From Naganishia liquefaciens (Eukaryota; Basidiomycota; Tremellomycetes; Filobasidiales; Filobasidiaceae), in contig BLZA01000030.1 of the NCBI GenBank assembly GCA_013423385.1, positions 1-64,000 of the forward strand: a stretch of DNA of 64,000 nt, written 5' to 3'. A model generated the notes under the pieces. The model ran no database searches. It was not told where the DNA came from and saw nothing but the letters and a program-made list of their open reading frames with translations. The translations under genes and the position numbers were made by a program. Positions 1-64,000 of this stretch are shown here, piece by piece; position 1 is the first letter of the stretch, and the number at the start of each line of letters is the position of its first letter.

Positions 1-69
1 GGAGAAGTTCTGGCCTTGATAAATTAGTCTGTGAATGTATACGTTAGTTCAATGTTGGTATCTGATACA

Positions 70-113
70 CCCCCTAACCCCTAACCCTAACCCCCTAACC
101 CCTAACCCCTAAG
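70..113. repeat. Degenerate telomere-type CCCTAA repeats
   Basis: Short run of CCCCTAA/CCCTAA units, the C-rich strand of the TTAGGG telomere repeat used by many fungi. The C-rich strand at the left is the orientation expected near a left chromosome end, but 70 unrelated bases come before it and the units vary in length, so it is a degenerate subtelomeric or interstitial block rather than a clean chromosome end. Confidence 0.75.
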
Positions 114-284
114 CTGGAGGACATCGTTACTCCCGCAACTTTCTCTTGTTCTTCCTGTAGAGAGACAGCCTGTATCTAGTAGCCAGCTGGGATGTAGCTG
201 TACCTGCGGTACACACTATGACATCTAATGGCTGGTCTACAATAAGCGTCGCCTTCCAATAGCCGCCTGGCGCGGTGCAAAGTG

Positions 285-400
285 CATTGCACTTAGTACA
301 TTGCACCATAGTCCACTGCGCCATAGTGCATTGCACCATTGTGCATTGTACCATAGTGCAATGAACCATAGTGCATTGCACCATCATACATTGTACTGAG
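285..400. repeat. Minisatellite of TGCATTGCACCATAG-like units
   Basis: About seven imperfect copies of a 15-base unit close to TGCATTGCACCATAG. It explains the repetitive 97-codon open frame on the minus strand here, which I do not call as a gene. The rest of positions 1-770 shows no gene. Confidence 0.8.
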
Positions 401-775
401 TACATGACTCTATAGTCCAAGCCACCACGTAGCCTAACCGAATAGGTATATATAGCTGGCTTCTCAGATCTGTAATAGCTCTCATGCTCTTTGATACACC
501 CTTTGATTCACCTTTAATTCCGAAGCTACCTCGAGTACAAGACTTTCTCAGGATTAGCTACCCTCGTCTTCCACTTAAGGTATTCTAAGTCCTAGCCTAC
601 GTAATAAGAGTACATCGTTAGTGCTGAATCCCTCATACAACGGAGGAATAATATCGCTATAGCGATATTGACTTCTGGCCCGCGACACTTCCTCTCGGCG
701 AATTTTTGCGACATGTACGTTGCATAAGGCACTCAGTGCATTGAAACGTTTGAAGATTCTGGTCTTCTCGTCATT

Positions 776-832
776 CTCGATATCAGCTGCACGTCATTCT
801 CGATATCAGCTGCACGTCATTCTCGATATCAG
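776..832. repeat. 23-bp tandem repeat, about three copies
   Basis: A unit containing CATTCTCGATATCAGCTGCA is repeated almost perfectly about three times, at the edge of the gag-like fossil. It looks like local tandem duplication of that element's sequence. Confidence 0.8.
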
Positions 833-1114
833 CTGCAGAGGCTGCGGCATGGAGACGCCATTCTGCCTTGAGCGCACCGTACTTTGTCGGAAGTAAGCGG
901 AGAAAGTAGGAACACTTCTCGGCATCGCTAATCTCGAGCTTGACGCTCTCGGCCTTGGCACGTATTTTTCCACGTCGTCGCCGTCATCGAGTTTGAGGCT
1001 TTCCAGCTCGGACCCGACATCGGCACGGTGAGCATCGTTATCGACCTGAAGTAGCTGTGCTAGTCGATCCCACTGCGCCTTGGCGGTGGTACGGTTCGAA
1101 ATCTTGAGCTTCAT
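806..1114 (-). mobile_element. Copia-type LTR retrotransposon gag fragment (fossil)
   Basis: The minus-strand frame resembles the UBN2/gag region of Ty1-Copia elements: an AKAQWD.L motif is followed by a helix with SLKLDDGDDVE and a downstream segment typical of this gag family. Only this piece is present; no protease, integrase, reverse transcriptase or LTR pair was seen around it. It is a broken, old fragment, in line with the subtelomeric setting. The family call rests on motif similarity only. Confidence 0.5.
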
Positions 1115-1736
1115 TCGGAGACCGGCCGAGATGGAACACTAAATAACGCCTCGTGCCTTTTCATCATTTTTCGTCCGTGAATTGTTATACCGAAGTTCTT
1201 CTTGCTACACCGACAGCTCAACCGGATATATTCTCTCGTCTTTTAGGGGTATAGGCTTGATCGGTTGCGCGGGCGCCGGCCGATCTAAGGCGGTCATCGC
1301 ACCGACGGCGTAATATGGCATCCTCGACTGCATGAGTCCACTGGATGCAGCCATCTTGGTTTGTGAGCTTTACGATAGACGAGTTCATATGATAAGTTTA
1401 AGATGCTGTTGCGGCTATAGAAATGACAACTCACCTGTTGTTCCAAGCCCATAAGTTCAAGATGCTTGACCAACAGGTATTCTGGGTCTCTGAGAATAGC
1501 TCCACATACTGAGCCTTATGCCAGGAGCACAGGAGCGGCAACTATCGGCTGAGTTCTGTACAGGGAAAGGTCGACTGCCGTCGAGGCGTACATCTATTGA
1601 ATGAGCTCCATCTTCCTCACTCCTGACCTGACCTCCTTACAACATGCTCTCTGCAACTTTGTATTCGTCATCACCGCCGGAGCAGAGGCTGTAGAAAGTG
1701 AGACGTTTCTGCATCACAGGGCATTCATAACGTTGG

Positions 1737-1873
1737 ACACCGCCATCCGAACTATAAAGGCATTCACAATTGAGCTTTGGAGGTTACGAAGTGCCCGCCC
1801 AAGTCACCGCCACATCCGAACTATAAAGGCACTCACAATTGAACTTTGGAGGTTACGAAGTGCCCGCCCAAGT
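1737..1873. repeat. Tandem duplication of a ~68-bp unit
   Basis: Two copies of a unit starting near CCGAACTATAAAGGCA and ending in GTGCCCGCCCAAGT lie head to tail with only a few differences. The second copy ends about 60 bp from the tRNA gene. Apart from this repeat and the tRNA, positions 1115-2300 show no supported gene. Confidence 0.85.
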
Positions 1874-1933
1874 GTTCCGCGGCCACTTATCGTAGAGTGG
1901 CTGATTTTGACATAGAATACGCGACGAAAAAGT

Positions 1934-2020
1934 TTCGTGAAGGGGAATCGAACCCCTGCCAGCACCTTTACAGTCCGACTCGGATGGGAAAGTGCTATTC
2001 TACCACTAAACTATCACGAA
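1934..2020 (-). tRNA. tRNA-Gly (anticodon CCC) with a 17-nt intron
   Basis: On the minus strand the 7-bp acceptor stem TTCGTGA/TCACGAA closes perfectly. The D-arm GTTTAGTGGTAGAAT is typical of fungal glycine tRNAs, and the T-arm AGGGGTTCGATTCCCCT has a perfect 5-bp stem. The anticodon stem GCACT/GGTGC encloses TTCCCA, which gives anticodon CCC. A 17-nt insert after position 37 is where eukaryotic tRNA introns lie. The T1:A72 first pair is unusual for tRNA-Gly. The insert contains CTGTAA, which mimics a tyrosine anticodon loop, but no matching stem supports tRNA-Tyr. Confidence 0.78.
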
Positions 2021-2300
2021 GCGCATGGGAAAGGGTCAGAGTTTGAATTTATATTAGGTTTTTGAATGAGCCAGCCACCGCTTTTGCAATCGAGAAATGT
2101 TTGCTCTTCTTCTCTGCCCACAACTCCGCCTTCTGCAGCACGCTTCATTCAGAGTCCAGCAGATTCGCGGCCCAGTCTTCATTGAATCTCTCAGATCGAT
2201 TCCATTGCCCATTCTGCGTCTCCGCCGACATCGTTTTCGATATTCCTATAAACTGCCCCAGATTGATCCGTCTGGTCACTCGCTGTGAATCCGTCCCAAA

Positions 2301-3598
2301 ATGACATCCTCGGTATCCGGTGAGGCAAACTTCTCATCTTGCCGATGTCGCATGTCTGACAATTATCTCTTCAAGAACTCCGGAATGGTATGCTCTGATC
2401 AGCAATGTTGAAACGCTCCTGAGATTCTGATTCGGCTTCCTCGGTTTCTCTAGTCTGTGTACAGCTCCAGGCATCTATCCGTAAATCAGCCCTTCAGGCT
2501 ACAAGAACGAAAACGCAGGCGGCACCGACCCGAGCGACCTATTTGCGCAAAAATTCTGGACTGTACGACTCGCTGATAGCTGTCCTCAAGCACCTCCGGC
2601 AAGATGTAACAGCATTATCCCTCGCCTTCTCCGGAAAATCCATCACCGTCGAAGCAGCATTGACACAGGTTCAGAAGGTGGCAGACCATGCAGCGAGGCT
2701 TGCAGCCTGTGTCGTCGCCCTGCCGTCGGAAGGATGTCAGATACAGGAATGGCGACAAGATGTCGCCGAAATAGCGGATCGTCTCGATAAATACTGCAAG
2801 ACCCTCATTGCGCACTGCGACAATCCGCAACCACAGTCCTCCGCGGGTCCTTCCACCCAGTCACCAGCTCCGTACTTGGTGAATACGTCCTCTGTTTGGG
2901 AAAGCATCGATCACATGATACGCACATCAAGCGCGGATGAACCCACGGCAATCAAGAAAAGTTGGCAGCAAGATCGGGAATGCATGGATGACGCATTCGG
3001 CGAGTTCAAAGACCTACTGGAAGATGACGAGGGTGTAGGGGAAGAAGAAACATTTAATCAGGACAATGAATGGGCAGAGCTGGAGAAAGAGCTGAATGGC
3101 GGCGGAGACCTGGATGAGGCTGAAATGCAGAGAGTCAAGAAGGTACGCCAACGTTATTAGCACGGATGTTCGCTCAAACGTTTCCAGCTCGACACAGTGG
3201 TACGACTTGTATTAGCACTTCACAAGCGATTCAGTACCCGACTGCTCGACATCCCCGATCTGCTGCAACTACCCAAGCAATTGGATCTCTCGCACGCCAT
3301 ATCCGCCAACTTTGACGCCCTGGTTGCTAGTTTATATCCGCCGCAGAATACCAAGGAAGTCAAACAGGCTGCAGATGCCATGATTGAAGACGCAGTCCAG
3401 CTCTGCACTTTGTCGGTACAGCAAGCTCGAGTCTCCCAAGGATTGGATTTGGCAGAACAGCTGGGCGATCTGCATATGACGGAGGGGAAGGAGATCATGA
3501 AAGAGGATGGGCCATATGGCAGTGATTTGAAGTGGCTCTCATTCTGGCAGGAGCAGATGGACAAGGCGTGTGGCGTGTGGAGAGGAACAAGCGCGTAA
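2301..3598 (+). CDS. GCIP / cyclin-D1-binding protein 1-like protein
   Basis: The spliced product is about 389 aa from exons 2301..2387, 2471..3142 and 3188..3598, which close in frame. It resembles the GCIP (Grap2 and cyclin-D interacting, CCNDBP1) family: a helical N-terminal half with YDSLIAVLKHLRQDV, a VWESID segment, an acidic linker near residues 180-215, and a C-terminal helical region with FDALVASLYPPQ, matching the DLALSIYPP region of human CCNDBP1. Family members bind cyclin D and helix-loop-helix factors; their role in fungi is unclear. The first exon is the least certain part, because the clearly coding stretch has no ATG at its left end and the 2301 ATG needs the 83-nt first intron. 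Confidence 0.6.
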
Positions 3599-3679
3599 TA
3601 TCACAATCATCATATAAGTACTGACATCATGCCCGCCCTGGTCTGGATCATGCTTCGTCCGCTACAAATCACCCAACGA

Positions 3680-6600
3680 CTAGTCAACCTCTATGACTTC
3701 AATGTCTGCCTTCGCGACCTTGCGATTCATGGTGGATTTGCTCGGCTGTATTTTAGCGTTGTCGTGACGTTTTTGTAAAGCTACGACCAACTTTGGTATC
3801 TCGGCCACATCATCTAGATCCCACGCCGCCTTGACTCTCGCATATAAGACTGAGCAGTCTATCGAATCGCACCGGACTTCATCACTGATTGGCGTTGATG
3901 AACACGACGCGCAAATGCGTTGCGCCGAGATCACACGGGATTCCGCGAGGTGAAGTCGCGATAACAGAGCGTGCAATGTGGACGATATATTTGCGGGCGC
4001 CCGGCACCTCTCACATACGTTGAGTTCCAGGTCTTCCCTAAAGTCAGCACAAGCCTTGTACCTTGAAGCATCAAATACCGACCTCGCTTCTGATTGACCT
4101 GACCACAGACGAGGCAATGTATACTAGTAAACGCCGTATCCAACGTCCTCCCGAGGCCCTGCGCTTTCTGATCTCGTCCGGATTTGTACCGATGCTGATT
4201 GGAAGCCAATTGTCGTTTCGGCATGGCGTTGTACCAGATCTCGCAATCCACGCCGATGAGATTTAGTATTCGATTTAAAGGCGGAATAAGCTGACGGCGA
4301 ATGTAGTATTCCGCATCGAGCTTTAGTTCTCTACAGTGGTTTGTCAGTGCCGTTGCCATCGCCCATTATCGCGACATACCGATTGTTCAAGAGTTCCTCA
4401 GGAGCCATGGCGCGATCCACCAACCTATGTGCTTCTCCCGTCGTGATCACATAGGGGACACGTTCGCCGTACTCGGCTTCCGCTCTCGGATCCTCTGTAA
4501 GTTTTCGGCTGGCAACCATGACACCTGGTGGTGGAGGCCCACGTTCACTGGAGGAAGATCAGCGGATTGACGAGTAAGTTTCTAGCAGAACATACGAGTA
4601 TGAGCCCAGCTTGACCTCCTTAGCCAGCGTAAAGTCCTGTATGGAGACTTTGCCCTCCAGCAATTTGCTCCATTGCGTAACACAGTACTCCTTGATCCGT
4701 GAGATGTCCTGCGTGCGAAACAGTTCTCTGAAAGAAACTCAGTTCGCGCTATCCAAGGCGGACACAAGACCCACTTGATGACAGACTCGACCATCTTCTG
4801 TCCTGCGGGGAAGCCATCCCTCCTGACAGTCTCAATGCCCTTGGCATCAAAGCCTGGCTCGATCTCGTCTATAGACTCGTACTTGAAGCCTACGTATCGC
4901 TTTTTCGCCATCAACAGCGATTTGGTATAGACCTTCCCCGTTGCTGCATTAGAAACGATTGATATGTCGCCGGAATAGTAGCGGCTCACCTTTTCGAACT
5001 TGAGCTTCACGGGCCTAGGATTCACCGTTGTGACAGCGTCGGCAATTTCGTTGCCAATTCGGAATGCTTCGTCTTTTGTACGACCGGGTAAGTGCACGAA
5101 CAACGAATCAGTGTCACCATAGACGACCTGCGTGAACATTCAGCGGATATACATTCACGTCTGAGCCTCGACTTACCTCTGCCTTCCAAGCTGCATTCAT
5201 TTCGATTTGCTTGATCGCCTACAATTTTCCAGTTAGCGCAAATCAACGATAGCTTGGGTTGTTCACTTTTTCGAGTGTCTCTCTACCCGTCTGCACGATA
5301 CTATCAGCGATCTCGACACAAGGCATTCTGCCCGAAAAGCTCGCGCCCGTATAGCCATAGGTAACGTTCTGAAAGTCGCAGTCAGCGAGAAGCCAACATT
5401 GTGGCGCAAACCTACGGCCATCAATTTCAGACCCAGCTGTCTTGCATTGAGAACCTGGAGCAGAGACTAAAGAGCCGGTGAGACGAGCTTAGTCATCTGC
5501 ATTGGCATACTTGCCTTATCACCCTTTGCCGTCTTCATCCCTTGCTTAACCATGACACGAGTGTCCAGAATTTCTGTCAACATCTTCGCCAATAAGCTGC
5601 GCCGCAAGTGCTGCTTCGCGTAGATGATCCCGTTTGGAGAGACTGGGGGATTTTTAGGACTGCGCGCGGGAAAGCATCTTTCAAACGTACTGGATACCTG
5701 ATTTTGCAGTAGCTCCAGCTCCCCTGGAGGGAGTACCATATCTATCCATCCCAGTTTGCTAGCGCCCTTGAATCGTTCCACCCTGCCAAGACATGTCGAA
5801 TAGCAGTAATTGTAGCCGATCATGACGGACGGGTAGAGTGACTGAAAGTCGAGGACGAGTACGGGATCGACGTAAAATTTGGATTGAGGCTCAAAGATCA
5901 ATGGCTGGGCTTCCGCCGCATTCTGTTTTCCAACCTTTTGAGCAGTATAATCAATATCAGTTAACTTTGTGCAACGAATTACCCACTGCCTCCCTGGAAG
6001 GTGAAATCAAGACAAATGACTCGGGCTTGGCGATCCGGAACATGAACGACTCGACCTTGAACTGCGATCCACGACTCATAACCGAGGCAAAGTCGACTCC
6101 AAACACACGAGCAAATTCGCTAAGGAGAACGTCAGCACAGTATACCAGACTAGAGCCCAAACGTACGCATTCTTGGTGGTTATCTCTGCAGCATCCATCA
6201 TCTCAATATACATGACCGTCTTGTTGACAAAGTATCGCAAAACCTTGTCCAGATGAGCGGGGTATTTGCTTTTGAACCATGCCGTCAGAGTGGAAGACGA
6301 GTAATGCGGAAAGCTGCGATTCATGTCAGATCTGTTCTCGCTCAAGCTTGCCGTTGACTCACCGTTGTCGCAAGAGATGAAAAGCCACGTTCTCGAAAGA
6401 ATAGCCAAGCAGGTTGAGCTCGCCTCGCAGGATCCGCCAGATATTGAAAACATGTCTGCCGCTGACCTTGAACGCTGACGTATGAGTACGATCATAGTTG
6501 CCGAATCCGCGCCCTTGATTGGTGACAGACTTGACGCGAGAGACCTCGTCCGCGAGATCCATACCTAGCAGACTGTAATCAGCGGGGCGCTCACAGTGGT

Positions 6601-9600
6601 ACTCTGGTGCGTGCACACTACGAGTTCAAGATGCGCGCTCACTGAATTGATGGTGTAGTCTTTGCGACAAGTATCCCCATGATGACGAATGCACTTCCCA
6701 TCCTGCTAGAATATCTGGATTCCATTCGCGCACCTTGTCAATGATGTAGTTCATCAGCTCGAGCTCGTCTTCGACGTATGTGATGTCGACTTCTGGGAGG
6801 GCAATTCGTCCGGGTTCGAGGCGTTTGTCGCGGACGGCGATCATGCCGACGTGATAGCCCTCTCTGCCTTGATAGTCTGGCAAATCGATGCGCTCATCCT
6901 GCAAGCAGTAGAAGACGGCAGCAATGGCGTCTTGTTCCGGATCAGGAAGAAGTCGCATGCGTGACGTGGCTAGGAAGGCTTAGCGGAGTGGAGGCTGTGA
7001 GAAAACAGACTTACCAAAGACCTCTATTGCAAGCGTGCTCATCGCCTGCCTTTCTCGGTGAGAGTTGCTATTCTTTTTCTTCTGGCTGACGGAAAACCCA
7101 TATCGATTGGCTTGTGTTGGACCTCCCCACTGTACTGGAGTCAGCGTTGCCAGGACCGCTGCAAGCACGACTGACCTGCGAGGCTGCCTTGGCCCGAGTA
7201 TTCATGACTGCGCATATCAGCCGCCTTATCTACGATGCGAGCCTTAACGCCAGACTCACTTTTCGCCTCTCGTTCTTGCTTATCCTTCTCGAGCCACAGC
7301 TCGACCACTGCCTTTGGCGGCGGAACCGGAACATACACCCAATCTCTGACAGTGTCTGGAGGTTTCCGTTTTCCCTTCCTTCGTCTCGGCCTTTTCTTCG
7401 CCCGCACTTCGAACTCAAAGGGTTCAAGCTGTGCCACACCATTGTACGCCAAGTGATGCACCTCGGTACCAAAGCTTTTCGCTTTGAGGGGCACATCGGT
7501 GTGAATGGAAAAGTATGGTTTCTGGTAGACGACAAAGGGCTCGTCGTAAACGTCCAGCGTGGCAATCATGTCTTTACGAGATATTGGCGGCGGCTGATAC
7601 TTCCAGGTATTGGGTATGATATGAGTTGATTCTTCCGAGTTGGCAGAGATTGTTTCAGAAACGACGGTCCCGGTGCTATCTGACGGGCGGGCAGCATCGA
7701 CCGGCTCCTGGGACATGAACCTCGCGCGTTTTTTAGGCTTGGTCGCTTGACCGGAAACATATGTGGGGGCGAGAAATGTTGCTGCGAGATCCCTAGAATG
7801 GCTCTGCTTTGCCTCGTCCGAAGGGCTCGCAGGCGGTGTCGGATCCGTAAAAGTCGGCTCAAGCGCCTCTTCGGACTCCCAGCTCTGGCGGTGCCTCTTG
7901 ATGCCGGTAGAGATTGTCAAGGGGTCAATAATCTGTGCTTGAGCCTCTGCATCCACGCCGACCGCGGCGGGTCTATCGAGTCCAGCTTCAGGGTCGTCCG
8001 AATCGCCGTCCACGTTGCCATCCATAGTCGCGCGAGACGCCACAAGATCGACTTCATCCTGTGCCAAACCCATCTCGCCTCCATCCTGCGGTTTGATCGT
8101 CTCGTCGCTCATCAAGACGTCCTCGGCAGCCAACGCTGCCTCCCGGTCACCGCCCTCGATAAACGGATTCCTCACGGGGACGCCGCTGTCCCGACGCGGT
8201 CCAAGGTTCCTTTGCGGTGTCGGTGACGCCTTGGCACGCGCAAACAGATTCTTGGCGACGGGCGTCTTGACCGGGCTGCTTTGCCTATCGCTCGAGCGAC
8301 TCCCAGGATAATAAGGATTCTCCCGGCCGGCCTTTGTCGGTGTCGTAAAGTGCCTCAACTTGCTCGGCGTGTTCGACGCATGATGCACGGGCGTATTCGT
8401 CGTTGTCTTTTCCCACCGCTGCGTCTTGCCGGGCGTCCGAAGCAATGTATTTTGTTTCCGCTGGCTATGCATCTGCGTGAGCTTTGACGAAAACTCGAAC
8501 GAGTCCGCGTCCTCGTCGTCCGGCCCGCCCTCTCCGCCCCGAACGAAATCGAGAATATCGTCCTGAAGCTCGTCGTATCCGTTGCCGCCGCGCTTGGGTG
8601 TGACATCTCCCGACTCCTCTACCCACGCCGCCTGCGTGCCTATCCGCTCGACCTGCTTGACGTCAACTTCGACATCCTCTGCCGCTTCCTCCTTGAAAGA
8701 CGGCGGACGCTGCGACGTGTATATCACGTCAAACGGATTCGGCCCGTCGGACTCGATGATCTCGGCCAACATCTCCGGCTCGGCTTGCCCCTGCGTTGGC
8801 TTGAGGGGCGATGACTGCGGCACGGGACGAAACACCTGCGTTTGACCGGGTTTTCTGACCGACATCCGGGACTGCGGCCACCCAGCCTCGACGCTCTCAA
8901 ACGTCGTCATGATCCACTAATCGTCGTGAATCAGCCCAAATCGACAGCACAGACGCCACCACTGCTCACCTTGTCCCACTGCGCCTGGTCCCTCGCCCGC
9001 GGCTTGCCCAGCGTCTCAAACTTCATCTTGGAATACCCCTTCTCCCGGCGCTCCTCTTGGACCCGGAACTGTAACATCTGCCACCACCGCTCACTCGCAT
9101 CCCAATCCCCGCCGCGCCAAGCCGCATCCTCCTGACTGAGCCCGACCCGGACCAGCTTGTCATCCGCACTCGGCATCATCCCCGCCGTCGCCGGCAAACC
9201 TTTGCTGACCCGTCTCGCCGCCTCTTCCTCCCACAGCTCGCGCACGGAGCGTACGTGCTTGGCATCGGCGTCGATGGTTTCCGGGTGCAGGAATTCACGC
9301 AGCGAATCGTGCAGGTAACGCGGCTTGAGGCGCCGGCGGTTGAGAACGTGATAGGGGAAGACGTCGATTTCGAGGGCGTCCCATGTTGATTTCCCGGGCA
9401 AGGGTTCCTCGGCGTGAATGTTGGCGGCGGGAACGGTGAGCGAGGTGTGCAAGTCGGAAGGGTCGAAAGCGTCGCCCTCTGCGAGACGATCAGCGCATGC
9501 CCCGTTGGCGGCGGCCAAAAACAAAAAAGCCGCAAGTACTCACCGGGCAAGGGCAATCGAAACAAGCCGCCGTCCAAGTCGACCCATCCGCAGCCGTACA

Positions 9601-10213
9601 GATCAAAGTCGATCATGAACTGCAGCTTGCTCGCCAAGTGGCTCTCGTAGCTCGCAAACTTTTTGCCCATGATACTCGCGCCCTCGAGCAGTTTGACGGC
9701 TCGATGAATGTGGCTCGGCGTCACGAGTGAAATCTTGAGGTAATACGCATATCCGACGTGGTACCCGTAGAACGGCACGCCCTTGACCAAGACGACGCTC
9801 GCGACATGGAGCGTATTCGTATTCAACCCACCCGCGCCCGGTTTCCCCTGATCCACAAACGCATCCTGCCTCAAGCTCTGACACAGCGCGGCATTCAAGC
9901 TATTGGCCAGGCGATGCGTATACCGATGAACGGCATCCGGTGCAAGGCTCCTCTCCTCGGGATAATCCACAAAGAAATACGGCCACACGCCGTGCACATT
10001 GACACACACGGACTGATTCGCGGGCGTTGCGCCAAAGATCTTGATCAAGGGGACCCGGGTCGGCAGCGTCCCGATCGGGAACGACGTTGCGCCATTGGGG
10101 ATCGGTGAGCGGTACGCGTGCGCGAGGGCGGGAACGGGCGGGGTGAGGGTGATCTGGATGTCGACGAGCTTGACGCGGAGGAAGGGCGGGGTGGTGTCCT
10201 GGGAGTGTGCCAT
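3680..10213 (-). CDS. REV3: DNA polymerase zeta catalytic subunit (REV3)
   Basis: A long multi-exon B-family polymerase gene running from ATG at 10213 to the stop at 3680. The N-terminal exon has the Pol zeta NTD pattern (GYHVGYAYYLKISLV, then FMIDFDLYGCGWVDL). A low-complexity linker (about 8910-7141) follows, then an exonuclease-like domain with DILAGWEV near 6700. Palm motif A reads DFQSLYPSVMIGYNYCYSTC (about 5850-5780), motif C reads YGDTDS (about 5115), and the Rev3 signatures KKRYVGFKYES and FDAKGIETVRRDG follow (about 4910-4800). The C terminus has the Cys clusters CLVC and CERC...CASC...CDSIDC; in Pol zeta the last binds an Fe-S cluster and Rev7/Pol31 partners. With Rev7 it extends mismatched ends in translesion synthesis. 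Introns are short, and I did not resolve every junction. Confidence 0.93.
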
Positions 10214-10738
10214 CTGCGAGGCTGCCTCGAGGGGGAGACGGGGCGGGGACGGGCTGTTTGTTGCATGGTCGACCTGAATGCACGCGGTCGCCTTGGTTTC
10301 AGATGCTTCCGGGGGGGGATTCTTCCGGGCGCACCATCTCCTTCTGGTCTCGCGTCATCAGCCTCTTGACACCCCGGGCACTCGTCGAGATGCTCGCAGT
10401 GCGTGATAGCAGCGAGGATGTGGCCAAGCTCGCCCGTCGCCGTCTGCGGTGCAACTCGTCACCTGCAATGTCACGCAGCTCCAAGCTTTTGCCTTTGCCC
10501 GTCTCGAGTCTCGAGAACTATTACAAGGTGGTCTGCTCGACTCTGATCGTCTAATAATATACCAATGCGTGAGTGAATTGTTGAGGTGCGCGACCCGCCC
10601 GCATCCCCGCACCTGCCTCGATCGTGTCGCTTTGCAGGCCAGCGGTCTTGTGAGTCCGGATACCACAGTCTTCGCTCTCCGTTGCTGAGCCTGATTGACA
10701 AGCGATAAGAGAGACGCTCCCCCATATACCCTCGACGC

Positions 10739-10747
10739 TATAAATAG
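10739..10747 (+). promoter_or_regulatory. TATA box (TATAAATAG)
   Basis: A consensus TATA element about 190 bp upstream of the monooxygenase ATG at 10940, in the 0.7-kb divergent spacer shared with REV3. Three copies of TCGGCCAC follow at 10772-10795, between the TATA and the ATG. Confidence 0.5.
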
Positions 10748-10939
10748 CCCCGTGCCCGACCTCGGTCCGCATTCGGCCACTCGGCCACTCGGCCACGCGC
10801 TCGGCCATGCATTCGCGACACTTTGAGGTCGTGCAGCCCGCCGACACCGTCAACCCTCCCTGCCCACGCATATAACAACCCCCAAAATGCCGGTCGACAC
10901 CTTCCGCTAGGCTACCACACAGCCATTCTCCCGCCCCTC

Positions 10940-12388
10940 ATGTCCACTGCCACCTCGCTGCGCAGACCGCCCCGGGTCCTCATCTCGGGCGGATCCATCG
11001 CAGGGCCCGCCATCGCATGGTGGTTCACGCGGTACGGATTCCACACCACGCTCGTGGAACGATGGCCCGGCCTGCGTCCAGGAGGACAGAACATTGACGT
11101 CAGCAACCAAGGGGTACGCTTTTCGTCTCCTTGTTTCCCCCCGTCCTGCGTCTGATCCCACCTGCAGCGCGAGATTGCGCGCCGCATGTCGCTCGAGCAG
11201 CCCATCCTCGACGCCAACACGGGCGAAAAGGGCACCGTCTTTACAGACCTTCAAGGCCGCGCCCGGATCTCGATGCCGCTCGAACCAGGCAGCGTATCCC
11301 CGACCAACGAAACCGAGATCCTGCGTGGTTCGTTTGCGCAATTATTGTACGATGCCACGTCCAAGACGACCGACTGGCGATTCGGCGACCAGATCAAGCA
11401 AGTAGACGAGCACGAGGACAGAGTTGATATTGTCTTTCAGAGCGGGAAGCAGGAGACATTTGATATCGTCGTCCTAGCAGATGGCGTCGGCTCGCGCACG
11501 CGAAAACTCGTCTTCCCGCCGCAAGACATCGAGTTCAAGAAGCTCGGCGTTTGTAAGTTGTTCACCCGACCCGTGCTCCGTCAAGTTTCCTGATTCGCCC
11601 CGAGACATCGCCTACTTTATGTACCCTCGGGATCCCAATGATCCGTTGGCCAATCAATGGGTCGTCACCAACCTCCCGGGCAAACGAGCGCTGAGCTTCC
11701 GACCCGGAGGCCCAGGACTGACATCTGCCTTTCTCATGTGGTACGTCCGTCCCTAACCCCCGCCGCACAGCCCATGGCCCATGGCTGATCCCCCAACAGG
11801 TGCAGCCCTGAATCCCAAGGCTACGAAAAGCTTCCGCAAGCCGACCAGATCGCCGCCATCCGCGAACACCTCCTCTACCCCTCAGTCCCCAACAGCACCA
11901 TCACTCAACGTGCCCTCCAAGGCCTCTCTGCCACCACCGAAGTCTACCTCGAATACACGGGCCAAATCCACGCCAAACACCTACACACCCCGACCGGCCG
12001 AATTGGCATGATCGGCGACGCCGCCTACTGTGGTACGGCTCTCTCCGGCGCCGGTACGACGCTCAGCCTCGTTGGCGCATACATCCTCGCCGGGGAACTC
12101 GCTCGGCACCGGGACGATCCGCGCGCGGGAATGAAGGCGTACGAAGCATGGATGGCGCCCTTTGCGGCGCAACTGCAGGACTTGCCGCCGGGCGTGCCGC
12201 AGATCGTCCTGCCGCAGACTGAACTCGGGATCCGTGTTCTTCATGGCATCGGTAGGCTGATGTTGTGGCTGTCCAAGTTTCGGGTTGTGCAGTGGGCTGC
12301 CGGCAAGGTGTTTGTACCGGGAGAGGTCGATCGGATTCCGTTGCCGGATTATCGAGAGTACGAGGTGGTACTCGACGAGAAGAAATAA
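10940..12388 (+). CDS. FAD-dependent monooxygenase (PHBH/TetX-like)
   Basis: Four exons (10940..11113, 11168..11552, 11605..11740, 11800..12388) join in frame to 427 aa. The N terminus has the dinucleotide-binding fold VLISGGSIAGPAIAWW, a variant GxGxxG, followed by TTLVER at the end of beta-2. The middle has the second FAD motif VVLADGVGSRTRK (DG), and the C-terminal part has GMIGDAAYCGTALSGAGTTL, the GD motif that holds the FAD ribityl chain. This is the class A flavoprotein hydroxylase layout, closest in feel to tetracycline-hydroxylase/TetX-like enzymes. No signal peptide or C-terminal membrane segment is seen, so it is probably cytosolic. The substrate is unknown; no biosynthetic cluster surrounds it. 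Confidence 0.88.
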
Positions 12389-13445
12389 GTGCGGGTTCTG
12401 GTGTCATGAACGGGTAATGGACAATCTTTTGTTTGTAGAGTTTTCAATGACGTAGGATTGTACCAACATCTGTCAAGAATGCTAATGTCATCGAGCGATG
12501 GATGGAGACGGTCCATCTCAACATCTTGAAAATGACTGATCCCTCATTGGCGACTCTGCATGACTCGAGAATCATCCCGTACGTAAATACAGTTTACCAA
12601 ATGGCGGACACATCGCGAGACTTCTAAAAACGTCTCGCTGACGACAACGATCATGACTGCGATTCGTTACCATAACGAGCCCAGTCTTGACGGAAACTGA
12701 GACGAGGAATCCAGTGATACAGACAACAGGCTGAATGCGGGAATATTCGTCCTAGAGCCCATTGCGCAAGAGTCAAAAGGGTGAAACGAGCGTTCCCTGC
12801 CCTTGGATACCGCTTCAGAGCCATTTGCTATCACCCAGGGTTGCTCCATCGTGCATCTGGGAACCGTTGTTGCCGGCGGTGTGCATCGACGGCGGGAGAC
12901 GGTTTTGACTATTGAACGGATGATCAAGCGCAGTAAGACCATGTCAATACGATCGCGCCTCCCAACATTTGGCTTGAAGACTCGTGACATTCATTGATTC
13001 ATGGCATTTGCGATCTAAGAGGCTAAGATTCTCAAGCGTGAGGAACGGTCAATTTATCCCTGCAAAACCCGACATAGCAGTCAACAACTCAAACGGGAAG
13101 TGCAAAACATCATGGTATAACGACTGGAAAAGGACCGCCCATGGGATACCCTAGTTGTACACAGCGACCAGCAAAGTAAACTTGCGAGCACCGCTGAACC
13201 AGCGATTGGGCTTGGAATCTTACCAAACACCGTTTCCGGCATGTCTTTCTTTTGGCATTTTTTCAGACGCAATGTCCTTCTAACATAGATTCTGATCTCT
13301 GAGTGAGTCTAGTTGGGTAATGGTTGTACTGAATCGGCAGGTGTCGTGTTTCGGTCATCGAAAGAATTCGTAGCAAAGAGCTCTGGGTATGAGCGTCGAG
13401 GCGTAAGGAGCGAGAGAATTATGAAGCGCCGCATGTTGACGGCGA
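12389..13445. other. Intergenic spacer, no gene seen
   Basis: About 1 kb between two convergent genes. Only short open frames with no protein-like composition or splice logic; no repeat or RNA gene recognised. Confidence 0.5.
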
Positions 13446-14236
13446 TTAATGAACCAATTTCGTGCAGAACTCCTTGTCATAACAGCAGTCAAGGAATTTG
13501 TCCGGGTCTAAGTACCGTAAAAAAGCAGCAGAGCATGACATGTTGAGTCCTTCGACATGTCACAGGACAGAAGGCAGACTTACAGCACTTGGTACTGGCA
13601 TACTTGCCGTGCAGGTCCGCACAAGATCCCTCGATGGCAAGGTCTCGACCCTCTTTCTTGACAAATTTCTCGACCTGCAGTGATATCCGAAGCAGTTTCA
13701 GGAGAAAGAAACCCATGGTAAACCCCGAGGGTCTTTGCTCACAGGGGCTCCGTTCAATGTCTTGGGGTAACAGGTGCCATTGTAGGATACAGTTGCATCG
13801 CAGCTAACAAGCCAAGATCGAGTAAAATGGTTGAAAGAGCACTGTCATTGCCAGTCTGTGGCTATGCGACACTCACGCTTTGTCGTCCAGGCAGGCCTCA
13901 GCGCAGTCGTAGATGTATTTGCCCTTGGTGGTGTGGCCCAGCTGGGATGCAATCTGTCAATTGGGTGCGAAATCTCCGAGTGATTGAAAGACTTGCATCT
14001 CCGCACTCGACATCCCAACCGTGGAAGAAGGCAAACTTTTCGCAGACTTCGGTAGGCACCGGCTTGGGAGGAATGGGCGTCGTCGTCGTCGCAGGAGGCT
14101 TTGGCCTTTCGGTGCTAGCGGGGACACTCGAAGAGGATCCGTATGCTCGCCTCGTCGGATTCTCAGGCGTGAGGAGAGCGTATCCGCCCATGGAGGCGAT
14201 GGTAAGAGCAATGATGCAGGCGGAGATGAGTCGCAT
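13446..14236 (-). CDS. Secreted Cys-rich PAN/apple-like protein (family member 1)
   Basis: Five exons (14236..13997, 13953..13877, 13803..13743, 13674..13584, 13507..13446) join in frame to 176 aa. The N terminus MRLISACIIALTIASMGGYA is a signal peptide or signal anchor, followed by a Ser/Pro/Thr linker. The Cys-rich part has DCAEACLDDKACDATVSYNG then TCYPK, like one PAN/apple module, and ends with CADL...KCYPDKFLDCCYDKEFC. The first intron has no usable GT donor: the only join that keeps the Cys-rich frame is a GC donor, GAT|GCAAGT, with acceptor TTGACAG. The C-terminal pattern (Cys, Asp-Leu, spacer, CC) recurs in the genes at 37788-39156 and 41181-42052. No function known; probably extracellular. 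Confidence 0.72.
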
Positions 14237-14716
14237 TTTCTCTGGTGATGTCGCGAGTCGGAAGAATTGCTCGATTGTCAAGCTCGTCAAAGAGCCGCTA
14301 AAGATGGGGATTTTATAGTTACTTTGCTAGGAGAATGTAGTCGTGCAAGAAATCATGTCATCTCTCCAGAAGTACACATAGAGCTTTTCTGCTGTGACGA
14401 CACAGCGAGGCGATGGGTGAAGCGAGTCCGCCTCGACTTTCAAGTGGCTGCAACCAGCGTAACAGGTACACCACCTGGAATCCGCACTTTCTAGAGACTT
14501 TCTGTCCGCATGAGCGATAGGTCCTAGATCTGGTCAGACACGGCTCTTTGATGACCAGAGGCTCCAGTGCTATGAATGGCGAGTCGGGCGCGTGGGATAA
14601 CTCGTTGTACAGCTGCTGTGCTGTACTCGAAGCTTGATGCATGATTTCTCTCCCACGGCGGATGCAGAGCGGCTGAGACACGCATCTTGAGCCGTCAGCA
14701 GTCTGGTCTGCTCAAC

Positions 14717-15085
14717 ATGACGCGATATTCAGATCACGAGGATTCATCCCTTCCAATCACCATCGCACAGTATGGCACCACGATGACGGACAAGCTCAAG
14801 GAACATCTCAGAGGATCCAAGCAGTATCTCGTAGAGTTGACAAACAGCTCTCAGCAGATCACCGTGCAAGCGGAATCAAAGGCGATAATGTTCCGCAACC
14901 CTGTGGGCATTACGAAACTCAGGTGCACCTGTCCTGCGGGTAGACTACAGCAGTGAACGACAATCACCCACGACATGTCATCAGCAATCAATCTCTCAGG
15001 GATTACACGGTTCCGCGTATGGTATCTCGCACGATTGGCCTGTTCACAGACCGCTTCGAATGACGATACCCTGGTCCACCTTTGA
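14717..15085 (+). CDS. Small hypothetical protein
   Basis: A possible two-exon gene (14717..14939 and 14985..15085) encoding 107 aa, with a 45-nt GT-AG intron that keeps the frame. The product begins MTRYSDHEDSSLP and has no motif I recognise. Its 3' end lies about 140 bp before the CAP10 gene start on the same strand. It could be chance; the spacer 14237-15228 holds nothing else. Confidence 0.3.
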
Positions 15086-15228
15086 CGTCGCCCTACCGTC
15101 CTGTCGCTTACCGGTGATCCTCGGTTCGAAAGATATCGGTATACACAATTCGTCGAAAACGCGAATAAGGAATTGTGTCAGGACAAACATGCGAGACCGC
15201 ATCTCCCAACGTGTGTCCAGGAGTCGAA

Positions 15229-17132
15229 ATGATTTCCTCGGTCTTGCCCACACACCGTCCGTCGATGCCACTACGGATTTTGCTGCTAGCCGGTCTGGTG
15301 GCTCTGGCGATCTGGTACTATGCGAGTTGGGCCTCGAGTGGATTCTTTTCCGCATCATCCAACATCCTCGCTCCTTTGGTGCACCCGATCGACGAGCTGA
15401 TCTCGAGAGCAGAGAACGTCTTCGACGCCCTCGTGTTCAGCGAAACGAAAACGCTAACCGATACCACCGCGACCTATCGCCAAAGACGTGGCAGACATCC
15501 ACCTCCCGGGTTTGATCGATGGTACAAGTTCGCGCAGGACAACAATGTCATCATCGTCGAAGAATTTTGGGACCAGATCTACCACGATCTCGAGCCATTC
15601 TGGGCGTTGCCGGCGGCCCAGATTCGCAAGGACGCATGGGATTTTGAGATGACCATTCACATACGGGACCACAAGGCTGAGGCGGGAAGCGACTGGTTCT
15701 GGACTCAAATCTGGCTTGACCTCGTGCGGACTATCGAACATCTGCTGCCGGACATGGACATCGCCCTGAATGCCATGGACGAGTCGAGAATTGTCGTACC
15801 TTGGGAGGATATTGCCGCTCGGACAGAGGAAGCTGAAAGGATGAGGCGTATTCCCGAGCCGCAGGAAATCGTTGCCGAGTTTCAAGAACTGCCTGCTGCC
15901 GGGCATGACCCTGAACCACATAGGGAGACAACCGAGAAACATTGGGAGAGGACAGGTACGTCGATCGTCTCCCGCAATAGACCCGTAGACCGATCGCTGA
16001 CACACATCTTTCGCCAGGATCCTTCTGGGACATTGCGCGTCGTGGCTGCCCTCCTGCCAGTCTCGCACGCCAGGCCGAGACAATGACAGACTTTGATCAC
16101 CTCCCGGTCATCAACAGGCAACTCGGAGCACCTCATTCGTATCATGGCTACGTCTCCAATTTTACGCTGTCAACCGAGATCTGCCATCAGCCCGATCTTC
16201 AGGGACTCAGCGGTGTCTTGGTCGAACCGCGGACTATCAGTGTGACGAAAGCACTCTTCCCCTTGTTCGGCGGTAGTAAACTGGGCGTCAACAACGAAAT
16301 CCTTCTTCCGACGCCGCTGTACTGGATCGACGAAGAGCGTTGGGGCGGAGGAAGCGATCACGGCGGGCCATGGTCTGGCAAAATCTCAGGAGCCGTCTGG
16401 CGCGGGGTCGCAAGCGGCGGCAACAACCGCGAGAGTACCTGGCGCGCCTTTCAGCGCCATCGCTTCGTCGCCATGAACAACGGAACCAAGCTCTCTTTGG
16501 CCCAGAATTGGACCGCCCTCCCCGTCAATTTCGAGCTTCCCGACAACTCGGTGATTGCGCAACGCGAAGGGAAACTGGGTGATTGGGTGGATTCCTGGGC
16601 CGACATCGGGTTCATAGACCTCCTCTGTGAAATACCTCCGGGAGCGTCGGAGCCGGATACCTCTTGCCGATATACCTCGCCGCATTTCGATATCGTCAGC
16701 GGAATGAAAATGGCAGATCAATTCGCCCGGAAATACCTCCCAGATCTCGACGGAAACAGCTTTAGCGGGCGTTATCTCGGTTTTCTTCGCAGCACGAGCT
16801 TGCCCATCAAGGCTACCTTGTGGCGGGAATGGCACGATTCACGTCTGGTAGCGTGGAAGCATTTTGTGCCCATGGACAACCGGTATAGCGATTGGTTTGG
16901 CATCATGCAGTACTTTCTGGGGTATGAAGGGGAATCACAGAGTGCGCCGGCACACGATGAAGCGGCGGAAAGGATCGCCAGCCAAGGCAGGGAGTGGGCC
17001 GAAAAGGTACTTCGGAAGGAAGACATGCAGGCGTATGTCCTCAGGCTGCTGTTGGAATATGCGAGAGTCTCGGATGAAAGGCGGGAGCAGATGGGCTGGA
17101 CTGGAGATCTGGTTCTGGGATCGCACAAGTAA
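15229..17132 (+). CDS. CAP10-domain glycosyltransferase (GT90-like), type II membrane protein
   Basis: Two exons (15229..15955, 16018..17132; 62-nt intron) give 613 aa. A short cytosolic N terminus is followed by one membrane span, ILLLAGLVALAIWYYA (about residues 16-31), typical of Golgi type II glycosyltransferases; an alternative ATG at 15265 leaves almost no cytosolic tail. The lumenal part has the CAP10/GT90 pattern: KISGAVWRGVASGG, then FRSTSLPIKATLWREWHDSRL and a long C-terminal helical end. CAP10-type enzymes include beta-xylosyltransferases that build capsule or wall glycans and glycosphingolipids in basidiomycetes. It is next to a GT32 gene on the same strand, which suggests a small glycan patch. 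The donor and acceptor sugars cannot be read from sequence. Confidence 0.82.
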
Positions 17133-18007
17133 AGTTTTGTACGGAGGATGTATGGGCGGAGAACTAATTCGTTGTCGATGAATTGCGACGAGCCAAATCT
17201 GAGTACTGGAGAAAATTTGAGGGTTGTGCAATACTTGGCAGATATACATGACTCTGTGCGGACTCTGAAGAGTGGTAACCGGCTAGTGATTGTTCGTGCT
17301 TCGCTGGCTATCCAGCGCCTTCGGTGTACGAGCGCACAGAAGCTGGGGTTGCTGACGAGGCTGAAGTGCAGCGAGGTAAGCACACGGTGCGATAAGCACT
17401 TCAGCTCAAAACTTTCACCTATCACTTGTACTCTGTTGCTCACGTGATACACGTTTCAAGTCGTCTCAGGAGTCATCCCTCAGGACGTCAGAAGTAACCC
17501 ACTGTACCGCCATGTACCCAAATGATACAGTAAATTGGTCGTCAGCTACACACATATACACACACAGATTGTCATATTTATATCCGCCGCGATTGATACA
17601 TTTGGAAGCGCTAGGCATGTACGACGACCTGTATCATACTATCTTTGATGACATGTGTGGTAGAGTCGCTGTAAAATCACAGTCAGCTAGACTATCATAC
17701 ACGAGACTAGGTCACCCACCCTTACACGAGGCGTCCCATGCTCACTCTCGAGCGGAAACAACCCGCTGATTCAAGCTTTCAATTCTGTAAGCTTACCTGG
17801 CTGGCGGTCATGGCATGTATCGGAGTGAACACGATACTTGCTACCGCAACCAACACTCTAGTATCCTACAACGATATGTTTCTCGGTTGATCGTGATCCG
17901 TATCTCGCTGTGTAACATGCTTATTCACTACTAAGGGTCGTCCGTGGGCTTCAGAACAAAATCCTAACCTGCGAGATTGGTAATCGGTATTCGGGATAAC
18001 CAGCACA
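17133..18007. other. Intergenic spacer, no gene seen
   Basis: About 0.9 kb between the CAP10 and GT32 genes; AT-richer than its neighbours, with short CA/TA runs near 17550. No coding stretch, RNA gene or repeat supported. It probably holds the GT32 promoter. Confidence 0.5.
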
Positions 18008-19938
18008 ATGCGTCGTTTTACGTCCCCTGCCCGACGATACAACCAGATTCTTGTTATTGCCATCATGCTCGTCGCTTCGGCATTTGTCGCTCTGTCGCGA
18101 AGTCCGGATCGCCCTCGGTTCGCTTCCTGCGATTCGCCCTCGAAAGGTATTTCCGGGGTGTGGGAGGCCATCGCTCGAGCAAGGCTCAGTCATCTGCAAA
18201 GTCGATTCAAGCACGAAAATGCATACTTTGAAATGGGCCTGAAGATGGGAGATCCGTCTTGGGATGGATACGTCAATGAGCTACGAGGGGTATATCAGCA
18301 ATTCTTCAAACCTGACAGAGCCAAATCGAGGAGTCTAGGCCGTCTCAAGAAGGAACGCAATGACAGTGTGAATGCGACATCGGTGGTGGAGCGAGTTCAA
18401 CAAAAGCTGGACGAATCTTTCAACGCTCTCTCGCAGCATATTGGGCACCCCGAGTACGAACGACTGAGTGATTTTATTCCGCACAAAATTCATACTACTT
18501 TCAAGAAGCCGTGGTTTCCGTCCGAGTTTTCGAGTTGGGATCGCATGAACGCTCCAGATGGATGGGCCATGGAGTTTTGGGACGACGATAGGATCTGGCG
18601 TTGGATGAAAGAAGTGTTTGGGAGGAATGGAACCACGCCCGACGACGATTTGGAGAAGACAGAAGGGGCGCAAATCCTTAAAATATACCAGCAGATACCC
18701 CAGGGGGTTCTTCGAGGTGAGCACGATGGTCCCAGCTGCTGCAGAGCGCTCACGAACGAGCTTAGCCGACTTGTTCAGGTGAGGTGTTGTCAACTATTGC
18801 TCAAGTCCATGCTCAATACGCTGGCTTGTAGATATCTTGTCCTACTCATGGAGGGAGGCAAGTTTCATGGGTGCTTTTGCGCGACTATGCCAACTCAAGC
18901 ACAAGCCGTCTTGTTTCCCAGGCTTGTACACCGACACTGACACCGCCTGCGTTCGCCCCATTCGGCAGTGGCCTGGCATCAGAGAAAACCACTGGGACTT
19001 GATGTGGAAGACAGACCCTCTACTGGTATCTCTGCCGCAAATGTACAATCTTCACTCGGTCGCGACGTGCCACGGGACACGTGCAACCGGGGACAATTCG
19101 TCTTCTGGGCAAGACCATGATGCGGTCGAGAGCTGGATTGACGACTACGAACGCAACTCGTGGGAGCCACCGAAATTGATCGTGGCGGTCGAGTTTGATT
19201 ACTGGGGACCCAACGCGGAGAAAACGTGGACCGAGATTGGGTATTCTCGCGGGTTCCAGATTGTTCAGGTGAGCGGTATACCAAGGTGGCGGCGTCGCAC
19301 GAGCGAATGACACGGCCTTGCGTCGATATCTAGTGGACAATGCTCGCACAGCCCGGACATCCCGTGTTTCTCGATGTGCTGGGCCGAATCATACGGGATG
19401 TGGCAAAGGATAGGTCTGTTTCAGCAGATTATACCAAGGGACAGTTCAAGGAGGAGATCAGCAAGGAAACACTTTTCAACGTGGTAAGCTCCAACTGCCG
19501 GTACCTACTGTCCGACGAGGATTCACACGCTGCCTAGCTCGATTTCACCGGCCCCGGCGTCTTGCAAGTCTTCAAGACGTCCCCCGAGTTCAATGCTCAT
19601 GCCGCATTCTTCCCTCTAGCTCGGATGCCGTCTTCCGGTACCTGCTGGCGCGGTGGGGTACGCATCCTCGCGATATATCGGGTGCATCTGGACCTGTCAG
19701 AATTGGCGATGTCTTGTGAGTTGTCCGGCCTGTTTTTTCTTGAGATCGACGGAGTGACACGTGCGATCCCTCAGGATCTATCCCTTGAAGAGTTTCTCGG
19801 CTGTCGGCGATATCGACAATTATCAGGGCGAGCATACGCTTGTTTGGCACGGGCGAGTCGACACATCGGTCGCATGCACACTTTTCGCTGACAAGGCCAT
19901 GCACTGACAGATTCTTTGGCTCATGGAAAGGATGGTGA
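18008..19938 (+). CDS. OCH1-like alpha-1,6-mannosyltransferase (GT32)
   Basis: Nine exons (18008..18716, 18766..18778, 18832..18857, 18922..19268, 19334..19483, 19538..19563, 19620..19715, 19775..19852, 19911..19938) close in frame to 490 aa. An N-terminal membrane anchor (residues about 13-31) is followed by a stem. The catalytic region reads IPHKIHTTFK, then RADLFRYLVLLMEGG and LYTDTDTACVRP, whose DTD is the DXD metal and GDP-mannose site of GT32/OCH1. TGPGVFSDAVFRYLLARWG and a GSWKGW end follow, both typical of the family. Exon 2 is only 13 nt. Three introns (18858..18921, 19564..19619, 19853..19910) need GC donors to keep these motifs. Golgi N-glycan or related mannosylation is inferred from the family. 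Confidence 0.87.
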
Positions 19939-20166
19939 TCTGAGCGTGACCGCGGAGGGTGTGGGGTTCATCGGGGCTGCAGGGTATCGGGCGCGGCGGA
20001 ACTGATACCATATGGACTGTCTTTTCGATTCCTATCATAGCCCGCGTCCAGGGTGTACCAAGCTACTTGTTCGTCTGCAAAAATCATGTCATGGCCCGAT
20101 CATCTGTTACCATGCGCACAAATTCAAAACATGATTGACATGTCGTCTCTTGCGTTTCGCGCGTCC

Positions 20167-21708
20167 TCAGCGCCTCGTCCCGCGCGCCCTCTCGGCACTC
20201 GCCATCAACGCCTCGGCCTTGGCCAACAATGCACTTCCCGCAAACTCTCGCTCCCTCTCCTCTGGCCTGGTCACGCTATCCGCCGGCGCCGCCAGCCCCG
20301 CCGTCGTTGCATATCCTGATGATGGCGGCGGCGGCGCATACACCTCGGTCGGCAGCTGCAATCCAACGCGTTCGCCCTGCCGTGTCGGATGATCACGCAC
20401 GAGGAGTTCCCCGCGCGCCGTGTAGATGGATACGAGGGCGTTGCGCGCGGCGCGGTGTTCGGCCATGCGGAGGGAGGAGCCGTAGCCCTCGGCGAGCTTG
20501 AGGCCCGAGGGCAGGAACAAGCCAATGTTGTAGATTGGCGACAGGGAATGACGTCCGGATTCGGCGAGAATGCTGGCGAGGCGAAGTCAGGCCCCATCGT
20601 TAGCATCCGACCATACGACCCCGAGGTCACGCAGCCGTTGGCTTACCGACTCTGCACGCCCGCCAACTCGGGCGCGCCTGCCTGACCGAGCAGTTTCCTC
20701 ACTTCGACGCTGAGCACGTGTTTCGGGTGACGAAAGCTGAGCACGGAAGCGACGTCGACGTGCCTCGACATGAAATGCGCATGCACGAATTTCCGTGCGG
20801 CGGCGATGCCCTGCGGGGACGGGACCAGCGTCAGCCGTGGGGGGTCACCGTCGGATGTTGCCCCGCGTCGACGCACCTTTTCCTGATACACGAGCGCCAC
20901 CAGCGCTCTCACACTGCGCGCGACCACCTCTTCCCACGTCGTCCGTCTCTTTCCCTCGGCCTGCGCCGCGGCCTCGCGCTCGGCCCTCACCCACCGGACA
21001 GGCACCCCTGCACCGGCCGTACTCCTCTTCCTCGCCTTGCCCGCAAACGCTTCCCCGCCACGAACGCTCCCATCGTCTGCAAACGGTGCATTGGACACCC
21101 CGAGTCCCAACGATCTCGCGACGTCAAAGCACGCCGAGGGGCCGACATGCAGCGAGACGAGCGCTTTGAGTGCCCGTGTGGGCAAGTTGGGATACACGGT
21201 CGCCAAGTGCTCGGATGCATACAACCCAAGGAGCGAATTCCCGAGCGCCGCCAACAATGCATTGTCCCCCGCGCGTTCCGCACGTGTCGCACCCTGAATC
21301 GACGGCGGAAGCTTGGCCGGGTCATAGCTGACGTCTGTCAAGGCTACCACAAGCTGCGCATGCATGGCCTCGCTCGAGCCCAAGCCGAGACGGGCACACA
21401 GGGCCGCAAGCGCCGAGCCGGGGATCGGGAGGTGCGCCGGGTAGTCGGGCGCGTAGAGCGGGTCCACCGGCGTTTTCGAGGACGTTGTCGGCGTGGTGGC
21501 GGTGGCGGTCGTCAATGCTCGGACGTTCCCTGCCATCAAACTTTGTCAGCCTGAACCCTCCCCCTGTATCCCGCTCGCACACCGTCAACTCACCCGCGAC
21601 ATGTCCCGCCGAAACACCCCGCTTGCCGATCCACCGTCCCGCGCCCGCCTCACCCAAAAGAGTCCTCGCTGCGGCTCTGACGGAAACGATGGTTGCGCGT
21701 GCTGCCAT
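20167..21708 (-). CDS. MRPL3: Mitochondrial large ribosomal subunit protein mL44
   Basis: Three exons (21708..21594, 21529..20647, 20572..20167) give 467 aa. The Arg/Ala-rich N terminus MAARATIVSVRAAARTLL is a good mitochondrial targeting sequence. The central region (about residues 60-220) is an RNase III-like fold with ALGNSLLGLYASEHL, where active RNase III enzymes carry their catalytic acids but mL44 is inactive. The C-terminal part is a double-stranded RNA-binding-like domain with LAEGYGSSLRMAEHRAARNAL. mL44 (yeast Mrpl3) pairs with mL57 on the mitoribosome. It is longer than yeast Mrpl3 because of Ala/Pro-rich linkers. Transcribed divergently from the endosulfine gene. Confidence 0.85.
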
Positions 21709-22405
21709 GACCTTGACTCGACTCGAGATGTGTGCTATACCCACGCTCTCGACTCGCCCGTCACCATCACACCCAACTTGACCTTGCACTCTTTGGTGCG
21801 ATCGACGGGGAATGATTCACCCACACTCGCCCGCCAAAAAAGGACAAGCGCGCGCGCTTTCTTTCGGGGCGGCGTCTTGTTGAAAGTGGGGGGTGGGGGT
21901 GGTGGTGGTGGAGGTGGTGGAGGTGGTGGTGGTGATGGAGTATCTGATATCACGGGGAAAGCAGCATAGGATGCACAAATGTCACGAGTCCCCCTCGCGA
22001 GCAAGGTAGTCGTTTGGGCGTCGGGTCTATGTATATAATCGGGATCTTCCCCAGCGTGCCCGATCTACAGGAAGCCCCCGCCCTGCCCATCATTTCCTCG
22101 CATCCGCGTCCCCCCCCCTCCGCCCACGATACCATGAGCCGTATGATCATGGACTCATCTCCCAGCGACGCTCTGTGCGCTATCCCTCTATGCCCAGATC
22201 CCTCGCTGGACCGGGGATGACCTCGCCTCCCTCCCGCAGCTGACCGCGGATGCAAACCCCCGTGAGCCGCGGAATCGAATCGACGCTAACTAACTAAGGC
22301 CGCCCTCCCCCGGAGCCAACTAATAAGGGGGATATCACACAGTCTCCCCGCGTGCCCCCCCCCTCTACCGACTACACACCACCCAGCCACACCAGACCGC
22401 GCACC
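21709..22405. promoter_or_regulatory. Divergent promoter region between mL44 and endosulfine genes
   Basis: 0.7-kb spacer between two divergent start codons. It holds a strongly purine/GGT-rich tract at 21888-21945 and pyrimidine runs near 22110 and 22350. Such asymmetric tracts often mark fungal promoters. No gene seen. Confidence 0.5.
21888..21945. repeat. GGT/GGA-rich simple sequence tract
   Basis: Almost pure G/T/A run of GGT, GGA and GGGGT units, capable of forming G-quadruplex or triplex structures. It produces a poly-Gly frame on one strand and a poly-Pro frame on the other, neither a gene. Confidence 0.85.
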
Positions 22406-24694
22406 ATGAATCCCCTTCTCAAGGTGAGCCCTTCCCTTTCTTATCTCCTCGCCCTCGCCCTTGCCCTTTTCCTCTCTCCGCACATCCCCCTCCTTGACGT
22501 CCCCCTCCTCCCGCGGACATGACGTCACGACTAACGCCCTCCCTCCCTCATCCCATCAGAACAAAGTCGACCTCTCGGTACGGTCCTCTTTCCCTCCTCT
22601 CCCAGTGCCTGCCTAACCCATCGTCACGCTCCGCCCGCTCCGCCCGCCCCGCCCCCGCCCCGCCCGGCAGACAATGTCCGAGCAAGAACGCCAGCTTTTC
22701 CAAAAGTATGGGAAATTGCCCAAGAAGAACGTGCTGACGAGCATGCAAAAGGTAAGCGTCGCCGCGCGTCCGCCGTCCGCGCTTCACGCTTGACGTTCCA
22801 CGCTTATGCCCTGCCCCGCACAGGAAAGGAAATACTTTGATTCGGGAGACTATGCAATGCACAAGGCTGGCGTTGGGGCAGAGTTGCCCGTCGGGAGTGC
22901 GATTGCCACGCCCGAGAGGTGAGTCCCCGAGCGAGCCGAGCGCAGCGAGGATGGGAGGCGCCGCGGGCGCGCGAGAAGCCCTTCGAGCGAAGCGAGAATA
23001 CCTCTCTCGTCGAGCGCAGCGAGGATAGGAGGCGCCGCGGGCGCGCGAGAAGCCCTTCGAGCGAAGCGAGAATACCTCTCTCGTCGAGCGCAGCGAGGAT
23101 AGGAGGCGCCGCAGGCAGGGATTCTCCGAGTGCGCCGTAGGGCGCGCGAGAAGCCCTTCGAGCGAAGCGAGAATACCTCTCTCGTCGAGCGCAGCGAGGA
23201 TAGGAGGCGCCGCAGGCGAGAATTCGTCGAGCGCGCCGTAGGGCGCGCGAGAAGCTCTTCGAGCGAAGCGAGAATACCTCTCTCGTCGAGCGCAGCGAGG
23301 ATAGGAGGCGCCGCAGGCGAGAATTCGTCGAGCGCGCCGTAGGGCGCGCGAGAAGCGAGAATACCTCTCTGGTTGAGCGCAGCGAGGATAGGAGGTATCG
23401 TAAACCAGCAAAGGAGGCGTCGCAGGCGAGCACGTCCCGAGAGCGCCGTCGGGGGCGCGAATCCCGGCCTCTGTCGAGCGAAACGAGAAAGAGCTCGCCG
23501 CCAGCAAGGACCGCGCAGGACGTCTTGGGTGTCCGCGAGCCGGACAGGACACGCCTCGCACAAGGATCTCGGCCGTCGCCGGCATCTCTCTCTTGGCATG
23601 CGGAGAGTGCGGCGGGTTGTGCAGAATGAAAGCCCAGCCGGGGGCCACGTCGCTGAAAGGCAAGGCTTGAAAAACTTGCTGAGCGGTTTCTCCGGGAAGA
23701 GACGCGCTTGGCGCGCGCGCGCCGGAAAGCGTGAGGACGGGTGACGAGCGTGACAATGCAGCACGAGACAACGCGGGCCGGCCAAGATCGACGCCATCCC
23801 TCCACCGCAGTCGCCTAGGTGATGGCGTGATTCGCCACAACGATGTATGGCCCATGAACGGGTTGGCCCGAAAACCAAAACGCGCACGCCGCACGGGCTT
23901 CTTCTCATATCCGTATGCTCCCGCCCAACCGCTGACTCCCTGCCCCCTTCTCCTTGGCCAGACTGCCCCACGCTCAGCCCCCCTCGCTCTCCTCGTCGCC
24001 CACCAACTCATCCAGCATGTCCCAATACGCACACCACCACTCATCCTCCTCGGCCTCTTCCCCGCCCCGAGCATCCGCCCTCTCCCCGAGCAACAGCTTC
24101 AGCGTCGCCCAATCCCCAGGGATAGCCATCCCCGGGGCATCCTCCACCGCCGCCGCCGCCGCCGCCGACCCGGGACTCGCCCGCTCCCCGAGCAAGTCGG
24201 GCGGGCTTTCCCCGAGTGGGAGCTTTGGCGCAGGCGCGGGCAGCGGGTTGACGGCGAGAAGACCGAGCGCCGGTGTCGGGGTCGCGAGTATTCCGATTCC
24301 CGGGTCGATCGCGCCCGGTGGCTTTGACTCGTGAGTGACCCCCCCCCTTCCGTCGCCCTGCCACCGGCATGCTCACCTCGGAGCGCCCGCCCGTCCGCCC
24401 GCTAGAACCCGCGTCAGCCCGCCCGTCGCCTTTTCCCCACTCTCATCCTCGGCCGTCCCGCCCTCGTCCTTTCCGATTCAAACATCCCACGCCACGGGGC
24501 CCAACCAGTCCGCCGCACACGTCGGCTCCATCGGCGCCCAGGCCGCAGGGATGCAGCCCGATATGTCCGGGAAAGGCATACAACATCATTCGAGCAGTAT
24601 CGGACATGGGAGTAGCCCCGTCAAGCCGAGTAACCTGAAGCGCGGGTTCGACAGGGAGACGGCGGCGGTGGATGAGCAGGCCGTGGAGGATTAG
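22406..24694 (+). CDS. IGO1: Endosulfine-family protein (Igo1/ENSA-like PP2A inhibitor)
   Basis: Six exons (22406..22423, 22560..22577, 22671..22751, 22824..22918, 23962..24330, 24406..24694) give 289 aa. Residues about 14-60 form the endosulfine core: LFQKYGKLPKKN...LTSMQKERKYFDSGDYAMHKAG. FDSGDY is the invariant site phosphorylated by Greatwall/Rim15 kinase, after which the protein inhibits PP2A-B55 and controls mitotic entry or quiescence. The remainder is a long Ser/Pro/Ala-rich tail, which makes it much longer than yeast Igo1 (about 168 aa). Exon 2 is only 18 nt. The fourth intron is 1043 bp against the usual 50-80 and is full of GC-rich repeats. Confidence 0.88.
22919..23400 (+). repeat. 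GC-rich hairpin repeat array inside the endosulfine intron
   Basis: Units of 65-100 bp built from GAGCGAAGCGAGAATACC, CTCTCGTCGAGCGCAGCGAG and GATAGGAGGCGCCGC, with the near-palindrome GCGCGCCGTAGGGCGCGC in three of them. The array starts within about ten bases of the 5' splice site. GAGCGCAGCGAGGAT recurs about six times. The same family fills an intron of the glutamyl-tRNA synthetase gene. The rest of this intron (23400-23961) holds only weaker echoes. Confidence 0.9.
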
Positions 24695-25655
24695 GAAGGC
24701 GGGGAGGGGACAGCAGAGGGGCGCGCCAGCGGGTTGCGCAAAGACTTTCGGTCCGGGTCATCATCAGGTACTTGACAACGACATCATCACCCCTTGTTTC
24801 AGCAAAACATCGCGCGAAAGATGACAGCGTAACGGTGGCATTTGTACAATATACGGTATTTCCCACAATGCAACAACAATAATGTACGATCGAGGTCCCA
24901 GCCGACGGTGGCGGTCGTGGACTTTTGTGCGACAGATGGATCGCGTGCCATCATACGGCTTCGAATCTGTCGTCACTCGCGCCAACTTGACGGAAGGGCT
25001 GAGCGAGGACCGGACGCGTCGCCCATCCACTTAAAATTCTCACTTCAAGCCGCTTGTTCGCCTCGAAGAAATCCGGCTGTCTTGCACATCTAAAGGTGTG
25101 CCACATTCCGAGCTGCAAGGACATCCTTCATGTATTGTTTGGGTGCCTTCTCCCTCATCCAAGCTCCGAAGCGCAGACAGCGCGATGGTCTAGGTTCCAT
25201 GATTCGCTTAGCCCGGTTCGACAACATATTACAATGACAATCTTCACAAAGAGAGCCACCGCAAGCTCGACATCCATTTTCTCACCGCATGAAGCCTTGA
25301 TCTTCAAGCCAATAACGATGAGCGCAAATGACGCTAACCTTTCCATGACATAGCCGTGTTCAAACAGACTTGTATTTCATCAGCAACAGCCTTCCCAGCG
25401 AAAAAAAGTAGCTTCTACCTGGCGATCGCCACACCCTCCTCAAGCCAAGTGCCGCTCAAATTCTCCAACGCGAGAACGAATTCCAACTTGAGATCGCGAA
25501 ACGGCCAAACCTACATCCAAAGAATCGATATGACGAGCCACGATGTTTTGTTTTGCCATGAGACCTTCTGTAAGGGACCCTTTCGTATGTGCAAACAGAG
25601 CCATGGCCTCGGGAAGATTCAGTTGGAACTCGAAGAGAGGCTGAATAGCAGTAAG
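24695..25655. other. Intergenic spacer, no gene supported
   Basis: About 1 kb after the endosulfine gene. Short open frames on both strands, none with recognisable motifs. The right part (25155-25346, minus) may belong to the decayed BTB copy next to it, but I cannot show this. Confidence 0.4.
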
Positions 25656-25916
25656 CTAGCGCTGTTGCGCGATGAATTGAAGTTGCAGCGAAGACGCTTT
25701 CGGTGGGATGGGATCGACAGAAGGACCGGCTTCAAGCATATTGAGAAAGAGGGCGCTGCTGATTTGATTGAGTACTTTCATCACAACAATCTCTGCAGAG
25801 GTTCTTGATTCGCATGAGGCTTCGGGTAATTGGCGTGTATATGTAGCATCACCTTGTCCAAGTCTATCAAGTCTACATTCGTATTTGGATCCGCATATCC
25901 TTAAAATGTACGACAA
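25656..25916 (-). pseudogene. BTB-family gene remnant
   Basis: The minus-strand frame contains ALFLNMLEAGPSVDPIPPKA followed by SSLQLQFI. This aligns with the core of the neighbouring BTB gene (MFFREMFQDG, then GPIGFKESSWQLHFIFD) in spacing and key positions: F, M, G, P, K, SS, QL and FI. The frame ends soon after, and no N-terminal exon or C-terminal helical part joins cleanly. It is best read as a decayed duplicate of the BTB gene downstream. The evidence is one short alignment. Confidence 0.4.
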
Positions 25917-26473
25917 CGTGGGCGGGATTCATCTCTTTATGACCTCTCTCGAGGGAAACATTCGGGAAGAGTGTTCGTCTTGACCGCGTCGATGTGGTGA
26001 TTGATAATGCTCCGAAGGGCGTCCGCGAGCGTCAAAAAAGCGTATAAGCGCACAGCGGCGCTCGACAATGAAACAGCGCAAGGTTTGTACGATGTGTCGG
26101 TGAGTCGATGGCGGGGAATATCAAATGAGGGGAATGCTGCGTTTTGATACCTCGTCAAATCGATGGCGAACATCTATCGCAATAGACGCAACATGTGGGA
26201 TTGCCGATCACAGAATCGACAGGCGCGTTATGACGGATGTCCCAGCAGAAAAGTGTCCTACGAGCGTTTGTGAAGATCAGAGGCAAGAACCTGAGCCAGA
26301 ATAAATTGACATCACATTGTCTTCTGGTCTTAAATATCACACCGCCATTGAAAATGCATACCCTAAAACACTCATACTGGCAGGCATCACGGTCTAATCT
26401 GAGAACCTGACGAGCTGTATCTCGCATGCAGAGCGACTTGCGACTTTCCGAAATTTTCCTCCTACCCCCTCCT

Positions 26474-27315
26474 TCAGATCGTCATGGTGGGCACCGATAT
26501 CTCCATCAATTGCAGGAACCGAGTAGATGCAGACGCCCAGTCCCAGGAACATTCGCCCTTGGAGTTCTCCTTCAATGCCCGGCAATAGGCATAGTAAGCC
26601 TTCAATCCTAGTCCTTGATTCACGAACCACCAGCTCAAATTTTCAGGTGCTGGCGAATAGCAATTCAGCGGATGGTCCATACACAAGGGCTTGCTTTGGA
26701 TGAAGTATGACATTAAGACGGGCGTCTTTGAATGCTCGGCCATGTGATCCGTAAACTGAGATAGTGCAACTTTCGCAATCAGTGCGCTGGGAGGGTCACA
26801 TTGAACAGCGAAGGCGAGAGCTTGAGGTGGGCATTCTTTGGCGAAACGTGCGATCAGGCGATGCAGGAGGTCGTGCACAGAATCGAACATGTATTTTTGA
26901 CAAATCGGTGCCAATTCGATGAGATGAGATAGCTTGCGGCAGCGATCTGTGCCAAGATATCCCAGATGCGAAGCGAATTCGTCATAGGGCCTCTTGGTGA
27001 TCCGGTCGAAGATGAAGTGCAACTGCCAGGAAGATTCTTTAAAGCCGATGGGACCTTCTTGAGTGCCGTCTTGAAACATCTCGCGGAAGAACATGCCGTA
27101 AACAGATCAGCCCCACTTGCGCCTCGAGAAATTTCATAAAGTGATGCAGCTGACCTCTCTGCTCTTAGAAAGTAGTCGTGAATGCGGAACGCCTTGTTGT
27201 TAGCGCATACGATGACCACGTTCGTACTCGTGTCGTCGTAGTCTGGCATGTATTCTATGGTGCTCAGGTCGAAAGTGGAAGAGTGAAGCGTAACAAGATC
27301 TTGATCGTCCGCCAT
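26474..27315 (-). CDS. BTB/POZ-domain protein with a non-canonical splice acceptor
   Basis: Two exons (27315..27155 and 27095..26474) would give 260 aa. Exon 1 has the BTB start: STNVVIVCANNKAFRIHDYF then LRAE. Exon 2 continues MFFREMFQDG and the C-terminal helical part (HLIELAPICQKYMFDSVHDL, ALAFAVQCD). The intron sits at the phase-2 position seen in the related gene at 28776-30251. Its donor GTCAGC is normal and a CTGAT branch-like motif is present, but the 3' end reads TTTACGG instead of TTTACAG and no other AG restores the frame. Either the acceptor is mutated, splicing is unusual, or there is a base error. Such fungal BTB proteins often act as adaptors for Cul3 or in transcription; no role can be named here. 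Confidence 0.65.
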
Positions 27316-28775
27316 TGATGTTGTTTGGTAACTGATGTCCAGGATCCAGAAGGCAAGTCTGAAAGTTCCCCATTTAGTACATGATCGCCATAGGTGAACT
27401 CGGTAGCTACTGACTGATAACTAAAAGTTCGAGAGGGATCTGAAGATTCTGGCGAGCGTGCCGTGTGTCCGCTGGTACGGAAGCACGATGTCAGTATGCC
27501 ATCGACCATATGATCTCACTCACTAACACGACTGAGAGGAATACACACAACGAGTTGATGGAGACGTGTGGAGCATCCTCTCCTATATAATGTCCGCGGG
27601 CTGCCCTCCTGTCTTGATACACACATCGCCCATCAACCCAGCCCATCACGGATGATTGATGGAATTTTGATGGAAGGAAGCCAAAGGAGGCAGGAGACGG
27701 AGAGTCGCGAATGACATAACCGGGATCATCCACAACGCAAAGATACGGCTGCCGCAATGGTGGATTTGCACTGGACACAGTCTATATTTGAAGACAGATG
27801 GACAGGTGCAAAGGGCTTGTCTTAAGTTCTTCGTTGCCTGACGGTCCAAGACGACAGCTCAGAATAAGTCGGAATCCATCCGCACCAAGAGGATTGAGTC
27901 ACCCCTGATGCGCCGTGTGCCGCGACACGGTGACAGTTCTTCGATAGAAGGGGCGGGATCTGAAAGAAGTGACATGGTTGAGTGGAACCCTCCAAGAGGT
28001 TTCATCTCGACAGCAAGGAAGTTACTCAGACCCCGGAGAGTGCAGTCCGCCTGTGACGAGGACGCCCAAGGCGAATGCAAGAGTCGGGATCGTTGCGGAC
28101 AAACGGCGGTGATTGCCGACGATTTGCCGACGCCATTTCAATTGTCTATGTGCAAGGCACATTTGCCATCGAGAGCCTTCGAGATATTCGTGTTGTAATT
28201 GAGGCCTTTCAAAAATCCGTGTAATAGCTGTCCTACTTCCCTATCCTTTACGCAAAGAACGACGCCGCAAGCCCTCTTACATCTGGCTGAATTTGAGCTA
28301 GCCAGACCCGAATGTAGAGCAGTCTTCGCGAACAGCCGCAGATTACCATTTAATAACTCGACAAGGAGCTTCGATATCATGCGCATTTAACGACCCAAAT
28401 ACAAACACATGTGCAAAAGTCGCTTCAAGGGAACAAGCAGAAATGGAAGTGTACATACATGAGTCAAATTCGCAGAATATTGGAACGCATGCATGCTAGA
28501 TGTACTATCATCACAACTGTTCGAAATTAAGGTTACGCTGTTCCTGGTGCTGATGATATTCTTGATATTTGGTTTCCCGTCAGCCGTCATTCGAGACGAT
28601 GGTATCTAGATCATTCCGTTGCTGAAGTCTGCAAGGTCTTCGATCGCTGTTGAATGCAGAAAAAAAACTCATAAGGTCATGATACCCGATTTCGCGCCCA
28701 ACTGCACGAGAGTTCTTCTTGCGGCTGTCCTTTGGGGAAGTTGATTCAAACCTTGACGATAGCCGCCCGATGTAT
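27316..28775. other. Intergenic spacer, no gene supported
   Basis: 1.45 kb between two BTB loci. A CTATATAATG sequence at about 27582 could be a TATA element for the minus-strand gene starting at 27315. The open frames here lack protein-like pattern. Confidence 0.4.
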
Positions 28776-30251
28776 TCAGCATTCGTCATCGACTGCCGCG
28801 AGAAAATGCACTGCCACTCTTTGCCAATAGTCGGCTTCGTCAGGCTTGCACCCCTCAGCGACGATCGCTCGCATGGCAGAGTCGAGCGCGAGATGCAAAG
28901 TGCACACCGAAGGAATGGTAGTCCGCTTCCGATTCCAAGCTACTTCCCAATGCGCGCGCTCGATAATGGCCCAGTATTGCGCGTCGCATGCCACTGCGAG
29001 ATCTTTATCGAAACGGACAATGGCATGATGCGCAAGCGTGCGGTCAATCGGTGACTCTCTAAGAGCGAACCCAAGTGCGAGTCGAGGATTCGTCGCCGCA
29101 TGTGCGGGAAGAATGTTGCGAATCATCTTCATCGCTCGTATTACCTCAAATTCTTAGGCGATATTATGCAAGCGAATGAGGTCGCTGCAGTCGGTCAAGG
29201 TCCCGCTACACAGAGATACGGCAAGAGCTAGCTCGGCGTCGATGCCGACTTGTTTCTCGGTCATGCATTTGAGCAGAAAGCTGACGACTTGATGTGGTTC
29301 TGGAATATGCAGCACGCCACTGTATCGTTGCGACGCATTGAAGAGTAGAGGACTGTCGACCGTCAAATCATCATTCGTGCTTCCAAAACTATGTTTGAGT
29401 ACCTACCTTGCCTTCTGAAGTACCGCAAGCGGAATCATGAAGCCAACGCAATCGATACTGACAAGCATAGCACAACGGACAGCCGCATCCGAAATGTTGA
29501 AGTCTTCGTGTAGGCGTTGAACGCAATGATACAGTGGACCACCATTCAAGCCATGTCCAAGCGCTTCTTGCGCTCTCGCCCCTGCTAGCTGATACATGCA
29601 CTGACCTCTTGGCGTAAACGTCTGATCGCTGGCTTGGAATGCTTGTGGCACATGAAAGGGTTGGAAGACAAGAACTCTCCCAAAGGAGACTCTTCGCGAC
29701 GCCGGATATCTTTCAGGGGAGATGATCAAACCTAGAGCGTTCCGCAAGCTAGGTAAAGAGCGGGAAGGGTAATTTGCGGCTTGACCATCTGGCGGCGCGA
29801 CCTGTGACGTCTGGGGAACAGGTTGAACTAGAGGCGTTGTCATCGCCAGAGCAACCTTGGGACTATCGACGGCATGTATGACTGGCGAAATAGGTATAAG
29901 GAGCGAAACGGGCGATAGATTTGGAGAAAGGACGATCGGATCATCTGCCGTGCCAAGTGCGTCGGATACTTCAATGCTCTCAGAAGACCTTGCCACTTCT
30001 CCATTCTGCGCAGCATCGACAAGTCGGTCAGGCGATGCATATAGATCTTTGGCATATTCACCGAATGTCGTGAATGATGAAAGGTCGATAGCTTTCTCGG
30101 TAACCGATTCTCGAATGCAAGAACTAATCATGCTGTCGGTTTCCGTCTGCAAAGAAGCTACTGGTTGTAGTATCTTGAGGAGTGGCTGTCCAGGTGTCGC
30201 AGAGGGCTTCATAAAGAATTTTCCGGGCGCCCTTTGAGTATCGCTGGTCAT
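28776..30251 (-). pseudogene. BTB-domain gene interrupted by an in-frame stop
   Basis: Exon 1 (30251..29407) encodes a Ser/Pro-rich N-terminal half and then the BTB start (ISDAAVRCAMLVSIDCVGFM, AVLQKA). A canonical phase-2 intron (29406..29353) leads into SPLLFNASQRYSGVLHIPEP and the rest of the BTB core. At 29156..29154 a TAA interrupts LIRLHNIA*EFEV, exactly where relatives have an aromatic residue. The same frame then stays open to 28776 with the expected C-terminal helical part (MIRNILPAHAATNPRLALGF). One nonsense change in an otherwise coherent gene suggests recent loss, or a truncated product of about 348 aa. Confidence 0.6.
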
Positions 30252-30590
30252 CCGGCCTGACGAGGGCTGCTATGGCTTTTGGCGGTGGCGGTATAGATAG
30301 GAGAAAACTTCTCGAGTGGTCGTCTGGACGGGAAACTGTGGCCGGGAGAGACTGTTTAGAGGATCAATATGGGTCGTTTTGGTGAAGATGACTGGATAAG
30401 ACTGCGATGTTGCTGAAGGAGTGATCAGCCCTTCAACTCTCATTACATTGAGAAGCGTCAACACATGGGCTAGAATAGACTTCGCGTCTTCCACGGTCGT
30501 GTCTCAGCGCATCAAGGATATTCGCCTCGGGGGTGCCTGATCGCGCTCAAGTCCTTTACGCTGAGCACCATGTCCTTATACTTATACAAT

Positions 30591-31013
30591 TTAGGCGATA
30601 CCTTCACATGCGTAGTTGATGATCCAAACTGTTGCGAAAGCCAAAAACAGCTCAACGTACTGCACAACCTTGGCAACGATATCCTTGGGAGCGACATCGT
30701 GAGATATTGTGCAGTGCGATGGAGTCCCTTGCTCTGATGATGCTTGCACTAAAGCCTCTAGCGGACTTGCGGATTCTAAGATTCTGGAGGGTCTTGAACA
30801 TGTAGTACTGAAGCCCAAATTCACAATCACGAAAGTTGAACGAAGATTCGGACTGACATTGGATTGCGATTTGATCAAGAAATCCCTTCTGAGCCATGGC
30901 GCCCGGTAATATCTTTCTTGAATCCTAGTTTGCAACACCCTTGCGCTTCCGCTAAGACTTGCAGAGCGGTACGTGTGGCCCCTTCCAGGACCAAGAACCG
31001 CTTCACGATGCAA
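30591..31013 (-). pseudogene. Probable BTB-family remnant
   Basis: Contains SASPLEALVQASSEQG followed by TISHDVAPKDIVAKVVQYVE, which matches the spacing of the BTB core segment (ASPLLFNASQRYSG...IPEP...VVSFLL) in the adjacent locus. Upstream and downstream frames do not assemble into a gene; a further open frame at 30494..30270 may be its tail. Weak evidence; an unrelated unknown gene cannot be excluded. Confidence 0.3.
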
Positions 31014-31311
31014 TGTGATGGATGTTCAAGCTGAAGTGCAGGACCGCTTAGAGCTTACGTCACTTCCGATCGGGGTGATCGACTCGACACATGCGCCCGA
31101 GATCTGGGAGCATCCATTTATTCTTTCCTTCTACTGCATGGTTGATAAATATCGTGTTCACAACAGCTACTGCAATTTCAAGCATCCCAGGAGAATACTT
31201 GCGCCCGTTTGGAAAGAATACCGTCTTGCAGTAATCGGCAAGGAGGGATAAAGACCTGGAAACAAGACAAACTCCGACAAGAGCACTTTCATTTTGAAAC
31301 GCGCAATGACA

Positions 31312-32168
31312 ATGTCGAACAAAGGCAATGAACCGGACATCAAGGTTCTGATGGTCTGCCTAGGGTGAGCCTTCAAAAGTTGAGCCGTGGACAATGCTGA
31401 TATCCCTGCGGGTAGAAAGTGAGTCTCCCCTCGGATCATTATTCTGGAAATTGCCCTAAAGACGCACATCACCTCGCTCTCCCAGCATCTGGTAAGCATC
31501 AATCGCTCCTCTCTCAACGAAAACAGGCACCTTGACTAGGTTCCTCTCGCCTCATAGTCGTTCCCCGATGGCTGAAGCCGTTTTTGCTGCCCGCGCACGT
31601 CTCACCCCGCTCGCATCCCGTATAAAGATCGACTCGTGCGGCACTGCGGCATATCACGTCGGCGAGACACCGGACGAACGGACGGTCTCGACTTGTCGAA
31701 AGGTGAGTTCTGCGACGGCGATTTGAGGAGTAAAAGCTGATGGGGAACAGCATGGCGTGCCGATTGATTCGCGCGCGAGGGCGTTGAATGCTGCTGATTT
31801 CCGGAATTTCACGCATATTATCGCGATGGATACGAATAAGTGAGTCTTCCTGCGCGTGATATCGTACATATCTAATCATTCATAGCCTTCGCAACATCAT
31901 CGCCGCTCGTCCACCGCACACGCCGGCCAAAATCCACCTCTTCTCTTCCTTTTCGCACGACCCGCTCATCGCCGACGCGTCACCGCCGAAAAGCATCGTC
32001 GATCCGTACTACGGCGGCATCAACGGGTTCGAGACGTGCTATGAACAGTGTGTGGATTTCAGTGATGGATTCTTGGAGATGTTGGCAGATGGGAGGTTGG
32101 ATGGGGTACAGGGGGAGGCGCAGGACTTTGTCAAGGAGGTCAAGAAAGGGAGGAAAGCCGGGTTGTAG
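31312..32168 (+). CDS. LTP1: Low-molecular-weight protein tyrosine phosphatase with 3-nt and 6-nt microexons
   Basis: Six exons (31312..31364, 31416..31418, 31486..31491, 31558..31702, 31751..31839, 31886..32168) close in frame to 192 aa. The catalytic P-loop is spread over four of them: ...VCLG ends exon 1, exon 2 is AAA, exon 3 is CATCTG and exon 4 starts TCGTTCC, which together give VCLGNICRSPMAEAV, the exact C-X5-R-S signature of this family. IAMDTNN and DPYYGG follow, the latter with the general-acid Asp. All introns involved are GT-AG and 51-67 nt long. The enzyme dephosphorylates phosphotyrosine in the cytosol. It is somewhat longer than the usual 155-165 aa. Confidence 0.85.
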
Positions 32169-32373
32169 TTATTAGACAACATGAAGTCCGATACAGAACA
32201 ATACGTCGCTCTCTAATCATGTCACTCGTCCTCTAGATCGATGCGTACTACTCGGGAATGCATCCTTGTAACGCAGCCATATCGACGCCCTACCATAGGA
32301 GCCGCGTCGCCTCTTGCATCACGTGACCCGCCATAACGTCACACAGCCGCGATCGGAAACGCCCAAGCTGGCT

Positions 32374-35300
32374 ATGAAGGAATCCATGAAACTCATGCCT
32401 GGTCAGCCCGCCGCACCCGCCCTTTGCTATCCACGCACGATGGCGGATCCTTCCCCCTTCGCGCGGCTCCCGCTCCAGCGCTCCGAGTCCCGCTCATCGC
32501 TCGCGCCATCGTCGCCACTCGCGACACAGTATCCGCATGTGTACCACTACGTCCATAATCTCTTCCAATCTGCCGCGTCCGAAGCGCCGATCAAGGAGGC
32601 TCATCCGCTGAGCGTCAGTAGCTCGACGGGCTCCGGATCGGGATCGAATTCGGAAGACGAGAAGCCCAAGGCGCCGGAGCGAAAATCAACGAGGACCGTT
32701 TCCGTTTCCAGCAACGCTTCCGCTGCGAGCACGCCTTCAACGGATACACAGGGAAGCAGTAAACCTTCGTCCGAGGAAAAAGAGGAGACGATCAGGGTGA
32801 TTGTGGATCTGCTCAAGGATGAAAAGGAAGAGCAGGTAAAGGATGTTCTCAAGCAAAAGTTGGGCCCGATGGGACAGGTGAGTGGGTGATGCAATCTTTG
32901 ATTGGCAACGCTGACACATTTGCAGGATGACGCATGGATGGATCAAGTCTGCCTCGACATAATGCACAAACACCGAGACGACATGGATCATATTCCCTAC
33001 GCTGCCCACCTCGCCCCGATCCGCCCTAAAGCGTCCCCTTCCATCACCCACGCCCTGCCTCATCGACCTTTCACGCCCACCCGCGTACCGTCCTTCCGCT
33101 CGCGCACCCCGCTCGCACGGGCGCAATCTCCGGCTCCTCTCCCGGGAAGCGGCGTCATCGGACAACCGAGCCCAAGTGCCACCCCGACGCATTCAGCTCC
33201 GGGAACACCGACGTTTGCGCACGCGGCGCTCAATAACCCTCTGGTGCAATTGACGGCTGAACGGCTTCTCGGGGGGACGGGATCTAGCGCGAGCGCATTC
33301 TTGTCCGGCAGTAATCAGGGCTCTCCGAAATCTGCTCATGCCTCGCCCGCGACATCGCCCAAGGCAAGCCACACAAAGCCCAATCTTTTGACGGGCGGGA
33401 AACCCCATATGAACTTGCCGTCGCCTTTTCTTCCTGGCGGCGGCGACCCGTGGGCACAGTTTGGAAGGCTTGCTTCGCCTGTGGGAACTCCGCCGGCGCT
33501 CAGCAGGACATCCAGTAATCTGGCGATCGCGCAGCCTTTGACGGCTGCGAATCTGCATCATGCGTCGTTGAATCAATCGCCGGATGTTGCCAACGGCATG
33601 CAGATTCCGCGACATGAGATGGATGATGCGGGCGTCGATGATATCTTTTCCACCTCGGCCATGGATCGACATGCCAAGTATTTGCCGCACCAGGACGATG
33701 ACGAAGATGACGAGTTCTCGCCCTTTGCCAAACCGCCTCACGATCCGCTCTCTACCTCGCCTGCGACCAAACTACAGGTATCCGCCAAGGCTTTTGACCC
33801 AACGCGACTCGGCGCCCCCTCGATGGACCCGAATGCTCCCGGGTTCATGCCAGGCAACGGTCGCTCGTTCGAAAACGAATACACGCCCGAGGCTCCCGCC
33901 GAGGAAGGGCAGTACCTCGGCGACGGCATGACGCCGCTCGATGTGCTTCAGTCAGTATTCACAACGCTGCCGCCCGGCGAGCTCGAGGAAGCGCTCGTCA
34001 AGTCCGGGTACGAATTCGAGGGTGCCATGGCACTGCTCATCGCTCAGAACGGGGGCACACGTTCCGCCACGTCCGGCGCATCGACACCCACGGGTTTGCG
34101 GCCCGAGGTCCGAGGATTCAGGCCGGGCGGCAGGGACGCTGGGTACTTTTATCAAGGTGGTCGCGGGAACGCGCCGTACGGGACGGGTCATCTCAGTCCG
34201 AGGTTTGCGATGGGCGGACCGGGCACGCGCAGCCCGGGCGGCGGCTTGAAGATGTGTCGGTATTACCTTGCAGGGGAATGTCGTCGTGCAGACTGTAGGT
34301 TCAGCCATGACGTCGATCGGGCCCTCTGTCGGTTCTGGTTGCGTGGTCAATGCGCCAAGGGCGACATGTGCGAGTGAGTCGATCATACCTTCCCCTGGAT
34401 TGTTTGTGCTGACTTCTCAAAGATTCATTCACGCGTTGCCCAATGTCGATCCCAATCAGTTATCCAACCAGCTATCCCGGCTCGAGCTCGCCAACGACGG
34501 CACCGCTCGGGCCCGAACACCGCCCGTCGATGAGTTCCCCGATCTCAACTTCCCCCAAGGTCGAGGCCGAGGCGCGCCGTTTGACCCATCGCGGAATCGG
34601 TTTGCCAACGCCGTCAAGCGACCACTCGCGCCTGCCCAACAGCATACAATGGTTACAGGCGGAAGATTTGCCGCTGCTCCACCTCGTCGCTTCCCCGGTC
34701 CGCCCTTTGCCGCTCGTGGACCGCCTCCGGCACCGATGCCTCGACCGTCACCACGCATCAAGCTCCGTCCGCCGACCCTCCTACCGACGCTGCCAACCGG
34801 CGCGGCCCTTAACGAACTCTACCTCGACGCCCGTCAAGGCGCCATTCGTCTCGGCCAAGCACGCAATGCATGCCTTGCCCGCGCTGCGGACGCCTGGCGA
34901 CGTGGCGACGGTGCCGCGGCTAAACGGTTCTCCCGCGAAGCCAACGTTCTCAACGAGCGAATGTCCGCCGAAGGTGCCGAGGCGGCTGGGAACCTTGTCA
35001 AACAGCGTCGCGCGCAGGCACAAGAGGCGATTCAGAATCGCGGTGATTGGAGCGATGATCCGGGAGATCGGGCGATCAAGGGCAAGGAATGCGCGAATGG
35101 GCTTGGTGTGATCATGGGCATTGCGAGTGCATCGTCGTTGGGCCCCGAGGGCAACTCGCTTTCGCCCGAGGAGAGAACCGAAGTGTTGCTGGATCTGCAC
35201 ATGTTGCATGCAAATGAGGGAACAGATGTACTGGAGGATTTCTTGTTGGCTGTAAGTTCTGTCGTCTCTCCTTTCGACCTTGCTGACCCCCTCGCAGCTC

Positions 35301-35492
35301 GAACGAGACAGTTTCTTAGGTCTGGCCTACATTATCGTCGGCGAGGACCGACACACGGGAACTCAAGATCCCGGACGCGGTGCATCGCGGTATCGACTTG
35401 CAACAGCCGTCAAGCAGTTCCTCGCACGGTACAACTACCCTTGGAGTGAGGGCGGCGGATGTATCTGTGTGGATCCAGCGACGCATATGTAG
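32374..35492 (+). CDS. CUE / tandem CCCH zinc-finger / DUF1771 / Smr protein
   Basis: Four exons (32374..32877, 32926..34373, 34423..35251, 35298..35492) give 991 aa; an ATG at 32440 is an alternative start. After a long Ser/Pro-rich half comes a CUE-like helix set (TPLDVLQSVFTTLPPGELEE, about residue 515). Two CCCH fingers follow (CRYYLAGECRRADCRFSH and CRFWLRGQCAKGDMCEFIH), the second spanning an intron, then a DUF1771 helical segment (LGQARNACLARAADAWRRGD) and a C-terminal Smr domain (LDLHMLHANEG, then VGEDRHTGT). DUF1771 plus Smr resembles yeast Cue2 and human N4BP2, and Cue2 cuts mRNA in no-go decay. An RNA-binding, ribosome-linked nuclease is a fair inference. Confidence 0.82.
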
Positions 35493-36341
35493 GCGGTCGT
35501 AAGAGGTAGAAATAAACGCATGGACAGTACTTCCGTCGAGCGGAGCACAAGTTTCCTTTCACCATGTACGATGGGCGGCAATCAGGAACGACCAGGAACA
35601 TCGAAAGGCGAAAGAAAGTAAAAGGCAGAAGCAATCAAGCAAAAAAGCAAACAATAAATTGTACAAATAGAAAGAATGAACTACATCACCACATCAAGCA
35701 TGCATGCCTTGAGCGGGCATTCGAGGCCCGTCGAATTTATCGGCGTTTATGCCAGACCCGACGGGAGCCTCCTGATCTGACCAGGACCAGGATTGAGCAC
35801 GAAGGCTGGGTGAATTCGAAGCTGAGCAGGATCGCAGCTGATAAAATCGTGGACGGTTGGCTGTGTGCCGGATGCAGAAAGCTGTTCTGAGCAATCTGAA
35901 TCAATATATGCATGATGATGGTCTTGAGTACGTTGTCAAGCTCGACTTTTGCTTGCAACTGGCAGCACAGGATCTAGCCAAACTCCTTCCCTCTACAGGG
36001 AACCACGCTCTCGAACGTAACCCCATACTGCCGCACCGATATGCGGTATCGAAAAGCTCACGGCAACATTAAATTGGAAGACTGAATTCGACACGGAAAT
36101 CGAAACGCTCTCCTTTTCCGGATTGATCGACAACGCAGCAGGATACTCAAGCAACCTCCTCTATCAGAACTATTCGGACTCTAACCATCAAGCGCTCCAT
36201 AGTCCATGGTCCAGGTCCACCGGTCCCACGGTTTGCGCCCCAAAGGTCCGAAGGCTGATCAATTCAAGTCCCAAATCCCGTGAATCACCTTGGAAGGCAG
36301 ATACCGTCCCCGCATCTGACCCTTTTTCCGCATAGCTCGCC
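35493..36341. other. Intergenic spacer, no gene seen
   Basis: 0.85 kb between two genes on the same strand. It starts with an A-rich stretch near 35600-35690 that may hold the upstream gene's 3' end. Nothing else recognised. Confidence 0.45.
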
Positions 36342-37523
36342 ATGGGAGGCAACGCATTCAGCAACAATGAAATCACGATGACACGGATCGACGATCAGTT
36401 ATACCAGCAGGTCGCATATGAGCTTGAAGCCATCCTCGGCCACTTTTATCGACAGGTTCTTTTCCCACCAAGTGCTCCTGGCAAGGTAGATCATGGCGAT
36501 ATCGACTTTCTTGTATCCGAATTGAAGGGCACTCAGGATGTCGAGGTGGAAAATGCGATAGCCAAACAGCTCAATGCCGCAGCGGTTTTCCGTAACGGCG
36601 CGATGACTAGCTATGCTGTCCCTCACCCTCAGCGTATTGGTCAACACGTCCAGGTGGATATTCAGCTGTGCAAACCGGATTATCTCCCCTGGCTGTACTT
36701 TATCACCTCGTATGGCGACCTCGTCCCTATTCTCGGATCGATTCACCACAAATTCGGACTCACTATCAATGACAAGGGCCTATGGGTGCATCTGGACTTG
36801 CCAAAGGCAGCATTGACGTGCGGGGTGCCGAGAAGCGAGATGACGATATTCGTCACGTTGGACGCTGACAAAATGATGGAATTTATGGGGTTGGATGCCG
36901 CGGCGTACCGAAAGGGGTTCTCGACGGAAGAGGAGATCTTCGACTGGATAGCAAGCGGAAAATACTTTCGGCCAGTGTTGCACTGGACCTCGACACTTTC
37001 GGATGGTCGAGCCAAGCAAGACGAAACTGCAGACACCTCGAAGGAGACGCAGACCACTAAACGCCGCATGCTCGCCCGCTTCGGCAGCTATTCGCAATCT
37101 CGACCCGCTGGGCCTCTCGCCAAATCAACCCCCACAGCGGTAGCATTTGAGGCCGTCACGTTTTTTGACAAGCGCAAACATTACGACACTCAAATGGCAT
37201 ACTGTCTGTCCGAGGTGCAAGATTTCGATTTCTGGCAGCAAGTGCGCGCCACATTTCCCGGCAGCTCCAGTAGAAAAGCCCGAATTATACGAAGCCTCAA
37301 GAAATGGGTGATCGTCGAGGATGGCGAGATGCGCATCGGTCTGCAGGCGGTCGAGCAAAGTCGATTGTCGCGCGGCAGTAAACAGGAGTTGCAGGGTCGT
37401 TTGAATTGGATAGCCGAGAATTGGGAGGAGGCGTATCAGAGGGAGAAGACTGCGGGAAAGAAGAAGGCAGTATCCGGTAACGAAAAGACATGTGGAGGAG
37501 AGAACGGGGACTGTTGTTACTAG
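36342..37523 (+). CDS. Nucleotidyltransferase-fold-like protein (uncharacterised)
   Basis: A single-exon frame of 393 aa. It starts MGGNAF, then has KVDHGDIDFLV (about residues 47-57) and later QHVQVDIQL (about 104-112). A Gly-rich start, a D-I-D pair and a third Asp on a later strand form the acid triad layout of the Pol-beta nucleotidyltransferase superfamily; phage proteins with a GG...GDIDLAV pattern look similar. The C-terminal part is helical and ends in a Lys-rich, Cys-containing tail. I know no characterised fungal homologue, so substrate and role are open. The lack of introns contrasts with its neighbours and could mean transfer or retroposition. Confidence 0.6.
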   Translation: MGGNAFSNNEITMTRIDDQLYQQVAYELEAILGHFYRQVLFPPSAPGKVDHGDIDFLVSELKGTQDVEVENAIAKQLNAAAVFRNGAMTSYAVPHPQRIGQHVQVDIQLCKPDYLPWLYFITSYGDLVPILGSIHHKFGLTINDKGLWVHLDLPKAALTCGVPRSEMTIFVTLDADKMMEFMGLDAAAYRKGFSTEEEIFDWIASGKYFRPVLHWTSTLSDGRAKQDETADTSKETQTTKRRMLARFGSYSQSRPAGPLAKSTPTAVAFEAVTFFDKRKHYDTQMAYCLSEVQDFDFWQQVRATFPGSSSRKARIIRSLKKWVIVEDGEMRIGLQAVEQSRLSRGSKQELQGRLNWIAENWEEAYQREKTAGKKKAVSGNEKTCGGENGDCCY

Positions 37524-37787
37524 TGTGAGCATTAAATCAAGGACACCTTTATTGCATGATGTTCTGTCAATTGCATTACGCATCCGCGGAGTGGATAACG
37601 AATCGAACGACACAAAACACATCCTCGGTAATACATCATTCATTATAAGTAAGTGTCATCAACAAGAACAAACGAGTGGAACGACAATTGTCGATGGGTA
37701 TACGGAAGAAAACCAATATCCCAGAAGCAATCGAATTTCGCAACGAATGCCAGCTTTCCTGGAGGTTCTCGTCGATCAGCGCCGTCA

Positions 37788-39156
37788 TCATGCCCGGTTG
37801 TTACAGCATCGGAGGTAGACTTCATCTGTCAATCTGGGTCGCAGGTCATCGCAAGTCGTGCCGAGAATGCCGGTGACGGAGCCCGTCGATAAGGCAGGCG
37901 CGTTGATGGTACTGAAATCGTAAGCGCCCCAGCCTTCACCCTGTCAAGCGTATGTCAGTCTTTGTTGCACCAGCGCACGGACATGACGGACCTTTAGGAA
38001 GCATGCGCCATCGGTCGGGAGCCAGAAGTACGCCTCGCAGCTAGATGCGATGCGATTTAGGGTCAGGACATGTCGAGTTCACCCCGAGAACGTCAACTCA
38101 CCCTCCTGTCTGAACACAGGTTTGGATACAAGCAGACTCTGTGTAGATCTCCGCTACGTTGATCTTCAAAGATCAGCGTTATTCAAGTCAGCTGTTCTGT
38201 TCACATTGTGCAGGCTCAAAACTCACGGTCCCATCGGCGGGAATGTCATAACCGAACAAGTCCGTGTTCGGCATCCTGGCAACTGAAAGCGGTGCATCGA
38301 CATAAGGCGTGCAAACCTGACCGTCGTAAACGGGCGGCAGCTCGAAGGTGGCCGGCGAGTCGCAACAAGAGCTTCGGAATGGCGGAAGAACTGCATGAGG
38401 TCATTTAGTTTCATTTTCCGACCCGACACCCAAGCAGAGACTTACTCGCTCCGTTGACCGCATTGCAGCTACCGATCAAACCGGTCACGGACCCTTCCAT
38501 ACGTGCGGCGACGCTGTCGAAGGACCAGACCTCCGGAAGGAGTTCGATCTGCCAGTGACGTTGGTCAGCAGTAGTGCTAGATGCAAGACGAGGAATTTAC
38601 CTTGGGGTAGCATCCTTGGTTCACGGCCCAATAGAAGTAGCCGAGACACCTTCGGAGTGGGCTGTGAGTCAGGTTGTCACGACCCGCTCTGCACAGTGAG
38701 CTCACCCCTGAATGCCCAGACAAATGTTCAGACAGTCGTTCTCGGAACCAGCATACAGGGGTCCAGGAGTTGGCCAGCTCTGCTCGACGAGATGCAAGTA
38801 AGACTGTGAACACTATGATCGGATATCCACCTCGCACGCACGTCACCTCCCAAGATGTCAATGCCGGGATAACGCGCAACCGCGTAAGTTGGATTATACG
38901 TTGCGGGGCAGGTCAGCGACGGGACCGCACTAGCCTGCTGTCGACGGTACAATGGGCTCAGTCGCAGTTCCTGACGGGCCCTGATGTCTTTTCGGTTGGT
39001 CTGGCGGTCGCGGGGCGAAGGTGCCGCGGCACGACTGTTGTCTTGAGCCATGCGTTGCTTGGTCTGGCTGCGGGAGATTCGAGTAGGAGTGTTCGCAGCC
39101 TCGGTGACTTGCAGTAGTGCGAGGGCAAGGGTGACGATGGCAAAAGACTTGTGCAT
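37788..39156 (-). CDS. Secreted protein with two PAN-like Cys-rich repeats (family member 2)
   Basis: A multi-exon gene from ATG 39156 to TGA 37788. The signal peptide MHKSFAIVTLALALLQVTEA precedes a basic, Arg-rich propeptide-like stretch. Two tandem modules of about 110 aa follow. Module 1 has LTCPATYNPTYAVARYPG, NDCLNICLGIQGRC, GCYPK and SVTGLIGSC. Module 2 has VCTPYVDAPLSVARMPN, ACIQTCVQTGGCEAYFW, GACFLK and SVTGILGTTCDDL, ending in RCCNNRA. The C...C...C.AYF...C layout suits an apple/PAN fold. One intron (donor GTGCGTG) is only 42 nt. The partner gene at 41181 has one such module. Function unknown; carbohydrate or protein binding is typical of PAN domains. Confidence 0.72.
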
Positions 39157-41180
39157 GTTGGATCAAGGATGACCTGGTTGGAGACGGCGGGAAGATTTGA
39201 AGCAGCTGGTGAGCGATTGCGCATACTGATCAAGGCTACTCCGGTAGCCATTCATATTATATCTGTGTCCCGTTCCCTCACATTGAAGCTTGCTGGACCC
39301 GCTAATCGGGCAATCCGTATGTTTGAGCATCGTCAGTCAGAATATCAAAACAAACGAAGACATCAAAACAAAAGTTGCGCACGAACGCAGGAACGCCTGA
39401 CGCCTTCGTCGTATTCGAAAGGCGCCGATGTCTGATTAAAAGCCATGAGCTTGGGCATTCATGACCTGGACCTGTCTGTGACTTCTGAATACTGACACAT
39501 TGGCTTCCATGTGGCGGCACCACCCATTTGTTGACATATCGAATCATCATCTTCTGCTCTTTGTCGACTTTGTTTTGATTTCAGATTAAGGTTGGGTAGT
39601 CACCTTGTTGGCTGTGACATGCTTTCTGCCGCGTTGGTTCTCGCGCCTGGGGATTTGTCGGTCGCCCAGCTGCGTGGCCAATTGTTCAACAGCAAGACGT
39701 TCTACGATTCGTCTGTAAGGAGAGATGCTCTAAGCTGTATACCGACCCGTCTGCAGTATATACGACGCAACATCTGCGGGGCACTGCGAGAAGGGCTCCT
39801 TCGGTGTCACGCGACGACTTGGCGTGTGACCGCTCCTGTTAGAGGCGCCCGGTACAAAGACAGCTTCAGGAGCTGCTTCCATAGCCTTGTGCCAGGATAG
39901 CCATCCGTTTAGGATCCCTGAAACCTGTGCGGCAGGCTACATGCCGTGCTGGCTGTAACAAGCTCTTTGGCAAGGAGAGCCGGCCACTGTCGGACCCGTC
40001 GGCGATACACTCTGCGATACGACGTTGAGCTTTGACTGTGTACACTGTTTACTCGCAGTACTGGGCTTAGCGGTAACATTCATAATTGACATTCAACGGC
40101 CGACCTTACAGATCGATGTGATATCCAGACGAAGAGCAAAGCTCCTTGGATGGTAATAGATATATAAAGCCGCAGAACGTGCTCGAGCTGGATTGGTGCA
40201 TACCCGCACCCTTATCCCTCGGAAAGTCGTTGGGTGCTTGCCACACGCAGCATAAGACCCTCCAAGTCTTCACATTGGCTTTCTCGAAACGCCTCTCGCT
40301 CCTCTTCAGGCGGGAGATCTAAGGGTCTATATTACTTTATCCGGACGGAGACTTTGTTGCTGCCTATGTGCTACATGGCACAGTTCCCTAAGGCAAACGA
40401 TAGGAGAGCTAGCGAGTAAAAGAGTCGAAGGTCCGGATCAGCTGCCAGATGGGTTTCATCGCGTTGATGGAATCTTTGATGCACACCAATGGAAAGCTCC
40501 AAGTAATCACGCGTCGCGTGCCGATCGCCTTGGGCAGATTGAAAGCAGGTTGCTAACCAGGATAGGGGTAAAGGCGGGTCGGCTTCAGCTGCGGGTGCTC
40601 CATTCCTCGGTTTCTCCTTTTGACGATGAAATCCCCCGATACTCGCTGGAATCGCTCGCTCAGGGATGCCTTTGGCTGACCTAACGCCCAAAATTGCCAG
40701 CTGTTCCGACGGCGATGTTTCCGGTGCCTCAATTGTTTTGAAATGCTACTGGGTTTCTATTGATAGCAAGCCCAGGAAACGACTTCTTCCTTTTCGATTC
40801 GCATGCATACATCTTGAGGGTTGGAGGTTCGGCCCACTACATGCTAATGTCTTCGTCATGCTGCGCATTTGAAGCCGTAAATAGACGCTGAAAGCATTGA
40901 TCAGAGACTATTTCGATATGCTGTGCACCTCTTGCATGGCTCTCAAACCTCGAGTTACGCGACCAAGTTGCCATTCACATGCGTGGCCTCGCCGTTATTC
41001 CTATTCAGAGTACCGCAAGCTGCACCGCGTATTCACAACGTGTTTCCTAGCCAGATCCCCCTAACTTTCCCTCAAACGTAAATACAGTGCGCCATGTGAT
41101 AGAGAGGATCGCCCGGGCTCCTTCTACTTTGATCGTTACCTGGTTCCCAGCTCGCGTCCTTATAGATCTGGTCATTCGAG
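39157..41180. other. 2-kb intergenic region between divergent PAN-like genes
   Basis: No supported gene. Open frames at 39592-39900 (plus) and 40371-40691 (minus) lack motifs and splice context. A TATATAAA at about 40151 is far from either start codon. The region may carry decayed sequence or a shared regulatory zone. Confidence 0.45.
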
Positions 41181-42052
41181 ATGGTCGTGATCACCAAATT
41201 ATTGCAAAGCCTTATTCCGCTTGGTGTTGTCCTGAACATTGTTCCCATCTTAGCTAATCCCAACGCACTACCTGAGCTCGAGACGACAAACGCAAACACT
41301 GCCCTTCAAGCTCGAAATAAGGCCGTCGTCGAGCAAGTCAACAAGGACGAAGCCATCTTACCTCAAGGTATCAAATTCGTGAGTCCCCCTGCATGGCGAG
41401 ACGGTCAAGAAGTCGGTTTATTCTTCCTGTCCGCAACGACATGGTCTAGACTTCAGCCGACCGGGATCAAGCGAAACTCGGAACCAAAGCTTCGAACGTC
41501 CTTCCCGTCCTGAATGACCAAACTTGTCAGAAACACCTTCCAGCTCCGGCGACTGTCGCTAGGCTCTTGAAAACGAATGTCGGTGGCTTCTACTTGCCGC
41601 TGGAGGTATGTCCTCCTTTCCCTTGCGCGTGCAATCGCGTCGCGGCATCAGGGTATCTGACTTACAAGCCTTAGGTAGCAGGAAAATTTGACCCGTTCTC
41701 CGAAGCAGACTGTCTCGCGGCGTGTGTCAGGAAACCCGAGTGAGCTTGCGGGTTTACGCCATGTCTTGAAACGCTGCTCAATGCTGCTTTACAAGCTGCA
41801 CCGCATACGTCTTTTTTGCCTCGGTTGGAGAATGCTATCTGAAGGCAGGTTTACTCTCAGGTTCCCCCGCATGCTCTTCTTGACTGACCAAAGGAAACTT
41901 TGCAGCGATCCGGCTGGAGCCAGGAGGATTTGGAGACGAACTCAAACGCTGCACAACCTATCGGTTCTGTGACTGGAGTTCTCGACACGACGTGCGATGA
42001 CTTGAAAGCAGCTCTGAGCCCGGAGATGCATCAGCGATGCTGTGACAATTAG
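41181..42052 (+). CDS. Secreted protein with one PAN-like Cys-rich module (family member 3)
   Basis: Five exons (41181..41378, 41450..41605, 41675..41739, 41796..41844, 41906..42052) give 204 aa. A signal peptide (LIPLGVVLNIVPILA) is followed by a helical stretch and then the module: QTCQKHLPAPATVARLL, ADCLAACVRKPDCTAYVFF, GECYLK, GSVTGVLDTTCDDLKAAL and RCCDN. This matches the second module of the gene at 37788-39156 almost position by position. The fourth intron starts AAG|GCAGGT; no GT donor there keeps the frame, so it is read as GC-AG. In the partner gene the equivalent intron has a normal GT donor (AAG|GTCCGT). Confidence 0.72.
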
Positions 42053-42221
42053 GAGACAAGCACAACGCAGATACAGTGCCGTGCTCTGCAGCATATCTGA
42101 TCCGGCAAATGACCGATCTTCAAGGCATGATATATCTCATACGCAAGGATAAACTGTCCTGTGATATTCATAACGTGCGCCTAATGATCTCGGCGCGACG
42201 AATCAGACAGCAGCTTTTTTT

Positions 42222-42250
42222 TGGGGGGGGGGGGTGTTTAGGGGAGGGGG
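42222..42250. repeat. T8/G12 homopolymer junction and G-rich tract
   Basis: A run of T followed by a long run of G, then GGGGAGGGGG, in the short spacer between two convergent genes. Homopolymer length here may be unreliable. Confidence 0.8.
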
Positions 42251-42287
42251 ATGCATGAAAAATGACAGCCCTTTAGGTTGATGTCGC

Positions 42288-45200
42288 CTAAGGATCGTAA
42301 ACAGGCTTGACCTTAAACATGTTGACGTTGCTAGCTTCAGGCTTGATGTCTTCCTTTCCGCTGTGGCAGACGTCAGATTCGAGCACAACATTAGCAAGTC
42401 TCCGAAACTCACTAGATCCTGTCAACATCGTACATGTTATCAGACGACGGAATCTCGAACCCGGAATCAACATTCGAGCGATAGACCTTGCCCTTGCCAT
42501 GAGCGTTGGCTTCCGGACCCGCGGCGGCAGCCGGAGTGGGAGCCTTGGAGGCTGTAGCGTTGGTGCCCTTACCCCAGCCCTTTTCACCGGGAGCGCCGAC
42601 ATCGGCTGTCGTGTTCTCCTTGAAGGGTTGTCCCTTGAGAGCGACAGTGGAGATTCGACCACTGGGAAAGGGACACGTCAGCACGTACGACTGTGATAAA
42701 GGGCATACGAGACGTACTCGGGGATGAAGCCGAATTCCATTCGGCCCTCGGCGTCCTTGGTGCCCTGGCAGATGTAGAAGCCCTTCCTCTCGAACTGGAT
42801 GATGTCGAATTGCTTCAAGCCTTGAACATTGGCATCCGCGAGCGCCTTGACTCGGTACTCGGTCACGGGGTTCAAGCACGCCGTAAAATCGTCGCTGTCC
42901 TCGATCTTCTTCTTGTTGATGAGGTAGTCGTAGTCGATCAAAGTGACGGGAACCAGCGGGTGAGACGCGGTCGGAGCTGCGAGCCAGTGAACCTTTTTGG
43001 ACGTCTTTTTGAAATCACCTTCGAGGTGGAGGTTGAGTTCAAGGGACTCGATCTTGCCCGAAGCGTTGGTCTGCTTGTTTTTCACAAAGGCGTTTCCCCA
43101 GTCCATAGCGGTAATCTGCCGAAAGATTCAGTTGGCGCCGTCGAGAAGAATATGTGCGCGACCCACCTCCTCGTTATCGCCGAAAGACTCGGCGTCAACC
43201 TGCTCCATCAGCAAGTCGGATGCGAAGACGGTCTTCTTATCTCCGACCTCGGGATTCTTCTTGTGCGCCGGCAATGTGCGGACCTCGGGCTCGGATGGAC
43301 CTCCGTTGACCTTGACTTTGACGCTGCACATCTGTCAGTAGCGGCCATGTGACCCACGCAAAGGAGACTTACGCATCCTCCTCGACGATAGCCCAGTACC
43401 GCGGAGCGATCGGGTCGATAACTTTTTTATTCCACGACCAGAGTTGATCCCATTCCATCAAGAGCGTCGAGGACGATGCGCCCTGCGACGCGATGAAGCC
43501 CTTGAGGGCCTCGATCGTGAGACCGCGGGCGCGCATGCCTGTTGGGTGTCAGCGACAAGTCGGAAGCGCAAGGGGAGAAGAATGACCCACCTCGAATCGT
43601 CGGGAATCGCGGGTCTTCCCAGCTCTTCACGAGTCCCTGCTCGACAAGGTACTTGAGCTTTCGCTTGGAAAGCAATGTATACACAAAGTCCAGTCGACTG
43701 CCCTCCTTGTCAGCCTACACTGGAAAATATTCGCTCAAGTCAACTCACCTGAAATCGAAAATCTCAATCTTGGCCAAACCGAGCTTTTCGAGGAACCACT
43801 CATACTGCGGCTTCCTATCCGCATACTCGTTGGCCCTGAGCGCATGCGTCACGCCATCGAGCGCATCGACTACGGGACACGCCAAGTCATACATCGGGTA
43901 CGCTTTGTACTTGTCGCCCGTGACGTGGTGGGCCTTGTTGATGGCACGGTAGATGGCCGGATCGCGCATGGCGCCGTTGGGTGATGTGTAATCGATCTTG
44001 GCACGGAGGAACCACTTGGAGCCTTCGGGCGTGCCGGCAACCATGTCGTCAAAATGGGCGAGGTTGACGGCGACCGAGGCGTCGCGGTTCTTGGACGGAA
44101 TCAAGGCCATTCGCTGTTCTCGCATGGTGAGCTGATCCGTATCGTCCATAAAGGCGTCGCCTTGCTCGATCAGCTGTCGCGCGTACTGTTGGATCCGCTC
44201 GAAATGATCCGACGTATGGACGACGCCATCCCACTTGACGCCGAGCATCGACAAGTCACTCTGGAACGAGCCCTCGAATTCGTCCTCTTCCTTTTCCGGG
44301 TTGGTGTCGTCGAATCGGAGCAGCATCTTGCCGTTGTACTTGTCGGCGAGGGCACGGTTGAGAATGCATGCCTTGATGTGACCGATGTGCAGGTATCCGG
44401 AAGGTTCGGGCGCGAATCGGAGGACAACCTTGCCGGGAATGGCGTTGGGCAGGGAAGCTTCGACGGTGCCGGCCTTGTTCTTCTCGGCCTTGGAGGCCTT
44501 GTTCTGTCAGGAGGCGTCAGCTCGAGGATGTTTGGCGCGGAAGCGGGAGGTGGAGTGCGGGAGGTCAGGTTCAACCCTTCAGGCATAGTCAAGCCATATT
44601 CGCTGATCGACGAAGTGGCAATTCATCACATATCAGGTAGTAGCATGTCTGCATGTATCTCCGCCACATGGCCAGTCGCCAGAGAGAGATTCTCCTTCTT
44701 GGGCGGAACGCCCTTCTCATCCGCGCCGAGCTGGTGATTTTCCTTTTTGAGCGGAAGGTCCCTTTCACGAGATCCGGTGTGCGGCCCATGATGCTTGCTG
44801 ACGCTCGGTGGAACCAAGATTCTGGCTGTGTTCAGCGACGTCTCTGAAGCTCGCTGACGCCCGCTAAAAAGGGTACTCTCGCTTCGCTCGACGAGAGAGG
44901 GGTCCTCGCTCCCTTGAAACGCTCGGAGGGCTTCTCGCGCTCCCTACGGCCCGCTCGGGTTTCTTTGCTTGCGGCGCTGGTATTCTCGCTTCGCTCGACG
45001 AGAAGGGGCTTCTCGCGCGCCCTACGGCGCGCTCGGGATTCCTTGCCTGCGGCTCTGGTATTCTCGCTTCGCTCGACGAGAGGTAGTCTCGCTCCCTCCG
45101 GTCGCTCGGGATACTCTCGCTTCGCTCGAGGAATGCTCGCCGTCGTCGCTTCGCTCCTCGGCTCGCCGCTCACACTTACATTACTGCTCTTGGCATCAAA

Positions 45201-45656
45201 CAACCCCTTGACAACCTCCTGCGTCGCCTCCAACGCCTCCACCCACGCATACCACCTCCCCAAATGCGCATGCTTTCCCTGCTTGAGCACGCCAATGACC
45301 TTCAAATTCGCCCTGATCGTCCCCCACACTTTTAAATCCGTCGCACCCGGCTTGGCCGAATGCGGCGCCGCAAACGTCGTCCTCAACGCCAAATGATCAT
45401 CCAGCGTATTCAAGATGCCCGGAATCGCAGGGAAAGGCGTCTGGGCGTTGAACTCCGCTTGCAAGGCCGGAAGCGGTGCTTCCTTGCCCTTGTAGAGCTG
45501 CGTCAGGGCTTCCTCCACAGCCGCAACTCCCCGCGCGCCGGCGTACTCGAGCTCGCCGTCGGCGGACCAGTCGAGCGGGACGGCGGCGTGGGCCGCGAGT
45601 GCTGCGGCGGTCCAGGGGAAGGGCTGGGTGGCAATGTTGATCTTGAGTGCGGACAT
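42288..45656 (-). CDS. GUS1: Cytosolic glutamyl-tRNA synthetase
   Basis: A multi-exon gene from ATG 45656 ([15 protein letters not shown]) to the stop at 42288. Exon 1 (45656..45180) encodes the GST-like N-terminal domain that, in yeast, binds Arc1. The catalytic part follows: [20 protein letters not shown] (HIGH motif), [40 protein letters not shown] (the KMSKS-equivalent), [12 protein letters not shown] and [15 protein letters not shown], then a beta-barrel anticodon-binding region. WNKKVIDP and the DTNPEKEE motif favour GluRS over GlnRS. It charges tRNA-Glu in the cytosol. The first intron is 676 bp and carries GC-rich repeats; the others are of normal size. Confidence 0.92.
44840..45170 (-). 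repeat. GC-rich hairpin repeat array inside the glutamyl-tRNA synthetase intron
   Basis: Read on the gene's own strand, it contains repeated CTCGTCGAGCGAAGCGAGA, GAGCGCGCCGTAGGGCGCGC and GAGAATACC blocks, the same family as in the endosulfine intron at 22919-23400, and in the same orientation relative to transcription. It begins within about ten bases of the GTAAGT donor at 45179. Confidence 0.9.
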
Positions 45657-45864
45657 GGCTGTGTATGCGAGCGTTGGAGGGGGAAGCAGGAGCCAGGAAA
45701 GGGCAGAGCTGATAGAGCCAAGTGAGAGTGAAAGGTGAAATGCTCTTTGCGCGCGGTGAATCACGTGGCGATCGAGACGAGATGAGTCAGCATAGCATCC
45801 ACCGATAACTCACTCTCCCCCCTCCCCCCTCCCCCCTCCCCATCCCGCCCTGTTCCCCCAAGCA

Positions 45865-47238
45865 ATGTCCATCCCCCCTCTGAGCACGTCCTCCGTCCAG
45901 GACCCGACATCCACCGCCAACGCATTCACCTTTCCCGGCACACCCACGGACCACCCCGCCACGGTGAAACTCGAACACGACGAGGCGACAACATTGAAGC
46001 GCCATGACGATGTCGTCCGGGATGACGTCGGTCCCAAACATCACCATTCACTGGGCCATCGTCGTCCGCATTTACACATCTCTCAGCACCTGCATCGACA
46101 CAAGGATGGGGATCCCACAACAAACCAGGGTGTTTCACAGGCGCACGGGGAGGACGTGGCTGCCGAGTTATTAAAGGTTCCCGAGACCAAGACGCCGCGC
46201 GCGAGGAGTTTGGATACGGCGATAGGAGGGTCCAAAGCGGCCGATGCGACAGAGTCTCCGAGGGAGGATGAGACAGAGGTGATGGATGACAAGAAGGATG
46301 GATCAATTTCTGCGCCGCGAGGAGATCCGATAGATGCCGCCGCATCTTCGCAAATGCCGGACGGTCAGCCGACGATCGGTTCCGCGGCTGATGGGAAACC
46401 CGTGCTCGCGGACGTATGGGACGAGATCCGATACGAACGCGACTCCAGACCGGGCGTAACACCTCTGTACGTTTCCCCTTTCCCTCTCCCAACCTTTCCA
46501 TTCATCCTGACCTCCCCCCTTCCCCCCCCCTTTTCGCCAGGATCCTCACCGAAAAACTCACCACCCTCCAATCCCTCACTCGCTCCCACACCCTCAAACT
46601 CGCCGGTGCACGCCGCACCATCGAACACCGCGTCGCCGAATGGGCCATCCTGCTCGATAAACTCGAAACGCTCGACGCCGACGCTGCCGATCTCGGACGA
46701 ACGCTCATCGGCGGCCCTGCATGGACTCGCTTATCCACCAACGATGCCGATTCACCGACGACGGCACAAGATGATCCCGCGAGTCCCGTCAAGACGCTCG
46801 AGGCACTGCAAGCCAATACTCGGCATGCCGAGCAGACGCTTGATCATCTGGCTACGACGGTAAGTAAGCGGAAAGCGGATGTGGCGAATCTGCGGGGCAA
46901 GGTTCAGGCGGATGGGCTGGCGCTGGAGAGGCGGATGGGACGTGGGTTGGAGCGCAAGATGGAGGCGATTGAAAAGGCCGAGGCGGATGCCAAGCGGCGG
47001 GATCGTGAGTACCTTCTTCTCACAGCCGCACTCAAGCACGGATGAATTCTGACAACGGACCGCCCCATCAGTCATCATCAACATTGTCACGTTCACCGCA
47101 CTCATCGTCATCGGCGCTCTTCTCACAAAGATTGTGCTCCAGCTATCGACTTCCACGGGCCGATGGAGCGTCGTCGTCGGCAAGGACTGGGTCAAGGCCG
47201 CTGTCGAACTCGCACGCGAGGGGTTCCACGCGCACTAG
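45865..47238 (+). CDS. Tail-anchored coiled-coil protein, uncharacterised
   Basis: Three exons (45865..46466, 46541..47004, 47072..47238) give 410 aa. Residues 1-200 are hydrophilic and acidic with a His-rich patch (KHHHSLGHRRPHLHI). Residues about 200-355 are predicted coiled coil (ILTEKLTTLQSLTRSHTLKL; LALERRMGRGLERKMEAIEK). Near the end lies one membrane span, LIINIVTFTALIVIGALLTK (about 356-375), followed by about 35 mostly polar residues. This is the build of a protein anchored in the ER, nuclear envelope or mitochondrial outer membrane by its tail. I do not recognise the family. Confidence 0.75.
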
Positions 47239-47976
47239 GAGCCGAGGAATCTGCGTCATTCAGTGTTACGAAGCGTTGACCCATCGGAATCAAGCTGAGC
47301 CTTGAGCTCCCCGGACAATGTCCGCGAATCGCCTCCCCTCTCCTCCCACGCGTGAGGCACCACGGCATACAGTCCACACCTACATGGACCGGCCAACGAT
47401 AAGCCAGGCCATGCGGCCCCATGCGTCTGCAGGCGTTCCTTTTCGCCCTCTGCGGATGTCCGTCAGCCTTGCGGATCGACTTTGCCAATTGGGCACATCA
47501 CCGCGTCATATCCGCCGAGCGGTATTTGCGACACTCGAGCCGATAGCAAAGGATGGGCGATGGATTCGAACTTGACGAATCACTGCGATGCGTCATCCCT
47601 GCTACGTCATGGACATCGGAAAGGCTAAGCAGTTTAAACATTATTCAGTCGTGTGAGACCACGAGTTGTGATACATTGCCTCGAGTATCTCGGGATTTGC
47701 AGGATCAGCGAGGCGTCCCATCCATGTAGCAAATTCGAATTCTATAAGATCCATCTGTTCGATTTCGCTACCTAAGTCTACCCTTGACGATAGTCATCTT
47801 TCGAGCACTCTTCTTGTGTCATTAGGGGCGGCCTGTCCAGTCCTTGGAAACTGCCGGAATCTGGCGTCATCAAATTCTTGTGCAACGCGAAACTGTATCT
47901 ATACCTGCTTCCCCTGCAGGTAGCGTCGGCCAGTCGGAAAGGGGTTCTCGATGATCAGCGTTGTTGCTGTCCTTCG
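47239..47976. other. Intergenic spacer, no gene seen
   Basis: Convergent intergenic region of 0.7 kb with no supported gene. A GGATTCGAAC string near 47551 resembles a tRNA T-loop on the minus strand but has no stems. Confidence 0.5.
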
Positions 47977-49825
47977 CTACTTGCGATTCGCGCTGGCAGT
48001 CATCGGATATGAAAGTTTCGTAGCAGCCGCTTGCAAGTCTTTTCCTCTAGAGACAGCCTCATCGTCTCCCTTCCCCTTGAGCGAATCATCCACATCCAGC
48101 TGGAAATTATCCATGTCTGTGACAAGATCCGACCCGCCGTGGGAATTCGCCAAGGGAGAAGAGGACTCCATGACAATGTCTCGGTCGTGTTCGTCCGTTC
48201 CTGGAGCAGTGACAATGCTGGATCCTACGCTGTCGCTGCGAAGGAGATCGTGCCTGTATGGAACTACAAAACGATTGCTGTCGATCGATCCAAGGGGATT
48301 CGAGTCGTCACAAGCTTCCTCCAGGCTGGCCCCGACCGAGTTGACGATGTCAAGTCGCGGAATCTCGGTTCTGATAGGTCGAGAGTCTTGGAAGCCTATT
48401 TGATTGGAGGAGGCAAGTCTAGGAGTCGCTTGTGCGCCGTACAGAGGATCCGTTGTTCCGCCATTTCGATGATCACTGGATCCATTGATCCTCTGCTGGG
48501 ATAGGTTTCTGCCACAACAAGCTGTTCAGATCAACTTTTTGGGCGGAATTGGAGACCTACCGTCGCCATCTTCCGACTTCCTCTCGAAGCTGCATCGCGC
48601 GTGCGCGAGCCAAAGCGCTGGAAGCGTCTGCCGACACTACCGTCCGGTCATTATTCCACTCGATCGGCTCATTCTCTACATTCTCGTTGTGCCTGAAGCG
48701 ACGTGTTGCCACAGAATCCAGCCTGCGTACACTTGGACTCGTCGAGTGATCTATAGGAGAATCCTGGCCGCGCACGAATACAAAACCAAACTGTGATTCA
48801 AAAGGAGGAGAAGCGAGTAACAGTTCCGTCGCAGAACGTGTTTCAGAATCGAGACGTCTTGCCGTAGACGAACTATTAGCAGCGTGAAAATCCGTGTTCC
48901 GATCAGGGAGCACGGCGACGGAGCCATTGCGGCGAATGTAACGATGTCTTTCTTGCCTGATTGGTTCTACGAGAGGCGGCAGAGGGTGGACGTTGTTGAC
49001 AAGAGTTCTGTAAGAAAGGGGCATGGTGATATCCGAGACTGTCGTTCTGTGAAGGTTATCGTCGCAATCGATCAACGTGTCGGTTGAAGAGACTTCTTCT
49101 GCCTCCGGTGTCATTGAGATGACCTTCGCTGGCACGTTATTGCTCGGTGGATCGATGAATTCATGCAGGGTTCCTTCGTCATTCTGATTTGATGGGACTA
49201 GCAAGGGCGGAATCTGCGTTGGGCCACGGATGTTGTATATCTGAGTATGAGCCTCTGTAGGTGAAAGAAAGAATGGAGATGCGAAAGTAGGTTGGTTCAG
49301 TTCCTTTCTCGGCGAGAGTGAACGCTGCTTGAGTAAGATGTCAGCGAATTCTGTCGAAATCACACAAGCCCTCATGAAACTCCAAAGGTAACTTGCAAGT
49401 GATATGCCTGGAGCCCTCGCTCTTCCACTGTCCGCAATTGTCGCTTCGACATCCGCTTCATATCCAGCTGCAATATCGACCAGTCTCTCTGTCATTTCTA
49501 TGCTGTTCCCCAGTCCCACTGAATCAACGTGTTGTGCGCCTGAGATCAATTTCCGCTTCTTCATCATCCGAGTTGGCAAACATGCAGTTGTGCCTATATT
49601 CGTTGCGGAAACCCGGTCTGTTGACGGACTGCTGGAGGTAGAAAGGGGTCTTTTGCATATTCCTGTATCACGCAATGGGCTGGTTGGCTCCATCTTGCTG
49701 CGCGAGGCGAGGATCTTTAGGGGAGACCGACTACCTGATGACTTGCGATACTGGTAAACGGGAGTTGCGGCCGCAGTGGCGATAGTGACAGCGTGTGGCA
49801 AACAAGAAGCAATGGCTCCTATCAT
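47977..49825 (-). CDS. Ser/Arg-rich hypothetical protein
   Basis: A 422-codon frame (49825..48557) begins MIGAIASCLPHAVTIATAAA. After an intron near 48550-48490 the same strand stays open as RINGSSDHRNGGTTDPLYGA and on to a Lys/Asp-rich end at 47977. The composition is Ser/Thr/Pro/Arg-rich with a helical patch (GISLASYLWSFMRACV, about residues 140-155). There is a possible N-terminal membrane or targeting segment but no recognised domain. I could not find a clean phase-matched splice pair between the two parts, so they may be separate or the true donor may be non-canonical. Confidence 0.5.
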
Positions 49826-50248
49826 ACATTCGATCGCCTAGCCAGCTCTTTAGGCTTTCGGTCGCTTCTCGCCAGCCTTATTGTTTCGACCGATTGATGG
49901 AAGGCCCATGGAAGCCTTACCACCACCCAAAGGACGTTCGTGGCAATCTATCATCGCGACGGCCTGTCCTGCCAGCGATCAGCTCATCAATCCTTCATCG
50001 CTGCCTCTCGTGAAGTTGTAAAGTACTTACACGCCATCCGTCTGGTTGAGCGTTGAAACGCATCGGTCCCCGTCACTTACCAACGCTTTCGATATTATAT
50101 CAGCACATCACAAACACAGATTTTGGAGGTATTCAAAGACTGTATGAGTCAGTTGGCGAGAACAACTGGCAGATCTTGTTAACAACCCCCTTCCCCCCTT
50201 TACCTGCACAAACGCCCTCGATCCAGTTCTTACATCAACGCCATCAAG

Positions 50249-51094
50249 ATGAGCACTCCTCCAGAAACCAGCTCTCAAGGCACAAGTCTCATCGATGGGC
50301 ATACTACAGAAATCACCCATATCAAAGGCTTCGATGATCCAAGTGTCGATGTTTCATTGATGGGTTCCGACAAGGTGGCGCTTGGGGTTTGTGACCACTA
50401 TCTCAAGGCTGCAAGTTGAGCCAAGGGGGATGAAACCGTACATCACATGCTGAGCACGCCGATCGCTTGTATTGCAGACCCTTCTTTCGTGATTTGCTTG
50501 AAGCAGGTATCAGAGGCGGAGCTATCCCACTGGAGGCATCTGCGGTACAAATGGAGTCGATCGTCGAAAAGGTCATGACCGGGAAATTCAGGGGAGTGAC
50601 TTTTCAAGAGCTATACCTTACCAAAGTCTGCCGTGCGGTTTCACAAGACCCAAGTGACGACACCAACGACGACCAAGACAACCGCGAGTACCGCCTTCTC
50701 ATCTCAAGCCTGATCGAATTGCATGAAATTGCTCGAAACTATCTTTTCGAGAAGTCACTCTCTCGAAGACTTGATCGCATTCCACGCCTTTAGATATACC
50801 TCTATGGCTCTCGTCTTCGCTTGCCGATGTCAACCGATGCGCAGCACGATCGCTCGAGCGGCCTTGGAAGCGCTCGCCAACCTAATGCGACAGCATATGA
50901 TTGGGTCAGAACGTCATTTCCTGACAGCTATGGAGCAGTCCAGCGATTCATCGGATGGAGATGAAAGATACTTCGATTGTCCGTTTGTCAAGAACTACCC
51001 TCCGGGATTTAGAGCTGAGGCTCTGCTAGCCTACGGGAGAGCTGTACAAAACATCGCTATAGCTCGAGCGATCCCGTCAATTGGGCAAGTCTAA
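50249..51094 (+). CDS. BTB/POZ-domain protein with a faulty-looking first splice donor
   Basis: The start MSTPPETSS leads through VDVSLMGSDKVALGVCDHYL then KAA, the beginning of a BTB fold. PFFRDLLEAG, IELHEIARNYLFEK and ALVFACRCQPMRSTIA follow, so the BTB core and C-terminal helices match the family at 26-30 kb. The first intron lies at the same phase-2 position, but the donor reads CAAG|TTGAGC: a GT occurs only one base earlier, and that would shift the frame against the acceptor TTGCAG at 50476. The second intron (50754..50793) is only 40 nt and restores the frame at YTSMALVF. So this is either a gene with one lost base, a base error, or an unusual donor. Confidence 0.6.
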
Positions 51095-51845
51095 TTTTCA
51101 GAGGAATCAGATTCGTCAAAGGTGGCCGATCGATTTATTTCGGAGCTGAGAATGTAACAGCGCGTTGGCATAAATCATATTTTTTGAAAACCGATGTCTA
51201 CACAACTAGCTTCCGGGGATAGAAGTAGTGGTATCGCTGTACTGGCAAGAAGTCAGTCAGAGAAGGGTCGGAGACTAAGAACCTGTCTCTCATTTATCGC
51301 TTGCGTAGTGAAACGTGCAAAAACCCCAAGGGCCACGCGATTCAAACACCAGTGGAAAACACATGAAAGGTTGATCTTCGATTGCTGCCAGCGAACCAAC
51401 GCCTACTGACATCAAATTCCAGTGAGTGAGCAGATGTGGCGATATTTCGTTTGCGAATATGACCGCTTCAACTGTTAAGATACACAGCGGTTAGGGTGAG
51501 CCATATCTTCGGCGATCTCGAGATCAGCCCGCGGAACACACCGAGAGGGTAAAGGAGCCGCTTAACGGGCTTGGAGAACCGCTATTCGCCATCGTCGAGG
51601 TTGACGTACGAATCGCAATTCAGTGCCAAAGTGTTGCTGAACGCTAGCCTGCAGTCGACTAGAATGGTATATTTTGATACAGCAGAGTACAATTGTTACA
51701 GTGGAAGAGATCAGCTTGAATGCATCTCTTGCGCGTGAAAGCGATACAGTTGGATTGTGCGAATTATATTCTCATTCTTTTATTGGCGAAGAAGTTGTGA
51801 TCGAAAGATGAGATCGTCTATGCCGACATCCGTTTATGCGACAGT
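51095..51845. other. Intergenic spacer, no gene seen
   Basis: 0.75 kb between convergent genes with no coding pattern. Confidence 0.5.
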
Positions 51846-53191
51846 CTATACCTGCCTCATCAGTCCGGTCTCACTGCCGTACTGCGTACTTGGTCGTCCG
51901 CTCGCCACACCATCACCGTTAAACCTCTGATCGAAACCTGAGGGGTATCCAGGAGCATTCGGCAACGGGTTGTTCCAATGCACAGGCGCGTTCTCCGGCA
52001 ACGCCTGGCCCGTTCGTGGATCTTGCCATGCCTGGGGCTGCTCGGCAAAGGCGTTTCGGCCGGAGAAGTCGTGTTCGAGCGCGGCGGGGTCGTTCTTTTC
52101 TTGCCATCGTGCAAGACGTCGAAGATATCGGGGCGAGGTCTTTCCGGAGGGCCACACTGCCGGGAAAGAATAGGGTCAGATTTGAACAAAAGGATAACCT
52201 GGACAAGCACTCACGATCCATGACGAGACTGAGCCAGTAGAAGATGAGGGTAAAGGCGACGGCCCATTCCATAGCTGCAGCGCCACTCGTAACTCGGTTG
52301 CATCGTGAGGTGTATGCATCGCCGGAGCAGATGGCGTAAAGGATACCGAAGGCAATAGCTGTGAAAAGTCAGCGGAAGTAGACTTGCCGTGGAACCGGCA
52401 TACCTTCGGCGATAGCGAATGTGACAACGATGAGCTTGTAGATCGAGTTTCTCTTCAAGTGGTTTCGATCGGGGTGATCTTTGTGCAAGCTCCACTACAA
52501 GGAAGGTGTCAGCGGCGAGCTTAAAGACCGCCAAACTTGGACGCACAATTTCGGCAGACTGAAAGATGGCGCTCAGGGCGACACCGACAATGAAAACGAT
52601 GGTCATGCTCCAGTGAACGGTCGAGTGATTGAACGTGTCAAACTGCGGAAGATTAGCTATTATGTCATGCGCCGAGAAGGAAGACTCACGATACTGAGAA
52701 GAATCAAACCCGCGCTGCCGACGCAAGTGAAGAAGATGGCGATCCAGTCAAAGATCTGTTCTCGACGTCGGACATCGGATGGCAAACGATCTACATGTCG
52801 AAGCCATCGCTCCGCAAAGAGAGTGAGGATGTAGAATGCCGAAGTGCACGAGCAAATGATGATGAAGAGTGTCTTGTATCGGGCTTGCGCGGGGAGTCAA
52901 TTTTCGCGAATCTCGCTGCCCCGAGACATGCAACTCACCTCCCACGTCACTGATGAACACCACGCTCGCCTCGTCATTCTGATACCTCGGCTTCCCAGTA
53001 TGCACCCAGAGTCCCAACAACGCGAGCAACCCTCCAAGCCACGTTCCCATCGCTAGTACGGGGAAGAAGACATACGGGCCGAAAAAGAGATGGGCGACAG
53101 GCGTACGCTGGTTGAGGTGAATGGGGCGACGAGCCGTTTCTTCAGCGACGGCGGAGCGTTTCTCCTTGCTTGCGAAAAAGTTGCGCGACAT
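51846..53191 (-). CDS. SFK1/FRAG1/DRAM-family multispanning membrane protein
   Basis: A gene with several short introns, from ATG 53191 (MSRNFFASKEKRSA) to the stop at 51846. Hydrophobic spans include HLFFGPYVFFPVLAMGTW, LGGLLALLGLWV, TLFIIICSCTSAFYILTLF, IFDWIAIFFTCVGSAGLILL, WSMTIVFIVGVALSAIF, YKLIVVTFAI and MEWAVAFTLIFYWLSLVMD, so about six to seven spans. The span order and the conserved FDTFNH..H segment fit the Frag1/DRAM/Sfk1 family. Yeast Sfk1 works at the plasma membrane with the PI4-kinase Stt4 and in lipid asymmetry. The cytosolic C-terminal tail is Pro/Gly-rich. Confidence 0.72.
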
Positions 53192-53618
53192 GATGGGCTG
53201 GCGACAGTGGGCAGACGACGGGAAACTTCTGCACGACGACTATCCGGGGACTAAGGGGTATAGCGCTGATCTATAATAGAGAGGATTGGGGCGACCAGCC
53301 ATCGGTGACGACGTCGCTTTTGAACACGAAAAACGTGAAATGGGAACAATCGCCAGCGCAATACGTCATGTCGCGTGGCGTCGATCATCATCGCTCGGGG
53401 GAAATGCAGTTTGAGCCTCCACATTAGCCTGCTAAGTCAGCCTTTTCCCTGATTTCGGCAGCTATTTCGGCAGCTATTTCGGCAGCGTTTTCAGCGTTGT
53501 CGTCCCCCCAACCACTCGATCTCTTCATCTGGCTCGCTTGGGCTGCCTCGTGGATAGAGTAGAAAACTACTTCAGGTATGTAGATTGAGCATTCGAAGAC
53601 GTACATCAATTCTCTACA
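53192..53618. other. Short intergenic region with a small tandem repeat
   Basis: Contains three copies of a TTTCGGCAGCTA-like unit at 53453-53486. No gene seen. Confidence 0.5.
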
Positions 53619-55166
53619 TTACAACTGTCGAACGGGCCCACAACAATCATCGTGGACCCTCAATGCCTGCCAACTCCCTCGTTTCTCTATTACCTGCTGC
53701 TCAAGCTGCTCCTGCAAGTTTCGTCGAAGCTCATCACTCATGTACTCTGTGTTCGGAAGGGATTCAACGGCGGCATTCATATTCACATCTCTCTGAATAA
53801 CATCCATGGCTCCTCCGATCGAATGCCAGCTCTGTTCAAGCCTTCCAGAGAGATGGGCCGAGAGCCCTGTTGGACACACCTGCGCCCAATGCGTTGCCTT
53901 ATCTTTCCAATTGAACCCGTCAAAGAATGAAACGTGTATCTTGAATGGTACCCAACCATCTGCACGCTGCAAGTCATCCGCAATAAGGTTTCCGTCTACG
54001 GCGAATTCTGCACTTATACCCCAACCGGGACAAGGTGGCTCAAGCTGGGCCCCAGAGGCGGTCCACGATCTTACCAGTCCATCGCTCTCGATCAGAGGTC
54101 TGGATATAGATTGCAGATAAGGCTGCGCAGGCAACCGTGGCTTGTGGCCATACAGCGGTCCGGTCAAAGTTGGGTTGTTGAATGATGGCTGGTCATGATC
54201 GAGAGAACAGGCTGTACTCCCATGAGTCCCATCGACATACGACCCAAACCCATCATGTTGTCTGCCGCCCTCCAGAGACGTCAAGCTGTCTCTCAGGCCC
54301 ATTTGAATGTCAAAGTGAAGCTCCGGCATGGTGTAGGTTGGGGACGATATGCTCAGCATCGTTGTGAACGCCTTCTTTATGTCCGAAACGACGCAGAATT
54401 CCAGCCAGCTGCGTTGATCGTCCGCGAGCATGGGACAATCCGCTAACGACCCAACGCGATCGCGCGCATTGAGATCTTGCTGCATTTGCTTCAGAATTTC
54501 GGGAATGTTGGACCATTGCGAATGTCCGATCTGTAGCGGAGACACGAATGCCAAAGAAGTCATGATGACGCCTTCACTGCATGAATCGCAAAATAATGAA
54601 ATGGAGATGGCGGCATTATCCGACTTCCACGGTGGGATTACATAGCGCTCCCATTTGATACGCCATGGCAGAGCGTTTTGCGCAAACCTTTCGAGATTAT
54701 TTTTCTGAGTCAAAAGTGTTGCGCGAACACAGGACGTCATCCGGCCGATATCATGAGGCATTGCCACCCCATTCTGATAGCTGACCTGATTCAGAGTAGA
54801 CACTTCACTGCCAAAAGTACCGTAAGCTTGGGTTAAACTGAAAGTTGTCTCGGGGTAGAAAGAGGATCCACCACTTTCAGTCACTGGCTGTGAAACGCAG
54901 GTACGAAGAGGAATGTCGAATTGAGAAGCGGTGAGCGAGTTCGCAGCTTGAACATCTATTGTATCGTCAGAGATTACCCAGGCTTCAAACATGTTTTCAG
55001 CCTGATTGTCTGATCCAGTGGAAGGCACAAAACTATTTCCTACTGGCGCAAGAGTCGGGATCGGATAGTGTGCTGGCTCAAAAAGAGCCCAGCTACCATC
55101 GATAGTTGTTTGGATAGATTCCGGAACCTTTGCTCTTTTGGCAGTGGAGCGGGTAGTGGGTGGCAT
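53619..55166 (-). CDS. Hypothetical protein, 515 aa
   Basis: One long uninterrupted frame; the first ATG is at 55166 (MPPTTRSTAKRAKVPESI). Upstream codons stay open in the same frame to 55220 but begin with no ATG, so an upstream exon is possible. The N-terminal third is Ser/Thr/Gln-rich. The centre has a compact-looking part (ALPWRIKWERYVIPPW, AISISLFCDSCSEGVI) and a later WVPFKIHVSFFDGFNW. An amphipathic end (LRRNLQEQLEQQVIEKRG) suggests a short coiled coil. No domain recognised. Length and lack of introns differ from the neighbours. Confidence 0.65.
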   Translation of the reverse strand: MPPTTRSTAKRAKVPESIQTTIDGSWALFEPAHYPIPTLAPVGNSFVPSTGSDNQAENMFEAWVISDDTIDVQAANSLTASQFDIPLRTCVSQPVTESGGSSFYPETTFSLTQAYGTFGSEVSTLNQVSYQNGVAMPHDIGRMTSCVRATLLTQKNNLERFAQNALPWRIKWERYVIPPWKSDNAAISISLFCDSCSEGVIMTSLAFVSPLQIGHSQWSNIPEILKQMQQDLNARDRVGSLADCPMLADDQRSWLEFCVVSDIKKAFTTMLSISSPTYTMPELHFDIQMGLRDSLTSLEGGRQHDGFGSYVDGTHGSTACSLDHDQPSFNNPTLTGPLYGHKPRLPAQPYLQSISRPLIESDGLVRSWTASGAQLEPPCPGWGISAEFAVDGNLIADDLQRADGWVPFKIHVSFFDGFNWKDKATHWAQVCPTGLSAHLSGRLEQSWHSIGGAMDVIQRDVNMNAAVESLPNTEYMSDELRRNLQEQLEQQVIEKRGSWQALRVHDDCCGPVRQL

Positions 55167-55320
55167 TTCTTGAGCTACGCACGATGCTGGTGTTGAGAAT
55201 GGAACGAATGCGTTTGCCACAAAGAAATCTGGAAGACTTGCCCACTTTGACCTGCTCTGGAACGCATGTCTTATAGTGGGATTGCCATTCCCCTTCCCTA
55301 CGCACCGCCTTTCCGAACTT

Positions 55321-56328
55321 TGATGCTCATCACCCTAAAAGGAGATGCTCATCACCCTGAAAGGCAGGTTTTGCGCTGCGTTGTTCCGACTGAGCCATAT
55401 CTGTTCCCGCGCTCCAGATTCGACCTGGAGAGGCGTTAATTTCTTCACGAGCCTAAGCGACTTTGGTACCCGGCGCGCATCAATTCAGATCGTTGTCTGT
55501 CAACGTCTCGTGGCGATGTGACTTGCCTATATTAGATCCTGCTACGCATAGATTACCAAAGATATATAGTGGTACAGGCGACTGCCCTACCGCTCGGTCT
55601 CACGGACGGTCACATCCTGAGCGGGCATCCTTTGACGGTGTTTCGGGCTCGGAGCGGCGCAATGATCGCTTGGACAGCTGCTCGGACTTATCGCACACCA
55701 CGAGGTCGAAGTAATGTCTGGCTGTGGTCCTACTCTCAGGTTTCTGTGCTTCGTTCGAGAATTTTGAAAGCTTCGAAGGCCATTGTCACCATCACTGCCA
55801 ACGAGTATAGCAGATCGACAAACATGGACGAAGCGCTGATGAGACGACCGCCCCGGGCCGGACAATGAACATTACGTAACTCACCTAGAAACCTAGAACG
55901 GCGATCGGGCGCAATTTCCTGAATGCCGATGGCAATAGCAACGTGCTATCTAATCATGAAACGTGCCTTCCCCTGAATTCTTCTAAACATCGCGTGTTTT
56001 CGCCCATTGTCTATCCCCTCTACTGGATCCGCCGACAGTACTGCTACGCACACTGTTGGTCTCCTTTCTCCCTTTGACGCTTATTCCGGATCGACATGCG
56101 GATATAAAGCCTCGACTCCACAGCCTCAGACGCTGATCTTGATCGGCGGTTCCGTTGTAGACTATTGATTGTTTCTTCCGCCTGCAATACTTTTCCGTCA
56201 CGAATTCGACCTCCGCCACCACACGTTGTATCTCTCACTACATTAGAAACCGCCTCGTCTTCAGCTGGTATCGCCAACCCATATTGTATTCATCTCCAAT
56301 CATCAAGTACACTTTGACAACATTCACC
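55321..56328. other. Intergenic region with a short direct repeat
   Basis: AGATGCTCATCACCCT-like sequence is directly repeated at about 55321-55362. Open frames at 55463-55868 and 55983-56277 lack motifs. It probably includes the promoter of the phosphodiesterase gene. Confidence 0.4.
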
Positions 56329-57757
56329 ATGGCTAGCAACACCTCAACAAAGCGTGGGCCCACCTACGCCCTTTCTCCCGCCCTCTCCGCAACAACTACC
56401 AACTCTGTTTCACCCGCGCTCTCGGCATTCGACCCCGTAACCTCAGGTCTCTCCAGCGCCAATACAACTGTTCCCCCGTCCCCGGGCAAGGAAAAAACCA
56501 ATCCATTCGCCTTGACGGGTCCAGCCATTGGGTTGGATTCAAGGTATGACTTGAAGGAGCTCGAAAGACGTGTGAGGGATGGACAAGGACGCAAGGTGGA
56601 AACATGGGGTCATCGCGGCGCGAGTGCTGCGTTCCGTGAGTTCTCGCATGGTCTTCCCGGACAAGAGCTGACTCAATGCAGCCGAGAATACGCTCGCATC
56701 GTTCGCCAAGGCATGCGAAGACGGGGCCGATGGAATCGAGACGGACATACACATGACTCGTGATAATCAACTCGTGATGTTTCATGATCCAGAGTTATCG
56801 AGAACGACAAATGGAAAAGGCAAGATTCACACGTTGCCGTGGGAAGGAGTCATTGAGTATGTTTGTTCCGAAACTCGCAGGACTGATGGCTCATGATTAT
56901 CTTACAGGCACGTTCGCACTATTGCGGAACCGCATCAGCCAATCCCGTTGTTCAGCGATGTCCTTGATCTCTTGATGCAGCCCGCCAACATGCATGTCAA
57001 GCTCAACGTATGTTGACTCGAGTCCGCTCTGAGTACAGCTCACCCTTGAACAGATCGACTGTAAAGTCGAGAACGATCCTCACCGCCTGTTTCCCATGAT
57101 TCGGGACGAGTTGTCCAAGTTTGAGCATTGGCAAACGTTATTGGCGCCTCGGCTGATCCTCGGCATCTGGCACGTGAGTCGCGCTCAATCAGGTCACATT
57201 CAATGCGCTTACACCCTCCCAGCCCAAATTTATCAAACCCGCACAGATCCATCTGCCTTTCCTCCCTCGCTACGCCATCTGCATGTCCGTACCTACCGTC
57301 CGGGAATACTTCTTCACCCAATGCGACGGATTCTCAATGTACTTTCCAACCTTGCTTTCGATGGAGGGAGAGGAATTTCGACGCGAGTGTGCTATGCGCG
57401 GCAAGAAAATTACGGTGTGGACGGTGAACAAGGAGAGTGAAATGAAGGAGTGCTTGAGGTGGGGTGTTCAGGCTGTCATTACGGACAAACCCGATGTGAC
57501 GGTTGGACTTGTGAAGCAGGTATGTTTCGGTAATTCATAAGACTCAGCTGAGATGCTGATATACCCAGGTCGAGCGAGATCCCACCGCTCTTCTTTCTTC
57601 CTACCTGGAGCAACTTGTCTTGCCCTGGTCATCGCTCAAATACTACTCGTTCGCGCATCGCCACGAAGCCAAGAAGGAGCACGATTACTTGGAGCGTGAA
57701 GGAGGCGCATTCGATGGCGCTGAGTTGGATGAAAGGGTCCCTGCCTTATCGGCGTAA
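56329..57757 (+). CDS. PGC1: Glycerophosphodiester phosphodiesterase-family protein (Pgc1-like)
   Basis: Six exons (56329..56635, 56682..56856, 56908..57007, 57054..57173, 57223..57519, 57569..57757) give 395 aa. After a Ser/Thr/Pro-rich N terminus comes the GDPD barrel: WGHRGASAAFPENTLASF (catalytic HR and PENT), GADGIETDIHMTRD (the E-x-D metal site), VMFHDPELSRTTNGKG (the HD pair), later KITVWTVNKESEM and GVQAVITDKPD. A hydrophobic patch near the end (SYLEQLVLPW) may sit at a membrane. The layout fits yeast Pgc1, which removes phosphatidylglycerol by a phospholipase C reaction, but substrate choice cannot be read from sequence. Confidence 0.87.
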
Positions 57758-57967
57758 GCGTAGACGTAGGCATTCATAGATCTTTGGAATAGATGTGAAT
57801 CGCATTTGTAGCACATACATGGACTTTCCTTGATGCAAGTTTTTGTTTCCCCCGTTCCTGGCAATCTGACATTCTCTAGATCTCGAAATCCGGGAATTTC
57901 GACAGGAATAGTGCTTCTCAATGCGTTTGCACCAGAGCTCGATACCGCGCTTGCAAGGCGCGCCTTG

Positions 57968-58581
57968 TCATTTTAAAGAGGGATGCGGCGATCTATCGGG
58001 TTCGCTGCTGCCCTCTCCACCGCATCCTTCATACCGTCTTGATCTCCCCTTTCTTGACATGGTAAACGTAAGGCGCTCCGGTCTCAAAAGGGCATCGTGT
58101 TGCGAACCCCATTTGGTTTGATTATCTGGATCATTGCGATCCCAATATTGAAACGGTTTAATGGACGGAACAACCAATGCACATGGCATCATAGGGCGTT
58201 GGCGATTGTCTCGCGCGGCCAATTCCGGCCAATGCTTTGCTGTTGCCGAGCGCATCTCGGGAAGCCGTGGCATTATCTTTTCAACATTGGTGATCCCGGT
58301 ATACAACACTTGGCTCCCGGGTTCTCCCTTCCAAGCCAGGAACGACAAGCCAGTCTACTCCTTGATGTCCCTGGCATGGGAATATAATTCATGCTATCAG
58401 CCAAATTGAGGTAGGATGGATTTTGATCTCCCGTCAAACCCTCGGCTTGTGCTTCTCCTGTGTTGCCTAATTCTGCTTTACTGTTGTCATTCCTGGTCCT
58501 GCTGAACTTCTTGGGATCGAACCTGTAGCGTTCCTTCCTCCAATCTCGGCGCGCGAAACGCCCACCTTTTAGCTTGTCCAT
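57968..58581 (-). pseudogene. GT18 (MGAT5-like) glycosyltransferase fragment with frame breaks
   Basis: Pieces in two frames add up to the C-terminal part of a GT18-type protein: GITNVE, then RDALGNSKALAGIGRARQSP and TPYDAMCIG in a second frame, then IKPFQYWDRNDPDNQTKWGS and QHDALL back in the first. These match the gene at the right end (GITNIGIMDG, RDALGHSKSLVGTGQP, TPYNALCMSVP, RWNKKDPEDETRW) block by block. The frame changes twice without splice signals: near 58250, and near 58165, where a single extra T would explain it. The ATG at 58581 (MDKLKGG...) overlaps the end of the upstream gene by 13 bases. A broken paralogue is the simplest reading. Confidence 0.5.
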
Positions 58582-59912
58582 GAGGCAAAGCGCCCCTCTA
58601 AAATCGCCAGTGCTCCATTTCTAGCATCTTGTTTCCCTTGCTTCCTCTCCATATCGCATAGCTCGTAGCTCGACACATTTGATAAATCCGACATGGACTC
58701 TAGAGTCGAAGTCGCCATAGAGTTGACCGTATTCTGGCATGAGGCCTTCCTGCTGCGCATGCGCTTTATCGCTCCCCAAGCTGATCCATCTTTGAGTAAA
58801 CGAAGAGTCGATATCCGACGGATTCCATGGCTAATCTCCGCACGTGACTCGTTGAGCGCTCTGAAAGACGTAACGATGTCACTATGCTGAGTCGATCCAC
58901 CTTGCTTCTTTCCGCTTGCAACATTTCCCCACGACTCTTCGCTGTCGCTTCGTTTATGATCAGACGACGAAAGAGAGGCCGTGATCTCAACTGTAGGCTT
59001 GGGCTTGAAGTGCGACAAGGACGATAAGCGGAAGTCGGGCAAGCGAGGGCGACGTCGAATCGTTCTAGGAGAGGACGAGGCCGAGCTCTGTGTAGCATTG
59101 TTGGCGGGAGCGTCAGGCGCACCACTCCAGGTTTTCGGAGACCAACTGAATCCGGAATCCATCGATCTTCGCTTTGGGGGACGATGTAACAATGAAGTGG
59201 AAAAGGAGCGACCGAGGCTCTGATACGACGCCTTCTGCGTCGTTGTGGAGGGTTTCTCATTCTCATCAATCGCCCGATACGCTACAATATCGGCCATCAG
59301 CGCAACCTTGCCGTCTCCTCTTTTTCTCCTGCCGAATACCGCTGATGTCTTGGACAGTCCAACCTCAAAGGCCCGGAAGAGTCGTTCCATTGATGGCTTC
59401 GCCTTGACCAGTATCCCAGTACTTCTCCTCCTCACAGCAGCTTCAACGAGAGTTGTTTCCTGGTCCATCTTGGCACTCGATACGCCGTGCACGTCTTTGA
59501 TCGGGACCATCGCTATTGGGATAGCCAGACAGCTCGTAGTTGCTACTGGATCAAAAGGAGCGATGAACCGGGCCGGCATCACTTGGCATTCAATCGGAGA
59601 GTGTCGAGCCAGCGAGCAGCTATCGGGAGAGCGGGACGAAGGTGACCGCAAGCTATCACCCTTCCCAGTAGACGAGTAGACCGTCTTGTACACATTTTCT
59701 GCCGTCTGCTCTTTATGACGGTAATTGATGATTCTCGCGACTGGTTTCTGAAATCGGGTGAAGTCGACGAAGATGTCATTCTTAGAATGATGCAGACTTT
59801 CCGAAGTGTCCGCCTTGTGATGGCCGAATGGTTTGCGGGACAAGTTTCCGACTTCTTGCACAGCCTCCGTTGACGCGCCTGATTTACCTTGAACCGCAGT
59901 TGTTGTGGCCAT
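58569..59912 (-). CDS. Basic Ser-rich hypothetical protein
   Basis: One uninterrupted frame of 447 aa from ATG 59912 (MATTTAVQGKSGASTEAV) to TAA 58569. It is basic and rich in Ser, Arg and Thr, with many RR and SP/TP pairs (RRSMDSGFSWSPKTW; RTIRRRPRLPDFRLSSL). A possible folded centre reads MERLFRAFEVGLSKTSAVFG. No domain recognised; the composition suits a phosphoprotein. The coding pattern over the whole length is fair but not proven. Confidence 0.5.
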   Translation of the reverse strand: MATTTAVQGKSGASTEAVQEVGNLSRKPFGHHKADTSESLHHSKNDIFVDFTRFQKPVARIINYRHKEQTAENVYKTVYSSTGKGDSLRSPSSRSPDSCSLARHSPIECQVMPARFIAPFDPVATTSCLAIPIAMVPIKDVHGVSSAKMDQETTLVEAAVRRRSTGILVKAKPSMERLFRAFEVGLSKTSAVFGRRKRGDGKVALMADIVAYRAIDENEKPSTTTQKASYQSLGRSFSTSLLHRPPKRRSMDSGFSWSPKTWSGAPDAPANNATQSSASSSPRTIRRRPRLPDFRLSSLSHFKPKPTVEITASLSSSDHKRSDSEESWGNVASGKKQGGSTQHSDIVTSFRALNESRAEISHGIRRISTLRLLKDGSAWGAIKRMRSRKASCQNTVNSMATSTLESMSDLSNVSSYELCDMERKQGKQDARNGALAILEGRFASWTS

Positions 59913-60162
59913 TTCACTTGTAGTGGGCGTCAGAAGCACCGTGCCCAAAGGCGAAAGAGTCTCGGCTGAGGTTCGTGCTCTATGGGACGGGGTTTCCTTT
60001 TCGGGAGTCTGTTCATGCGCACCGCAACAGTTCGCTGGTCCGACGCGTCTGGGCGGCGTCTCTGGCAGTATATCGCTGCCGACATCCAGGGAACCGATCC
60101 TATCTAGCCTTCGATGTCAAATCCGTCAATGCACAGAGCCAGTGGGACTCAAAGGCTCTTCC

Positions 60163-60670
60163 TTACTCTCGTTCTACCAAATTTTTGAATAGCTCTTCAT
60201 CAACTTCAGCTTTCCCACAGAGTCCGTCCAAACGGTCAAGCGCTTCGCAGCGATTACGGTTGGAAGAACGGTAGTTTTCGGCCCAAAGTCCCCGTGACGG
60301 CGGGAGTTGCGTTCCAGCAATCACCTCGTACCAGCTGCGAGGACGCGTCCTCTGCAAGGCCTCTGCCGAGGGGAATGCGATCTTGTCCATTTGGTCGGTT
60401 TACGTTTCTGCGGCGCGATAGCAAGATTTAGGGGCATTCTGAATAGCTGATTCTCATTACTGACCTCGAAAGATCGGAGAAGAAGAGAGTCTTCCAGATG
60501 AAACCCCCTCGACCGTAATCCCGCTTACGAATGTCCACCTTCAATGTGTCCTTCTTGCGATGCCTCAGACTCTGGGCGTCAAACCTAAACGGCAAGTTGT
60601 CGAGCTGCGTTGATCGGCAGTGAGCGATGCTGGTACTGTGGGAGACAGGAGCGAGGTTGCGCAGTGCCAA
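60163..60670 (-). CDS. Possible small two-exon gene, unknown
   Basis: Two minus-strand frames, ATG 60670 (MALRNLAPVSHSTSIAHC; KVDIRKRDYGRGGFIWKTLF) and a second frame ending at 60163 (WYEVIAGTQLPPSRGLWAEN), could be joined by an intron with donor GTCAGT near 60466 and an AG near 60360. Both pieces look protein-like but match nothing I know. It may instead be part of a larger unrecognised gene or a remnant. Confidence 0.25.
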
Positions 60671-60975
60671 TCCGTTTAGTAAGAAGACGACTGATGGTCA
60701 GAACATGTCTCTTGACGACTCCTATCGCAAATCCGACGATCATAGAATTGAAACCGGGATCGCACTAAAAGGGTTAACCGCGGAGCGCATTCTAGCGCAA
60801 TTCCATCACGTTTCAGCCTGAGACGCGACTCTTGATGGAAATATAGGACATTGTCTGTATTTCTATTGTTCGTCTTCGCAGGTCTCGAGTGATCGAGTTA
60901 TAATGATCCATATCTCTTCTCGGTGCTTCTTTCGTCCTTCTACTCCTCCAAGTTGTTCTTGCTAAAACAACCGGG

Positions 60976-62735
60976 ATGCGACGCGGTGTCGGGGCTTTTC
61001 TTGTGGCGGCAGCCATCACCATGCCGATCATGGTCACCATACACCGACACGTCGGGTCGAACCCTGCTTCTGACGCATACGCGTAAGCTGAGCGATCACC
61101 GCTCTGGAAGATGAGCTGATCCTTGTAAAAGCTGGTGGAACTCGCTCAAATCCTCATACAGCCTGGATATCCATCCATCGAAATCGCCGTGCGATTCTTA
61201 CGCTCTTCCCGGAACTCTGAATGTGGATGCGTCCAATATTGACGAAAATCGCTGGATCCCATTCGACGAAAGATGTCAAGCTCCAAGACTATTTGAAAGG
61301 CTGCTCATCGCTGATCTCGATGAAGAACTTGACCATGTGGATGTCGAGGATATGCAGTGGGTGAGGAATCGTACGGTCGTCTTGTTTGGAGACTCGGTAG
61401 CGAGGGAGAACATCGTCTACTTCTGTGAGGCAAGTAAAAGCTTTCGCCGAAACGGATTTTTGATTGATTCTTCGGCGATGCAGCTTGTCGGTTCAAAGCT
61501 CGAACGCATCACCTGGGATCACCCATTTGCTCCGTCTCCCCGTCCTACGCATTCATCTCCGCCTTTGGCCGTGTCTGAAAATTTGGGCGCCATTCCTCAA
61601 GACCCCGATGCGGATCCAGCTTTGGTGGAGGACTGGCAACCCAAATCCAACATCGGCAACGGGGAGCAAGCACACATGGGACATATCTGCCGGGTGAAGA
61701 AGTGGGGTCTGGTACTTGTCCAACAATTCCAGTATGGGTGGGTCATCCGCAGACGACTGCTGGATCAAAGCTGACGTTTCGTCCTGTAGAATGGATCAGG
61801 AAGACGTGAGCCAGTTGTGTCTTTCCGCTACCAATGTACTAATGTGATCGCGCTGATTCCTGTACAGTACTGGTCATTCAAGGTATGTTGTTTCCTTACC
61901 GTGAAGTACTCGCTCTGTTCTGATTGCTACGCTGATTGTAGGCGGGATACATCCCACCAGGTATTTCTCATTCGTTCTAGCCTACTTGACAATATTTTCA
62001 TTTTTGTCCTAGGATCGTTCGAGGATCGCCTTCACGCCCTCCTTCACCCCATCGTGCAGGCAGCGATCGAAGCATACCAGCCCACTCGAACCGCTCCGGA
62101 TCTCGTCATGGTCAATTCTGCTTTCTGGGATACCGCACGATGGGTTCGGGAGGATATGCGGTTCGAAAGGGACCTTGATGCCGGTCTCAGCAGGTACGCG
62201 GGAGAAGAATCTAGACGCGAAAGCTCATAATCTCTCCTACAGAGATCGACTGAATTGGTATCGTGCGCGAGTCTGTCAAGCGGTACATGAGGTGAAGAAG
62301 CTGTATCCTACGTCTGCTGTCTCGTGGGTCACGCACCACTACCGTGTGTATTTGATTCTCTGCTTAGCGAAGAGAACTGACTTCTAGTGTGCTCAAGCGA
62401 CTGGAAATGGACCGTCTGATTGGTTCACAGCAGGTATACCTCAAGTCGGTCACAAGTCGTCAGCAAGACCGGGAAATACAGTCCTTCGTCTTTCCGAGTT
62501 AGACGCTGCCATCCGAACGGTTTTCGGGCCATCGGCACATCACTCCGAAGGCAGTGAAAGCAGCATCTCCGATCTTGAAGACGTTCGCATCAACGAATGG
62601 GGTCGGATCATGCTGGGTCAGGAAAAGCACATGAAGGACGCCTTGCATCAGGCGTTGATACCGGGAGGCAGATTATGGGCGGATATGATGCTGTTCGATT
62701 TGCAAAGGGCTGTGTGGGCTTCCGAGAAGAGATGA
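60976..62735 (+). CDS. PC-esterase/SGNH-like secretory-pathway protein with tiny exons
   Basis: Eight exons (60976..61082, 61132..61737, 61790..61805, 61868..61882, 61942..61960, 62013..62193, 62243..62345, 62388..62735) close in frame to 464 aa. The N terminus GAFLVAAAITMPIMVTI is a signal anchor. RTVVLFGDSVARENIVYFCE carries the GDSxxRE block that opens PC-esterase/SGNH domains (plant TBL and fungal Cas1-like O-acetyltransferases). VMVNSAFWDTARWVRED and INEWGRIMLGQEKHMKDA follow. Exons 3-5 are only 16, 15 and 19 nt, encoding MDQED, YWSFK and AGYIPP. A role in acetylating or esterifying wall glycans is a family-based inference. Confidence 0.72.
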
Positions 62736-62947
62736 TGGTGAGAAATGGCAAAAGCATTGTCATCGGCGTGACGCCCTCTCTTGTGCTTTTTGGGTGATGA
62801 GTTAGCGGTGGAGTCTGCAGCGGGATAAGAGCCGTCCATAGTGAACAACTCTTGTATACTGATTTAGATGTGCGATCCATACGGTAAGATGCTCCTCAAG
62901 CCAGCGCACCGGCATATTGGCCCGGTCGAGGCGGCTCTGGCGGTAGA

Positions 62948-63934
62948 TTGCTGGATTTGCAAGCTGATTGGAGTAGAAATAGGAGCTGTTTGGCAGATAT
63001 TTGCCATGCCCTAGCTGACTGCTACCAGCGTAATACCCTGACTCGCGGCAAGTCAAGTGCGAGGCCGAAGTGCAAGAGGGGTCCATTCGTACAATTGGTT
63101 TTGGCGAACTTCCCGGGCGGACAATTGCAGAACTACACTCCGGAAGAATGGGCAACCGAAAAGGGTTCGGCGCGAAACGTCACTTACTATGGACATGATC
63201 GCCTTGCCAACCAGCGCTCGATCTCTCCAGACTATCCCGAAGGAAATTCGGCTTTGGAACCTTCCGCGCTGCACTTCTGGGGCAAAACCAGACATCCTCT
63301 TGGTGGACTGTGGACAATGTCACCCGAGCCATATTCAAGTTGACTCCGGTTCACGGGAGGAGGATAAGTACCTCTTGTATACGGGATATCCCATCGAAGC
63401 GTACTGCAATGAGCCCGTGTGGACTTCGGACAGAAGTCACATCGCCTACACTTTGGCAAAGAAGCCTAGGTATTTCGAACACCATGAGTACTTCTTCTCA
63501 GATCATGTCTTCTGGAACATCAAGGAGGAGATCGACTGAGCAATCATGGCCGGTACAGGAGATGTCAATACAACTCCCAGACAGGGATTACTAACATTGG
63601 CATCATGGACGGGACAACCTTCCGGGATGCTCTCGGCCATAGCAAGTCCCTCGTTGGTACTGGCCAACCAGCTTTGTCGCTGACACCATATAACGCCTTG
63701 TGTATGAGTGTGCCGTTGATCAACTCGGACAAGCGCTGGAATAAGAAGGATCCAGAAGACGAGACCCGATGGGTCGCAAAATATGAAGGCCTTCTTAATG
63801 TTGGCTCGCCTTATGTGCATCATGTCAAGCAGGGAGACGCGGTCGAACTCCGGGCGGCCCTGAAAGGTGCAGCAGCCAATCCCATCGAAAGGATTGTCCC
63901 GTCTCCGATGACGAAACGTCCCATGCAGGGATGA
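62948..63934 (+). pseudogene. GT18-like (MGAT5-type) glycosyltransferase locus, frame disrupted
   Basis: A first frame gives LLYTGYPIEAYCNEPVWTSD, HIAYTLAKKPRYFEHHEYFF and SDHVFWNIKEEID then stops. A second frame takes over at LSNHGRYRRCQYNSQTGITN and runs through IGIMDGTTFRDALGHSKSL, TPYNALCMSVPLINSD, DPEDETRWVAKYEGLL and YVHHVKQGD to a stop at 63934. The TPY.AL and SK.LVG.G blocks fit GT18 beta-1,6-N-acetylglucosaminyltransferases. No GT or GC donor lies at the frame change near 63536, so one base seems to be missing. The N-terminal half of a normal GT18 enzyme is not evident. It could be a decayed gene or carry a sequence error. Confidence 0.5.
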
Positions 63935-64000
63935 TACCGGATACTTGCACAGACGGATTAGAAGGCGGTGTACGAGTTCACATGGGACCGATCGCTGTTG

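Follow-up and report, generated by a model that had tools for sequence, protein, structure and literature searches.

Two consecutive microexons of 3 and 6 nt very probably build the catalytic loop of a low-molecular-weight tyrosine phosphatase in Naganishia liquefaciens and are erased from gene models in three tremellomycete orders

Introduction

Very small exons have been described in fungi and in plants. According to passages of the work on Cryptococcus neoformans var. grubii, constitutive exons in this yeast can be as small as 1 bp and are hard to find automatically, and its introns are short, with a median of 55 nt in coding regions (PMC3990503). An exon of a single nucleotide is proven for APC11 of Arabidopsis (in the part of PMC4674806 considered here), and the plant microexon set, as far as the excerpts of PMC8831610 go, is conserved and misannotated and includes two adjacent microexons of 5 and 12 nt in rice. 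In an ascomycete, a microexon switch in the transcription factor Xlr2 of Trichoderma virens was tested and found to be regulated by glucose (PMC11121469, in part).

An earlier note on the DNA studied here had proposed that a 3-nt and a 6-nt exon pass in a row through the active site of a tyrosine phosphatase. The rarity that it assigned to 3-nt exons stands, although exons of 1 bp (passages of PMC3990503) and adjacent microexons in rice (excerpts of PMC8831610) mean that they are not without precedent in kind. Our search of the literature, mostly at the level of listings, returned no description of microexons in low-molecular-weight (LMW) phosphatases; in a paper on the phosphatases of C. neoformans, the terms 'low molecular weight', 'LMW' and 'LTP1' are absent from the main text, supplements aside (PMC7445287). 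Here, we argue that both microexons are constitutive, that Filobasidiales, Tremellales and Trichosporonales share them, and that annotation misses them systematically, a reading based on sequence to which we assign a probability of roughly 0.93.

Results

Structure of the gene

A search with PF01451 (E of 0.001 or better) found only one match to LMW tyrosine phosphatases in the 19.4-Mb genome, and this match lies within the window, i.e., the whole stretch of 64,000 nt analysed here. After a 2-kb stretch was reread, the gene model was reassembled splice site by splice site; all positions and sequences in the earlier note proved exact. The gene is read as follows, exon 1 beginning at a putative start codon picked from the frame:

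31312..31364, + strand: exon 1, 53 nt, from ATG to CTA GG; ends in phase 2 after VCL
31365..31415, + strand: intron 1, 51 nt, GTGAGC...TAG, with a CTGAT branch-like site and the weak acceptor GCGGGTAG
31416..31418, + strand: microexon AAA, 3 nt; third base of Gly, then bases 1 and 2 of the P-loop Asn codon
31419..31485, + strand: intron 2, 67 nt, GTGAGT...CAG
31486..31491, + strand: microexon CATCTG, 6 nt; last base of Asn, all of Ile, then bases 1 and 2 of the second loop Cys codon
31492..31557, + strand: intron 3, 66 nt, GTAAGC...TAG
31558..31702, + strand: exon 4, 145 nt; opens with T CGT TCC (last base of Cys, then Arg and Ser) and carries the Pfam LMWPc match
31703..31750, + strand: intron 4, 48 nt, GTGAGT...CAG
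31751..31839, + strand: exon 5, 89 nt
31840..31885, + strand: intron 5, 46 nt, GTGAGT...TAG, with a CTAAT branch-like site
31886..32168, + strand: exon 6, 283 nt, through the stop codon TAG

Introns 1 to 5 (51, 67, 66, 48 and 46 nt) lie in phases 2, 2, 2, 0 and 2, respectively. Joining the six exons gives a coding sequence of 579 nt including the stop codon, which specifies a predicted protein of 192 amino acids that begins MSNKGNEPDIKVLMVCLGNICRSPMAEAVF and contains VCLGNICRS; the claim that adding both microexons restores GNICR and closes the gene in frame is borne out by this reconstruction. With both microexons included, spliced transcripts would read GGAAACATCTGTCG; with both skipped, they would read CTAGGTCG. 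AAA is preceded by TAG and followed by GTGAGT, and CATCTG by CAG and GTAAGC, respectively; each of the two is no longer than 15 nt, has an AG acceptor and a GT donor of its own, and is needed for the product.

The product of the adjoining gene downstream (32299-35446, + strand) has CCCH zinc fingers and a DUF1771 domain. Elsewhere in the window, Rfam identifies a tRNA at 1933-2020 on the - strand (53.1 bits), which perhaps contains an intron and whose anticodon was not resolved by ARAGORN. Long open reading frames without a Pfam match are found, all on the - strand, at 7144-8916 (591 codons), 22551-24098 (516 codons), 53622-55334 (571 codons) and 58572-60116 (515 codons).

The encoded protein

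With both microexons included, the product matches PF01451 (LMWPc) at 126 bits (cut-off 23.2) over positions 1-144 of the 144 of the profile; the score without them is 105.2 bits. The P-loop motif C-X5-R-[ST] near the N-terminus, here CLGNICRS, is present only when both microexons are included, and is absent from all three skip forms. DPYYG, the general-acid motif of LMW protein tyrosine phosphatases, is found at residues 138-142, in invariant columns of our family alignment (A1). Among solved structures, 1d1p matched (E of 9e-35); the solved relatives 1d1p, 1d1q and 1d2a are presumably yeast Ltp1. We hold it very probable, jointly with constitutive inclusion of the microexons, that the gene encodes a catalytically competent LMW protein tyrosine phosphatase with a P-loop built from four exons.

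The microexon pair is the only route to the loop

Isoforms from exon 1 to the end of exon 4 were enumerated with at most four introns of 35-260 nt, GT or GCA donors and AG acceptors. Of 149 isoforms that were open and in frame, two carried CX5R[ST] and one of these, joining AAA and CATCTG, read GNICRS. The note's assertion that the loop needs the pair withstood a search for other routes to GNICR in 31365-31557: under relaxed rules (GT, GC or AT donors, AG or AC acceptors, introns from 20 nt; target pattern GGN AAY ATH TGY MGN), AAA plus CATCTG was again the single route. It is very improbable that a different arrangement supplies the loop, be it a distant upstream exon or a TGA exon at 31420-31422 that would give GDICR. 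This GDICR route has an open frame and retains CX5R, but neither the AAAG acceptor nor the GTCTCC donor of the exon scores as high as any of the 27 reference sites (see below). The pattern AAYATHTGYMG has no occurrence on either strand of the window, and 115 of the best 120 matches to the intact protein read CLGNICRS, the other five being without the region or starting in it. In addition, no contiguous CLGNICR-coding stretch exists in the 19.4-Mb genome, which, since there is one LMWPc locus, argues that no other copy supplies the enzyme.

A second alternative is that the loop has truly been lost, so that the locus is a decaying or non-catalytic paralogue in which AAA and CATCTG are flanked by AG and GT by chance. 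In dinucleotide shuffles of the 193-nt stretch, a GNICR route of one to three exons appeared in 9 of 259,740 cases (once with GTRNG donors), i.e., by chance at about 3.5e-5, and in real 193-nt windows, both strands considered, a route appeared in 6 of 18,232, all six overlapping this locus. The chance estimate speaks against degeneration, as do a frame that is whole across six exons and the 74 percent identity to a protein of Naganishia vaughanmartiniae (for the relatives' annotations, see below).

Splice signals

Chaperonin (PF00118) and proteasome (PF00227) genes of this genome served as the source of reference introns. Of 52 neighbouring exon pairs, 41 were at most 110 nt apart, and these comprised 27 with a plain intron and 14 without an accepted candidate. 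The 27 introns, found in a search limited to 120 nt, measured 46-105 nt (median 58; 26 of them 73 nt or less); G at donor position +5 was present in 24, YAG in 26 and CTRAY in 18, a consensus that is somewhat flattering, because the introns were chosen by a score that favours it. Against this set, the donors of introns 1-3 ranked 10, 24 and 12 of 27, i.e., fair to strong, and the acceptors ranked 0, 7 and 11. The acceptor of intron 1 thus falls below all 27 reference acceptors, and that of intron 4 ranks 1 of 27. The weakness of the intron 1 acceptor speaks slightly against AAA always being included and is a point in favour of leaky splicing. In a weak search of the chaperonin and proteasome pairs, in which 3 of the 11 wider pairs (more than 110 nt apart) were viewed by eye, no further microexon below 10 nt was clearly needed, the pairs viewed being apparently explained by small exons of the ordinary kind or by a single longer intron.

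Skipping and retention

Skipping of either microexon or of both leaves the frame open and breaks CX5R, so that the earlier statement that skipping is in frame yet destroys the loop was verified on the three skip forms. Retention of intron 1, 2 or 3 leads to an immediate in-frame stop; the stop directly follows the exon because a phase-2 intron starting with GTRA reads NNG TRA. These properties would suit a switch conserved across the class, in which alternative splicing yields a stable but dead phosphatase. Tremellomycetes, including relatives of Cryptococcus, would then tune the amount of active enzyme by including or skipping the microexons; the dead form would be equally long-lived and might bind substrates, and intron retention would provide a second, stop-bearing off state. 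The weak acceptor of intron 1 fits this proposal, and a regulated microexon switch is known from Xlr2 of T. virens (PMC11121469, in part). Skipping, however, would require introns of 121, 139 or 193 nt. Further evidence on this proposal comes from the relatives, and on balance we regard it as improbable.

Gene models in relatives

The best homologue is a record from N. vaughanmartiniae (the 74 percent mentioned above), followed by one from N. cerealis (71 percent). The five of the best 120 matches that do not read CLGNICRS are the Filobasidiales records P0001, P0002 and P0029, the fragment P0003, and P0068 from Moniliophthora, which starts at GNICRS. P0001 reads VCLG RSPMAEAV, the exact product of skipping both microexons, and P0002 and P0029 begin at MAEAV, inside exon 4. 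The form of P0001 predicted that a query carrying the deletion would find more such records, and the search confirmed it with Cryptotrichosporon argae, Kwoniella sp. DSM 27419 and Saitozyma sp.; further tremellomycetes were listed by a later profile search.

The resulting tally covers 216 proteins, of which 29 are tremellomycete by name or resemblance (21 named records, Mrakia frigida and seven unnamed contig-derived proteins) and 187 are others, including unnamed contigs of unchecked taxonomy. Among the records listed, with the full-length searches taking the best 120 each, none of the 21 named tremellomycete proteins has an intact loop: 10 are without Asn-Ile-Cys, two are without Asn, eight start at MAEA and one (K. 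bestiolae) is odd; the first search used the intact protein, and the deletion-form query and the profile (four of the eight rows of its alignment, A2, with the deletion) favour deletion forms. The gap of Asn-Ile-Cys, with VCLG followed directly by RSPMAEA, is found in N. vaughanmartiniae, Cryptotrichosporon argae, Saitozyma, Cryptococcus amylolentus, Cryptococcus sp. DSM 104549, Kwoniella dendrophila, K. dejecticola, K. europaea and two Kwoniella sp. The gap of Asn only, with VC[L/T]G followed directly by ICRSPMAEA, is found in Cutaneotrichosporon sp. HIS471 and Tremella mesenterica, implying that Asn and Ile-Cys drop out as separate units; these two annotations, P0157 and P0159, lack precisely the residue of the AAA microexon. 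In M. frigida, the loop is intact. As to the 187 other proteins, 177 are intact and none shows a clean deletion of Asn-Ile-Cys or of Asn; the remaining 10 comprise six with a late start, two that begin within the loop and keep GNICRS, and two with an insert beside Asn-Ile-Cys.

By order look-up, Naganishia and Filobasidium belong to the Filobasidiales, Cutaneotrichosporon and Cryptotrichosporon to the Trichosporonales, Mrakia to the Cystofilobasidiales, and Tremella, Saitozyma, Papiliotrema, Kockovaella, Kwoniella and Naematelia to the Tremellales. A matching residue gap is present in the annotations of three orders, which at the level of proteins points to conservation. The arrangement is most likely old and common to Filobasidiales, Tremellales and Trichosporonales, where gene prediction would have missed it; the sizes of the relatives' missing exons are deduced from the whole residues absent, and in each relative the conservation of both sizes would follow from the same reasoning. 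A search for homologous DNA returned 24 prokaryotic loci only from genome contigs and none from viral contigs.

In P0002 (the N. cerealis record), KWAKDGLLVAGQ follows CRK exactly at the junction of exons 4 and 5 (window 31702-31751), and looks like an unspliced intron 4 in the gene model. In P0124 (Agrocybe chaxingu) and P0193 (an unnamed contig), extra residues adjoin Asn-Ile-Cys: in one record they stand ahead of GNICR, in the other they separate NIC from RS. Both inserts look like retained introns, placed on one side or the other of the nine nucleotides, and introns may have entered the loop repeatedly.

Intact proteins from contigs

The seven unnamed contig-derived proteins that resemble those of tremellomycetes include four intact ones, three uninformative ones (a jgi/lgn protein and an lgn fragment starting at MAEA, and a fragment without the region) and no skip form. 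The intact proteins, P0017, P0052, P0132 and P0152, read CLGNICRS or CTGNICRS, and their longest contigs measure 966, 987, 1419 and 3781 nt, respectively. A tree of 41 rows places all four in the clade formed by Tremellales and Trichosporonales (100/99). The partner of P0132 is T. mesenterica (100/96), with an annotation that is without Asn; the partner of P0152, which has 21 member sequences, is Cryptococcus sp. DSM 104549 (97/83), with an annotation that is without Asn-Ile-Cys. The four contigs are intron-free open frames of 165-208 residues. The label 'lgn' we take to denote Logan assemblies of public reads. Since they are intron-free in intron-rich fungi and carry this label, the contigs are probably spliced transcripts that include the nine nucleotides.

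These data bear on both a lost loop and a switch. Taken at face value, the exact absence of Asn-Ile-Cys from ten relatives' annotations could be a shared deletion; however, this clade also contains the four intact contigs, and the two gaps of Asn only are unlike the product of a shared deletion of Asn-Ile-Cys, so that degeneration is scarcely credible. As for a switch, a skip form is present in 12 of the 21 named annotations, some of them perhaps drawn from RNA-seq junctions, but skip forms are confined to named annotations, with none among the seven contig-derived proteins. Moreover, gene predictors and short-read aligners drop such exons, as documented for plants in the excerpts of PMC8831610, and skip forms are therefore expected in gene models without any biology behind them. 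The on/off switch suggested in the note thus lacks support, the four informative contig-derived proteins all reading GNICR. We infer that both microexons are included constitutively.

Discussion

If the two microexons are constitutive, as we propose, the question arises of how exons of this size are spliced. The three loop introns are of ordinary length and all in phase 2, which makes it probable that each is recognised as an intron unit. The note had taken the pair to imply strong intron definition; this is the natural route for such exons, and the lengths of 51, 67 and 66 nt, against 46-105 nt (median 58) in the reference set, agree with it. Intron definition has reportedly been studied in S. 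pombe. The 3' splice site of one loop intron and the 5' splice site of the next are 3 and 6 nt apart, too little for two adjacent spliceosomal complexes, so that neighbouring introns would not be occupied at once and removal would be stepwise. In the simplest order, introns 1 and 3 would leave first and intron 2, by then flanked by exons of full size, would follow.

Microexons themselves are already known. As far as our literature search shows, what is new is a pair of 3 and 6 nt running through a catalytic loop, together with the omission of this pair from the annotations listed across the class. If the reading is correct, a signalling enzyme is recorded as dead or truncated in 21 of 21 named tremellomycete models listed outside Mrakia, and phosphatase inventories and mutant libraries of a class in medical and industrial use may omit or misjudge it. 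The locus would also provide a clean natural test of intron definition: as active-site residues, the codons of the microexons cannot drift, and a loss of splicing accuracy could be read as a loss of enzyme. Querying with a deletion form can uncover other genes whose microexons have been erased by annotation.

Once its microexons are joined, the N. liquefaciens protein has the same whole domain and CX5RS loop as the LMW protein tyrosine phosphatase family (PF01451), and it is unusual in gene structure alone. Like Xlr2 of T. virens, as portrayed in the part of PMC11121469 considered here, it is a fungal case in which a microexon decides the function of the protein; unlike Xlr2, no regulation is seen in the sequence and annotations examined for the Naganishia gene. 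The plant microexons share more with it, being likewise tiny, constitutive, long conserved, absent from most annotations and essential to the protein (excerpts of PMC4674806 and PMC8831610), but they belong to another kingdom and to other genes, and the Naganishia pair has a smaller combined length (9 nt) and codes for residues of an active site. Closest are the small exons of C. neoformans, which belong to the same fungal class and combine tiny constitutive exons with short introns (PMC3990503); in comparison with these, described in passages that name no such gene, the Naganishia exons, of 3 and 6 nt, are consecutive, fall within a catalytic loop, and correspond to a gap in the annotations of three orders.
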